DNA of 50,587 nucleotides from Alphaproteobacteria bacterium (GTDB taxonomy: Bacteria; Pseudomonadota; Alphaproteobacteria; RF32; CAG-239). This document shows, in pieces, positions 1 through 50,587 of this stretch (position 1 is the first letter of the stretch; every line of letters begins with the position of its first letter). Made by a program: the position numbers and the translations under genes. The stretch lies in the NCBI GenBank assembly GCA_017445475.1, contig JAFSUB010000011.1, positions 1 to 50,587 of the forward strand. Reading direction: 5' to 3'. The notes below the pieces were generated by a model. That model did no database searches, had not been told where the DNA came from, and saw nothing but the letters and a program-made list of their open reading frames with translations.

Positions 1-51
1 GTGGTGATCAACTTTTTAAATGTTTTATTTTATTGAAAATGGAGAATTAAT

Positions 52-420
52 TTGGCTCGTATAGCTGGCGTAAATATCCCGAGTGCCAAAAGGGTGGAGG
101 TCGCTTTGACCTATATTTTCGGCATCGGAAGAAAGACTGCTCAAGACATTTGCACCAAATCAGGCGTTTCGATGGACAGGCGCGTGCAGGACTTAAGCGA
201 TGAAGAAGTTGCAAAACTTCGTGAGGTGATTGATAAAGACCACTTGGTTGAAGGTGAACTTCGCCGTGAGGTCGGTGTGAACATCAAAAGGTTGATGGAT
301 CTCGGTTGCTATCGCGGTTTAAGACACCGTAAAGGTTTGCCTGTTCGCGGACAAAGCACAAAACAAAACGCGCGCACCCGCAAAGGCAAACGCAAAACCG
401 TTGCCAATAAGAAGAAATAA
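52..420 (+). CDS. rpsM: 30S ribosomal protein S13
   Basis: S13 sits in the head of the 30S subunit, where it contacts tRNA and forms bridges to the 50S subunit. The 122-residue product begins [10 protein letters not shown], the family start, and has the usual helix-rich body and a very basic C-terminal tail ([10 protein letters not shown]). The start is TTG, fixed by the conserved N-terminus and by a GGAG Shine-Dalgarno at 41-44, seven bases upstream. It is 11 bases from rpsK and is followed by rpoA, the standard alpha-operon order. The preceding 51 bases carry stop codons in the forward frames and I could not assign them to an upstream gene. Confidence 0.97.
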
Positions 421-431
421 GTGAGGGTATA

Positions 432-824
432 ATGGCAAAAGCAGTATCACAACGTGTTAAGAAAAAAGAAAAAAAGAACATCACATCGGGCGTGGCGCAT
501 GTGAATTCAACCTTCAACAACACCAGAATCACAATCACGGACGCGCAAGGCAACACAGTTGCTTGGTCAACGGCCGGTGCAAAAGGGTTTAAGGGTTCAC
601 GCAAATCAACGCCTTATGCGGCTCAAGTTGCGGCGGAAGAAGCCGGAAAGAAAGCTCAAGACAGCGGAATGACAACTTTGGAAGTTGAAGTTAAAGGTCC
701 GGGTTCGGGCAGAGAATCGGCCATCAGGTCGTTGCAGGCTGTCGGTTTTACGATTACGTCGATTCGCGATGTAACGCCGATTCCGCACAACGGTTGTCGC
801 TTAAGAAAAAGACGCCGCGTGTAG
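432..824 (+). CDS. rpsK: 30S ribosomal protein S11
   Basis: S11 lies on the 30S platform, next to the mRNA exit channel. The 130-residue product shows the family core ([19 protein letters not shown], then [11 protein letters not shown] and [11 protein letters not shown]) and the conserved C-terminus [13 protein letters not shown]. The N-terminal 15 residues are strongly lysine-rich. A GAGGGT ribosome-binding site lies at 422-427, just before the ATG. The gene is co-transcribed with rpsM. Between it and rpoA there are 89 bases containing a 9-bp hairpin. Confidence 0.97.
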
Positions 825-838
825 GTATTTCATTTTTT

Positions 839-867
839 AAGCGGAGATTGGTTTTATATCTCCGCTT
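839..867 (+). other. Intercistronic hairpin between rpsK and rpoA
   Basis: A perfect 9-bp stem, AAGCGGAGA at 839-847 with TCTCCGCTT at 859-867, encloses an 11-base loop. No T-run follows it, so it is not a normal intrinsic terminator. It may be an mRNA processing or stability element that sets the ratio of ribosomal protein to RpoA, but that is inference. Confidence 0.55.
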
Positions 868-913
868 CACAACGTTTCTATTCAACAAATTTTATTTTTA
901 AGAGGGTACTCCG

Positions 914-1921
914 GTGATTCAGAAAAATTGGCAAGAACTTATTAAACCGACTAATTTGGAAATAACGTCTGACGGAACGCACAAATCTAAAATAGTGGTG
1001 GAACCCCTTGAGAGAGGCTTTGGCTTGACTTTAGGAAACGCGTTGAGGCGCGTTTTGCTTTCATCATTACAGGGCGGCGCTGTAACCGCTATTAAAATTG
1101 ACGGTGTTTTGCACGAATTTTCAGTGATTGAAGGCGTGCGTGAAGATGTAACGGATATTGTTTTAAACATCAAGGGTTTGGCCGTTGCAATGCACAGCGA
1201 TGGGCAAAAAACGATGTATTTGGAGGCAAAAGGTCCTTGCACGGTTACCGCTTCAATGATTGATACCGGTCATGATGTTGAAATTATGAATCCGGATCAC
1301 GTGATTTGCAATTTGGACGCCGGCGGCAAAATTTCGATGGAACTGACGGTTTCGACGGGAAAGGGTTATGTTCCGGCATATCAGAACAAGTCTTTCGATT
1401 CGACCATTGGCGTTATTGCGGTTGATGCAATTTATTCGCCGGTGAAAAAAGTTTCGTATAAGGTTGAAAACACGCGTGTCGGTCAAATTACGGACTATGA
1501 CAAGCTGACAATGGTTGTTGAAACGAATGGTGTTGTAACACCGGAAGATGCGGTTGCTTATGCGGCGCGCATTTTGCAAGACCAGTTAAAGCCGTTTATC
1601 AACTTCGACGAGCCGGAATCGGAGGCTGTTGACGTTAAGGAAGAATTACCGTTTAACCGCAATCTCTTGAAGAAAGTTGAAGAACTTGAATTGTCTGTTC
1701 GTTCGGCAAATTGTTTGAAGAACGACAACATTGTTTATATTGGCGATTTAGTTCAAAAGACAGAAGCAGAAATGTTGCGCACTCCGAATTTTGGTCGTAA
1801 ATCATTAAACGAAATTAAGGAAGTGCTTGCAAAAATGGGCATTCATCTTGGTATGGAAACACCCGGATGGCCGCCCGAGAACATTGAAGATCTCATCAAA
1901 AAATGTGATGAGCACTTTTAA
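914..1921 (+). CDS. rpoA: DNA-directed RNA polymerase subunit alpha
   Basis: Alpha dimerises to nucleate assembly of RNA polymerase and uses its C-terminal domain to contact UP elements and activators. The 335-residue product starts [12 protein letters not shown], typical of alphaproteobacterial alpha. It has the N-terminal assembly domain ([17 protein letters not shown]) to about residue 235, a flexible linker, and a CTD with the DNA-contact segment [10 protein letters not shown] and the conserved [12 protein letters not shown]. The start codon is GTG, with AGAGGGT upstream at 901-907. Length is normal. Unusually, rplQ (L17) does not follow; the transcript ends at a strong terminator and the next gene is convergent. 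Confidence 0.98.
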
Positions 1922-1929
1922 GACAGCTT

Positions 1930-1972
1930 AAAAAAGCAACCCGCCGACTAAGCCGACGGGTTGCTTTTTTTT
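1930..1972. terminator. Bidirectional terminator between rpoA and ileS
   Basis: The stem AAGCAACCCG / CGGGTTGCTT (10 bp, extended inwards by imperfect pairs) is flanked by an A-run on the left and a T-run of eight on the right. It can therefore stop the convergent rpoA and ileS transcripts. It marks the end of the alpha operon. Confidence 0.9.
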
Positions 1973-1982
1973 GTATGCTTTA

Positions 1983-4900
1983 TTAAGCAACAACCACGTC
2001 AAAAACAATGTCTTGCCCGTCAATGGTGTCTTTGGTGCCGTCTTGGCACACATCGGACGTTTGAACGGCCAAAACCTGCTCTGCGATGTATGCCGCATTT
2101 TCTTTTAACGCAGTTTGAAGCTCAACGCTGTTTGTTTGCCAACAAAGCGTAATCCTGTCTGAAATGTTGAAATCTTTTTGTTTTCGAAGAGTTTGCACAA
2201 GCCGCACAAAATCACGCGCCATACCTTCGCGCAAAAGCGTTGGTGTCAGGGTTGTGTCAAGCGTGATGACGGCTTTGTTTTCAGCAAACGCAAGGCCCGC
2301 AACACCTTCTTTCATTTCAAGGCGAACCTCAAACAAATCGGGTGTCAGGTTAAGGCCGGCAATGTTTAAAGTTCCGTCATCGTTTAATTGCCACGTGCCT
2401 TGTTTATATGCGGCCATCACGGCGCCCATATCTTTACCCAGCGTTTTACCCAAAAGGGGTGTGTAAAGATAAAGCTTTTTTGTTGCATAAGCGTTCAAGT
2501 TTTTATCAAACTTAACTTCTTTAACGTTCAGCTCATCTTTGACAATTTCCTGATAAGGAGCGCTCAAATCTGCGCCGATTAACGTCAGGCTTTGAAGCGG
2601 CAAACGGCCCCGCAAATTCTTTTCTTCGCGGATAAACTTTCCGGCCGAACAAAGTTCCTGCACAAAATCCATATCTGCAACCAGCTGCTCGTCGATTTTG
2701 ATGTTTTCAAGCTTTGGAAAGTCGGTTAAGTGAACCGATTCGGCCTTTGTGAGCGTTTTGAAAATATATTCGCTGACAAACGGCATTAAAGGTGCCAAAA
2801 TTTTACTTAAATTAACAAGAACCGTATAAAGTGTGTCAAAAGCTTGCGTGTCGCCCTGCCAAAATCTGTCGCGTGTGCGACGAATATACCAGTTGTTCAA
2901 AACTTCCATAAAGGCAGCCGTTTCAGAGGTTGCCTCAGAAACATCATAGCTTGAAAGCCCGTGCGCAACGTGGTCGCGCAAGGCTTTGAGCTTTGAGAGA
3001 ATATAGTTGTCAATCGCCTCGCTTGAAGTTGAAATTTCTTTTGCCTGATAGCTTTCGGCATTGGCGTATAAAACAAAAAAGTAAAACGCGTTCCAAAGCG
3101 GAATTAAGGCCGCACGAGAAGCTTTTGCGATGTCTTTGCCTTCTTTGTCAACAGCCAGATTGCCACCTTTTAGCACAGGTGATGAAACCAAAAACCAACG
3201 TAAAGCTTCCGAGCCGATGTTTTCCAAAACTTCAAACGGATCGGGATAGTTTTTTAAGCGTTTTGAAAGTTTTTGGCCGCCTTCGGCAATGAGCAACCCC
3301 GTGCAGATGCAGTTTTTGAAAGCAGGTTTACCCATCAACGCCGTTGATAAAACGGTTAAGGTATAAAACCAGCCGCGTGTCTGATCCATCGCTTCAACAA
3401 TGAAATCAGCCGGAAAATGATTTTCAAACCACGTTTTGTTTTCAAACGGGTAGTGAATTTGCGCATAAGGCATTGAGCCCGATTCAAACCAGCAGTCAAA
3501 CACATCGCTCACGCGGCGCATCATCGTTTTTCCGGAGGGATCGTCGGGATTTGGATACACCACATCGTCAATATAGGGTTTGTGCAAATCTTTAATGTCA
3601 AAGCCTGTTTTTTGCTTAATTTCTTCGATTGAGCCGAAAACGTCAATGCGGTCAAATTCCGGATTATCAGATTTCCAAACGGGAATCGGCGTGCCCCAAA
3701 AACGGTTGCGCGAAATAGACCAATCTCTTGCGCCTTCAAGCCATTTTCCGAAACGACCGTCTTTAATGTGCTCGGGCACCCAGTTGATTTGCTGATTGTT
3801 TTGAACCATCTCATCTCTGAAATCGGTAACTTTCACATACCACGACGACATCGCCTTATAAATCAGCGGTGTGTCGGTGCGCCAGCAAAACGGATATGAG
3901 TGCGTGTATTGTTCTTTTTTAACAAGCAGACGGTTTTCTTTAAGCCAATTCATAATCGGTTCGTTGGCCTCAAAAACTTGCATACCAGCATAGTCTGTAA
4001 TCTCTGATGTAAATTTGCCGGCCTCGTCAACGGGGCAGACAATCGGAAAATGTTCATCATAGGCGCGGCAAACGTCGAAGTCATCTTGACCAAATCCGGG
4101 GGCAATATGCACAACGCCGGTTCCGTCTTCGGTTGAAACAAAGTCGCCCGCCAAAACCTTGAATGCGCCTTTTTGTTTTAGGTCCTTAAAATAGCCGAAC
4201 ATCGGTTCGTAAGAAAGACCGACAAGCTCAGATCCCTTAACAGAGCCGACACGGACGGCTTTTTCAAGTTGTTTTTTATAAGCACCCAGCCTTGCCTCGG
4301 CGATGATATATCTTTGCCCGTCTTCTTCCTGCATAACGGCATAATCCATATCACTGCCGACCGCGAGCATCAAATTTGAAGGAAGCGTCCACGGGGTTGT
4401 TGTCCAAACGAGGATTTTATTTCCGTTTTCAAGCGTAAACATAACAGTGATGGCTGTGTCCGTTTTTTCCTGATAGCCGAGATTGACCTCAAAATTTGAA
4501 ATCGGTGTTTCTGCCGCCCAAGAATAGGGCATCACACGAAAATCTTCATACACAAGCCCCTTGTCATAAAGCGTTTTGAAATTGCGGATAACGCTTTCCA
4601 TATAGGGCAAGTCCATTGTTTTATAGTCGTGTTCAAAATCAACCCAACGGCCGATTCTTTTGAACATATCAACCCAAATGGAAGAATATTTCAACACGTC
4701 GCTGCGGCAGAAAGCGTTAAACTTTTCAACGCCGTATTGCTCAATTTGCTTACGCCCCGACACGCCGAGTTGCTTTTCGGCAGACATTTCGGCAGGAAGC
4801 CCGTGGCAGTCCCAGCCAAGGCGGCGTTCAACTTTTTTGCCCATCATTGTTTGAAAGCGGGCGACAACGTCCTTAACGTAAGAAACCATAATGTGGCCGT

Positions 4901-5072
4901 AGTGCGGTGTTCCGTTTGCAAACGGCGGTCCGTCATAAAAAACAAATTCGGCGGCTTTGTCGCGGTTATGCACTGATTTTTCAAAAGTTTTATCCTCATC
5001 CCAAAACTTTAAGATTTCTTTTTCGAGCTTTGCAAAATTTGGCTTTGCTTGCACTTCGGCATAATATTTCAT
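1983..5072 (-). CDS. ileS: Isoleucyl-tRNA synthetase, type 2 (eukaryote-like)
   Basis: This enzyme charges tRNA-Ile with isoleucine in the cytoplasm. The 1029-residue product has the class I motif HYGH at residues 57-60 (in GTPHYGH), the editing domain in the middle, CWFESGS near residue 525, and KLSKR near residue 600 within KLSKRLKNYPDP. HYGH and the KRLKNYP form after the KMSKS-type loop belong to the IleRS2 class found in eukaryotes, archaea and some bacteria; the bacterial IleRS1 class has HIGH and KMSKSLGN. No C-terminal zinc-finger cysteine cluster of IleRS1 is seen. IleRS2 enzymes are generally insensitive to mupirocin. The gene is monocistronic. Confidence 0.96.
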   Translation of the reverse strand: MKYYAEVQAKPNFAKLEKEILKFWDEDKTFEKSVHNRDKAAEFVFYDGPPFANGTPHYGHIMVSYVKDVVARFQTMMGKKVERRLGWDCHGLPAEMSAEKQLGVSGRKQIEQYGVEKFNAFCRSDVLKYSSIWVDMFKRIGRWVDFEHDYKTMDLPYMESVIRNFKTLYDKGLVYEDFRVMPYSWAAETPISNFEVNLGYQEKTDTAITVMFTLENGNKILVWTTTPWTLPSNLMLAVGSDMDYAVMQEEDGQRYIIAEARLGAYKKQLEKAVRVGSVKGSELVGLSYEPMFGYFKDLKQKGAFKVLAGDFVSTEDGTGVVHIAPGFGQDDFDVCRAYDEHFPIVCPVDEAGKFTSEITDYAGMQVFEANEPIMNWLKENRLLVKKEQYTHSYPFCWRTDTPLIYKAMSSWYVKVTDFRDEMVQNNQQINWVPEHIKDGRFGKWLEGARDWSISRNRFWGTPIPVWKSDNPEFDRIDVFGSIEEIKQKTGFDIKDLHKPYIDDVVYPNPDDPSGKTMMRRVSDVFDCWFESGSMPYAQIHYPFENKTWFENHFPADFIVEAMDQTRGWFYTLTVLSTALMGKPAFKNCICTGLLIAEGGQKLSKRLKNYPDPFEVLENIGSEALRWFLVSSPVLKGGNLAVDKEGKDIAKASRAALIPLWNAFYFFVLYANAESYQAKEISTSSEAIDNYILSKLKALRDHVAHGLSSYDVSEATSETAAFMEVLNNWYIRRTRDRFWQGDTQAFDTLYTVLVNLSKILAPLMPFVSEYIFKTLTKAESVHLTDFPKLENIKIDEQLVADMDFVQELCSAGKFIREEKNLRGRLPLQSLTLIGADLSAPYQEIVKDELNVKEVKFDKNLNAYATKKLYLYTPLLGKTLGKDMGAVMAAYKQGTWQLNDDGTLNIAGLNLTPDLFEVRLEMKEGVAGLAFAENKAVITLDTTLTPTLLREGMARDFVRLVQTLRKQKDFNISDRITLCWQTNSVELQTALKENAAYIAEQVLAVQTSDVCQDGTKDTIDGQDIVFDVVVA

Positions 5073-5221
5073 TTTATTTTGACCTGTTGATTAAAATTGA
5101 CGTAAAAAAAGTAAATGTTTGAATATAAAAAGATGAACCCCCTCAGGGGATAATAATCAGACGCGCAATTATTTGCAAATCAAACATTTTTTGCCTTTCG
5201 AAATAAACTTTCCGAAAACAA

Positions 5222-5250
5222 GAAATACAACAAGTTTCACGGCGCGTCAA
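5222..5250 (-). promoter_or_regulatory. Candidate ileS promoter
   Basis: On the minus strand, TTGACG (5250-5245) is followed after 17 bases by TATTTC (5227-5222). It would leave an untranslated leader of about 140 bases before ileS. The -35 match is good and the -10 match only partial. Confidence 0.4.
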
Positions 5251-5314
5251 CAAAAAATCCGCGTTTTTTTGCTTTTTTTATCATCGTTTTCGGTTTTCAC
5301 CAACGTTACCATCA

Positions 5315-5404
5315 AGGCAGAGCGCGACAAGTACACTCGTCTTCGACTCGCGCTGATGCCTCCGCGCAAAAACCCAGCTTTCATAAAGCGGCGGGGCTTT
5401 GCGC
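5315..5404. repeat. Double imperfect-hairpin element between ileS and the lipoprotein gene
   Basis: Two long hairpins stand side by side. The first pairs AGGCA and AGCGCGA (5315-5327) with TCGCGCT and TGCCT (5348-5361). The second pairs GCGCAAA (5364-5370) with TTTGCGC (5398-5404), with further inner pairs including GCTTT/AAAGC around a three-base loop. The element is GC-rich beside its AT-rich flanks. The second hairpin, read on the minus strand, is followed by TTTTT inside the stem and could end the lipoprotein transcript. The element could be a dispersed palindromic repeat or part of an RNA. The rest of 5073-5415 holds only the candidate ileS promoter and leader. Confidence 0.5.
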
Positions 5405-5415
5405 TTTGAAATATC

Positions 5416-6402
5416 TCACTTTTGTTTTTTGTATATCGGGAAAACTTCAACCCCGTTATAGGGCATCCCTTCTTCGCTTTGAGTGCTCGGTGTTTCATAA
5501 ACAGACATCACGGTGCTTTCTTCAACCGTTGAGGGCACGTTATTCGTGTCAATGGGCGTTTGTGCCGGCGCTGATAATTCTTTCGGGGGACATTGATACA
5601 TTTGCGCATCACAGGGAACGCCTTCAAACACGACAGGCTGCTCTAAAACCTGAACAGCCGGTTCTGTTGCTTTCTTTTTGACCTTTTTGGGTTTTTCTTT
5701 TAAGATTAAATCAGGCGAAAGGGGATAGGCGTCATTTTTGAGTCTGAAAAGCATATATCCCGAACGGCCGCCGTAGGCAGGACCAGACAAACCGATGGAA
5801 TAGTAGCCGCCGATAAAGCCGTAGTCCAAATCAATATAGTCAACCGCAAAAAGTGTTTTAATTGTCGTGTTGCCGATGGTTGTCATCTTGCACATATAGC
5901 CAGCATCTTCCATAATGATGTTTTGCGCATTTTTCACATAAACCAGTGTTTTTGCGGGCTTGCAAACAGGTTTTTGCCCGTTGTAGGAAACACCGTAATT
6001 TAAGATTAAGTCAATTGACTGCTTTTTTAAGGCAATGGAAATATCTTCAATTTGAACGTCGCTGATATACATATGCGCCGGCGTCACACCAACCGTAATG
6101 GGCAACGTTAAATAGTCTTCGGTGCACGTATGCGTGAACGGATCGGCTTGGCAGACAAGCGCCGTTTCCGTGGCATTTTGCTCTAACATATGGGCCAAAG
6201 AGTTGTAAATATATTCTTTCGAGCTTGAAAGCTTGGCCGGTGCGCATTGTTTTGAACGGCAAACAACAACCGAAGTCGGCATATCAATTTGGGGCTGAAA
6301 CTCTTGTGCACGCACAATGGGTGTTTGATGACGAACAAGGCACGAAGCGGAAAGCAGAGCCATCGTGCACATGCTCAAACCTTTTAAGATGTTTTTAATC
6401 AC
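5416..6402 (-). CDS. Putative lipoprotein of unknown function
   Basis: I do not recognise a family. The 328-residue product has a short basic N-terminus, a hydrophobic stretch and a lipobox LSASC with Cys21, so it should be lipidated and membrane-anchored. The body is mixed alpha/beta with several cysteines (near QCAPAK, LVCQAD, HTCTED, PVCKPA, YMCKM) that could form disulfides outside the cytoplasm. A Gly/Tyr-rich patch (GFIGGYYSIGLSGPAYGG) precedes a lysine-rich segment and a Pro/Thr/Ser-rich, probably disordered C-terminus. The start is GTG, with AGGAAAA upstream. It is divergent from the nuclease gene. Confidence 0.75.
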   Translation of the reverse strand: MIKNILKGLSMCTMALLSASCLVRHQTPIVRAQEFQPQIDMPTSVVVCRSKQCAPAKLSSSKEYIYNSLAHMLEQNATETALVCQADPFTHTCTEDYLTLPITVGVTPAHMYISDVQIEDISIALKKQSIDLILNYGVSYNGQKPVCKPAKTLVYVKNAQNIIMEDAGYMCKMTTIGNTTIKTLFAVDYIDLDYGFIGGYYSIGLSGPAYGGRSGYMLFRLKNDAYPLSPDLILKEKPKKVKKKATEPAVQVLEQPVVFEGVPCDAQMYQCPPKELSAPAQTPIDTNNVPSTVEESTVMSVYETPSTQSEEGMPYNGVEVFPIYKKQK

Positions 6403-6519
6403 GGTCTTTTCCTATATAAATTGAGCCTAAAATATAGTCTAATATAGTGCGATAATATGAAAGAAAAGTAAACAAAATAAAGCTTGTAAAAATTTTTCTT
6501 TAAAAGTATAGTTGAGTTT

Positions 6520-7038
6520 ATGAAAAAAGTTGTGATTTTCTTTTGTATATTTGCAATTGTCAGTCTTGGACAAACACTCGCAGCCCTTAAGATTAAAGTT
6601 GTTGACGGCGACAGTTTGGAAATTGGCACGCGTCGCATCAGGCTTTTGGGAATCGATGCGCCCGAATATATGCAAAAATGCTACAACAAAGAAGACTTGG
6701 CTTACGATTGCGGATTGGCGGCCAAAGATTTTTTGCAAGAGTTGGTTGATCAGGCGCAATCTGAAAAGCGCAAAATTAAGTGTGTTCCGCAAGATGTTGA
6801 TCGCTATAAGCGCGAACTTTGCGTTTGTTATGCGGGTGATGTGAACTTAAATTTGCAAATGGTCAAGTCAGGCTGGGCTGTTTCATATAAAAGTGATGCG
6901 TATCACAAGCTTGAAAAGCGTGCTAAAAAGCGAGGGGTGGGCATTTGGCAGGGAAAGTTTATGCGTCCCGAATTTTATCGAGCGCTTCATCGTGAACGTG
7001 AAAAAGAACAGCAAAAAGAAAAAAATATCGTCAAATAG
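6520..7038 (+). CDS. Secreted staphylococcal-nuclease-like thermonuclease
   Basis: This is an SNase-fold, Ca2+-dependent nuclease expected to act outside the cytoplasm. The 172-residue product has a signal peptide over about residues 1-21. It then shows VVDGDSLEIG (Asp31 matching SNase Asp21), RIRLLGIDAPE (Arg41, Asp46 and Glu49 matching the catalytic Arg35, Asp40 and Glu43), and DRYKREL with the second catalytic arginine. The GVGIWQGKFMRPEFYR tail is typical of the bacterial family. Four cysteines could form disulfides. It lies upstream of rplU, which has its own promoter. Confidence 0.92.
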   Translation: MKKVVIFFCIFAIVSLGQTLAALKIKVVDGDSLEIGTRRIRLLGIDAPEYMQKCYNKEDLAYDCGLAAKDFLQELVDQAQSEKRKIKCVPQDVDRYKRELCVCYAGDVNLNLQMVKSGWAVSYKSDAYHKLEKRAKKRGVGIWQGKFMRPEFYRALHREREKEQQKEKNIVK

Positions 7039-7049
7039 CGAAAATGTTG

Positions 7050-7077
7050 TTGACACAGCAAAAAAGTTATGTATATT
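7050..7077 (+). promoter_or_regulatory. Promoter of rplU-rpmA
   Basis: A consensus TTGACA (7050-7055) is followed after 16 bases by TATATT (7072-7077). It lies 43 bases before the L21 start and is among the best housekeeping promoters visible in the window. Confidence 0.75.
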
Positions 7078-7120
7078 GCAAGACACGTTTTAATTTAAAG
7101 AGAAAGTTTAGGTGAAAAAA

Positions 7121-7435
7121 ATGTTCGCAGTCATAAAAACAGGCTCAAAACAATATAAGGTAACGGCCGGTGATGTCATTAAGGTTGAAAAACTTTTGGC
7201 AGATGAAGGCTCGGAAGTTGTTTTTAACGAGGTTTTGGCCATAGATGAAAAAATCGGCAAGCCTTTGATTAAGGGCGCCAGCGTTAAGGCCACCGTTTTG
7301 AAACAGGCAAAAGATAATAAGGTTATTATCTTCAAAAAGAAGAGAAGACAAAATTATCGCCGCAAAAACGGCCACAGACAGCAAATTACACTGGTCAAGA
7401 TTTCAGACATCTCGGCCAAAGAAAAGGAAAATTAA
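7121..7435 (+). CDS. rplU: 50S ribosomal protein L21
   Basis: L21 binds 23S rRNA in the 50S subunit. The 104-residue product starts [14 protein letters not shown], the family start, and carries the conserved [15 protein letters not shown] near the C-terminus. I chose ATG 7121 over the in-frame GTG at 7112, because that GTG is part of the AGGTG Shine-Dalgarno. It is co-transcribed with rpmA, 11 bases downstream, the usual pairing. Confidence 0.96.
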
Positions 7436-7446
7436 GGAGATAGAAG

Positions 7447-7698
7447 ATGGCACATAAGAAATCCGGCGGCAGTTCAAACAACGGGCGCGATTCCATCGGG
7501 CGTCGTTTGGGCGTTAAAAAATTCGGCGGCGAATCGGTTATTGCCGGCAACATCATTATTCGTCAGCGCGGGACAAAATATCACCCCGGCGCAAATGTTG
7601 ATATGGGCAAAGACCACACAATTTTTGCCGTGGCCGAAGGAAAGGTTGAGTTCAAAGAAAAAGGCGACAAAATGTTTGTTTCCGTTGTTACGGAATAA
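7447..7698 (+). CDS. rpmA: 50S ribosomal protein L27
   Basis: L27 reaches into the peptidyl-transferase centre with its N-terminal tail. The 83-residue product begins [16 protein letters not shown], so it needs no N-terminal cleavage of the Firmicutes type, and it contains the typical [10 protein letters not shown] and [17 protein letters not shown] lies just upstream at 7434-7440. A strong terminator ends the rplU-rpmA transcript. Confidence 0.97.
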
Positions 7699-7726
7699 TT
7701 GCGCCTTTGAGCGAATATCAAAAGAT

Positions 7727-7756
7727 ATGGGGTAAATCGTTTACCCCATTATTTTT
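7727..7756 (+). terminator. Terminator after rpmA
   Basis: A perfect 10-bp stem, ATGGGGTAAA with TTTACCCCAT, closes on the three-base loop TCG and is followed by TATTTTT. Confidence 0.92.
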
Positions 7757-7760
7757 CTAA

Positions 7761-8831
<1,071 letters not shown>

Positions 8832-8848
8832 AAAAAAGGAGAATGAAT

Positions 8849-9190
8849 TTGAAAAATACGGAAGATGAAATTTTGAAAATTATTCAAAAAGTTTTAGATG
8901 ACAACAAAGCTGAAGACATTGTTGTGATTGATTTGCAAGGAAAGACAACGCTTGCAAATCAGATGGTTGTTGTTTCAGGCACCTCGAATCGGCATGTTGC
9001 TTCGATTGCCGAAAAAATGGTGGAAACCCTAAAAAAGTCGGGCTATAAATCAACTGTTGAAGGGCTTGAAAAAGCCGATTGGGTGTTGATTGATGCTTTT
9101 GATGTGATTGTGCATATCTTTCGTCCCGAAGTGCGCGCGTTTTACAATTTAGAAAAAATGTGGCAGGCCGTTGCCGCAAGAAGAAAATAA
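8849..9190 (+). CDS. rsfS: Ribosomal silencing factor RsfS
   Basis: RsfS binds L14 and prevents 30S-50S joining when nutrients are scarce. The product (113 residues from this start) has the family features: DIVVIDLQGKTTLANQMVVVSG near the N-terminus, then WVLIDAFDVIVHIFRPEVRAFYNLEKMW. An ATG at 8843 is in frame, but it lies one base from AAGGAG at 8836-8841. The TTG at 8849 has a normal seven-base spacing, so I prefer TTG. It is in the same transcript as obgE. Confidence 0.93.
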   Translation: MKNTEDEILKIIQKVLDDNKAEDIVVIDLQGKTTLANQMVVVSGTSNRHVASIAEKMVETLKKSGYKSTVEGLEKADWVLIDAFDVIVHIFRPEVRAFYNLEKMWQAVAARRK

Positions 9191-9259
9191 TTTTTTAACG
9201 CAAAATCAAACAAATAAACGATAAGAGTGCAAAAAAATAAAAATTTTTTTAAAAAAATA

Positions 9260-9288
9260 TTTACAAAAAATAAAAATAGGAATATCCT
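9260..9288 (+). promoter_or_regulatory. Promoter of the candidate structured RNA
   Basis: TTTACA (9260-9265) is followed after exactly 17 bases by TATCCT (9283-9288). The predicted start, near 9294-9296, falls at the beginning of the RNA's 5' closing arm. Confidence 0.55.
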
Positions 9289-9292
9289 GCTG

Positions 9293-9565
9293 TCAGGTTG
9301 AGAATCTGAAAAGGACAAATGACTTTTGGTGTTTTTAAAAAGGACTTGAAAGCACTTTCAAAAAATCGCCGGCAAAATCCATGCCTTAATGGTGAAACAA
9401 GACCGTTTGAGATTCTTTACAGGTTTTGCTTTTTGTTGTTACATCAAGCAAAAAGCCAAACACTTTAGGTCAGTAGTTGAAAACAAAACATGGCAAATCC
9501 TTTCAGCCTGAAGTGTTTATAAAGACGCCCTCCAAACTTTGTTTTGAAGGGCGCCTTGCTTTTTT
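9293..9565 (+). ncRNA. Candidate structured non-coding RNA of unknown family
   Basis: This 390-base gap between rsfS and fabG holds a transcription unit: a promoter at 9260-9288, a body of about 220 nt and a strong terminator on the same strand. The ends pair with each other. TCAGG at 9293-9297 pairs with CCTGA at 9507-9511, and CTGAAAAGGA pairs with TCCTTTCAG just inside, with an eight-base bulge between. Internal hairpins are TTGAAA-gcac-TTTCAA (9346-9361) and a 13-14-bp stem at 9423-9461. AGAATCT near the 5' end can also pair with AGATTCT near 9411. I see no signature of 4.5S RNA, RNase P RNA or tmRNA, and 6S RNA cannot be excluded. A 50-codon ORF (9319-9471, with AAGGA upstream) is the alternative reading. 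Confidence 0.6.
9522..9565 (+). terminator. Terminator of the structured RNA
   Basis: A stem of about 16 bp, with a few mismatches, runs from AAG at 9522-9524 to CTT at 9555-9557, and its central paired blocks are CGCCCT/AGGGCG and CAAAC/GTTTTG. It is followed by GCTTTTTT. The T-run is on the plus strand, so it serves the RNA and not fabG. Confidence 0.88.
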
Positions 9566-9577
9566 ATCAAACATTTT

Positions 9578-10315
9578 TTATATCATCGCCATGCCACCAT
9601 TAACATGAATGGTTTGTCCGGTGATGTATGCGGCCTCATCGGAAGATAAAAACGCAACCACGTTTGCAATGTCCTGCGCTTCGCCCAAGCGTGCCTCCGG
9701 AATTTTTGAAAGCAGATTGGCTTTAACGTCATCAGGCAAAACATCTGTCATTGCCGTGCGGATAAAGCCGGGTGCAACGGAGTTGACCGTGATATTGCGC
9801 GAACCGACCTCTTGCGCCAAGCATTTGTTCATGGCAATCATACCGGCTTTTGAAGCGGCATAATTGGCTTGCCCTGCGTTGCCCATCACGCCCACAACGG
9901 AAGCAATGCCGATGATGCGCCCGAAACGGCGTTTCATCATGCCCCGAATAACGGCTTTTGCCAGTTTGAAACCTGCTGACAGGTTAACATCTAAAACAAG
10001 CTGCCAATCCTCATCGCTCATTCTCATAAACAAGTTATCGCGCGTTAAACCGGCGTTGTTGACCAAAATATCAATTTGCCCGAATTTTGACTCAACATTT
10101 TCAACCAGAGCTTTGATTTCATCTGCATTCGAGAGATTGGCAACAAAACACGCAACATCGCCTTTAAGCTCTGCTTTAAGCTTTTCCATGCCGTCGGGGC
10201 GCACATCCGTTAAGGCAAGTTTAGCGCCTTGCGCTTTTAAGGTTCGGGCAATCTTGTCGCCCAAGCCGCCCGATGCGCCGGTAATTAAAGCAACTTTATT
10301 AGTGAGTTCAAACAT
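9578..10315 (-). CDS. fabG: 3-oxoacyl-[acyl-carrier-protein] reductase
   Basis: FabG reduces 3-ketoacyl-ACP with NADPH in each fatty-acid elongation round. The 245-residue SDR product has TGASGGLG at residues 12-19, NNAG at 86-89, and the catalytic tetrad Asn111, Ser139, Tyr152 and Lys156 (YAASK). It ends in the family's GQTIHVNGGMAMI. The open frame extends upstream to 10444, but MFELTNKVALITG at 10315 is the normal start and AAGGAAAA precedes it, overlapping the fabD stop codon. acpP and fabF do not follow as they often do; the structured RNA lies there instead. Confidence 0.95.
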   Translation of the reverse strand: MFELTNKVALITGASGGLGDKIARTLKAQGAKLALTDVRPDGMEKLKAELKGDVACFVANLSNADEIKALVENVESKFGQIDILVNNAGLTRDNLFMRMSDEDWQLVLDVNLSAGFKLAKAVIRGMMKRRFGRIIGIASVVGVMGNAGQANYAASKAGMIAMNKCLAQEVGSRNITVNSVAPGFIRTAMTDVLPDDVKANLLSKIPEARLGEAQDIANVVAFLSSDEAAYITGQTIHVNGGMAMI

Positions 10316-10328
10316 ATTGTTTTTCCTT

Positions 10329-11273
10329 TCATAAATTGCCGGCCAATTCTTCAATGGCCGACGGTGTTTCAACAGAAGTTGTGTAAATATCTTTATGAGA
10401 ACGCTTAACCATATTGGACAAGACGCTCCCCGGACCGATTTCAATAATATCCGTTACATTTTGAGCACATAAATAGAGCATTGTTTCCCTAAAGCGAACC
10501 ATACCCGTAATCTGTTTTTCAAGATTTGAAATAATTTCGGTTTTGCTTAAAGCGGCCGTTGCGGTAACGTTGGAAATTAAAGCAATTTTCGGCTCGAAAG
10601 ACGGTGCGCTTTGCAAAGCTTTGTTCATAATGTTCACGGCAGGCGCCATTAGGGGACTGTGGAAGGGCGCGCTGACAGGCAGCATAATCGCTTTTTTCGC
10701 ACCAAATTCGGAGGCAATTTCAGCGGCTTTCTGAAGCGCTTTTAAGTGTCCGGACAAAACAACCTGACCTTCGGTGTTGTCATTGGCTGCAACGCAAAAA
10801 TAATTTTCGTCGCTTGCAGCTTCTATTAAGGCGTCAACCTCACCAAACGAAAGCCCTAAAACGGCAAGCATTCCGCCAACGCCGACCGGAACGGCTTGTT
10901 GCATGGCCTCGCCCCTTAAACGCAAAAGCTTTGCAGTGGTGGTAATGTCAAAAACACCCGCTGTGCAGGCGGCGGCATATTCGCCCAAAGAATGTCCGGC
11001 AACAAAAGAAACCTTGTCTTTCAAATCAATGCAAAATTCCTTTTCCAGAACACGGATAACAGCCATGCAAACCGCCATTATGGCGGGTTGAGCATTGACG
11101 GTAAGTGTCAGTTCGGCTTGAGAGCCGTCGCTCATAAGCGCATATAAATTTTGCTTTAAGGCCTCGTCAACCTCATCAAAAACACGTTTTGCCGCGTCAA
11201 AGTTTTCATAAAGCTCTTTGCCCATACCGATATGCTGCGAACCTTGCCCCGGAAAAATAAAAGCGTATTTCAT
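10329..11273 (-). CDS. fabD: Malonyl-CoA:ACP transacylase
   Basis: FabD loads malonate from CoA onto acyl-carrier protein for type II fatty-acid synthesis. The 314-residue product has PGQGSQ at residues 8-13, the nucleophile elbow GHSLG with Ser95, Arg120 in LRLRGEAMQ for carboxylate binding, and catalytic His205 in APFHSPLM. AGAGG lies a few bases before the ATG. It is the first gene of a fabD-fabG operon with translational coupling across a 13-base gap. Confidence 0.96.
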   Translation of the reverse strand: MKYAFIFPGQGSQHIGMGKELYENFDAAKRVFDEVDEALKQNLYALMSDGSQAELTLTVNAQPAIMAVCMAVIRVLEKEFCIDLKDKVSFVAGHSLGEYAAACTAGVFDITTTAKLLRLRGEAMQQAVPVGVGGMLAVLGLSFGEVDALIEAASDENYFCVAANDNTEGQVVLSGHLKALQKAAEIASEFGAKKAIMLPVSAPFHSPLMAPAVNIMNKALQSAPSFEPKIALISNVTATAALSKTEIISNLEKQITGMVRFRETMLYLCAQNVTDIIEIGPGSVLSNMVKRSHKDIYTTSVETPSAIEELAGNL

Positions 11274-11371
11274 TTGAAAAACCTCTTTTTTTTAATGATT
11301 TATTGGGAATTTTAAGATAATTTAATCGAAAGTCAAGTTTTTATCAAAAGTTACCACACACTGGATTTTAA

Positions 11372-12193
11372 ATGTTTGAGAAGGATAAAATATCGGTTGT
11401 TACCATTTTAGATAAGGGTTCGCGCTTTTATTTGACAACAATGAAATCGTATTTTGCACAAACCTATCAAAACAGGGAATGGATTATTATTGACAACACA
11501 AACAACAAAGTTGTTGCCGCAAGGCTGAAACCCTACATGTTAAAAAATCCGGCGCTCAAACTTGTGGCCAATGAAAAGCCGTTGAGCCGAGCAGAGATTT
11601 TAAAACAGGTTTTGAAGGCTTGCGGGGGGCGCTATATCGCTTTTTTAAAGCCGGAGGATTATTGGCTTCCGGACAAGCTTTTGCGTCAATCGGGTTTTAT
11701 GCTGCGCTATAATGCGCCGATTTCGCACACCAGTTATGCGTTTGCCGACGATAAATATCATTTGTTGCCGGTGGGGTGTTATCACGTCAAAAAAGAGCTT
11801 AATATGGTTAACTACAGTGCGCAAAATCCGGTTTCGCTTTCAACCATTATGTTCGATAAAGAGCGCATTTCGTTTGATGCGAGCAAGTTTGAAGAAATGA
11901 AAGATTTTGATTTTATGATGATGTTGCTCGTAAACGGGTTTGTTTCGTCTGGTATGAGTGATGTTTTAACATTGTGCAGGCCGATTTTTGATAAAAAAGT
12001 GCGCCGGAAAATAGAGGAAATTCTACATCAATATACATCCGAAAGCCAAGTAGATAAAATGGTGAGCTTGAGAATTTTGGAACATTATTCTTTTCAAGCT
12101 CTTAATATTGCGAGCTTGTCGCTTGATCCGGCAGTTTGTATCAGCTATGATGTTGTTGATGGTTTGAACAAGTTGAGAAATTTTAAAATTTGA
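11372..12193 (+). CDS. Family 2-like glycosyltransferase with altered DXD motif
   Basis: The 273-residue product looks like a GT-A (GT2) sugar transferase: ISVVTILDKG at the N-terminus, SYFAQTYQNREWIIIDN over about residues 26-42, then GGRYIAFLKPEDYWLPDKL. In active GT2 enzymes the last segment normally reads FLDxDDxW, with metal-binding aspartates. Here residues 93-96 are K-P-E-D, so metal or nucleotide-sugar binding may be changed or lost. No transmembrane segment is seen. It lies 13 bases upstream of ftsK in a probable operon. The substrate is unknown. It could be an inactive relative or an unusual transferase. Confidence 0.72.
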   Translation: MFEKDKISVVTILDKGSRFYLTTMKSYFAQTYQNREWIIIDNTNNKVVAARLKPYMLKNPALKLVANEKPLSRAEILKQVLKACGGRYIAFLKPEDYWLPDKLLRQSGFMLRYNAPISHTSYAFADDKYHLLPVGCYHVKKELNMVNYSAQNPVSLSTIMFDKERISFDASKFEEMKDFDFMMMLLVNGFVSSGMSDVLTLCRPIFDKKVRRKIEEILHQYTSESQVDKMVSLRILEHYSFQALNIASLSLDPAVCISYDVVDGLNKLRNFKI

Positions 12194-12206
12194 ACGGAAA
12201 ATCAAA

Positions 12207-14459
12207 ATGGCAAGAAAATCTAAAAAGAAAGAAACAAAGTTTCGAAAATTGTTCAGAATCTGTGCTGGCTTTTTTTTGATGGCGGCCAGCATTGTTTTTT
12301 ATCTGTCGTTTTTTTCGTATCATGCGTCCGATCCGAGCTTTAACCATGTGAGCGACGATGCAACACAAAATTTATTGGGTGGTTTCGGCGCAAACATTGC
12401 CGAGGCCGCATGGTGTTTTTACGGCATAGCACTTTGTTTTTTTGTTCCGGCGCTCTTCGTTTGGGGTTTTAAGTTGGTGCGTTACGGTGTGGTGCTGCTT
12501 TTTAAGTTTCGCCTGCTTGCTTTCATCATGGGCGTCAACGCTTTGGCACCGCTTTTAAATATTGTGCACACAGCAAAAATAAACGGCCAATATTTGGGCG
12601 GGAAAACGGGCGAATATTTTTTAAGGTTTTTGAACACACACTTCAGCTACGCGCCGCCTGTTTATCGAAATATGATTTTAATTTTCATTTTGGGGATTGT
12701 CAGCGTTTTAACATTTAACGCCGTGATGGGGCTCACGGCCAAAAGTTGGTGGAAATTTTTCAAAGCAGTTTTAAAAGGTGCAAAAAACATCACGGTTGCA
12801 CTGTTTGCACTGCTTTGGGCTGTCATCACACGCTTTAAGGGCGGCAAAAAAACAAAAGCCGGTCTTTTAAGAGCAAGAATAGAGCCGAAGCTCAAAGAAA
12901 AGCCCGTGCACCAAGAGCAAAAAGCAAGTCAAAAAACCTTGGCGCAAAAAGCAAAACTGCCCGCTTTTTCGGGACAATACCGATTCCCGAGTTCGGATTT
13001 GTTGTCGCGTCCGAAAGATAAAGGTTCGGTTGAGGTCAATCAAAAAGAATTGGATTTGACAGCGCAAAATTTGGAAAATGTCTTAAAAGAATTTGGTGTT
13101 TACGGCGAAATTGTTGCGATTCGCCCCGGTCCGGTTGTAACGCTTTTTGAATTTAAGCCTGTTGCCGGAACAAAAACGGCACGCGTGATTGGACTTGCCG
13201 ACGATATTGCGCGTTCAATGTGCGCTGTTTCCGCGCGTATTGCCGTTGTTGCCGGCACGGACGCCATCGGCATTGAAATTCCGAATGCAAAACGTGAAAC
13301 CGTTTGGTTTAAAGATTTAATTGAAGATGAGGCGTTTGCGCAAAGCAAAAACACCTTAAATGTGGTGTTGGGCAAAGACATCGGCGGGCAAAATGTTTAT
13401 GCCGATTTGGCCAAAATGCCGCACCTTCTTGTGGCGGGAACAACGGGCTCCGGCAAATCGGTTGGCATCAATTCGATGATTTTATCACTTTTGTTTAAGA
13501 TGACGCCCGAGGAATGTAAAATGATTATGATTGATCCGAAAATGCTTGAATTTTCAATGTATAACGACATTCCGCATTTGCTCACTCCCGTCATCACCGA
13601 TCCGGCAAAGGCGGTTGTCGGCTTGAAATGGGCTGTTTGCGAGATGGAAGAAAGATATCGCAAAATTTCCGATTTGCATGTGCGCAACATTTTCGGCTAT
13701 AACCAGAAGCTCAAAGAGCTGCAGCAATCGGGTGAAAAGCCTACAAAAACCATACAGGTCGGGTTTGATGCCGAAACAGGGCGCCCGATTTATGAGCATC
13801 AGGAAATTGACTTAAGCCCAATGCCGTATATTGTCATTGTTGTTGACGAGGTGGCGGATTTAATGATTGTGGCTAAAAAAGAAGTTGAAACGGCCATCCA
13901 GCGTTTGGCGCAAAAGGCCAGAGCCGCCGGTATTCACCTGATTATGGCCACCCAACGTCCGTCCGTTGATGTTATCACGGGCGTGATTAAGGCTAATTTT
14001 CCGACACGAATCAGTTTTCAGGTTACCTCCAAGTTTGACAGTATGACGATTTTGGGCGACAAAGGCGCCGAGCAGCTTCTCGGTATGGGCGATATGCTTT
14101 ATATGCCTTCCGGTTTGCGGCCGCTTCGCGTTCACGGCAGTTTTGTTAAAGACAGCGAAGTTGAAGCTGTGGCCGAATTTTTGAAAAGCCAAGGTGCGCC
14201 GAATTATGTTGCGGGTGTAACCGAAGGTGAGCTAACTTCAAAAGAAGGTTTGTCCTCTGATTTATCATCAGAGGGAGATGCTGATTTATACATGCAGGCC
14301 TTAAACATTGTTCGAAATGATAAAAAGGCTTCGACAAGCTATATTCAACGCAAGCTTCGAATCGGTTACAACCGTGCAGCGGCGCTGATTGATAAAATGG
14401 AAGAAGATGGAATTGTTTCGCCCGCAGACCATGTCGGCAGGCGCGAAGTTATCGGTTAG
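12207..14459 (+). CDS. ftsK: DNA translocase FtsK
   Basis: FtsK anchors at the septum, pumps chromosome termini apart and activates XerCD at dif. The 750-residue product has several N-terminal membrane segments (first near residues 20-40), a basic and Gln-rich linker of about 100 residues, then the motor. Walker A GTTGSGKS is at 411-418, Walker B IVVDE ends at 548, and a C-terminal winged-helix gamma domain that reads KOPS-type sites spans about 685-750 (SYIQRKLRIGYNRAA). The linker is short compared with E. coli FtsK, as in many alphaproteobacteria. It is co-transcribed with the flanking genes (13- and 9-base gaps). Confidence 0.96.
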   Translation: MARKSKKKETKFRKLFRICAGFFLMAASIVFYLSFFSYHASDPSFNHVSDDATQNLLGGFGANIAEAAWCFYGIALCFFVPALFVWGFKLVRYGVVLLFKFRLLAFIMGVNALAPLLNIVHTAKINGQYLGGKTGEYFLRFLNTHFSYAPPVYRNMILIFILGIVSVLTFNAVMGLTAKSWWKFFKAVLKGAKNITVALFALLWAVITRFKGGKKTKAGLLRARIEPKLKEKPVHQEQKASQKTLAQKAKLPAFSGQYRFPSSDLLSRPKDKGSVEVNQKELDLTAQNLENVLKEFGVYGEIVAIRPGPVVTLFEFKPVAGTKTARVIGLADDIARSMCAVSARIAVVAGTDAIGIEIPNAKRETVWFKDLIEDEAFAQSKNTLNVVLGKDIGGQNVYADLAKMPHLLVAGTTGSGKSVGINSMILSLLFKMTPEECKMIMIDPKMLEFSMYNDIPHLLTPVITDPAKAVVGLKWAVCEMEERYRKISDLHVRNIFGYNQKLKELQQSGEKPTKTIQVGFDAETGRPIYEHQEIDLSPMPYIVIVVDEVADLMIVAKKEVETAIQRLAQKARAAGIHLIMATQRPSVDVITGVIKANFPTRISFQVTSKFDSMTILGDKGAEQLLGMGDMLYMPSGLRPLRVHGSFVKDSEVEAVAEFLKSQGAPNYVAGVTEGELTSKEGLSSDLSSEGDADLYMQALNIVRNDKKASTSYIQRKLRIGYNRAAALIDKMEEDGIVSPADHVGRREVIG

Positions 14460-14468
14460 GAATTAAAG

Positions 14469-15710
14469 ATGTTGCTCTTAAAAAATGTTTTTTTGAACGG
14501 AAAAACACAGGATATTTTGATTAAGGATAATGCTTTTGCTAAAATAGCAAGCCATATCGAGCATAAAAATTGCAAAACGCTTGATTGCAAAGACAAAGCG
14601 ATTTTGCCGACTTTTTGCAACACGCACACGCACGCCTCAATGATGTTTTTGAGGGGTGTCGGCGAAGATTTGGAGCTTTTTGATTGGCTTGAAAACGAAA
14701 TATGGCCGAGAGAAGACAAATTGACGCCTGAGATGGTTTATCATCTGTCGCGTTTTGCCATTTTGGAAATGATAAAAACAGGAACGACAATGTTCTTGGA
14801 TATGTATTTTTTTGTGGATCAAACCATTAAGGCTGCCGAAGAAATGGGCATTCGAGCAGCCATCACTTATCTCGGAATGGATGTGTTTGATGAAAACGAA
14901 ACAAAACGTCGTCAGGGTTTGGCACAGACTTTTTTGAGTAATGACAGCACAGGCCCGCTGATTTATAAAGGACTGTCTTGCCATGCGGTTTACACAACTT
15001 CCGAAGCTTTAATTAAAAGCTTTAAGGAGTATACACGCAAAAACAAAACCTATTTGAGTATTCATATGAACGAAACGCAAAAAGAAGTTTCGGATTGCTT
15101 GGCAAAATATGGCAAACGTCCGATACAGCTTATTGATGATTGGGGCATTTTAGATGAAAACACCATTATTGCGCATGCGGTGCATTTAGATGATGATGAA
15201 ATAAGTCGCATTGTTCGGGCAAAGGCCGTTGTGGCACATAATCCAACCTCAAATTTGAAGCTCAATTCGGGGCAAATGCCGTTGCAAAAATATTTGGAAA
15301 GGGGCGTTCGTGTGGCGCTTGGAACCGACGGTGTTTCTTCAAACAATTCGCTTTCGATGATTTCCGAAATGAAAGTGGCGGCATTGTCGGCAAAGAGTGC
15401 GGCAAACAGCTCAACTGCGGCAAAGACCCCTGATGTGTTTAAAATTGCAACCGAAAACGGCTTTGAGGCTTTGGGTGTTAAAGCGGGCAAAATTGAAGAG
15501 GGGTATTTGGCAGACTTTATGCTTGTTGACTTAAACCATCATGCGCTTTTGCCGAATGTCAACCTTGTTTCGAATATGGTTTATTCGGCAGATTCTTCTG
15601 TTATCTGCGACGTTTTTTGCAACGGCAAGCCCTTGATGCTGGATGGGTATGTTGCTGGCGAAGAAGAGATTGTTGAAAACTTCAAAAAGGTGTGCAAAGA
15701 ATTATCTTGA
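14469..15710 (+). CDS. mtaD: Amidohydrolase, MtaD-type 5'-methylthioadenosine/S-adenosylhomocysteine deaminase
   Basis: The predicted reaction is deamination of MTA or SAH to the inosyl product, a step in methylthioadenosine or SAH turnover. The 413-residue product shows the metal site of the TIM-barrel amidohydrolases: HTH with His53 and His55, His199 and Glu202 in SIHMNE, His236/His239 in AHAVHL, and Asp287 in GTDG. The shape of the MFLRGVGEDLELFDWLEN region matches the MTA/SAH deaminase subgroup, but related chlorohydrolases and guanine deaminases cannot be ruled out by eye. It starts nine bases after ftsK, with AGGA overlapping the ftsK stop region. Confidence 0.82.
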   Translation: MLLLKNVFLNGKTQDILIKDNAFAKIASHIEHKNCKTLDCKDKAILPTFCNTHTHASMMFLRGVGEDLELFDWLENEIWPREDKLTPEMVYHLSRFAILEMIKTGTTMFLDMYFFVDQTIKAAEEMGIRAAITYLGMDVFDENETKRRQGLAQTFLSNDSTGPLIYKGLSCHAVYTTSEALIKSFKEYTRKNKTYLSIHMNETQKEVSDCLAKYGKRPIQLIDDWGILDENTIIAHAVHLDDDEISRIVRAKAVVAHNPTSNLKLNSGQMPLQKYLERGVRVALGTDGVSSNNSLSMISEMKVAALSAKSAANSSTAAKTPDVFKIATENGFEALGVKAGKIEEGYLADFMLVDLNHHALLPNVNLVSNMVYSADSSVICDVFCNGKPLMLDGYVAGEEEIVENFKKVCKELS

Positions 15711-15796
15711 TTGCTGTGCATCTTAAAGCTTGCTTTTCGGATAGGCTGTGTTAAAAAAGAATTAGGGTTTTGATTTCATAAAGGGATAATTTCTTC

Positions 15797-16204
15797 ATGA
15801 GTTTTCTCGCGAAATATTTAAGTCATTTCATTTTTGGATTTGTGGCCGCTTATTTTGCTTTTGCGGCATTTGTTCAAAATCAGGAGCCTGAAACAAACAA
15901 GGCAATTTTGCTGATTGTGTTGTGCGTGTGGGTGTTGTGGATTTTTGCAAAATCCTTGCTTAAGATGATTGTTGTTGTCGGCCTTCTTTGCGCTATTGTG
16001 TTTGCCGTCTATTATCTTTTCAACACAGATAAAATTGAATGCAAAAAATCGGGCAATCACTGGAACCCCACAACAAAAATATGCGAGGAAGGCGGCGCTT
16101 TCGCCGAGCAAGCCGAAGGTTACTTAAGAAATTGGTTTAAGGGCAATGTCAGCTTTGAAAAAGACGTTGCAAAAGCCATCGACACAACAAACACACACAA
16201 ATAA
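15797..16204 (+). CDS. Small membrane protein of unknown function
   Basis: No family is recognised. The 135-residue product has two or three hydrophobic helices: about residues 9-26, 37-52 and 57-75 (MIVVVGLLCAIVFAVYYLF). A roughly 60-residue hydrophilic C-terminal part follows, with two cysteines (IECKKSG and KICEEGG) that could form a disulfide if it faces the periplasm. AAAGGGATA lies upstream. It is convergent with gcrA. The 86 bases before it hold nothing I can assign. Confidence 0.7.
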   Translation: MSFLAKYLSHFIFGFVAAYFAFAAFVQNQEPETNKAILLIVLCVWVLWIFAKSLLKMIVVVGLLCAIVFAVYYLFNTDKIECKKSGNHWNPTTKICEEGGAFAEQAEGYLRNWFKGNVSFEKDVAKAIDTTNTHK

Positions 16205-16254
16205 GGGCTTACGCTTATTTTGCGGTGCAACAGTGTTTTTTTTGGCTTCAGGGC

Positions 16255-16701
16255 TTATTTTTCTTTTTTGCTCGGTTTAACATAAGCGATGGCGGCGTGT
16301 TCATCGCAATATGTTTGGCCCGCACGAACTTTTTGCCCGCAAAAACAAAAATTTTCATCTTTCGGATCTCCAAGCGGCCAACGGCAAGTGTGGCTGTCAA
16401 GCTCGCTTAATTTAAGCCCGAGTTTTTTTTGTGTTTTCGGCGTTTTGTCGGGTTTTGGTTCGCTCTTTGTTTGTTTTTCGGCCGTTTTTTGATGTTGCTG
16501 CGGTAATTTTTTTGCCGTTTTCTTTTTTTTAAGTTCTTCTTTTTTCTTAATCGGTGAAGGGCGCGCCTCAAGGTTTAGGCGATGAACTTTCCCGACAACG
16601 GAATTTTTGGACAACCCCAAAGTTTTTGCAATTTCGTTCGTGGTTGTGCCGCTAAGCCACAAGTTTTTGAGATTTTCAATCATTTCAGGTGTCCATGCCA
16701 T
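16255..16701 (-). CDS. gcrA: Cell-cycle regulator GcrA
   Basis: GcrA is an alphaproteobacterial sigma70-associated activator that works at promoters carrying methylated GANTC sites. The 148-residue product begins MAWTPEMIENLKNLW, followed by the DNA-binding HTH (GTTTNEIAKTLGLSKNSVVGKVHRL). A Lys-rich linker comes next, then the conserved C-terminal polymerase-binding domain (CRWPLGDP, FCFCG, YCDEHAAIAY). Length and domain order are normal. Its own upstream region contains a GAGTC site at 16760-16764, which fits control by CcrM-type methylation, though that is inference. It is convergent with the 15797 gene. Confidence 0.96.
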   Translation of the reverse strand: MAWTPEMIENLKNLWLSGTTTNEIAKTLGLSKNSVVGKVHRLNLEARPSPIKKKEELKKKKTAKKLPQQHQKTAEKQTKSEPKPDKTPKTQKKLGLKLSELDSHTCRWPLGDPKDENFCFCGQKVRAGQTYCDEHAAIAYVKPSKKEK

Positions 16702-16844
16702 TGTTTTTTTCCTTATAAAAACATTTTAAACAGCCCCATTCTAGATGAAGATAAATGCGGAGTCTAGGTTAATTTTTAAAAATATCACTTTTTTTTCTTT
16801 TTAAATATGTTATCTTCAAAAAAGTTGCTTATGAGGATTTCTGT

Positions 16845-18074
16845 ATGAAAAAATATATTTTGCCGCTTGTTTTGCTGATTTCGTTTACCGTTCAAGCCGA
16901 ACGGCCTGATTTTTCGGAGTTTTTTGAGGTTGATTTAGATGCCCCCGTTCCGAATTTGGAAAAATTGCAACAAGAAGTTGCCGCGCAATACGAAATATAC
17001 GAGCCGCGATATGTCGTCAGCTGGGATATGGGGCCTGTTTTTGATAAGCTCTGGCGTTCGACCATCACCTCGTTCGGCACGTCGGAACAACATTTGAAAG
17101 CGGCCGGCGAAGATGAGCTGACAACCGCAATTTTGTCGCTTGATAAAGCGTATTATCCGTATATCGGCCCTTTTTTGCACAGCTCGCCCGGAATACCCGA
17201 AAAAATTTTGAATATGCCCGGTATTAAGGAAACAAAAAACAAATTTCCCGACAGAATTGCTCCGCAGCTTGCCGATGTGGAGGATTTGGAGTTTTTATCA
17301 CCGTTTTTATACATTTTGCTGATGCCGGAAATGTGGCCCGAAAATCATAAATCCTTAGAAAAGCCGCAAAAACGTTTGGCCAAACGGCCTAAAACAAATT
17401 ATAACCCGTCGTTTTATAAAAACCTGATTGAAGCCATTCCCGAAGGCGGTTACGGCGGTGCAAATGCGCGCGGCGATTGGCCGATCAGCGATCATTTAAG
17501 AACGCTCAAAATCACAAAAACATCGCCCTTAACAACGGCTGATGTGAAGGCGTTTGCAAATACGCTGGGCGGTGTTAAGGCGTTTGCAACGCCCGAAAAT
17601 ATTGTAAAACTCACTCGAGTTGAGCCGCTGATTGATTATTTTGAGCTCACAAACGGCACGGCACTTCCCGTCAACACGCTTAAAGATGTTGTCAATCCTT
17701 GTCAGAGGCTTGCGTTGAAAATTAAATGGGCAGGGCTTGAAACAGAGTTTTCAAAGGCGATTGCCGGCGATGGTTTTAACTTAAAAGATTGGGCAATAAC
17801 CTGCGATAAAACCGTGAAAGCATATCGAATGATTAACGTTTCCGATGCAAAAATGGCCGCCGTCAGGCAATATCAAAAAGGCCTTTATGATGTGGAAATC
17901 GGCAAGATGGATTCTAAAACGCAATCCAAATTGTATGCAACGGTTGCAAGCTTGCTTGAAATGTATCAAACAAACAAAAATGATGTTGAAGAAGCCTTGA
18001 AAAACGAGGCTCTTTTGAAAGAAAAATTTGAGCCGTTCGGAACAATTTTCGTTACTTCTCCGTTGGATTATTGA
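16845..18074 (+). CDS. Secreted protein of unknown function
   Basis: No family is recognised. The 409-residue product has a clear signal peptide (MKKYILPLVLLISFTVQA, cleavage near residue 18) and then an acidic, Pro-rich start (SEFFEVDLDAPVPNL). The body is mostly helical, with few cysteines (NPCQRL and ITCDKT, about 30 residues apart) and no membrane segment, so it should be periplasmic or exported. Stretches such as IPEGGYGGANARGDWPISDHLRTL look like loop motifs. AGGA precedes the ATG. It stands alone, divergent from gcrA, and is followed by the rpoZ promoter. Confidence 0.75.
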   Translation: MKKYILPLVLLISFTVQAERPDFSEFFEVDLDAPVPNLEKLQQEVAAQYEIYEPRYVVSWDMGPVFDKLWRSTITSFGTSEQHLKAAGEDELTTAILSLDKAYYPYIGPFLHSSPGIPEKILNMPGIKETKNKFPDRIAPQLADVEDLEFLSPFLYILLMPEMWPENHKSLEKPQKRLAKRPKTNYNPSFYKNLIEAIPEGGYGGANARGDWPISDHLRTLKITKTSPLTTADVKAFANTLGGVKAFATPENIVKLTRVEPLIDYFELTNGTALPVNTLKDVVNPCQRLALKIKWAGLETEFSKAIAGDGFNLKDWAITCDKTVKAYRMINVSDAKMAAVRQYQKGLYDVEIGKMDSKTQSKLYATVASLLEMYQTNKNDVEEALKNEALLKEKFEPFGTIFVTSPLDY

Positions 18075-18102
18075 AAAAACATTTTTTTAAAAGAAAAAAA
18101 AC

Positions 18103-18131
18103 TTGCTTTTTTAAAAGAGAATATGTATAAG
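18103..18131 (+). promoter_or_regulatory. Promoter of rpoZ
   Basis: TTGCTT (18103-18108), a 17-base spacer and TATAAG (18126-18131) lie 39 bases before the rpoZ start. Confidence 0.6.
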
Positions 18132-18169
18132 AAGAAAAACTTGTTTCATTTTAATTTTAAGGAAAAATC

Positions 18170-18652
18170 ATGGCACGTGTTACAGTTGAAGATTGCGTTG
18201 AGAAAATTCCCAATCGTTATGAGCTTTTGATGGTTGCGGCCCAAAGGGCGAAAGACATTGAGCAAGGCGCTCCGTTAAGGGTTGAACGCGATAATGATAA
18301 AAATTCGGTTGTGGCTTTGCGCGAAATTGCCGAAAACAAGGTCAGCATTGAAGAGCTGCAAAGATCGCTCGTTTTAAATTTGCAAAAATATGTTGAAGTG
18401 GAAGAACCTCAAGAAGAGGAAATCGAAATTGTTGCAGCCGAAAAAGAGCTGGCAGAGCTTGATGCACAGTTTGATCCGAGCATGCTTCTTGACACCGACT
18501 TAGACGATGGTATGCAAATCAGAGATGAGGCGACCGATTCTTTAGACGATTTGGACGACACGGACCTCTCCGATGATGATTCGTTTGAGGACGATTCGTT
18601 TGAAGAAACCGCGTCGAATGAAGATTTTGATCAAGATTCTGACGAATTTTAA
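18170..18652 (+). CDS. rpoZ: RNA polymerase omega subunit with long acidic tail
   Basis: Omega helps fold and hold the beta' subunit and forms part of a ppGpp site. The 160-residue product has the omega core ([30 protein letters not shown], then [15 protein letters not shown]) over about residues 1-65. Roughly 85 residues follow that are very rich in Asp and Glu, with [14 protein letters not shown]-like runs. Omega is usually 70-130 residues, so this tail is long. It stands directly upstream of rel, the common rpoZ-spoT order, but a terminator separates them. Confidence 0.93.
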
Positions 18653-18684
18653 TTATCTCTAAATCTTTTGAACCTATCTTAAAT

Positions 18685-18720
18685 GGCAGAAACTTAAAAT
18701 TTCTGCTATTATTTTTATTT
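18685..18720 (+). terminator. Terminator between rpoZ and rel
   Basis: The stem GCAGAAA / TTTCTGC, with a seven-base loop, is followed by the T-rich TATTATTTTTATTT. A TTG that could extend rel upstream lies in the tail of this terminator, which argues against that start. Confidence 0.65.
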
Positions 18721-18751
18721 GAAAGTGTATATACTTCAAGCAGAGAAAGAG

Positions 18752-20887
18752 ATGTTAAGGCAATATGAACTTGTAGATCTTGTCAAATCATACGATCCTG
18801 AGGCGGATGAAGACGCCTTGAACAGGGCGTATGTCTTTGCTATGAAAAAACATGCAGGACAGTTTCGAACTTCCGGCGATCCGTATTATTCGCATCCGAT
18901 TGAGGTTGCCGGCATTTTAACAAAGTTTCGCCTTGATTGTGCCTCAATTGTTGCGGCGCTTTTGCATGACACGGTTGAAGACACAGACACCACGATTGAT
19001 GAGGTGCGCACGCTTTTCGGTGATCAGGTGGCTTCGCTTGTTGACGGCTTAACAAAACTTGCTTTAATTGAGCAAAAATCAGGCAACAGCAAGCAGGCGG
19101 AAAATTTCAGAAAATTGTTGCTTGCGATGTCGGACGACATCAGAGTTTTGCTCATCAAACTTGCCGACAGGCTGCACAATATGCGCACGCTTGCTTATTG
19201 TCCGGTTGAAAAACGCGCGCGGATTGCCAAAGAAACACTTGATATATATGCGCCTCTTGCCGAGCGTATCGGCATGCAGGAAGTTAAAGACGAACTTGAA
19301 GAAATTGCTTTTGCCGAACTTTATAAGGAAGCGCACGATTCGATTGTGGCGCGCCTTAACTTTTTGCGCGAGCAGGGCAGCAATATCATTGAAAAAATTA
19401 TTGAAACGCTTGAAAAAGATATGCAGGAAAACGGCATTGACGCGACGGTTACGGGGCGCGAAAAAGCGCCATATTCGATTTGGCGCAAAATGCAATCAAA
19501 AAATGCCTCGTTTGAACAGCTTTCCGACATAATGGCGTTTCGCATTTGCGTTGATGACATTTCAGCGTGTTATCAGGCTTTGGGGGTAATCCACAGCAAA
19601 TATCACATGGTTCCGCGTCGTTTTAAGGATTATATTTCGACTCCGAAACCGAACGGTTATCAATCGATTCACACCGGTGTAATCGGCCCCGAAGATACAC
19701 GCATTGAGGTTCAAATCAGAACCTATCAAATGCACGAAATCGCCGAAAAAGGCGTTGCGGCACACTGGGCTTATAAACAGGGACAAAAGGCGGAAGGCAG
19801 ACACTTCAGGTGGATACGCGAACTCTTGGAAATTTTAGAGCAAGCGGAAAATCCGGAAGAATTTTTGGAAAACACCAAGCTTGAGATGTATAGCGATCAG
19901 GTTTTTTGCTTCACCCCGAAAGGCGACTTAATCGGTCTGCCGCGCGGTTCAACGCCGGTTGATTTTGCCTATGCGGTTCACTCAAAGGTTGGCGACACGT
20001 GCGTGGGCGCAAAGGTTAACGGTGAAATTGCGCCGCTTCGAACGGTTTTGCAAAACGGTGATCAGGTTGAAATTTTAACATCAAAGGCGCAACATCCTTC
20101 AACCGAGTGGGAACGTTTTGTCATCACCGGAAAAGCAAAAGCGGCCATCAGACGATATGTTCGGGCAACAAAGCGCGAACAGTTTATGAGCTTGGGCAAA
20201 GAAATTTTAGAGCGTTTATTTAAAGGCGAAAATTTAGAGTTTTCCGACCGTGTTTTGGTGAATGTGATGCCTCATTTTGAGGCTGAAACGATTGAGGACA
20301 TATATGCCAAAGTCGGTGAAGGGCTTGTTACCGGCTGGGACGTCTTGAAAATGGCTTATCCTGCCTACAAGCAATCGAAGCTTGATAAAATGGTTAAATC
20401 CATCAAGGCGCCGCTGTTTCGCAAGAAAAAGAAAAATGATCCGCTCAAAATTAAGGGGCTGATTGACAATATGGCCGTTGGCTTCGGAAAGTGTTGCCAC
20501 CCACTGCCGGGCGATCGAATTGTCGGCATTGTTACGACAGGCAAGGGCGTTACCGTTCATAAAATCGGTTGCAATATGCTCTCAAAATTTACCTCCGAAC
20601 CCGAAAGATGGCTTGACATTGATTGGGGTGATGATGCCGAAAGCACGTTTCACACGGCGCGCATTAAGGTTATGCTCTTAAATGAGCCTGGGGCTTTGGG
20701 CGATTTGTCGAATCTCATTGCCAAAGAGGGCGCCAACATCTCAAATTTGAACATCGTCAATCGGCAATTAAGCTATTTCGAGCTTTTGATTGATATTGAC
20801 GTAAAAGATGTGGAACATTTAAACCAAATCATCTCAAACTTAAAGTCCTCAAAAGTTGTCCGCTCAATTTCGCGCGCGCAGGAATAA
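18752..20887 (+). CDS. rel: Bifunctional (p)ppGpp synthetase/hydrolase (Rel/SpoT)
   Basis: It makes and degrades (p)ppGpp in the stringent response. From ATG 18752 the product has 711 residues and starts MLRQYELVDLVKSY, as in alphaproteobacterial Rel. The upstream TTG at 18719 adds 11 unlike residues and overlaps the terminator. Order: HD hydrolase domain with SHPIEVA, HDTVED and IRVLLIKLADRLHNMRTL (intact); synthetase domain with REKAPYSIWRKM and NGYQSIHT (intact); TGS domain (VFCFTPKGDLIGLPRG); zinc-finger/helical region (GKCCHPLPGD); ACT domain at the end. Both active sites look complete, so a bifunctional enzyme is expected. Confidence 0.96.
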   Translation: MLRQYELVDLVKSYDPEADEDALNRAYVFAMKKHAGQFRTSGDPYYSHPIEVAGILTKFRLDCASIVAALLHDTVEDTDTTIDEVRTLFGDQVASLVDGLTKLALIEQKSGNSKQAENFRKLLLAMSDDIRVLLIKLADRLHNMRTLAYCPVEKRARIAKETLDIYAPLAERIGMQEVKDELEEIAFAELYKEAHDSIVARLNFLREQGSNIIEKIIETLEKDMQENGIDATVTGREKAPYSIWRKMQSKNASFEQLSDIMAFRICVDDISACYQALGVIHSKYHMVPRRFKDYISTPKPNGYQSIHTGVIGPEDTRIEVQIRTYQMHEIAEKGVAAHWAYKQGQKAEGRHFRWIRELLEILEQAENPEEFLENTKLEMYSDQVFCFTPKGDLIGLPRGSTPVDFAYAVHSKVGDTCVGAKVNGEIAPLRTVLQNGDQVEILTSKAQHPSTEWERFVITGKAKAAIRRYVRATKREQFMSLGKEILERLFKGENLEFSDRVLVNVMPHFEAETIEDIYAKVGEGLVTGWDVLKMAYPAYKQSKLDKMVKSIKAPLFRKKKKNDPLKIKGLIDNMAVGFGKCCHPLPGDRIVGIVTTGKGVTVHKIGCNMLSKFTSEPERWLDIDWGDDAESTFHTARIKVMLLNEPGALGDLSNLIAKEGANISNLNIVNRQLSYFELLIDIDVKDVEHLNQIISNLKSSKVVRSISRAQE

Positions 20888-20902
20888 GTTTTGAAAACGT
20901 TT

Positions 20903-21475
20903 TTATTTCCAGTTAATCAGATGCTCTAAACAGGCGTCAACAAAGTCGGCGCGTCTGTTTTGATAATCAAGATAATAAGCGTGTTCCCAAACATCAACGG
21001 TCATCAAAGGTTTCAGGCCGTGTGCAAGCGGTGTGTCGGCATTTGATGTTTTCATCACGCTCAAATTTGAGGCTTTATCTTCGGCAAGCCAAGCCCAGCC
21101 GCTTCCGAACTGGGAAAGCGCTGCCGCCTTAAATTCCGCTTTAAAATTTTCATAAGAGCCGAACGTTGTTTCAATTTTTTTCAAAAGCGCCCCATCAGGT
21201 TTTGTGTTGCCGTCTTTGGCAAGGCGAGCAAAGAAAAAACCGTGATTGAAGGCTTGCGCGGCATTGTTGAAAATCGAGACAAATTCAGGTTTGCCGGCGG
21301 TTTGCACGATAATTTCTTCGAGTGTCATAGTTTCAAATTTCGTCGCGGCAATCAATTTGTTTAAATTATCAACGTAAGTCTTAAAATGTTTGCCATAATG
21401 AAAATCAAGCGTTTGTGCCGACATAAAAGGCTCAAGTGCGGTGTTTTCAAAATCAAGAGCTGGAAGTGTGAACAT
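20903..21475 (-). CDS. sodB: Superoxide dismutase, Fe type
   Basis: It converts superoxide to peroxide and oxygen in the cytoplasm. The 190-residue product has metal ligands His26, His78, Asp161 and His165 ([12 protein letters not shown]). Gln74 in NNAAQ is in the position typical of iron enzymes. Around the second ligand the usual WNHxFFW reads FNHGFFF, so two conserved tryptophans near the active site are phenylalanines. AAGGAAAA precedes the ATG. It is divergent from ctrA across 169 bases and convergent with rel. Confidence 0.95.
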
Positions 21476-21549
21476 GAAATTTTCCTTATCGATAAAAAGT
21501 GATTGTTTTCTTTAATATACAAGATGCGGCAAAGATTTCAAGGGCAAAA

Positions 21550-21585
21550 GTTAATAATTATTAACAGGCTGTGATTAAGTGTTAA
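21550..21585. promoter_or_regulatory. TTAA half-site cluster before ctrA (candidate CtrA operator)
   Basis: Four TTAA half-sites lie at 21551, 21561, 21575 and 21582. The first two form the perfect palindrome GTTAATAATTATTAAC (21550-21565). The last is inside GTTAAC. CtrA of other alphaproteobacteria binds TTAA-N7-TTAA; here the first pair has a six-base spacer. No GANTC site is present in the 169-base sodB-ctrA gap, unlike Caulobacter ctrA P1. Autoregulation is the simplest reading. Confidence 0.5.
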
Positions 21586-21644
21586 CAAATGCAAAATATC
21601 AAGTTATAGTGTATTTAGTTTGTCAATAAAAAGGGGTGAAGAAA

Positions 21645-22331
21645 ATGAGAGTTTTACTTGTTGAAGACGACTATGCCGTTTCGCAAAGCATTGAAACAAT
21701 GCTTAAAAAAGAGGGTATGGTTGTTTATGCCACTGATCTTGGCGAAGAAGGCTTGGATTTGGGCAAAGTTTACGATTATGACATCATTATTTTAGACTTA
21801 ATGTTGCCGGATATGAATGGTTATGAAGTTTTGAAAAGCTTGCGCAACGCAAAGGTCAAAACACCTGTTTTGATTTTGTCCGGCTTGTCCGAACCCGATA
21901 AAAAAGTTAAGGGCTTGGGATATGGCGCCGATGACTATTTAACAAAGCCTTTTGACAGGGCCGAGCTTTTGGCGCGCATTCAGGCAGTTGTGCGCCGCTC
22001 TAAGGGACACTCAAACTCTGTTATTCAAACGGGCGAAGTTGAGGTTAATTTAGACACGCAAACCGTTACGGTTTCCGGAAAGCCTTTGCACCTAACCGGC
22101 AAAGAATACGGCATTATGGAGCTCTTATCGCTTCGTAAAGGTTCAACCTTAAATAAAGACCAGTTTTTAAACCACCTCTACGGTGGCATGGACGAACCCG
22201 AGCTCAAAATTATTGATGTGTTCATTTGCAAGCTCAGAAAAAAACTTGAAAAAGCTTCCGGCGGCAAAAGCTATATTGAAACGGTTTGGGGCAGGGGCTA
22301 TGTTCTGCGCGACCCCGATGAGGTGAGCTAA
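21645..22331 (+). CDS. ctrA: Cell-cycle response regulator CtrA
   Basis: CtrA is the master DNA-binding response regulator of alphaproteobacteria, controlling replication, division and surface structures. From ATG 21645 the product has 228 residues, beginning MRVLLVEDD; the GTG nine bases upstream belongs to the GGGGTG Shine-Dalgarno. The receiver domain has the phosphoacceptor Asp51 ([11 protein letters not shown]). The winged-helix output domain carries the near-invariant [19 protein letters not shown] and [13 protein letters not shown]. Length equals that of known CtrA proteins. It is monocistronic with a bidirectional terminator. Confidence 0.97.
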
Positions 22332-22348
22332 TCTTTTATGATAAGAAT

Positions 22349-22386
22349 AAAAAAACCCGCTGATAAAAAAATCGGCGGTTTTTTTA
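22349..22386. terminator. Bidirectional terminator between ctrA and tspO
   Basis: AAACCCGCTGAT pairs with ATCGGCGGTTT (one bulge, one G-T pair), with A and T runs on both sides. The right T-run overlaps the tspO stop codon. Confidence 0.85.
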
Positions 22387-22863
22387 CATCACCTTAAGCT
22401 CAAAGCCGTTCAAATACACCACGCCTGCGGTCATATAGGTTGCAAACAAAATCCACAACAGATACGGATATTGCAAATAAGCAGCCTTATCATTGATTTC
22501 GTGAAATTCTCTGATCATGGCAAAAACAGTCCAGATGAGTATTACAATGCAAATAAGACCATATAAAAACCAGCCGTGCGCAAAAAACAGAAATGACCAT
22601 AGCACATTCAAAAACAGTTGACCGACAAACAAAAGCGACGCACTTTGATGATTTGCATTTTTGAGTACCATATAGTATGAAATAATCATCAAAACATATA
22701 AAATCGGCCAAACAAAGCGAAAAACTGCATTCGGCGGCGTTAATGGCGGCAGTGTAAGCGTCGGGTAAAAGGTGTCAATCCCTAAGTAAGCAAAATATGA
22801 GCTTAAAGCGGCCGCAAAACCGACAAGCACAAAACTGACGATAAACCTTAAAACATTATTCAT
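22384..22863 (-). CDS. tspO: TspO/MBR family tryptophan-rich sensory protein
   Basis: TspO proteins are five-helix membrane proteins that bind porphyrins and related ligands; in Rhodobacter the protein tunes photosynthesis genes to oxygen. The 159-residue product has five hydrophobic helices and the family motifs LPPLTPPNAVFRFVWPILY (loop and helix 2), QLFLNVLWSFLFF (helix 3) and PYLLWILFATYMTAGVVYLN (helix 5). It is poorer in tryptophan than many relatives. AGGAG lies before the ATG. It is a single gene, convergent with ctrA, and its role here is unknown. Confidence 0.9.
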   Translation of the reverse strand: MNNVLRFIVSFVLVGFAAALSSYFAYLGIDTFYPTLTLPPLTPPNAVFRFVWPILYVLMIISYYMVLKNANHQSASLLFVGQLFLNVLWSFLFFAHGWFLYGLICIVILIWTVFAMIREFHEINDKAAYLQYPYLLWILFATYMTAGVVYLNGFELKVM

Positions 22864-22930
22864 AACCTTTCTCCTTTTGCCTTATAAGATAAGTCTGCAA
22901 ATGTGAAAATTCAACAGGTGCAAAATTTTC

Positions 22931-22958
22931 TTGTGTTTTGTCAAAAACTGTGTATGAT
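22931..22958 (+). promoter_or_regulatory. Candidate promoter of the RNase J-like gene
   Basis: TTGTGT (22931-22936), 16 bases, then TATGAT (22953-22958), 20 bases before the start codon. Confidence 0.45.
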
Positions 22959-22978
22959 ATGACAAGAGGGGAAAAACA

Positions 22979-24697
22979 ATGGAAACACAGGCAAAAACGC
23001 GTTTGCTGTTTGCCGGCGGGGTTAATCAAGACCGAATCGGCGGCAATTGCCATCTGCTTGAACATCAATCAAGCGATGGCCAAACCGTGCGCCTGATGTT
23101 TGATTTGGGAAGCATTTTTTTGCCCGAATCTTCGGGTTTTTCAACAGCATATCCCGATGTGAGCGCTTTTTTTGACAGGATTAATCCGAAAACACAAGAG
23201 GTTTGCAAGGCGCAAAAGCCGACAGATGCCCTGTTTATCACCCATGCACACCAAGACCACATCGGTGCATTGATTTCTTATGTGAAAATGGGATATCAAT
23301 TGCCGCCGATATATTCAAGCAAAACCACAAACAACGCTATCCGTTTGTTTTTTGCCAAAGCGGGGTTAGAGCCGCCAAAAACCGTTAATATTGAGCGCGA
23401 AAAACCTGTTAAGTTTCGAGATTGCGTTGAACTTGAGGCTTTTGATGTGAGCCACAGTGCGGTTGACGCGCTCGGTTTTCACAGCTTAACTTTCGATAGG
23501 GGCAAACCGGTTGTGGCCGTTGTGCATAACGGTGATTTTTCAACCGATGAAAAAATGCCGATCGGACACAGTTTTTGCAAAAAAGATTATTTGTCGCTGA
23601 TCAAAAGAAAACCCGCGCCGCAAACGATTTTTCTGTTTGATTCCACCTCAATCGAAAATTCGGCGCTCAAGCGAATCGGCTTTGAGCAAAATGTTCAAAA
23701 CACGCTTGATGTTTGCCTTCAAAATCAAGACTGCAACATTATCATCTCGCCTGTTATTACGGGAAGTTTTAACAATGCGGCGATAGATTTTGAAGTTGCC
23801 AGGCGCCTCAAAACAAAGGTTTTTCTTGACGGATACGGCCTCAAAATTTTCAAAGATGCTCTCAAACTTTCGGGCTACACCGGTTTTGATGAGCTGATAT
23901 ATCACGGCAAGATGCAAAAATATCTCAAAGATGAGTCTGTCCCGTTGAAATATATTGTTTGCACGGGCGCCTTCGGACAAGGTTTGAACGAATACAAACA
24001 CAACATCGGCATTTCGCCGACATCGGCCATTTGGCTTTCATCGGCGGCAAAAATGGCGCTTGATTTGCACCCAGATTTGAAAGTTTCGAAAGAATATCTT
24101 TTCTTGATGCGCCAGCATTTCATCAAAGAAATTTGCTCTCATTTCGGCGATGAGCTGTGCCATCGCTTGGCATCAAAAGGTGCAAGAATTGTTGTTGCGC
24201 CAAGCGAGAACAAAATCGGCGATTTTCAGCAGATTCAAATGCAAGATTCCGGTCATATCGGGTTTGAAGAGATGCTTTCTTTGGTGGGTGATATTCGAAG
24301 TATTGCACCAAATATGGTCATTCTTCCCGTTCACGGCTCAAAAGCGCAGCGAACGAAAATGCAAAAACTTGCCGATTTGTGCAAGGTTCAAAGCATTTTG
24401 GTTTCAAATGATGAGTGCGTTGAAATTGTGGGCGGCGGGCTTAAAATTTGCCCTCAAACACAAAAAACGGCATGGCTTGGCGAAACACTTGTTTTTTCAA
24501 ATGGCGATTTGCAAGATGGTGTGGTGCAGATTTGGAAGCTTGGCGAAAATGATGTGCCGCTTGAAAAAATTGTTGAATATGAAAACGTCAAAAAGCAAAA
24601 AGTTCCTTATGTTGCGGTGGCAGATAAAAACAAAAAAGGTCGCCGTCGCAAACAAAACAGGATTTTTCAAAATCCTAAATCCGGCTGTGAAAGATAG
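22979..24697 (+). CDS. RNase J-like metallo-beta-lactamase-fold protein
   Basis: The 572-residue product has the plan of an RNase J / beta-CASP nuclease. GGVNQDRIGGNC is near the N-terminus. HAHQDH at 89-94 is motif II of the zinc site. DVSHSAVDALGFH is near 156-168 and NGDFSTDEKM, with Asp186, follows. FDSTSIENS resembles the RNase J SDSTNAE segment. Late SGH (near residue 424) and PVHGS (near 450) correspond to beta-CASP motifs B and C. The sequence is divergent between motifs and ends in a Lys/Arg-rich tail. It may be a true RNase J or a paralogue with another nucleic-acid substrate. GAGGGG precedes the ATG. Confidence 0.78.
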   Translation: METQAKTRLLFAGGVNQDRIGGNCHLLEHQSSDGQTVRLMFDLGSIFLPESSGFSTAYPDVSAFFDRINPKTQEVCKAQKPTDALFITHAHQDHIGALISYVKMGYQLPPIYSSKTTNNAIRLFFAKAGLEPPKTVNIEREKPVKFRDCVELEAFDVSHSAVDALGFHSLTFDRGKPVVAVVHNGDFSTDEKMPIGHSFCKKDYLSLIKRKPAPQTIFLFDSTSIENSALKRIGFEQNVQNTLDVCLQNQDCNIIISPVITGSFNNAAIDFEVARRLKTKVFLDGYGLKIFKDALKLSGYTGFDELIYHGKMQKYLKDESVPLKYIVCTGAFGQGLNEYKHNIGISPTSAIWLSSAAKMALDLHPDLKVSKEYLFLMRQHFIKEICSHFGDELCHRLASKGARIVVAPSENKIGDFQQIQMQDSGHIGFEEMLSLVGDIRSIAPNMVILPVHGSKAQRTKMQKLADLCKVQSILVSNDECVEIVGGGLKICPQTQKTAWLGETLVFSNGDLQDGVVQIWKLGENDVPLEKIVEYENVKKQKVPYVAVADKNKKGRRRKQNRIFQNPKSGCER

Positions 24698-24815
24698 CCT
24701 GAAAATATTAAACAATATCTTTAATAAAAGCTGATATTCGTTTGATTTTTTTGTTTTTTTAACAATAGGAAAACAAAAAATTTTTCTCTTCTGAAAAGTC
24801 ATTAACAAATAGAGA

Positions 24816-24844
24816 TTGACTTAAGCGTTGTTTCTTTATACAAT
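24816..24844 (+). promoter_or_regulatory. Promoter of the GNAT-like gene
   Basis: TTGACT (24816-24821), 17 bases, TACAAT (24839-24844). It shows that the downstream gene can be transcribed apart from the RNase J-like gene. Confidence 0.65.
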
Positions 24845-24883
24845 TCATGCAGACATTTTTACTTTGGCAAGAAAGGACTTGAA

Positions 24884-25780
24884 ATGCGCTTTGTTCAATC
24901 TTTTGCAAATAACGGATCATTAAATGTTGAATACGTTAATTTAAGTCGCGCCTTTGAAATGGCCGATGAAAATGAGAAAAAAGACTTAACGCGTTTGACA
25001 AAGCAGCTTCACGCGGGGCTTTATTGCGAAACATTTACCATTGATGAAGAAAGAGAAGACGTTTCGGTTTGGCTGAAACTTCTCAAGCAAGGAAGGCTCA
25101 AAGGCCAGCACATATATTGTGTGTTCGGGCTAAACCTTGCAAGCGAAAATCCGGATATTTTGGGCTTTGCGATTGCCGACATCGGGGGCAACACGAACTG
25201 CGGGCTGATTGAATATGTTGTGCGCAGAAAGGGCTTCGGTGCCGTTTTGAAGGGCAAAGATATGCTCGCATATATTGAAAAAGAATTGAATGTGCTCAAC
25301 GAAGAACTTAATCACCAAAAGTTAAAAGGCATTTTCTGGGAAGCCAACGATCCGTTAAAGCTTGATGAAGGGCAAGATTGTATGTCGCCTCAAAAGCGAA
25401 TCGATTTAATACAAAGGCGATTTGGCGCCAAAGAGCTTGGATTTGATTATGTTCAAGGTCCTTTGAGGGAATGCAAAACCCCGGAGGAAGTGGCTTCAAA
25501 CATTTGCAAAAACCTTAAATTGTTTTTATATAACGCCGATGCATATCCGGATTTGACGGCGCAAGACCTTAAAAATTATATTTGCTGGTTTAATAAAGTT
25601 GTGAACAATTCAAATCACCCGAGAGACTTAAAATCTCCTGAAATCAACAAGATGATGGACGAACTTGATTTAATGATTGAACACAACATTCCGGTTTTAA
25701 AAGAACAGCAAACCCTAAAGCAGCGCGCCTTGCTTTTCGGGCAAAAGGCGATGCCGAAAGCAAAAAGTAAAGAAATGTAA
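24884..25780 (+). CDS. GNAT-like acetyltransferase family protein
   Basis: The 298-residue product seems to hold an N-acetyltransferase-type core. A hydrophobic strand region (NPDILGFAIADIGGNTNCGLIEYVV) is followed by a Gly/Lys segment (RRKGFGAVLKGKDMLAYIEKEL), which fits the CoA-binding turn. KGIFWEANDP then leads to IQRRFGAKELGFDYVQGPL, like the late GNAT motif in which a helix and the GxxxLxxxYVQ strand close the fold. The last 100 residues are helical and unassigned. The substrate is not predictable. AAAGGA precedes the ATG. It faces trhP convergently. Confidence 0.6.
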   Translation: MRFVQSFANNGSLNVEYVNLSRAFEMADENEKKDLTRLTKQLHAGLYCETFTIDEEREDVSVWLKLLKQGRLKGQHIYCVFGLNLASENPDILGFAIADIGGNTNCGLIEYVVRRKGFGAVLKGKDMLAYIEKELNVLNEELNHQKLKGIFWEANDPLKLDEGQDCMSPQKRIDLIQRRFGAKELGFDYVQGPLRECKTPEEVASNICKNLKLFLYNADAYPDLTAQDLKNYICWFNKVVNNSNHPRDLKSPEINKMMDELDLMIEHNIPVLKEQQTLKQRALLFGQKAMPKAKSKEM

Positions 25781-25786
25781 AAGTAT

Positions 25787-27187
25787 TCAGACCTTTTGAT
25801 TGCAAAGCGTGTCAAATTCCTTTAATTTGTGCGTATAGAGCGTTTTGTTTTCGCCGCTTAAAGGCGAAAATTTGCGCGCAACCGAAAGAACGGGCAAAAG
25901 TTTTTTGATTTTGCTAATCGGCATATTCCAGCTTTGCGGTTTAATTCGGATTTTTTTGTTTTGTCCTGCCGAAACTTTGGTGCTGACCAAGCCTGTGTCG
26001 GCATCTTCAAATTCGCTCAAAGAAATTGGCAACGTTTTGAGCGTGTTCGGGATTAAAAATTCAATTGTTTCACCGCTTTGAATAAAATTTCTGAGCTCAA
26101 AAATCGCCTCATCTTCTTCCCACGCAACAATCGAGCCGGCAAAAAGATAATCACCCAAAGTTCTGGTATATTCGTAATTCTGGCTCAAATTTGTTAAATG
26201 TCCATCAAAAAATCCCAAGCAGTAACCTCTGTTTTGAAGCGCGTAAAGCTCTTTCATATAAATGTCCGGCGACCAGTTTGAGGGATTTTTAAAATAGTCG
26301 TCAATAGCTTGCCTGTATGCTCTTGCAACGGTTGCGGCATAATATTCGGTTTTATTGCGCCCCTCAACTTTGAGGCTGTCAAGCCCCAAATCCAAAATTC
26401 GGTTAAGACGCGGCATCATGCACATATCTTTTGAATTTAAGACATAGCCGCCGTGCTCGTCTTCGACAATTTCATAATATTCGCCAGCTCTGAAATCTTC
26501 ACTTAACAGAAATTCGAACATATCCTTGTTTTGCTCGTTTATCTCAAGAGCTTTGATTGTGCCGTCTTTGAGTCTGATGTTGAGTTTATAGTGCCAGCGG
26601 CAGCAGTGCGCGCATTTGCCTTTGTTGGCGCTGCGGTCTGCCAAAAAGTTTGAAATAAGGCATCTGCCCGAATATGACATACACATTGCCCCGTGAATGA
26701 AGGTTTCAAGCATTATATCGGGACAATCTTTCCGAATTTGGCGCATCTCTTCAAAGCTGACTTCACGTCCCAAAACGCAAAGTTTGGCGCCCATCTTTTG
26801 CCAGAATTTAACGGCGGAAGATGAACAAACGTTGGCTTGTGTCGAAACAAAACGATTAAGCTCTGGTGCATTTTCTTTCAAATAATCGAAAACACCGACA
26901 TCTGCCACCAAAACGCCGTCCGGCTTCAAATCGCGTAAGGTTTTCACAAAGTTCGGAAGTTTTTTGGTGTCTTCGTTGTGCGCAAACAAATTGAGCGTTA
27001 AATAAATTTTTTTGCCGTTTTGGTGCGCAAAAGCAATGCCCTCACTAATCTCCTCAAGCGAAAATTGAGATTGCGTGCGAAGGCTCATATCCGGCGTTCC
27101 GGCATAAACGGCATCTGCCCCATACATAATTGCGGTTTTGAGTTTGACAAGCGAGCCGGCCGGCAATAAAAGTTCGGATTTTGGCAT
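25787..27187 (-). CDS. trhP: Peptidase U32 family protein, TrhP (YegQ)-like tRNA hydroxylation protein
   Basis: In E. coli TrhP is needed for prephenate-dependent hydroxylation of U34 in several tRNAs. The 466-residue product has the U32 start (ELLLPAGSLVKLKTAIMYGADAVYAG). The cysteines suited to an iron-sulfur site are Cys169, Cys176, Cys192 and Cys195/196, in CMSYSGRC and KCAHCCRW. A YegQ-like middle block reads VEDEHGGYVLNSKD, then LGLDSLKVEGRNKTEYYAATVARAYRQAIDDY. Length and block order fit YegQ better than UbiU, UbiV or RlhA. It begins two bases after the DUF3108 gene, with AGGAA overlapping that gene's end, so the two are coupled. Confidence 0.85.
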   Translation of the reverse strand: MPKSELLLPAGSLVKLKTAIMYGADAVYAGTPDMSLRTQSQFSLEEISEGIAFAHQNGKKIYLTLNLFAHNEDTKKLPNFVKTLRDLKPDGVLVADVGVFDYLKENAPELNRFVSTQANVCSSSAVKFWQKMGAKLCVLGREVSFEEMRQIRKDCPDIMLETFIHGAMCMSYSGRCLISNFLADRSANKGKCAHCCRWHYKLNIRLKDGTIKALEINEQNKDMFEFLLSEDFRAGEYYEIVEDEHGGYVLNSKDMCMMPRLNRILDLGLDSLKVEGRNKTEYYAATVARAYRQAIDDYFKNPSNWSPDIYMKELYALQNRGYCLGFFDGHLTNLSQNYEYTRTLGDYLFAGSIVAWEEDEAIFELRNFIQSGETIEFLIPNTLKTLPISLSEFEDADTGLVSTKVSAGQNKKIRIKPQSWNMPISKIKKLLPVLSVARKFSPLSGENKTLYTHKLKEFDTLCNQKV

Positions 27188-27189
27188 AT

Positions 27190-27963
27190 TTAATTCCTCA
27201 CATCAATGTTTGTGGTATAGGCCCTTAAAGTGCCGAGCGGTGTTGAAGCAATCTCCGTTTTAAGCAAAACGGGCATTTGCGTTTGCGGTTCTTTGGCAAG
27301 ATAAAACGAAATGTGGCGTCCTGCTGTCGATTGCCAAAGCAAATCGCCCTTTTCGGCCTTTTCCTGATAGATAAACAGCGAGCAGCGGTAAGCCTCGCCT
27401 TTATAGGGAATTTTGGTGTCATCAATTTGCGTTTTGCCCTCATCTTTGATGGTGATGTGGTAGATTTTTTTGCCGTTAAAAACTGTTTTTGTTAAGTTGC
27501 ATGAACCTGTTTTGGAAAACCTGTCAAGCAACATGGCAAGAACGGTTTGCATATCATAAGCGTCCGATTTTGTTTGGTCTCTAATCTCAACCATTTTGCT
27601 TTTGCCGTCTTTGGCGCTGAGGCGCGCTTTTAAAACACCATTTTCATCAAAAATAAGCGACTTTGTGCGAAGGTGTGCGGACGATTGCATCGTTTGATGA
27701 TATTGGCGCGTGATAAAGCTGTCGTTGTTGTGCCTGCCGAAAGTCATATAGTCGGATTTGAAGGTATAAAACTTGTCAAAAAGGCCTGTGGTTTGAATGG
27801 TTGAAGAAAAAAGATAATCACCGCCTTCAAACGCATAAGATGCAACAACTTTTGCCGCATCAAAAAGGCCGATTTCAACATCAAACGTTTGTTCAATGGT
27901 TGCCGCCTTTGAGTTTAAGGCAAAAAACATTGCAAAAAAGTGTGTTAAAAAGAGTTTTTTCAT
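27190..27963 (-). CDS. DUF3108 family periplasmic protein
   Basis: The 257-residue product has a signal peptide (MKKLFLTHFFAMFFALNSKA, cleavage near residue 20). The rest is a beta-rich domain that resembles DUF3108: repeated strands such as FDVEIGLFDAAKVVASYAF, a central YDMQTVLAMLLDR segment, and HITIKDEGKTQI. DUF3108 proteins are outer-envelope or periplasmic and of unknown biochemical role. It is upstream of and coupled to trhP. The 70-base gap to ddl is a divergent promoter region. Confidence 0.75.
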   Translation of the reverse strand: MKKLFLTHFFAMFFALNSKAATIEQTFDVEIGLFDAAKVVASYAFEGGDYLFSSTIQTTGLFDKFYTFKSDYMTFGRHNNDSFITRQYHQTMQSSAHLRTKSLIFDENGVLKARLSAKDGKSKMVEIRDQTKSDAYDMQTVLAMLLDRFSKTGSCNLTKTVFNGKKIYHITIKDEGKTQIDDTKIPYKGEAYRCSLFIYQEKAEKGDLLWQSTAGRHISFYLAKEPQTQMPVLLKTEIASTPLGTLRAYTTNIDVRN

Positions 27964-28033
27964 TTGTGTTTTTTAGCTTTTCTTAAAAAATTTTTCTTAT
28001 ACTAGCAAAAATTTTAAAACAATAAAGGGAAAA

Positions 28034-28942
28034 ATGAAAAAAGTTTTGATATTGGCAGGCGGATTTTCTTCGGAACGCGAGGTGAGCCTGATGGGTGCAA
28101 AAAACATTGAGCAGGCTCTAAAGAAAAAGGGCTATGGCGTTGTTTTTCATGACTTAACGGATGTTTTCGTTTTTCTTGATGTCTTGAAAAAAGAACGGCC
28201 GGACGTTGTTTTCAACGCCCTTCATGGCAACTTCGGCGAGGACGGCGAAGTTCAGGGTTTTTTGGATATGCTTCAAATTCCATACACACATTCAAATCTT
28301 AAAGCCTCTGTTTTGGGTATGAATAAAGATTTAACCAAGGAGATTGCCTCAAAATTGGGCATAACGGTTGCCAAAGGCGAGGTGATGCGTTTTAAAGATT
28401 TTCAAACGTATGGAGTAAAGCTTGATTTTCCGTTTGTTGTCAAACCGGCTTCCGACGGTTCAAGCGTCGGTGTGTTTGTTGTGCAAACCGAAGATGATTT
28501 GAAAAAAGTGCATTATGATGATTGTCAAGAGCTTTTGATTGTTGAAAAATATATCAAGGGAAGAGAGCTGACCGTTTCGGTTTTTGAAGACCATGCGCTG
28601 GCAGTTACCGAACTTGTTCCGCAAACAGCTTTTTACGATTATCAGGCAAAATATACCAAAGGGGTTACAACCCACATTTTGCCTGCGGATTTGCCGCAAG
28701 AGATTTATCAAAAGGCTTTGGATACGGCGCTTAAAATGCACAATGCTTTGGGTTGCAATGTGCTCTCGCGCTCCGATTTCAGATACAATGCCGATGACGG
28801 GCTTGTTTTTTTGGAAATCAACACCAATCCCGGAATGACGACGTTGTCGCTTGTTCCCGAACAGGCAAAATATGCGGGGATTTCTTATGAAGATTTGTGT
28901 GCAAAACTTGTGGAGAATGCAAAATGCAGACCGGTAAAATAA
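28034..28942 (+). CDS. ddl: D-alanine--D-alanine ligase
   Basis: It joins two D-alanines with ATP for peptidoglycan precursors. The 302-residue ATP-grasp product has LAGGFSSEREVSLMG at the N-terminus, NALHGNFGEDGEVQG, FVVKPASDGSSVGVF, EKYIKGRELTVSVF, and LEINTNPGMTTLSLVPEQA near the C-terminus, all diagnostic. AAGGGA precedes the ATG. In many bacteria ddl is in the murein and division cluster with ftsQAZ; here it is coupled to miaA with a 19-base overlap. Confidence 0.96.
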   Translation: MKKVLILAGGFSSEREVSLMGAKNIEQALKKKGYGVVFHDLTDVFVFLDVLKKERPDVVFNALHGNFGEDGEVQGFLDMLQIPYTHSNLKASVLGMNKDLTKEIASKLGITVAKGEVMRFKDFQTYGVKLDFPFVVKPASDGSSVGVFVVQTEDDLKKVHYDDCQELLIVEKYIKGRELTVSVFEDHALAVTELVPQTAFYDYQAKYTKGVTTHILPADLPQEIYQKALDTALKMHNALGCNVLSRSDFRYNADDGLVFLEINTNPGMTTLSLVPEQAKYAGISYEDLCAKLVENAKCRPVK

Positions 28943-29847
28943 TTGTGATTGCGGGGCCGACAGCATCCGGTAAATCGGCGCTTGCAATTGATGTGGCGCT
29001 TTTTGTGGGCGGTGTTGTCATCAATGCCGATTCAATGCAACTTTATAAGGATATGCCCGTCATTACGGCAGCACCAACCGATGAAGACAGAACAAAAGCC
29101 GACCACCGTTTGTTTGAAATTTATGATCCTTCTTTTAAGGGAAACGTGGTTGATTGGCTCAAACTTGCCGTTGGTGAAATCAAATCGGTTTGGGCAGAAG
29201 GAAAAATTCCCGTTGTTGTCGGCGGAACGGGGCTTTATCTTGAAAATCTGATTGAAGGAACTACGCCAATTCCCGAAACGATACCGGAAATTCGCCGACA
29301 GGTTCAAAACTTCACAGACAAAGAAGGGCTTGAGGCCTTATATCAAAAGGTTAAAGAAGTTGATGCGCCAAGCGCTTTGAAAATTAAGCCTAACGACATC
29401 ACACGCTTAAAGCGGGCGCTTGAAGTTTTTCTTTCAACAGGAAAACCATTGTCCGAGTGGCACAAATTGCCGCTTATCCGGTATTTGCCCGAAGCCAAAT
29501 TTTTTATCATCAAAATATGCCCGTCGGCTCAAGAGCTTGATAAGCGCTGCTATGAACGCTTTGATAAAATGGTTGAAGCCGGTGCCATAGATGAAGTTCA
29601 GCGCTTATATAAACGCAAATTAAGTCCAGATTTACCGGCCATGAAGGCGCTCGGTGTTCCGGAATTGATGGAATTTTTTAAGGGAAAAACAAACGTTTAT
29701 ACGGCGGTTCAAAATGCCAAACTGCACACGCGTCAATACGCCAAGCGCCAGCGCACGTGGTTTAAAAACAGGTTGCAAGCCGATTTTGAGCTGAAAAAAT
29801 GTTATAAAGGCCAGTTTCCTAAGGAAGTTTTGACGCTTTTGAAGTAA
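28924..29847 (+). CDS. miaA: tRNA dimethylallyltransferase
   Basis: MiaA adds a dimethylallyl group to N6 of A37 in tRNAs reading U-starting codons. The 307-residue product has the P-loop GPTASGKS at residues 11-18, NADSMQLYKDM with catalytic Asp36, VVVGGTGLYLENLIEG, and the C-terminal RQYAKRQRTWFKNR motif. ATG 28924 gives the standard MxxGKIIVIAGPT start; the GTG at 28897 is in frame but adds a cysteine-rich stretch that looks like out-of-frame ddl sequence. It overlaps ddl by 19 bases. Nothing obvious terminates it before 30017. Confidence 0.96.
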   Translation: MQTGKIIVIAGPTASGKSALAIDVALFVGGVVINADSMQLYKDMPVITAAPTDEDRTKADHRLFEIYDPSFKGNVVDWLKLAVGEIKSVWAEGKIPVVVGGTGLYLENLIEGTTPIPETIPEIRRQVQNFTDKEGLEALYQKVKEVDAPSALKIKPNDITRLKRALEVFLSTGKPLSEWHKLPLIRYLPEAKFFIIKICPSAQELDKRCYERFDKMVEAGAIDEVQRLYKRKLSPDLPAMKALGVPELMEFFKGKTNVYTAVQNAKLHTRQYAKRQRTWFKNRLQADFELKKCYKGQFPKEVLTLLK

Positions 29848-30016
29848 GGTTTACCTAATTCTTTTTATCTTTACATTCCGTTAACAGACATCACAATTTG
29901 TTACAAAATATAACATTTTTGTGAATTTTGTTAAAAAACGCTTGAATTTTTATTTTTTTGTGCGCTTAATTCGGCTTGAAATGTTATGTAACTTTAATCT
30001 AACGGAAGGAAAATAT

Positions 30017-31255
30017 ATGAAAAAGCTTTTAACATTCACAGCGCTTTCGACAATTTTTACACTTGCGGAAGCCGAAGCTGCAGGTTTTCACCTTCGCGAA
30101 CAATCGGCCGCAGCACAAGGAAATGCTTATGCCGGTGCAACGGCGGGCGCCGAAAACTTATCATACACATATTTTAATCCGGCGTCATTAACCCGCCAAG
30201 AAGGGACGAATGTTCATATCGGCGGAACATATATTGCACCGCGCGCCAGAGCAAAGAAAGTTTATAATCACATTTCGGATAAACGCGGCGAGAATGTTGA
30301 CAACATTGTTCATGCTGCCGTTGCGCCGAATATGGCGGTTTCAAAACAGCTTTCCGAAAGGGCATTTGCCGGCTTGGCGCTCAATGTGCCTTACGGAATG
30401 ATTACAAAATACGACGAAGCATGGGTTGGCGGACAGCACGGTGTTACGTCAAAATTGACAGCCGTAACCTTGACGCCGACTTTTGCTTATAAAGCAACAG
30501 ATAAACTCTCAATCGGTGCCGGTTTGCAGGTTCAATATTTGAAAGCAAGATTAACGAGTGGTAAAGTTCCGGGGCGTGTCAACGCTTCTGTTGAGGGCAA
30601 AGCTGTCGATTGGGGTTGGCAGGCAGGCGGTCTGTATGAGTTTAACGATTCAACGCGCGTCGGGTTGTCTTATCGCAGCAAAATTGCACACAAAATTAAA
30701 GGCAAACAAAAAGTCCGCATGGCTTCTGACGGTTCAATGATTCCGAGCCAACCGGATATTGATATTTACGCCCATCTCACAACGCCTGCAATGCTTTCAA
30801 TGGGTGTTTATCACGACATTAACGAAAAATGGGCCGTTATGGCCGAATATCAGCGTGTGTTCTGGAGTTCGTTCCGCGATTTGCACATCAGAGATTATAA
30901 CGGCGGGGTGAACACAACATATGAAAAATGGCGCGATACAAACTTTTATGCTTTGGGGGCAAGCTATCAAATCGACAATCAATGGAAATGGCGTTTAGGT
31001 ATGGCTTATGATCAAGCGGCGGTCGGATTACATCATAGAACCCCGCGTATTCCCGATTCGGACAGACTTTGGTATTCAACCGGTTTGAATTATCAATATA
31101 ATGAAAAGTTGAGCTTTGATGTCTCATACACGTATATTTACGCGCACAAAGCGCATATGGATACGGCTGTAACCGGTAATGCGGGCGATCGAATCACAGC
31201 GGAATATTCCAATTCCATTCAGCTGTTCGGCGTGTCTTTGAACTATAAGTTTTAA
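30017..31255 (+). CDS. FadL/OmpP1-type outer-membrane transporter
   Basis: FadL-type barrels carry hydrophobic compounds such as long-chain fatty acids across the outer membrane. From ATG 30017 the product has 412 residues with a signal peptide cut after AEAEAA. The mature start GFHLREQSAAAQGNAYAGATAGAE is the family's N-terminal hatch, with NPASL following. Alternating beta-strand segments run to a C-terminal FGVSLNYKF ending in Phe, as needed for barrel insertion. The frame is open back to 29921, but GGAAGGA at 30004-30010 and the signal peptide fix this start. The 170 bases upstream include TGTTACAAAATATAACA, a small inverted repeat. Confidence 0.9.
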   Translation: MKKLLTFTALSTIFTLAEAEAAGFHLREQSAAAQGNAYAGATAGAENLSYTYFNPASLTRQEGTNVHIGGTYIAPRARAKKVYNHISDKRGENVDNIVHAAVAPNMAVSKQLSERAFAGLALNVPYGMITKYDEAWVGGQHGVTSKLTAVTLTPTFAYKATDKLSIGAGLQVQYLKARLTSGKVPGRVNASVEGKAVDWGWQAGGLYEFNDSTRVGLSYRSKIAHKIKGKQKVRMASDGSMIPSQPDIDIYAHLTTPAMLSMGVYHDINEKWAVMAEYQRVFWSSFRDLHIRDYNGGVNTTYEKWRDTNFYALGASYQIDNQWKWRLGMAYDQAAVGLHHRTPRIPDSDRLWYSTGLNYQYNEKLSFDVSYTYIYAHKAHMDTAVTGNAGDRITAEYSNSIQLFGVSLNYKF

Positions 31256-31274
31256 GATTTTTGAATAACTGCCC

Positions 31275-31312
31275 AAAAAAAAGCGCTCTTTGATTTTTAA
31301 GAGCGCTTTTTT
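31275..31312. terminator. Bidirectional terminator between the FadL-type gene and pgk
   Basis: A 12-bp perfect stem, AAAAGCGCTCTT / AAGAGCGCTTTT, has A and T runs on both sides. It serves both convergent genes. Confidence 0.9.
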
Positions 31313-31330
31313 AGTGCGTTTGAAAAAGAC

Positions 31331-32536
31331 TTATTTTTTCATCACCTCGACGCCGGGAAGGGCTTTACCTTCCATCCACTCCAAGAAAGCACCGCCTGCG
31401 GTTGAAATATAGCTCATTTTGTCGGCCACGCCGGCGTTTTCCAAAGCCGAAACCGTATCGCCGCCGCCGGCAACGGAAATCAGCTTGCCTTGCGCTGTTA
31501 AATCGGCCGCAAAACGCGCCACTTCATTTGTGGCTTTGTCAAACGGTTTAAGCTCAAATGCGCCCAAAGGTCCGTTCCACACAAGCGTTTGGCACTCCGC
31601 CATTTTTTCCTTAATGGCTTGAACCGTTTTTGATCCCACATCAAGCAAATGTCCGCCGTAAGGAATTTGTGTTAAATCAACCGTTTTGTTTTCACAATAA
31701 GCGGCAAATTCTTTTGATGAAACCAAATCAAGCGGCAAAATCACTTCGCAATTTGAATCTTTTGCGGTTTGCAAAATCCGGCGCGCCGTGTCAACCATAT
31801 CTGTTTGAAGAAGCGAATTTTCTTCATTGATGCCCTCACAACCCACAGCCTTTAAGAAAGTGTGTGCCATACCGCCTGAAATCACGAGCTTGTCCACTTT
31901 TTTGACCAAGTTGTTCAGCAAATCAAGCTTGGTTGAAACTTTTGAGCCGCCGACAATCGCCATTAAGGGGCGCTTGGGGTTGTTCAACCCTTTGGTTAAG
32001 GCATCAACCTCTTCAGCCATTAAAAGGCCCATGGCAGAGGGTAGATTTTTGGGCGCCGCAACCATTGAAGCGTGTGCGCGGTGCGCCGTTGAAAAGGCAT
32101 CGGAAACGTAAACATTGGCCACTTTGACAAGCTCTTTGGCAAAAGCCTCGTCGCCCTTCTTTTCCTCATCGTAAAAACGCAGGTTTTCAAGAAGCAAGAC
32201 TTCGCCCGGTTTCATATTTTTAACAGCGTTTTGAACTTCATCGCCAATGCAATCTTTCACAAAAACAACTTTATGTCCCAGCGCTTTTTCAAGGGCGGGC
32301 GCAACGTGTATAAGCGAATTTTTCATATCGCCTTTGCCCTCGGGCCTGCCAAAGTGCGAAATAACCGCAACTTTAGCGCCTTTTTCCATCAAAAGCTTAA
32401 TTGTCGGAACCGTGCGGTCGATTCGCGCCGTGTTCGTAACTTCAAGTTTGTCGTTCATCGGCACGTTCAAATCGGCACGGAGCATCGCAACTTTGCCACT
32501 CAAATCGCCCAAATCTTCAATTGTTCTGTATGTCAT
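31331..32536 (-). CDS. pgk: Phosphoglycerate kinase
   Basis: It makes ATP from 1,3-bisphosphoglycerate in glycolysis, or runs in reverse. The 401-residue product has the N-domain signature KVAMLRADLNVPM, ISHFGRPEGK, LLLENLRFY, and the nucleotide-binding C-domain with VGGSKVSTKLDLL and SVAGGGDTVSAL. Length is normal. AAGGAA lies before the ATG. It is third in the order pfkA-gap-pgk; a hairpin in the gap-pgk spacer may reduce read-through. Confidence 0.97.
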   Translation of the reverse strand: MTYRTIEDLGDLSGKVAMLRADLNVPMNDKLEVTNTARIDRTVPTIKLLMEKGAKVAVISHFGRPEGKGDMKNSLIHVAPALEKALGHKVVFVKDCIGDEVQNAVKNMKPGEVLLLENLRFYDEEKKGDEAFAKELVKVANVYVSDAFSTAHRAHASMVAAPKNLPSAMGLLMAEEVDALTKGLNNPKRPLMAIVGGSKVSTKLDLLNNLVKKVDKLVISGGMAHTFLKAVGCEGINEENSLLQTDMVDTARRILQTAKDSNCEVILPLDLVSSKEFAAYCENKTVDLTQIPYGGHLLDVGSKTVQAIKEKMAECQTLVWNGPLGAFELKPFDKATNEVARFAADLTAQGKLISVAGGGDTVSALENAGVADKMSYISTAGGAFLEWMEGKALPGVEVMKK

Positions 32537-32563
32537 CGTTTTTTATTCCTTTTAAGTATAAGA

Positions 32564-32596
32564 AATACCCCCTTGAGCGTTTCTCAAGAGGGTATT
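32564..32596 (-). terminator. Hairpin in the gap-pgk spacer (possible partial terminator)
   Basis: On the coding strand AATACCCTCTTGA pairs with TCAAGGGGGTATT (13 bp, one mismatch) around a seven-base loop. Only a short T-rich tail follows, so it may be an attenuator or an RNA processing/stability site rather than a full terminator. Confidence 0.55.
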
Positions 32597-32608
32597 GAGC
32601 AAAGTGTT

Positions 32609-33625
32609 TTATCCGCGGTATGCTTTTGCCATGGCAACGGCAGTGTCGGACATTTTGTTTGAAAAGCCCCACTCGTTGTCATACCAAGCGACAACGCGCA
32701 CAAACTTGCCGTCAATAACTTTTGTTTGACCGGCGTCGAAAACAGATGTGTTTGAGTCGGTAACAAAATCTTGCGAAACAAGCGGTTCATCATTGTATTC
32801 CAAAACGCCTTTAAGTTCGCCCTCAGCGGCTTTCTTCATTGCGGCATTGATTTCTTCGGCTGAGGTTGCTTTGGTTGCATCAAACGTTAAGTCAACAAGC
32901 GAAACATCAGGTGTGGGAACACGAACAGCCGAGCCCTCAAGTTTGCCTGCAAGTTCGGGCAAAACCAAACCGATAGCTTTGGCCGCACCGGTTGATGTCG
33001 GAATCATATTAAGTGCTGCTGCTCTGCCGCGATAAGGATCTTTCGGGTGAACAATATCCAACGTGCGCTGATCGCCCGTGTAGGAGTGAATCGTGGTCAT
33101 ATAGCCTTTTTCAATGCCACAGACCTGTTGCAAAACTTTGCAAACAGGAGCCAAGCAGTTTGTTGTGCACGATGCATTTGAAACAACGCGGTCATCGGCA
33201 GTTAATGTGTTGTGGTTAACGCCAAACACAATCGTTTTGTCTGCGCCTTTTGCGGGGGCTGAAACCAAAACCTGCTTTGCGCCGGCGTTTAAGTGAACCG
33301 AAGCCTTTTCTTTGTCGGCGAAAATGCCTGTGCATTCCATCACAACATCAATGTCTAATTCCTTCCAAGGCAAATTTGCCGGATCTTTTTGGGCAAAAAC
33401 CTTGATTTTATGCCCGTTAACGGTAATTGAATTTTCATCGGCCGAAACCTCGCCTCTAAAGCGACCGTGAACAGAATCATATTTTAACAATCTGGCATTA
33501 TCAATCGGCTTACCCAAATCATTGATAGCAACAAGCTCAATATCTTTTCTTCCTGACTCGACCATGGCGCGGTGTGTTAAACGACCGATTCTGCCATATC
33601 CGTTAATTGCGACGCGAACGACCAT
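32609..33625 (-). CDS. gap: Glyceraldehyde-3-phosphate dehydrogenase
   Basis: It oxidises glyceraldehyde-3-phosphate with phosphate and NAD+. From ATG 33625 the product has 338 residues: Rossmann motif INGYGRIGR at 7-15, Asp36 after AIN (NAD preference), active-site Cys153 in SNASCTTNCLAP, His180, and WYDNEWGFSNKM near the end. The frame is open to 33757, but MVVRVAINGYGRIGR is the family start and AAGGA precedes it. The leader contains a perfect 7-bp palindrome, and a regulator may act there. Confidence 0.97.
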   Translation of the reverse strand: MVVRVAINGYGRIGRLTHRAMVESGRKDIELVAINDLGKPIDNARLLKYDSVHGRFRGEVSADENSITVNGHKIKVFAQKDPANLPWKELDIDVVMECTGIFADKEKASVHLNAGAKQVLVSAPAKGADKTIVFGVNHNTLTADDRVVSNASCTTNCLAPVCKVLQQVCGIEKGYMTTIHSYTGDQRTLDIVHPKDPYRGRAAALNMIPTSTGAAKAIGLVLPELAGKLEGSAVRVPTPDVSLVDLTFDATKATSAEEINAAMKKAAEGELKGVLEYNDEPLVSQDFVTDSNTSVFDAGQTKVIDGKFVRVVAWYDNEWGFSNKMSDTAVAMAKAYRG

Positions 33626-33672
33626 ATTTTTTTTCCTTATATAAAAACAGTTACCTCTAAAATAATAGAGTT

Positions 33673-33689
33673 GTGCAGACCTTCTGCAC
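33673..33689. promoter_or_regulatory. Palindrome in the gap leader
   Basis: GTGCAGA and TCTGCAC form a perfect 7-bp inverted repeat with a three-base centre, 48 bases before the gap start. A promoter-like TTGCTT and a weak -10 lie farther upstream on the same strand. It could be an operator or an RNA hairpin. Confidence 0.4.
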
Positions 33690-33784
33690 GAAAATAAATT
33701 TTTCAACAGCAATTTATCATTAAAGTTTTCTTTTTCAAGCAAAAAAGAAAAAATCAATGCAATTTTTTTGTTTTTTTTTCAGCG

Positions 33785-34864
33785 CTAAATTTCGCCGATA
33801 TACATTCCGAGTATTTTGGCGGCCTTGATAAACGAGCTGTCAAGCTTCAAGGTTGATGAACCCGCTTTAATAACTTCGGATAAGGGTTGAGCGACAACGT
33901 GTCCGTTTGTTAAGCTGACCATCAGGTTTGTTTTGCCTTCATCTAACAGCTCAACGGCTTTGGCGGCAAAAATCGTGGCCAATATTCGGTCCGAAAAAAT
34001 CGGGTGTCCGGAACGCTGAATGTGCCCCAAGCGCGTGCTTCTGATTTGGAAGCCTCCGTAGTTTTTGGTTAAAAGCTGCGCCAGATATTCGCCGATTCCG
34101 CCATGAACCTTTTCGCCCAAAACGTTTTGGCACATCGACAACACTTCGCCGTTTTCGGTTTTTATGCCTTCTGAAACGACAATAACGGCGTGCGTTCTGC
34201 CCGTTGATTTAATTTGTTCCAATTTGTTGATGATTCCCTCTAAAGTATATGGAATTTCGGGAACCAAACAGATGTCGGCATAGCCGGCGAGTGCCGATTG
34301 CATGGCCAAATGTCCGGCATCGCGTCCCATCACTTCAACAATCATCGCGCGGTGGTGCGAGCGTGCCGTTGTTTCGATGTTGTCTATCGATTCCATACAA
34401 ACCTGACAGGCCGTTCGAAAACCGACCGAAAGATCGGTCAGCGGTGTGTCATTGTCAATGGTTTTTGGAATGCCGATCATACGAATGCCGGCTTTTTCGC
34501 AATAATATTCCAAAACGCCCATACTTCCGTCGCCGCCCAAAACAATAAGCGCGTCAAGACCGAGTTTTTGGACGCCGCTTTTAAATTTTTCGGCAACCAT
34601 ATCAAGCAAATCGAAATTCACACCTTTGTTGAGCGAACCTAAGTAAGAACCGGCGGTTTTTGCCCAAGGCGTGTTTGAAAACCCTTGCAGCGTTAAAATT
34701 TCATACGATAACGGATCGCTTGTCAAACCCTCCGTCCCGTCGTGGATTCCGTATACCGTCCAACCTTTCAAGGTTGCCGCTCTGACAACGCCGGAAATGG
34801 CGACATTAAGTCCGGAACAATCACCGCCGCTTGTCAAAATTCCGATTTTTTTAATCGTGTTCAT
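33785..34864 (-). CDS. pfkA: 6-phosphofructokinase, mixed-signature (group III-like) type
   Basis: It phosphorylates fructose-6-phosphate in glycolysis. The 359-residue product has GILTSGGDCSGLN at the N-terminus, GGDGS at 110-114, PKTIDND at 133-139, EVMGRDAGHLA and LGHIQRSGHPIFSDR. Gly113 (E. coli Gly104) predicts ATP use, while Lys134 (E. coli Gly124) is the PPi-type residue. This G/K combination is known from group III ATP-PFKs such as actinobacterial enzymes. I take ATG 34864; a TTG one codon upstream is also possible. It is upstream of gap and pgk on the same strand. Many alphaproteobacteria lack PFK and use the Entner-Doudoroff path. Confidence 0.93.
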   Translation of the reverse strand: MNTIKKIGILTSGGDCSGLNVAISGVVRAATLKGWTVYGIHDGTEGLTSDPLSYEILTLQGFSNTPWAKTAGSYLGSLNKGVNFDLLDMVAEKFKSGVQKLGLDALIVLGGDGSMGVLEYYCEKAGIRMIGIPKTIDNDTPLTDLSVGFRTACQVCMESIDNIETTARSHHRAMIVEVMGRDAGHLAMQSALAGYADICLVPEIPYTLEGIINKLEQIKSTGRTHAVIVVSEGIKTENGEVLSMCQNVLGEKVHGGIGEYLAQLLTKNYGGFQIRSTRLGHIQRSGHPIFSDRILATIFAAKAVELLDEGKTNLMVSLTNGHVVAQPLSEVIKAGSSTLKLDSSFIKAAKILGMYIGEI

Positions 34865-35003
34865 CAATATTGTGTCCTTAATTTAAATTCTTCTTGATTT
34901 TTTATGAAAGTTTATCTATACTTCATACAGATTTTTGCAAAGCATTTCCACAAAAAAATGCACTTTTTTGCGGTTTGTTTATAAAATGGGACTGATAAAG
35001 CAG

Positions 35004-35213
35004 ATGCAACACGATAATTACAAAAAACTTCTTGAAAAGCTTTGTGAACTTAAGCTTGAAGAACGGCGCGTCAAAACCGACATCAAAGCACTTGTGATTA
35101 AAAACAAAACCATTGATTTTTATCAGGCGCAAAAGCTCAACGGCATGAGAAACGATTTGTCGCGTAAAATCAAAAAGGTTGAAGCGGGCATCACGCCAAA
35201 CATTATTGCCTGA
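35004..35213 (+). CDS. DUF465 (YdcH-like) small coiled-coil protein
   Basis: The 69-residue product is a helical hairpin with heptad-like leucines (LLEKLCELKLEERRVKTDI) and the family's closing segment: a QxLNxMRNDLSRKI helix and the terminal ITPNIIA, like the TPDIIA ending of other alphaproteobacterial DUF465 proteins. The usual KKRKL core is replaced. The frame is open to 34935 and an ATG also exists at 34986; I choose 35004 because the conserved part begins there and a TATAAA box lies near 34980. The function of the family is unknown. rpsU follows with its own promoter. Confidence 0.7.
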   Translation: MQHDNYKKLLEKLCELKLEERRVKTDIKALVIKNKTIDFYQAQKLNGMRNDLSRKIKKVEAGITPNIIA

Positions 35214-35223
35214 AAAAAAGTGC

Positions 35224-35251
35224 TTGACGCGAACAAAAGTCTGTGCTAAAA
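35224..35251 (+). promoter_or_regulatory. Promoter of rpsU
   Basis: TTGACG (35224-35229) and, after 16 bases, CTAAAA (35246-35251), preceded by a TG that may act as an extended -10. It starts just after the DUF465 stop codon. Confidence 0.6.
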
Positions 35252-35298
35252 GAACGCAAATTTTTAACAAAAAGCCAAAAAGAAAAGAGGTGATTTAA

Positions 35299-35505
35299 GT
35301 GGTTCAGGTTACAGTCATCGGCAACGATGTCGCGCAATCTTTGAAAATTTTGAAAAAGAAAATGCAACGTGAAGGTATTTTCCGCGAGATGAAATTGCGC
35401 CGTTGTCATGAAAAGAACGCCGAGAAGAAGGCAAGGCGTAAAGCCGAGGCCATTCGTCGTGCGCGCAAGCAACTTCGCAAACGTTTAGACACCGAAGGTT
35501 TCTAG
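35299..35505 (+). CDS. rpsU: 30S ribosomal protein S21
   Basis: S21 binds near the anti-Shine-Dalgarno end of 16S rRNA and assists initiation. The 68-residue product starts [21 protein letters not shown] and has the usual highly basic helix ([19 protein letters not shown]). The start is GTG, with AGAGGTGAT upstream at 35286-35294. It is monocistronic with a clear terminator. Confidence 0.95.
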
Positions 35506-35524
35506 CAAAAAATTTATTTTCAGA

Positions 35525-35553
35525 GCGCCTGCCATATCAGCGGGCGTTTTTTT
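35525..35553 (+). terminator. Terminator after rpsU
   Basis: CGCCTGC / GCGGGCG (7 bp, one G-T pair) with a seven-base loop, followed by seven T. Confidence 0.85.
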
Positions 35554-35687
35554 ACTTTTTATTTATGCTTTTTTTGTATGTTACAGAAATGTGAACATTT
35601 TGCTTTTCAGCAAAGAAAAACTGGAAAGTTTTACGATTTTATGCTAGGCTAGAAACATATAGGTTTTTTGTTGATTAAGGTGTGAGA

Positions 35688-36455
35688 ATGTATTTATGGA
35701 TTGTCATCGCGACGTTTATGGTTGCACTGCTTTCGTATAACCTGTCGGTTCGTCCCGATGTGGATCGTGCATATATGGAAACAAAGGCGCAGACCGTTGT
35801 CGGCAAGTTCAAAATACAGCACAATGCTTTCAAAAGATATCTTAATTCGCAAAAAATTCCGGCAAATCCGGCCCTCGGTGATCCGCTGTATGTCAGCTAT
35901 AAGCCCGGGTTTGGGTATAATGCCGGACAAATTCTGGGCTCTGATGACACCGAGCCATACGCGGTGGAACAATATTTTCCGATGGGCTATTTGCCCGATG
36001 ATGAAACATATTCAAAAGTGTTTTGTTTTGAGCCGTCATATTCGGATTCGGATTATGTCGATTATGAAGTCAACTGCAACGATGCGGCGGTTATGGCCGA
36101 TGACAGATGTTGCAGCGTTGATTATGTGGAGGTATATGCCGTTTCTTGGGCGCCCATACCTTCACGGTGGCTCAACAGAAGCTCTACGCCAACCACCGAT
36201 ATGATGTCGGTGATGTCAAAGTCGGGCGAATACGGCAGATGTTTCGGATATGTTACAACAGCAGAAGATGTGCCGTATGCGGTTGTCAGCGGTGGCGTTA
36301 AACCAAATGAGCAAATTGCAAACAACGATTTGCCCTATCGCGTTGTTTATTCCGCCGTCTTAAACGATGAGGACTATCAGAGCACGTGTCAAGACACCCC
36401 TTGTTTTATTGCCATTCATCAAGTTTTCACAAAAGAGGAGAGTTCCGATGACTGA
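35688..36455 (+). CDS. Pilin-system minor protein with N-terminal membrane helix (PilM-like?)
   Basis: The 255-residue product starts MYLWIVIATFMVALLSYNL, a single N-terminal membrane helix, followed by a charged amphipathic helix (DRAYMETKAQTVVGKFKIQHNAFKRYL) and an acidic, Tyr- and Cys-rich domain (cysteines in KVFCFEP, EVNCNDA, DRCCSVD, GRCFGY, STCQDTPC). This plan resembles minor pilin-associated proteins such as PilM of the R64 thin pilus, which is a suggestion only; no prepilin-peptidase site is visible. ATG 35688 is preferred over GTG 35682, which lies in the AAGGTGAG ribosome-binding site. Its stop overlaps the start of the giant prepilin-like gene by eight bases, so the two products are made together. 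Confidence 0.65.
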   Translation: MYLWIVIATFMVALLSYNLSVRPDVDRAYMETKAQTVVGKFKIQHNAFKRYLNSQKIPANPALGDPLYVSYKPGFGYNAGQILGSDDTEPYAVEQYFPMGYLPDDETYSKVFCFEPSYSDSDYVDYEVNCNDAAVMADDRCCSVDYVEVYAVSWAPIPSRWLNRSSTPTTDMMSVMSKSGEYGRCFGYVTTAEDVPYAVVSGGVKPNEQIANNDLPYRVVYSAVLNDEDYQSTCQDTPCFIAIHQVFTKEESSDD

Positions 36456-39400
36456 TATTAAGCGATTTAAAAAAGTGAGCCAGGCCGGCTCAATGATGAT
36501 TGAGGCCATGGCGATGTTAATGCTCATTGCGATGGTTACGCCGACGCTCTATAAAAAATCTGCCGAGCGAACGCTTGAGTTGCAGGACATCAACACGGCA
36601 ACACACGTCAGAACTCTGATTAAGGCGGTTGACAACTACACCGCGGCCAATTACACACGGCTTCTTCAAGAGGTTCCCGAAGGTGAATCCGCTGTCGTAA
36701 CGATTGACGATTTGTCGGACTTTTTGCCGTATGGATACCGGTTTGATGTCATTAAAAATTTTGAAATGCCGATTGCAACAATCAAACGCCAGCCCGACAG
36801 CGATTCGATAACGTCATTTGTCTTTTTCCCTCAAATCGGTGAAATTAACGAAATGCGCGCCTCAAGAATTGCCTCTATGATTGGTTCAAACGGCGGTTAT
36901 ATTGATAGCGGGGGTGCGGCCAAAGGTGTGGGTGGCGTGTGGTCGCTGACAAGCGGTGAGGTTGATGACCAGCTGGCAAGTTGCGATGCCGATGAAAGGC
37001 ACTGTGTGGTTTCAAAGGGCTCCATTGTTGCCGCTTCGTCGGAAAGCATTAATGCGGTTAACAGCACAACCTTTGAAAACTCTAAATATTTGCAACGCAC
37101 GCCGGCGGACGGCGAAGAATGGCGCAACACAATGCTGACAAACTTATATATGGGCGGTTCAGCCGAAGAATTGGGCAGTTCTCAGGATGTGCCCTACAGC
37201 AAAATTTTAGGCGTTGATCAAATGATAATCGGCGGCACGGCAACCGAAGCAGGTAATGAGGCAGATGCCAGTTTGGTTGTGAAAGCACGCGGTTCAATGG
37301 AAGGCGCAGCATTTCTTGAAGGGAGTTTGCGTGCTTTGAGCGGTGCTTTGAGCGTTACCGGAACGGAAGATAATCCGGAGCTTGATTTTGCAGACAGTTT
37401 ATTGCTTGCAAACAATGACGAGTTTTCGGTAAATGTCAACAAAACTGCCGCCACCCCTGATTTTACTCTCACAAAAGAGGAAGGCGCGGAAAGAGCGGGT
37501 GCAACATTTAATGTTGACACAAAAGTAACCGCAGACAACACTTTTACGGCGGAAGGCAACACATATCTTGCAAGTGCTCAAGGTAAAAAGCTTGAAGTCG
37601 GACCGGAAGGAAACATTATGACAGCCGAAAGCGGCAAGGTTGATATTTTAGGCAGCGAGGTTTTAATCACGAAAACAGAAAACAACGGCACGGTAGAATC
37701 TAAAGTTGATATTGATGCCGTTACAACCGTCAAGGGAGCACACACCAGTGCGCCGATATATCCCAATCTAAACCCGAACTTCACGGTTCAAGGCAATGCG
37801 TATGTTGCCAACATTTTGGAGGCGGGCGAAATTGACGCGCACAAATTTGACACGCTGGAACTTCATGCCGGCGGCAGAGGTTGGGATGCGGAAAACATTG
37901 ACAAGCGCTGGCTTCATGTAACGGCAGACGGCATCAAAGCGCAAGATTTGGGCGACCATGAGCGTATGAGCATAGATGCCGATGAAACCGTTTTATACGG
38001 TCCGAACGCCACAGAAGACAAAGGTGCGATGTTTATTGACGACGCAGATGCCGGCTTATACAGCACGGAGGCCGGAAAAGTTGTTGTGCAACGAGGTGCC
38101 ATCACGGCAACCGGAACCCCGGGCACAGCTTCAAACAATCTTGTCGATGTTAGAGCAACCAGAATGCAGATTGCAGGCAGTGATGACAACAATGTGGCTT
38201 TTGAAATTATTGCAGGTGAAGGTGAGGGTGCTGAGCGCACACAGTCTTCAGTCGGTGCCGATGTTGACCAATTTCTTGTTCAAAAAGGCGACAATATGAA
38301 GCTCTTAAACATTGTTTCAACAGAAAACAGCACGGCACTTGGTGGTGATTCAACGGTTGAAATTGATCCGACGACGTTTAATGTATATGCCAGAACAACA
38401 ACGGGCAATGATATCAATAATCAAATTTTAAAGGTTGACGCATCAAGCGGTCTTGCCAATACAAGCGGAAGTCAGACGAGCGGCGCAAGCGTTTATATTC
38501 GCCGCGGTGCGATTGAACTTGAGGGTTCGCCTTCAAGCAACGGCAATTACGCGGCTGACGAAGGCGTGGGTTATATCGAAGCCTCACGTTTTGTGGCAAA
38601 CAACGAAGCAGACAGCACGGGCACGCTGGTTCGTCCTGTTTATGCAGGCGACTATGCTTCAGGCGGCTATGACACAGGGGTTATGCCCGACCGCTATATG
38701 GTCAATCCGGCATACACCTCGGTGATGCACGACATCAAGCTGACAACACGCGGCGGCGCGCGTTTGAGCGATATTTTGCCTGATTTTATCAATAAAGGCA
38801 TCTATATTGTCAACAACACATATAGCGATGGCGTTGATTTTAACAACTTAAACGTTTCAGTGAGCGGCGGAAGCGTTGTTTCAAGCGGAGACAGCTCTGA
38901 AATCAACGAAGCGCAAACATTCGGCAACAACCGATGGGCATCGCCTTATATGGGGATGATTCCGGCGCCGCAATGTCCTCCGGGGCACGCACGCGTGATT
39001 ACCATCACGCCGGCAAGCTTCCAAATGTCGCAAGCCGGTGATATGGTTCTGGGCTCAGATGGTCGCTATTATGTTAAAGAATTTGCGCGCTTGAACGATT
39101 TGGCAGGTGTTAGCAATTTGGTCGCGGATACGGCCATCCCGGGTGCCTCTTATCAATCAAGAAACATTATAGGTTCCGGAACGCTTTATTATCTTGGCTA
39201 TACGAATCAGCCAACCGCCACAAAAAGCGGTTCGCCTTACGCACCGAAACCGCTTTATTTCCAACAGAGCACATGGCTTAAGAGCAAGGTAATTGCTTAT
39301 GGCTCCGGTGGTCGCTGCGACGGCGACCAAACCGGTAGCGGTTGCGGAAGCAATTTCTTGGGTTGGGCCGCGATTATGGGCTTTATCTATCCATACGCGC

Positions 39401-39696
39401 TTTATAGTCCCATCATTACGGAACTCGGTGCTTCAAGCAATGAAGATGATTTGGCAAACAACACGGTTTATTGGAATGTTTTTCCTGTTCAGGCGCGTTC
39501 GCTTGAGGCGTATGCAACCGTATATTGCTACTTTGACCGCACAAACATCTTCGGTTCGGGAATGGATTCGAAATATGTTGACCAATATGATCAAATCAAC
39601 AATTTCAGAAACATATACAACAAGTCAAACAGCTCAAATGCCGACTACATTGAGCGCTTGAATGATCCGCAGCTTAAATACAGCGATCCATGGTAA
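36448..39696 (+). CDS. Giant prepilin-like surface protein (1082 residues)
   Basis: The N-terminus carries a type IV prepilin (class III) leader: a basic 14-residue leader ending in Gly14, then SMMIE with Glu19 at mature position +5, and a hydrophobic helix (MAMLMLIAMVTPTLY). The helix continues into an amphipathic stretch as in pilins. Beyond residue about 250 the protein becomes Gly/Ser/Thr/Asp-rich and beta-like, with recurrent modules. Compare VVVQRGAITATGTPG (545) with VYIRRGAIELEGSPS (682), and a looser copy near 292. The C-terminal 200 residues hold cysteines (QCPPGHARV, GGRCDGD, GSGCGSN, TVYCYFD) and a likely folded tip. This resembles PilV-type tip adhesins, but at least twice their length. 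GAGGAG at 36435-36440 fixes ATG 36448. Confidence 0.8.
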   Translation: MTDIKRFKKVSQAGSMMIEAMAMLMLIAMVTPTLYKKSAERTLELQDINTATHVRTLIKAVDNYTAANYTRLLQEVPEGESAVVTIDDLSDFLPYGYRFDVIKNFEMPIATIKRQPDSDSITSFVFFPQIGEINEMRASRIASMIGSNGGYIDSGGAAKGVGGVWSLTSGEVDDQLASCDADERHCVVSKGSIVAASSESINAVNSTTFENSKYLQRTPADGEEWRNTMLTNLYMGGSAEELGSSQDVPYSKILGVDQMIIGGTATEAGNEADASLVVKARGSMEGAAFLEGSLRALSGALSVTGTEDNPELDFADSLLLANNDEFSVNVNKTAATPDFTLTKEEGAERAGATFNVDTKVTADNTFTAEGNTYLASAQGKKLEVGPEGNIMTAESGKVDILGSEVLITKTENNGTVESKVDIDAVTTVKGAHTSAPIYPNLNPNFTVQGNAYVANILEAGEIDAHKFDTLELHAGGRGWDAENIDKRWLHVTADGIKAQDLGDHERMSIDADETVLYGPNATEDKGAMFIDDADAGLYSTEAGKVVVQRGAITATGTPGTASNNLVDVRATRMQIAGSDDNNVAFEIIAGEGEGAERTQSSVGADVDQFLVQKGDNMKLLNIVSTENSTALGGDSTVEIDPTTFNVYARTTTGNDINNQILKVDASSGLANTSGSQTSGASVYIRRGAIELEGSPSSNGNYAADEGVGYIEASRFVANNEADSTGTLVRPVYAGDYASGGYDTGVMPDRYMVNPAYTSVMHDIKLTTRGGARLSDILPDFINKGIYIVNNTYSDGVDFNNLNVSVSGGSVVSSGDSSEINEAQTFGNNRWASPYMGMIPAPQCPPGHARVITITPASFQMSQAGDMVLGSDGRYYVKEFARLNDLAGVSNLVADTAIPGASYQSRNIIGSGTLYYLGYTNQPTATKSGSPYAPKPLYFQQSTWLKSKVIAYGSGGRCDGDQTGSGCGSNFLGWAAIMGFIYPYALYSPIITELGASSNEDDLANNTVYWNVFPVQARSLEAYATVYCYFDRTNIFGSGMDSKYVDQYDQINNFRNIYNKSNSSNADYIERLNDPQLKYSDPW

Positions 39697-39708
39697 ACGT
39701 GGCAAAGT

Positions 39709-39749
39709 CAAAAAAGATACCTCTCGGTTTAAGAGAGGTATCTTTTTTT
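39709..39749. terminator. Bidirectional terminator between the pilin operon and rplI
   Basis: GATACCTCTC / GAGAGGTATC, a perfect 10-bp stem extended by A-T pairs, with A and T runs on both sides. Confidence 0.92.
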
Positions 39750-39768
39750 GTTTGTAATCAAACCGGTT

Positions 39769-40254
39769 TTATTCTGCCAAAAAGGCTTTTTCCTGTTTTG
39801 CAGCTTCATCTGAAGTGCGCGCAACGTTGATTAAAATGGTTTGCGTAACTTCAGGATGAAGATTTAAACGAACTTTGTAAACGCCCAAATCTTTAATCGG
39901 TTTTTCCAAATAAACCAAGCGGCGTTCAACATCAAATCCGGCTTCTTTTATTGCAACCGCAATATCGCGAATTGTAACCGAACCGTAAAGCTGGCCTGTT
40001 TCGGCAGCCTGACGGATAAGCACAGCCTTAAAGCCTTGCAATGCGTCGGCTTTTGCCGTTGCGGCATCAAGCAAAGCTTTGTTATGAGCTTCTAATTCGG
40101 CTTTTTGTTTTTCAAAAAAAGCAATATTGGCTTCTGTTGCGCGCAAAGCTTTATTTTGCGGCAAAAGGTAGTTACGGGCATAACCGTTTTTCACCGTTAC
40201 TTTTTCGCCCATTTTCCCTAATTTTTCAATATGTTCGAGAAGAATAACTTCCAT
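39769..40254 (-). CDS. rplI: 50S ribosomal protein L9
   Basis: L9 extends from the L1 side of the 50S subunit and affects frame maintenance. The 161-residue product begins MEVILLEHIEKLGKMGEKVTVKNGYARNYLLPQNKA, the full family signature, followed by the long connecting helix and the C-terminal domain. GGAGG lies just upstream. It is third gene of rpsF-rpsR-rplI. Confidence 0.96.
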   Translation of the reverse strand: MEVILLEHIEKLGKMGEKVTVKNGYARNYLLPQNKALRATEANIAFFEKQKAELEAHNKALLDAATAKADALQGFKAVLIRQAAETGQLYGSVTIRDIAVAIKEAGFDVERRLVYLEKPIKDLGVYKVRLNLHPEVTQTILINVARTSDEAAKQEKAFLAE

Positions 40255-40266
40255 TTTGGCCTCCCA

Positions 40267-40491
40267 CTAATTTGCAACATACGGCAACAAGCCGATATAA
40301 CGGGCGCGTTTGATGGCGCGCGCAAGTTCTCTTTGCTTTTTAGCCGAAACAGAGGTGATACGCGAAGGAATAATTTTGCCTTTTTCGGAAATAAAACGCG
40401 ACAAGAGTTTAACATCCTTATAGTCGATTCTCAATGCATTTTCGCCTGAAAACGGACAAGATTTTCTTTTAAAGAAAGATTGTTTTGTCAT
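40267..40491 (-). CDS. rpsR: 30S ribosomal protein S18
   Basis: S18 pairs with S6 on the 30S platform. The 74-residue product has [29 protein letters not shown] and [19 protein letters not shown]. Two adjacent ATGs exist; the one at 40491 has the better distance from GGGAG, while 40494 overlaps the rpsF stop by one base. The pair is translationally coupled to rpsF. Confidence 0.96.
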
Positions 40492-40493
40492 CA

Positions 40494-40850
40494 TTATTCT
40501 CCCATTGCCTGTGTTTCTTGCGTAACAGCTTCAATGTCTTCATCGGAAGTCATTTCGCTGTTAAACTCATCAACCTTAACTGTCATATAGCGAATGATAT
40601 CTTCGTTAAGGCGCACCAAGCGCTCATATTCAAAAATTGCCTGAGCCGGCGCAACAATATTGAGCAAAACGTAATAACCTTTGCGGTTCTTTTTAATGCG
40701 ATAAGCAAGGTTTTTCAAACCCCAATTATCAACTTTAACGACTTCGCCGCCTTGGTTTTTGATAATATCGCTTAAATTTGAGACGATGTCATTAACCTGC
40801 GAGGCGCCTAAGTCCTGACGTGCGATGAGCACGCTTTCGTAATTAGACAT
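40494..40850 (-). CDS. rpsF: 30S ribosomal protein S6
   Basis: S6 binds the central domain of 16S rRNA together with S18. The 118-residue product has [21 protein letters not shown] at the start, [19 protein letters not shown] in the middle, and the usual acidic C-terminal tail. AAGGAG lies upstream of the ATG. It leads the operon and is divergent from rplJ across 395 bases that contain the L10 leader. Confidence 0.96.
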
Positions 40851-40994
40851 ATATAAATCTCCTTATGGATTCTCAACAAATGAACGGCAAGCCGTTCGGT
40901 TTCATGTATAGCCGAAAGAAAAATCTTTCAGCAAGGGACGAAAGGCACTATACATAAAAATAAAAACTTTGCAAGCGTTTTTTTAAAAAACATC

Positions 40995-41021
40995 TTGACT
41001 TAAGTTTTTTTTTCGTATATC
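40995..41021 (+). promoter_or_regulatory. Promoter of rplJ-rplL
   Basis: TTGACT (40995-41000) with TATATC at 41016-41021, or TATCAG two bases on, giving a leader of over 200 nt before rplJ. Confidence 0.6.
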
Positions 41022-41032
41022 AGATGTTCTCA

Positions 41033-41212
41033 AGTGAGGGCTTTCAAGCGCTCACTCTGTCCAAGACTGTAGGCGGGCTTAATGTTTGTTAAATCCTTAA
41101 TTTCCTACACAGACGGAGCTTTAAAAAGGTTTATTTTATAATCGTTTTTTTCTCCCATAATCGGACAGATTCGGTCGTTGCTTTGCAAGGCTTTGCGCCT
41201 TTTTGTAAAGCA
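41033..41212 (+). promoter_or_regulatory. L10-type ribosomal protein leader
   Basis: The leader has AGTGAG/CTCACT (41033-41056), then the hallmark CCAAGACTGTAGG ... CCTACACAGACGG (41061-41116), the kink-turn-like site bound by the L10-(L12)4 complex in other bacteria. Binding represses translation of rplJL. Farther on, TGCTTTGCAA (41179) pairs with TTGTAAAGCA (41203-41212). A short AAGGC/GCCTT hairpin followed by three T sits inside the same segment, so the two structures could exclude each other. Confidence 0.78.
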
Positions 41213-41245
41213 GCATGGTAAAATTTTTTTAGTGGAGACACCAGA

Positions 41246-41728
41246 GTGAACCGCGATGAAAAAAAACAACTACTCGACGAACTGCACGAGCTTATAGGCG
41301 GCTCCGAAATCGTTGTTATCTCTCATTATAAGGGGTTAACGGTTGCGGAAGTTTCCGAGCTTCGAGATGCGATTCGCAAGGCAGGCGCCGGGTTTAGAGT
41401 AACAAAAAACCGGATTACCAAACTGGCTCTTAAAGACACAAAATTTGAAGGCTTGGTCGACTTGTTCAAAGGTCCGACGGCAATAGCTTTTGCCTCTGAT
41501 CCTGTGGCGGCCTGCAAGGCTTGTGTTAATTTTGCTAAAGAAAATGAAAAGCTCGTCATCATCGGTGGCGCAATGGGTGCAAACGTCTTGTCGCTTGACG
41601 AGATTAAACGTTTGGCAACGATTCCGTCGATGGATGAACTCAGAGCTAAACTCATCGGGCTTTTGCAGGCTCCCGGCGCACAACTCGCCAGAGTTACAAA
41701 GGCTTATAGCGAAAAAGAGGCGGCTTAA
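41246..41728 (+). CDS. rplJ: 50S ribosomal protein L10
   Basis: L10 is the base of the stalk that carries L7/L12 dimers and recruits translation factors. The 160-residue product has NRDEKKQLLDELHELI, SHYKGLTVAEVSELRDAIRKAG, FRVTKNRITKLAL, FKGPTAIAF and a C-terminal helix that binds L12. The start is GTG, with GGAG at 41234-41237. Upstream rplK-rplA are missing and are replaced by the divergent rpsF operon. Confidence 0.96.
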   Translation: MNRDEKKQLLDELHELIGGSEIVVISHYKGLTVAEVSELRDAIRKAGAGFRVTKNRITKLALKDTKFEGLVDLFKGPTAIAFASDPVAACKACVNFAKENEKLVIIGGAMGANVLSLDEIKRLATIPSMDELRAKLIGLLQAPGAQLARVTKAYSEKEAA

Positions 41729-41782
41729 GGTTTTAAGTTGCTTGAAAAAAAGGTTTAATTTTATTTTATTTGGAGAAAAAGT

Positions 41783-42154
41783 ATGGCAGATTTAGCCAAA
41801 TTGGTTGACGAATTATCAGCTTTGACAGTGATGGAAGCTGCTGACTTGTCTAAAATGTTAGAAGAAAAATGGGGCGTTTCAGCAGCAGCTGCGGTTGCAG
41901 TTGCCGCTCCCGGTGCCGCAGGTGCTCCTGCAGCCGAAGAAAAGACGGAATTTGATGTTATTTTAGCCGATGCCGGCGCGAATAAGATTAACGTCATTAA
42001 AGAAATCCGCACCATCACGCAACTCGGTTTGAAGGAAGCCAAAGATTTGGTTGACGGCGCTCCGAAAACCGTGAAGGAAGGCGCACCCAAGGCAGAAGCC
42101 GAAGAAATTAAGGCAAAGCTTGAAGCTGCCGGTGCAAAGGTTGAATTAAAGTAA
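41783..42154 (+). CDS. rplL: 50S ribosomal protein L7/L12
   Basis: It forms the mobile stalk dimers that stimulate EF-Tu and EF-G. The 123-residue product has the N-terminal dimerisation helices, an Ala/Gly/Pro hinge ([20 protein letters not shown]) and the C-terminal domain with [39 protein letters not shown] precedes the ATG. rpoB, its usual neighbour, does not follow; a strong terminator and repeats do. Confidence 0.97.
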
Positions 42155-42173
42155 TCAACGCTTTAATCACAAA

Positions 42174-42205
42174 AAAAACCGCTTGAAAAACTCAGGCGGT
42201 TTTTT
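42174..42205 (+). terminator. Terminator after rplL
   Basis: AAAACCGCTTGA / TCAGGCGGTTTT, with one mismatch, followed by six T. It ends the rplJL transcript where rpoB would normally continue. Confidence 0.9.
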
Positions 42206-42224
42206 GCATTTTTTATTTGACGTC

Positions 42225-42381
42225 ATCCTAGGCCTTGTGCCTAGGATCCCCCCTTTTTCTTGTCATTCCTTGCACGGCGCGGCGCATCTTTTTTCTTGTC
42301 ATTCCTTGCACGGCGCGGCGCGTCCGTGCATCAAGGAATCTCATCTTTGAAGCGTTGTGCTTTTAAGCACACATACGCTTC
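42225..42381. repeat. Palindromic repeat cluster downstream of rplL
   Basis: Three blocks follow each other. First, ATCCTAGGC-cttgt-GCCTAGGAT (42225-42247), a perfect 9-bp hairpin after GTC. Second, two identical 32-base direct copies at 42254-42285 and 42290-42321 (period 36), each with CATTCCTTGCACGGCGCGGC; the second pairs with CCGTGCATCAAGGAAT (42324-42339). Third, GAAGCGTTGTGCTT (42349-42362) pairs with AAGCACA and ACGCTTC (42365-42381) around a two-base loop. Such GTCATCC/GTCATTCC palindromes recall dispersed intergenic repeats of proteobacteria. No gene was found in 42155-42476. Confidence 0.75.
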
Positions 42382-42476
42382 TGCTCTTTTTTAAAAAATT
42401 GCTTGAAAATCTTTATAAAAAGATATAAACTGTTCCGAGAAATAAATTACTCTATCACCCTATAATTATATAACAA

Positions 42477-42704
42477 ATGACACTCTTTATTATTGTTCTG
42501 GCACTTCTTATCCTTGGGATTGTCTGCTTGGAGATTTTTAAAAGCAAGGAAAACTCGCTCTTCTTTTATGTCGGTGCAATACTCTGTATTGCGGGCTTTG
42601 CTCTTTACATTGTTTATCTTTGTAAAAATCCGGAAAGCGTGCCGTCGGCGATTATTTGTCTTTTTGCCGGGTATATTATTTTCAAACGAAGGAAAAAAGA
42701 ATGA
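42477..42704 (+). CDS. Small three-helix membrane protein of unknown function
   Basis: The 75-residue product is almost entirely hydrophobic: about residues 2-20, 28-48 and 54-68, ending in the positively charged FKRRKKE. No family is recognised and no ribosome-binding site is visible before the ATG. A strong terminator begins six bases after its stop, which supports a real transcription unit. Confidence 0.55.
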   Translation: MTLFIIVLALLILGIVCLEIFKSKENSLFFYVGAILCIAGFALYIVYLCKNPESVPSAIICLFAGYIIFKRRKKE

Positions 42705-42709
42705 AATTC

Positions 42710-42769
42710 ACCTTTGTTTTAGAGTTTTTCACGTCAATGTGTTCAGCTCTAAAACAAGGGTGTTTTTTT
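42710..42769 (+). terminator. Terminator after the small membrane-protein gene
   Basis: A 15-bp stem (ACCTTTGTTTTAGAG with CTCTAAAACAAGGGT, one G-T pair) with a 22-base loop is followed by seven T. Confidence 0.85.
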
Positions 42770-42861
42770 ATATTGTGTTCAGCACAAATCCGCTTCAATA
42801 CATGTCATCAATTAAACCTATGGTCAGATTGTCTGATTTCCAATCAGTCGAGCACTTCTTT

Positions 42862-42908
42862 AAAAAAAGTCAAACCCGTCGATGAAAGTCGGCGGGTTTG
42901 CTTTTTTT
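42862..42908. terminator. Bidirectional terminator before the end of thrS
   Basis: CAAACCCGTCGA / TCGGCGGGTTTG, 11 of 12 positions paired or wobble, with an A-run on the left and seven T on the right. Confidence 0.88.
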
Positions 42909-42924
42909 CATTTTCAAATTTAAA

Positions 42925-44856
42925 CTATTCGCCCAAATGAGGCATGGTTGCTTCGTCTTTTAAGGCTTTGATGAAATCTGAAAGCGCCATCACTTCCTGC
43001 TTTTCAGAGCCGAGGCGGCGAACCGTAACGGTTTTTTCATCGCGCTCCTTTGCGCCGACAACAGCAATCACGGGGATTTTTGCCAAACTGTGTTCGCGCA
43101 CCTTATAGTTGATTTTTTCGTTTCTTAAATCAGCCTCTGCCGTCAAGCCGGCTTGTTTTAAGGCTTTGACAACCTCAAGCGCATAGTCGTTAAACTCGCT
43201 GACAATCGGCGCCACCATAACCTGCAAAGGTGAGAGCCATAAAGGCAATTTTCCGGCATAATTTTCAATCAAAATGCCCAAAAACCGCTCGATAGAGCCA
43301 AACAACGCGCGGTGCAACATCACCGGTCTGTGTTTTTCGCCGTCTTCGCCGATGTATGAAATGTCAAAGCGTTCCGGCAAGTTCATATCAACCTGAATGG
43401 TGCCGCATTGCCATTCGCGTCCGATGGCGTCCTTTAAGATAAACTCCAACTTCGGACCATAAAACGCACCTTCTCCGGGGTTGATTTCATAATCGTATCC
43501 GTGTGATGAAAGCGCGTTTGCAAGTGCGTTTTCGCACAAATCCCAAACCTCGTCCGAGCCGATTCGATATATGCTGTCAGGGCGGGTTGAAAGATAAATC
43601 TTCACACTTTCAAAGCCGAAGTCTTTGTAAATGTCTAAAATCAATCTTAAGGTTGAAATACACTCTTCTTCCATTTGTTCTAATGTGCAGAAAATGTGGG
43701 CATCATCTTGCGTAAACTCGCGAACACGCATCAATCCCATCAAAGCGCCCGAAGCCTCATAGCGGTTAACTTTACCAAACTCGGCAATGCGCAACGGCAA
43801 ATCGCGATACGATTTAATGCCCTGCTTATAAACCAGCAGCCCGCCGGGGCAGTTCATCGGCTTAATGCAAAACCATTTTTTGTCTTCGGTTTGTCCCGAA
43901 TAGTTGTGTGCGCCATATTTATCCCAGTGTCCGGAAGTTTCCCACAAAACTCTGTCCATCACACGCGGGGTGGAAATTTCGACATAGCCGTTGTTTTCTT
44001 GTCGATTTCGCATATATTCAATCAGTTTGCGATAAATTTTATAGCCCTTATCGTGCCAAAAAACAGCGCCCGGCGCATATTCCGGCTCAAAATGGAACAA
44101 ATCCATCTCTTTGCCTAATTTTCTGTGGTCGCGCTTGGCGGCTTCTTCAAGCATATCAAGATATGCCTTTAAGTCTTTTTTATCTGCCCAAGCCGTTGCG
44201 TATATGCGCTGTAACATTTCGTTGTTCGAATCGCCGCGCCAATATGCGCCGGCAACTTTCATCAACTTAAACGCATCGCCGACTTTGCCCGTTGACGGAA
44301 CATGCGGCCCGCGGCACAAATCCGTAAAATCGCCCTGACGATAAAGCGAAATCACTTCATCTTCGGGCAAATCGCGAATAATTTCGGCCTTATAATGTTC
44401 GCCTTTTTCTTTGAAAAACTGAATGGCTTCATCACGCGGCAAAACAAAGCGCTCAACCTTTTCATCGCGGTTGACAATTTCGCGCATTTTCGATTCGATT
44501 TTTTCAAAATCCAAATCCGTAAAAGGTTCTTTGCGTGAAAAGTCATAATAAAAACCGTTGTCTATGGCAGGCCCGATGGTAACCTCGGTTTCCGGCCAAA
44601 GTTCCTTGACGGCTTCTGCCATAATGTGCGAAGCCGAGTGGCGCAAAATGTGCAATCCGTCCTTGTCTTTCGAGGTTATAATTGTAACAGAGCAATCAGT
44701 TGTTATCGGTGTTAATAAGTCTTGTAACTTGTCATCAACTTTAACGGCCAGTGCCGCCTTTGCAAGCGCGGGACTGATTTTCAAAGCAACATCATAGCCC
44801 GTGCTTTTTTCTGCCATATCTAAAATACTGCCGTCAGGCAATTTAACTTTTATCAT
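42925..44856 (-). CDS. thrS: Threonyl-tRNA synthetase
   Basis: It charges tRNA-Thr and edits mischarged serine. The 643-residue product has the N-terminal TGS domain (MIKVKLPDGSILDM), the editing domain with the HSASHIMAEAVKELWP zinc motif, then the class II core. Zinc ligand Cys is in FCIKPMNCPGG, followed by RIAEFGKVNRYEASGALMGLMRVREFTQDDAHIF, and a C-terminal anticodon-binding domain ends the protein. Length is normal. The common NCPGH reads NCPGG here. It follows the glycosyltransferase gene by 24 bases on the same strand. Confidence 0.97.
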   Translation of the reverse strand: MIKVKLPDGSILDMAEKSTGYDVALKISPALAKAALAVKVDDKLQDLLTPITTDCSVTIITSKDKDGLHILRHSASHIMAEAVKELWPETEVTIGPAIDNGFYYDFSRKEPFTDLDFEKIESKMREIVNRDEKVERFVLPRDEAIQFFKEKGEHYKAEIIRDLPEDEVISLYRQGDFTDLCRGPHVPSTGKVGDAFKLMKVAGAYWRGDSNNEMLQRIYATAWADKKDLKAYLDMLEEAAKRDHRKLGKEMDLFHFEPEYAPGAVFWHDKGYKIYRKLIEYMRNRQENNGYVEISTPRVMDRVLWETSGHWDKYGAHNYSGQTEDKKWFCIKPMNCPGGLLVYKQGIKSYRDLPLRIAEFGKVNRYEASGALMGLMRVREFTQDDAHIFCTLEQMEEECISTLRLILDIYKDFGFESVKIYLSTRPDSIYRIGSDEVWDLCENALANALSSHGYDYEINPGEGAFYGPKLEFILKDAIGREWQCGTIQVDMNLPERFDISYIGEDGEKHRPVMLHRALFGSIERFLGILIENYAGKLPLWLSPLQVMVAPIVSEFNDYALEVVKALKQAGLTAEADLRNEKINYKVREHSLAKIPVIAVVGAKERDEKTVTVRRLGSEKQEVMALSDFIKALKDEATMPHLGE

Positions 44857-44880
44857 TGTATAACCTCTTTGTTTTTTTGA

Positions 44881-46047
44881 TTATTTGTCGTCCATATTCA
44901 TCAACTCGTGATAAACAGCGAGTGTTTTATCACACATAATTTGCTTTGTAAAGTTTTCTTTCACAAATTTAATGCCGGCTTTGCCCATTTTTTCACGCTC
45001 TTTGCGCGGAAGCTCCAAAGCCCATTTTAAGGTGTCTGCAAGACTTTGAGCATCGCCCGAAACAAAGTGTTTGCCCGTCACACCGTCAATGAGATTTTCA
45101 AGCGATCCGCCAATGTTTGAAGCCACAACCAAACGCCCCATCGCTTCGCCTTCGGCAGCGATTCGTCCGAAAGCTTCCGGATCAAGCGAGGCCGAAACCA
45201 CAACATCAGAAACCATCATCAGCGCAGGAACGTCTGAAATATGGCGGATAAAGCCGAATTTGTCTGTCATACCTTTTTTAGCAATCGCCTCTTTAAGCTC
45301 GTCGGTGTAATATGTGCGCCCCTGATCATCGCCGACAAACAAACAATAAAAATCCATATCTTTGATTTTTTCCAAAGCCTCAACCATCAGCTTTTGCCCT
45401 TTCCAACGCGTTAAGCGACCGATAAGCAAAACAATGGGTTTGTCTTCGGGAATTTGATTTTCTTCCATCAGTTTAATCATACGCTCGGCATTGATATTTT
45501 CGGGATCAAACTTTTCAACATCGACACAACGGTGTATCAACCTGATTTTATTTTCATCGCACTTGTAATTTTTTAAGATGTGTTCTTTAATGTGATTTGA
45601 TATGGCAATCACCAAATCACCATAGGTCATCACGCGGTTATACCTTAACTTGAGCCATCTGGGTTTTAGACCGTATGTGCCGTGAAAAGTTGTTAAAAAC
45701 TTGGCGCCCGTTTTTTTTGCTGCCCAGTAAGCACTCCACGCCGGCGCGCGCGAGCGGGCATGAACAATGTTGATGCCGTTGTCTTTAATGATTTTCACAA
45801 GGCGTCTGTAATTGAGCCACCACTTGAAAGGGTTTTTTGTTTTAAGGGGTAGGGTAAAGTGTTTGACCTTCATGCGCTCTAACTGATAGGCCATACGTCC
45901 GCCTTGAGAAGCAACAAAGTTTTCAATGCCTTGTTTTTGAAGCTCGGAGGCAATTTCAATTGTGCCCAGTTCAACGCCGCCTTGGTTCAGTTCGGGCAAA
46001 ACTTGAAGAACAACCGGTTTTTTTTCTTTATTTTGTTTCATTTTCAA
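44881..46047 (-). CDS. GT4 family glycosyltransferase
   Basis: The 388-residue product is a GT-B fold retaining glycosyltransferase. It has LPELNQGGVELGTIEIASEL (Gly-rich loop) near the N-terminus, NIVHARSRAPAWSAYWAAKK, TTFHGTYGL, and in the second half LLIGRLTRWKGQ and the donor-binding EAFGRIAAEGEAMG (E-x7-E). LPS- or capsule-type sugar transfer is likely, but the acceptor is unknown. It stands alone next to thrS, without other polysaccharide genes, and diverges from the hydrolase gene across 41 bases. Confidence 0.85.
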   Translation of the reverse strand: MKMKQNKEKKPVVLQVLPELNQGGVELGTIEIASELQKQGIENFVASQGGRMAYQLERMKVKHFTLPLKTKNPFKWWLNYRRLVKIIKDNGINIVHARSRAPAWSAYWAAKKTGAKFLTTFHGTYGLKPRWLKLRYNRVMTYGDLVIAISNHIKEHILKNYKCDENKIRLIHRCVDVEKFDPENINAERMIKLMEENQIPEDKPIVLLIGRLTRWKGQKLMVEALEKIKDMDFYCLFVGDDQGRTYYTDELKEAIAKKGMTDKFGFIRHISDVPALMMVSDVVVSASLDPEAFGRIAAEGEAMGRLVVASNIGGSLENLIDGVTGKHFVSGDAQSLADTLKWALELPRKEREKMGKAGIKFVKENFTKQIMCDKTLAVYHELMNMDDK

Positions 46048-46088
46048 TTTATATTCCTTCTTAGGTTTTAATTCAAAAGGTTATATTG

Positions 46089-46835
46089 ATGCAAAAACAC
46101 ACATATCACACGGGTTTTACAACAAATTTTGAACATATTAAAGCAGAAAATTCACACACGCAAAAATTTACCATACTTTATACACACGGTTTTTGCTCCG
46201 ATCCGTGGGGCAGAAAACCCGAAGAGGTTAAAAAATGGTGTGCAAAAAACAATGTTTCGTTTTTCAGATATGAGCTTGCGGGGCACGGTTCGGACATTTC
46301 GCGCTTTGAAGAGGCGGATATCAACACATGGAAAGCACAGATTTTGGAAATTATCGATGAATGTATTGAGGGCGATATTGTTGTTGTCGGCTCGTCGCTC
46401 GGCGGATGGCTTTCGCTTCTTGCCGCCATTCATCGCAAACATCGCATCAAAGGCCTTGTCGGGCTTGCTGCAGCGCCTGATTTTACGGCCGAGCATATCA
46501 AGTATGCAACGCCCGAACAAATTCAAGAAATGGAAAAATTCGGCAAAATCACCTATGCCGGACAGGGCATCGAATTTGTGGTTACAAAGCGTCTCATCGA
46601 AAGCGGCACAGACAACCTGATTTTAGATAAAGACACCATTCCCGTTTGCTGTAAAGTTGCTTTGGTTCAGGGCATGAAAGACACATCTGTTGATTGGAAA
46701 AAAGCCCTTAAAATTGCCGAGCTTTTAGAAACGCAAGATGTTGTGGTTAAGCTTTTAAAAAACGCAAACCATCGTTTGAATGAAGATGATGATATTGCCG
46801 AGATTTTGTCGGTTCTTGACGGGTTTTTGCTCTAA
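46089..46835 (+). CDS. Alpha/beta hydrolase
   Basis: The 248-residue product is a serine hydrolase: oxyanion segment LYTHGFCSDPWG at 30-41, nucleophile elbow GSSLGG with Ser103, Asp in VQGMKDTSV and His in NANHRLNEDDD. The phrases FFRYELAGHGSD and GLVGLAAAPDFTAEH match a group of proteobacterial hydrolases related to mammalian ABHD10 (acyl-thioesterase type). The actual substrate cannot be told. ATG 46089 is chosen over an adjacent TTG; AAAGG lies eight bases upstream. deoC follows after 20 bases. Confidence 0.87.
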   Translation: MQKHTYHTGFTTNFEHIKAENSHTQKFTILYTHGFCSDPWGRKPEEVKKWCAKNNVSFFRYELAGHGSDISRFEEADINTWKAQILEIIDECIEGDIVVVGSSLGGWLSLLAAIHRKHRIKGLVGLAAAPDFTAEHIKYATPEQIQEMEKFGKITYAGQGIEFVVTKRLIESGTDNLILDKDTIPVCCKVALVQGMKDTSVDWKKALKIAELLETQDVVVKLLKNANHRLNEDDDIAEILSVLDGFLL

Positions 46836-46855
46836 ATTGAATGAAGGAAAAAAGC

Positions 46856-47509
46856 ATGACGGATTTGAGACAGTATATTGAGCATACACTCTTAAAACAA
46901 GATGCAACGCGCAAAGAAGTTCAAAAACTTTTAGATGAGGCTGTGGAAAATGGTTTTTTAGGCGTTTGCATCAATCCGTGTTATGTGCGGTTTGCAAAAA
47001 AATATCTTCAGGGGCAAAAGCTTAAAGTTGTAACGGTTGTCGGTTTTCCTTTAGGGGCAAGCTTGCCCGAAGTTAAGGCATTCGAAGCGCAAAAAGCCAT
47101 CAGCGACGGCGCAGATGAAATTGATATGGTCATCAACGTTTCCTGCATTAAAAACAAAGATTGGGACGCCATTGTTGAAGAAATTGAAACGGTCAAAAAA
47201 GCCTGTGAAGGCAAACCCTTGAAGGTTATTTTGGAAACAGACCTCCTAAACTCCATCGAAATTGAGCAAGCCTGCATTTTGTGCGTTGAGGCCAAAGCAG
47301 ATTTTGTAAAAACATCCACCGGTTTTGTGAAAAACGGCGTGGGTGCAAAAGTTGAAGATGTCGCTTTAATGGCCAAAACGGTTAAGCCTTACGGCCTAAA
47401 AGTGAAAGCTTCCGGCGGCATTAAAGACAAAGCCAAAGCGCTTTTGCTGATTGAAGCCGGCGCCGACAGATTGGGCACCAGCTCGGGCGTTTTGCTCGTC
47501 GGCAATTAA
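46856..47509 (+). CDS. deoC: Deoxyribose-phosphate aldolase
   Basis: DeoC cleaves 2-deoxyribose-5-phosphate to acetaldehyde and glyceraldehyde-3-phosphate in nucleoside salvage. The 217-residue product has IEHTLLKQDA near the start, Asp90 in EIDMVIN, the Schiff-base Lys152 in FVKTSTGF and Lys184 in KVKASGGIK. ATG 46856 is preceded by AAGGA; the ATG at 46841 lies before that site. Its stop codon and that of the convergent DUF2207 gene share the sequence TTAA. Confidence 0.95.
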   Translation: MTDLRQYIEHTLLKQDATRKEVQKLLDEAVENGFLGVCINPCYVRFAKKYLQGQKLKVVTVVGFPLGASLPEVKAFEAQKAISDGADEIDMVINVSCIKNKDWDAIVEEIETVKKACEGKPLKVILETDLLNSIEIEQACILCVEAKADFVKTSTGFVKNGVGAKVEDVALMAKTVKPYGLKVKASGGIKDKAKALLLIEAGADRLGTSSGVLLVGN

Positions 47510-49590
47510 AAAGTTTTCAAAAGATTTAACATTTCCTTTGCCAAATCAAGCCTGTATCTTGAGGCAATTTTTGGATTTGACGGATATAAATCTTCAAGAT
47601 TAAGTGCAAAAATATTGGCCTGCTGGATGTCAAATTCAACACTTTGCGAAACAAGGGGAGCATTTGTTTTTAAATATTTTTTCAAATTTTCGAGCGCATT
47701 TGTTTTTGTTTGCATCCACCCTTGTCTGTTTGTAAACAAAGCGGCATATTTAATAATAAACCACAAGGTTGCACTCAAAAAGAGAGCGCTTAAAAAGTGA
47801 ATGTAAATGCTCAAAAACAGAATTGTCAAAACAATAAACAGCGCGCTGATTGATTTTGCAACATATTTAACGTATTTGTTTGAAAACGAATGTTCCATAA
47901 CCCACAAATAAAATGCAACGGTGAGCGATCCGATAAGCAAAATAAGCATAATTTCCAAGGGGTTAACGGCAATGTAAGCGATGGCAAAAAGCGTAATCAA
48001 AAACATGAAAACGCCGAAAAATAAATAAGCCAAGCCAAGACGCCATCTTAAAAATTGCGCGGTGCGTTTTATTTTTTTTGCGTGATATTTTTCTGCCCTT
48101 GAAACTTTAAGCGCATTTTTTTGCGAAATCTCCAAAACGGAATCATTTTTGCCAAACAAAAAGCGAACCACTTTTTTAAGCCCGTTTGACAGATTTTTCA
48201 AATTATCTGTTCTCTTAATTAAAAGCAATGTCTGGCCTTCTTTTTTGATGTCGACGATTCTTTTGCGACAAAGTTCAAGCAAGGCGGCCACAAAAGAGCG
48301 CTTATCATACGCGTTTTCCAAAAGAAAGCGGTTGAGCGGTGCAGAGTGTTTCAGCTTGAAAGTCGGTATGGCTTTGTTTTTTTGAATGCCGTTCCACGAC
48401 ATAAAATACGATATAAAAACGGCAAGAAGCCCCAAAAGCGCGAAGAAAATATCGCCGTAATCGGTGATAAACCAAAAGAAGCGGCGCCCAAAGGAAGGCG
48501 TTATGAAAACGGAATTGTCGAGCCCAACCAGAATGTGCATATCTTCGCCGGCGTGCAAGGGATTGAATGTTGCAAAACCGAGCGCGTTTTTATCAAGCAA
48601 AGCCACGGCAACATTTTTTGCAGATAAACTTTTCTTAAAGCCGGTCATTGCCGTTTGGCTGATAAAGGTTTTTCCGTCCGGCACCGAAACAATGGCGTTT
48701 GCCGAAGCAATCACAAAATTTCCAAATCCGCTTGTTACATTGGCGTGAAATTCCGTAAAGTCTTTATAATACCAAAGTTTACGGTCTAAAAGATAGCGCA
48801 GGCGATAGTTATAAACACCCGGAGCCAAAACATGCGCTTGTCTGGGCGAAATAACAATATCGTTGCCGATTTCGGTGAGCTTATAGTCAAGTTCCTGTCC
48901 GTTAAGCGTAACGGATAAAAGCGTGATGTCGAGCTTTTTCTTCACGCCTTCGCGCGAGGTTGTCCATTTTTTGAGTGTTTTGACAAGGCCGTTTTGAAGT
49001 GCTTGCGCATTGGCAACAAGCGTGATGTCTTCTTCAACCTCAACAGAGCCTGTCGGCAAAATGCGATATGAGGCAAGAAGATAGGCAATATGCTCGCGTG
49101 CAGGTGCCAAAACAACTTTTCCGTTCGGCAATCGAACACTGACAACGGCAATGTTCGGAACGTCCTTCGTGTTGCCGTTTGATGTTTCTTTAACCATTTC
49201 ATAAAAAACGGTGTCCGGCGAAAAAAAGGTTTGCGGTTCGTCAAGATGGCCCATCAGCTGATCATAAATTTTTTCAAAAGTAGATTTTTTGCTTTCCTGC
49301 AGACTTTCAAGATATTCCGCACTGTGCTGCAAGTCCATTGCGTTTGATTTGTTTAAATCGCCCAAATCGGAAGCGTCGCTAACGCTTGCCGACTGAAAGC
49401 GCTCTTTTAAGAAAGCACGCACGGCGTTCACATCGTTTGCATCAGGCAAACCGCTAACATTTTGAATGTCGATGGGTTTGGGCTGTCTGCTTTCAATTGT
49501 TGCCTCATCAATGGTTGTAACGGCGGCAAATCCCTGAGTGCAAAGCGCAAACGCAAAAAAGAAACATACGGTAAGAAAAAGTTTTTTCAT
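47506..49590 (-). CDS. DUF2207 family membrane protein
   Basis: From ATG 49590 the product has 694 residues: a signal peptide (MKKLFLTVCFFFAFALCTQGFA), an extracytoplasmic region of about 340 residues, a membrane helix near YGDIFFALLGLLAVFISYFM, a soluble cytoplasmic part, and three or four further helices. The DUF2207 signatures are the SYRILPTGSVEVEEDITLVA strand pair and the YRLRYLLDRKLWYYKDFTEFHANVTSG block. An additional 100-residue, low-complexity N-terminal segment precedes them. The function of the family is unknown. AAGGATA precedes the ATG. Confidence 0.85.
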   Translation of the reverse strand: MKKLFLTVCFFFAFALCTQGFAAVTTIDEATIESRQPKPIDIQNVSGLPDANDVNAVRAFLKERFQSASVSDASDLGDLNKSNAMDLQHSAEYLESLQESKKSTFEKIYDQLMGHLDEPQTFFSPDTVFYEMVKETSNGNTKDVPNIAVVSVRLPNGKVVLAPAREHIAYLLASYRILPTGSVEVEEDITLVANAQALQNGLVKTLKKWTTSREGVKKKLDITLLSVTLNGQELDYKLTEIGNDIVISPRQAHVLAPGVYNYRLRYLLDRKLWYYKDFTEFHANVTSGFGNFVIASANAIVSVPDGKTFISQTAMTGFKKSLSAKNVAVALLDKNALGFATFNPLHAGEDMHILVGLDNSVFITPSFGRRFFWFITDYGDIFFALLGLLAVFISYFMSWNGIQKNKAIPTFKLKHSAPLNRFLLENAYDKRSFVAALLELCRKRIVDIKKEGQTLLLIKRTDNLKNLSNGLKKVVRFLFGKNDSVLEISQKNALKVSRAEKYHAKKIKRTAQFLRWRLGLAYLFFGVFMFLITLFAIAYIAVNPLEIMLILLIGSLTVAFYLWVMEHSFSNKYVKYVAKSISALFIVLTILFLSIYIHFLSALFLSATLWFIIKYAALFTNRQGWMQTKTNALENLKKYLKTNAPLVSQSVEFDIQQANIFALNLEDLYPSNPKIASRYRLDLAKEMLNLLKTF

Positions 49591-49685
49591 AAAAAATATC
49601 CTTTTTATTAACATTTTGCAGATATGGTGTATTATATAGAAGATGTGTCAATGAACAACCTTTTTTTGAAAAAGCGAGGCGACTT

Positions 49686-50417
49686 ATGAACAACAAAATT
49701 GCAGCCGTTATTTTGGGCGCCGGAAAAGGAACGCGGATGAATTCCGATTTGCCCAAAGTGATGATGAAAGTTAAAGATGTTTCGATGATTAAGCGAATCA
49801 TCAACACTTTGGAAAATTTGAAGGTCGATGAAATTATCACGGTGATTTCAAAAGAAGGCGATGTCGTCAAACAAGAGGTCGCGCCTTATAAAACCTGTGT
49901 TCAGGAAGAACAGCTCGGCACCGGACATGCGGTCAATTCAGCCAAAGATTTGCTTAAAAATTTTGACGGCACGGTTTTGGTTATTTTTGGCGACACCCCC
50001 CTGATTGGCGAGGAAACATTTTTAAGATGTGTTCAAAAGGTCAGACAAGGTTTTGCCGTTGTCGTTTTGGGTTTTGAAACCAAAAATCCGGCGCGTTACG
50101 GGCGTCTTATCATGGAAGGCGATGAACTTTTGAAAATTGTGGAATATAAAGATGCCACAGAATTTGAGCGTGCCATCAGGTTTTGCAATTCGGGTTGTAT
50201 GGCTTTTAGAGGAAAATATCTTTTTGAGATTTTATCAAAAATCGGCCATGAAAATGCCGCCGGCGAATACTATTTAACGGATGCGGTTGAAGTTGCACGC
50301 AAAATGGGCTTAAGATGCACGGCAATTCAAGGCGACGAACATGAAATTGCAAGTGCAAACACGCGTGAAGAATTGGCACTTTTGGAAAAATATTTGGAAG
50401 AGAAAGAAAATGCTTAA
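49686..50417 (+). CDS. GlmU-like uridylyltransferase domain, without acetyltransferase
   Basis: The 243-residue product has the nucleotidyltransferase signature LGAGKGTRMNSDLPKVM, EEQLGTGHAV, FGDTPLI, YGRLIMEGDELLKIVEYKDA, NSGCMAFRG and EYYLTDAVEVA. These match the N-terminal half of GlmU, which makes UDP-GlcNAc from UTP and GlcNAc-1-phosphate. The left-handed beta-helix acetyltransferase half (about 220 more residues) is absent: the frame closes with ENA and a terminator starts six bases later. So it is a complete one-domain protein rather than a broken gene. GAGG precedes the ATG. It is divergent from the DUF2207 gene. Confidence 0.85.
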   Translation: MNNKIAAVILGAGKGTRMNSDLPKVMMKVKDVSMIKRIINTLENLKVDEIITVISKEGDVVKQEVAPYKTCVQEEQLGTGHAVNSAKDLLKNFDGTVLVIFGDTPLIGEETFLRCVQKVRQGFAVVVLGFETKNPARYGRLIMEGDELLKIVEYKDATEFERAIRFCNSGCMAFRGKYLFEILSKIGHENAAGEYYLTDAVEVARKMGLRCTAIQGDEHEIASANTREELALLEKYLEEKENA

Positions 50418-50423
50418 AAAAAA

Positions 50424-50454
50424 TACAGATTCTTTGCGAATCTGTATTTTTTGT
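50424..50454 (+). terminator. Terminator after the GlmU-like gene
   Basis: AATACAGATTC / GAATCTGTATT, a perfect 11-bp stem with loop TTTGC and six T. Confidence 0.93.
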
Positions 50455-50462
50455 AGTGTGAA

Positions 50463-50587
50463 AACCACCAGCTAGGCTGGTGGTTCAGTAGAGCTTATAG
50501 CGAGGGGTGGAAAAAATAAATTCCCTATGATAGGATGAAGTGTCTGGCAGACGCAACAAGAAACATAAGGAATTTAATCATGAAAAA
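50463..50587 (+). mobile_element. Candidate left end of an IS200/IS605-type element
   Basis: Shortly after the terminator lies a perfect 10-bp hairpin, AACCACCAGC-tag-GCTGGTGGTT (50463-50485). The next 95 bases contain CCTATGATAGG (50524-50534) and GTGTC-tggca-GACGC (50540-50554), and AAATTCC at 50518 can pair with GGAATTT at 50569, masking the Shine-Dalgarno of the final ATG. Sub-terminal hairpins and a masked tnpA ribosome-binding site are features of IS200-type elements. The transposase itself is beyond the window, so the call is tentative. Confidence 0.4.
50580..50587 (+). CDS. Start of an ORF cut by the window end
   Basis: ATGAAAAA, with AAGGAA at 50567-50572 seven bases upstream. Only two codons are visible. 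If the preceding hairpins belong to an IS200-type element, this would be its tnpA. Confidence 0.5.

Follow-up and report, generated by a model that had tools for sequence, protein, structure and literature searches.

The minor pilins TcpB of V. cholerae and CofB of ETEC have a C terminus made of a beta-repeat and an H-type lectin-like tip domain. In the V. cholerae TCP, which has no retraction ATPase, TcpB starts both assembly and retraction (PMC5207764). The secreted protein TcpF binds near the C-terminal half of TcpB, and TcpF with TcpB and CofJ with CofB form pairs of a secreted protein and a tip pilin (PMC9565799). A second group of tip proteins, the PilV proteins of conjugative plasmids, ranged from 398 to 478 aa in a plasmid sample; the initial annotation of the locus described here gave about 400 to 500 residues for PilV-type adhesins. 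Several plasmids have pilM adjoining pilV, and the gene listing of PAPI-1 gives pilV2 and then pilM2 (PMC5297154). PilV/TcpB tip proteins are therefore a known kind; a giant PilV family was not found described in the open-access literature, and the size, pairing, and spread in uncultured gut bacteria reported below appear to be undescribed.

The window, meaning the whole 50,587-nucleotide stretch of alphaproteobacterial DNA that was analyzed, carries two forward-strand genes that we read, at a probability of roughly 0.8, as encoding a giant PilV/TcpB-type minor pilin at the pilus tip (P0002; 36448 to 39696, 1,082 aa) and its pilin-like assembly partner (P0001; 35688 to 36455, 255 aa). The P0002 ATG at 36448 lies within the end of P0001, whose stop codon is at 36453 to 36455, and the resulting 8-nt overlap (36448 to 36455) is mirrored by overlaps or short spacing in relatives. 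Both open reading frames and their overlap had been called in the initial annotation and are confirmed. Terminator-like hairpins on the forward strand, one between the pair and an upstream rpsU-like gene (35522 to 35550) and one directly 3′ of P0002 (39710 to 39748; 16-bp perfect stem, 7-nt loop, and T run), suggest a two-gene unit, with promoter and terminator matches around the pair being at a chance-level number overall. From their translations, the flanking open reading frames look like core genes for glycolytic enzymes and ribosomal proteins, the latter including genes downstream of the pair. No pilus gene was seen among the neighboring reading frames read, and the pair sits outside the main pil cluster of the genome. 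Gene neighborhoods vary among genomes, with the P0001/P0002-type pair remaining together: of 74 additional loci, 65 have the two genes side by side.

The N terminus of P0002 is MTDIKRFKKVSQAG followed by SMMIEAMAML and a hydrophobic helix, which defines a class III prepilin leader of 14 residues (36448 to 36489, forward strand) with Gly14 at −1 and Glu at +5. Class III signals are substrates of prepilin peptidases. An alignment of 25 homologues shows no variation at Gly14, at Glu19, or over much of the pilin helix, bearing out the initial call of a leader in front of a pilin helix. Because these residues are invariant, homologues occur throughout the family, and the two genes stay adjacent, the features of P0002 are not due to chance.

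Residues 15 to 238 (36490 to 37161, forward strand) form a PilV/Shufflon_N-type pilin region ending at an NTM.T.LYMGG motif, an assignment drawn from hhalign, from PF04917 in an orthologue, and from structure matches. When a profile of P0002-family N termini was aligned to nine plasmid PilV proteins, the match covered residues 17 to 238 with a probability of 99.6 and an E value of 2e-24, and since the E value barely changed without the hydrophobic helix (1.5e-23), the similarity is not a helix artifact. Sequence searches of Pfam, NCBIfam, and the PDB gave nothing for P0002 itself, which falls below the PF04917 threshold; the cutoff of 27.5 bits is exceeded by its orthologue L078, at 41.7 bits, and by L075, a more distant relative, at 61.5 bits. 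A tblastn search of 72,556 plasmid records with P0002 returned 101 records, and genes annotated as pilV, of type IVb conjugative pili, predominate among the matches listed, the best of which had an E value of 4e-4 over residues 39 to 284. In structural comparisons, the modeled pilin region matched PilM (Z of 7.7), TcpB (Z of 6.7), and CofB (Z of 5.1), values within a range (5 to 7.7) in which chance arrangements occur and which is suggestive only. PDB sequence searches found no sequence-level match between P0002 and TcpB or CofB, and Foldseek alone gave no significant match for the P0001 or P0002 model. Judged by sequence, P0002 falls within the PilV family (PF04917), whose members are type IVb minor pilins, and has an enlarged stalk and tip. 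The large prepilin with tip-adhesin architecture and a coupled partner that was initially proposed is retained, and the accompanying suggestion of an undescribed fiber system gives way to a known family.

The most conserved parts of P0002 are the pilin region, which reaches to about residue 238, and the tip; the stalk is the least conserved. The stalk (approximately residues 239 to 680, at about 37162 to 38487 on the forward strand) varies in both sequence and length. It had been described as repetitive and beta-like; a low-confidence model is indeed beta-rich, and exact repeats are absent. Three homologues have a weak bactofilin match in the stalk. Beyond it, about 36 residues around 751 to 786, consisting of NPAYTSVMHDIKLTTRGGARLSDILPDFINKGIY and its flank (38698 to 38805, forward strand), are near-invariant, and the surrounding region recurs in other families. 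The tip domain (about residues 840 to 1082; 38965 to 39693, forward strand) contains the only two invariant cysteines of the family, Cys843 and Cys1027, consistent with the cysteine-containing tip first noted, and closes on a conserved Trp that is nearly always the final residue, mostly as DPW. Structure prediction of P0002 as a full-length monomer was poor (pLDDT 53.8 and pTM 0.30) and reliable in the pilin region only, so the folds of the stalk and tip are not established. In this low-confidence model, residues 773 to 1029 weakly matched the C-terminal half of TcpB (Z of 5.1, again in the suggestive range, over 106 residues with an rmsd of 4.1), and a phage membrane-piercing protein was also among the weak structural matches. 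A shufflon was considered at this locus and rejected, as no inverted-repeat pattern is present in 35500 to 41200 and no recombinase-sized open reading frame was seen among the neighbors, which were read by eye.

P0001 has a single N-terminal membrane helix (residues 2 to 17) without a leader, a second helix (23 to 54), a beta domain, and seven cysteines, in line with the cysteine-rich protein with an N-terminal helix of the initial annotation. Its model has a pLDDT of 90.6, and the top structural match is PilM (3eoi), with a Z of 6.5, within the same suggestive range, and an alignment covering 121 of 123 residues; TcpB and the TCP pilin come next. Because the pilin region of P0002 also has PilM as its top match, this result points to a pilin-like fold and not to PilM specifically. 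Profile comparison of P0001 with PilM by hhalign gave a probability of 3% or less, even with 71 members, and comparison with the PilV pilin region gave weak similarity (probability of 61 to 68%). No match was found in Pfam, NCBIfam, or PDB sequence searches, and a scan for related loci with P0001 alone recovered no relative; the scan with alignment A1 succeeded. The position of P0001 favors PilM, as pilM lies next to pilV in plasmids and PAPI-1. Lacking sequence-profile similarity, P0001 is described here as resembling PilM in fold and position rather than as a PilM, and based on its model the best reading is a membrane protein of the type IVb pilin-like kind that has no leader.

Within the bacterial family to which this genome belongs, P0002 homologues were found in 31 of 33 genomes, the two misses each being 59% complete, and P0001 homologues were found in 29 of 33. 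Complete giant homologues (73 loci) have a median length of 1,054 aa and range from 911 to 1,454 aa, one 529-aa outlier aside. Scanning species genomes with alignment A1 yielded 166 relatives, and the matches listed are nearly all assemblies of gut or rumen Alphaproteobacteria or labeled proteobacterium, including Azospirillum sp. CAG:239. The record of one relative is labeled Lactobacillaceae, probably a labeling error. A class-wide draw gave matches in 24 of 289 genomes, many spanning the PilV-like part only; most of the matching genomes are small, and they come from about 12 additional families. Families f2, f40, and f74 have confirmed P0001-type neighbors, in f74 in the opposite gene order, and the pair is present in at least four alphaproteobacterial families.

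The genome that contains the window, a 1.33-Mb assembly in 27 contigs that is 99.6% complete, has a single set of type IVb pilus genes, namely those for PilL-N-O-P-Q-R, pilins, one peptidase, and one secretin. A cluster on contig 12 contains the PilN secretin (268 bits to TIGR02520, slightly below the cutoff of 288), PilO (PF06864), a PilP-like protein, the PilQ ATPase, PilR, and a PilS/bundlin-like protein. Just upstream is a PilL/TcpQ-like gene that resembles the gene at the same position in the pil cluster of another genome. The prepilin peptidase is on contig 9, and three pilins with canonical leaders of the GRSMIEML type are located elsewhere, the one examined being bundlin/PilS-like. No PilT-type retraction ATPase in the genome reached the family cutoff. 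The initial annotation had advised looking for a prepilin peptidase and a pilus ATPase and held that a genome lacking the peptidase or pilus assembly genes would refute its reading; both are encoded, along with a secretin and bundlin/PilS-type pilins, so that refutation fails.

What computation shows is the leader of P0002, its homology to PilV, a set of pilus genes in the genome, conservation of the pair, and a conserved tip on a variable stalk. By analogy with the PilV/TcpB family, P0002 would be inserted in the inner membrane, cut after Gly14 by the prepilin peptidase of this genome, and positioned at the tip of the one type IVb pilus that the genome encodes, where a P0002 trimer probably initiates filament assembly. 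P0002 would also be pushed outward through the PilN-type secretin, with the pilin region as the filament anchor and the stalk holding the two-cysteine tip away from the pilus. We infer that P0002 is a tip adhesin. With less certainty, its target could be a neighboring cell, a surface, or a secreted partner protein, and P0001, in the PilM position of the inner membrane, would probably help load P0002 into the assembly machine.

Other explanations of the pair can be weighed against these data. Among characterized proteins, P0002 is most closely related to the PilV proteins encoded by conjugative plasmids and by PAPI-1, which could mean that it is a conjugation-pilus adhesin on a mobile element, like PilV of R64. 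This is very improbable, because the pair lies between core genes by our own reading of the neighbors, occurs family-wide with divergent sequence, and has neither shufflon-like repeats nor a recombinase-sized reading frame beside it. P0002 is not a shufflon protein and, on present evidence, is not a conjugation adhesin either. Even less credible is a phage-tail-like or trimeric-autotransporter fiber whose N terminus resembles a pilin by chance; a beta-rich stalk and the match to a phage membrane-piercing protein would fit such a fiber, but PilV homology continues for about 200 residues past the signal and helix, none of 50,697 phage records matched P0002, and the family keeps a fixed pilin-like partner. 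For P0001, its seven cysteines and the lack of a significant sequence match to PilM leave some room for an unrelated periplasmic chaperone that serves the long stalk, in place of an assembly protein of the pilin-like kind. We regard this as unlikely, given that PilM, TcpB, and the TCP pilin are matched by its model, which is of high confidence, and that its N-terminal helix architecture is of the type IVb pilin kind.

A further alternative concerns what the tip does. A third protein, roughly 245 aa long and beginning with a signal-peptide-like sequence, co-occurs with giant pilV. Relatives of it were found in 31 of the 33 genomes of this bacterial family and in the only genome tested from the next one, and in none of the 23 other genomes searched. 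At 26 of 78 loci, the gene is downstream of giant pilV on the same strand, within 43 to 272 bp in 25 of them. Most members share a mature N terminus of GVQSFQQ..DAWRR and a conserved C terminus. P0002 could be mainly a docking platform at the pilus tip for this secreted protein, rather than an adhesin itself, as TcpB and CofB are for TcpF and CofJ. The distribution of the gene among the genomes searched, its frequent location directly downstream of giant pilV, its signal-peptide-like start, the weak match of the P0002 tip to the C-terminal half of TcpB, near which TcpF binds, and the lack at cutoff of a PilT-type ATPase, as in TCP, all argue for docking. Against it, the third gene of this genome is on another contig (contig 14, 17136 to 17711) and its product is missing the conserved N-terminal motif, the protein has no Pfam or significant PDB relative, and its extracellular location is putative. 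Docking is a tentative proposal that we consider doubtful. Also doubtful is a broader picture in which the tip of a chromosomal type IVb pilus has three parts: giant PilV, its pilin-like partner without a leader, and a secreted protein that the tip docks or exports. Such a pilus would be common among uncultured gut Alphaproteobacteria with small genomes and would serve cell-to-cell or host attachment and protein delivery, not conjugation.

Reading P0002 as a giant minor pilin extends the PilV/TcpB tip class from roughly 400 to 500 residues to over 1,400 and makes giant PilV a chromosomal feature conserved throughout a family of gut Alphaproteobacteria for which metagenomes are nearly the sole source of knowledge. 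Questions about what these bacteria attach to can be directed at two specific targets, the conserved tip and the hyperconserved segment. Through the co-occurring secreted protein, pilus-dependent secretion like that of TcpF and CofJ becomes testable outside pathogens.

Compared with described systems, P0002 is closest to IncI-type plasmid PilV (PF04917) and PAPI-1 PilV2, which share a class III leader, a pilin region of about 220 residues, a C-terminal tip, and a pilM-type neighbor. The motifs GGYI, W, and NTM.T.L.MGG are common to plasmid PilV and P0002. Plasmid PilV proteins are smaller, are borne on elements, and have shufflon tips switched by a recombinase, whereas the P0002 family has a length of 911 to 1,454 aa, a core-gene context, no shufflon, a conserved tip, and a variable stalk. 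PilM (3eoi; R64/PAPI-1 type) resembles P0001 in being leaderless, in having one N-terminal membrane helix and a pilV neighbor, and in overall fold, as modeled for P0001; it differs in length (about 140 aa versus 255 aa) and has no significant sequence-profile similarity. The trimeric TcpB and CofB are large single minor pilins that combine a pilin domain, a beta-repeat region, and a tip domain. They weakly match both ends of P0002 structurally, with matched chains of about 390 to 480 residues versus 1,082, and no PilT-like ATPase was found in the genome of P0002. Modular pilins such as PilB of S. sanguinis resemble P0002 in that a small pilin module bears a large presented module; unlike P0002, they are defined by known extra domains, and the most extreme case cited has 860 residues (PMC8179133). 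Finally, the putatively secreted third protein and giant pilV recall TcpF with TcpB and CofJ with CofB.

A family of secreted-looking proteins of about 245 residues co-occurs with giant pilV, the gene for the 1,082-residue PilV/TcpB-type prepilin P0002 and its homologs, and is often encoded directly 3′ of it. Examples lie at L118:9185-9922 and, on the minus strand, at L188:5125-5820. Most members have the mature N terminus GVQSFQQ..DAWRR and the C terminus GWNNL, and no database relatives of the family were found.

Immediately 3′ of another giant pilV homolog is an open reading frame for 1,446 residues (L062:12812-17152). Genome G031 contains two giant pilV genes (L072 and L073), both partial and truncated by a contig end, which suggests that it carries two similar copies, and two adjoining PilV-like genes occur at L204:7570-10399 in a genome from another family (f158). 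The 1.4-Mb genome of G054 (same class, family f23) encodes at least 13 paralogous prepilins with GSITVE-type leaders (e.g., L077:3629-5842 and 13175-15235) that have their N-terminal region in common with P0002; together they may constitute a multigene set encoding alternative tips. One alphaproteobacterial giant pilV locus (L125, JAISVX010000005.1) is in a record named Lactobacillaceae bacterium; this assembly is likely mislabeled.

In the P0002 genome itself, a PilS/bundlin-like protein encoded after PilR (L059:11381-11941, minus strand) lacks a canonical class III leader (MTLWVVLAVVFG) and is similar to the N terminus of P0001, the leaderless pilin-like partner encoded upstream of P0002.
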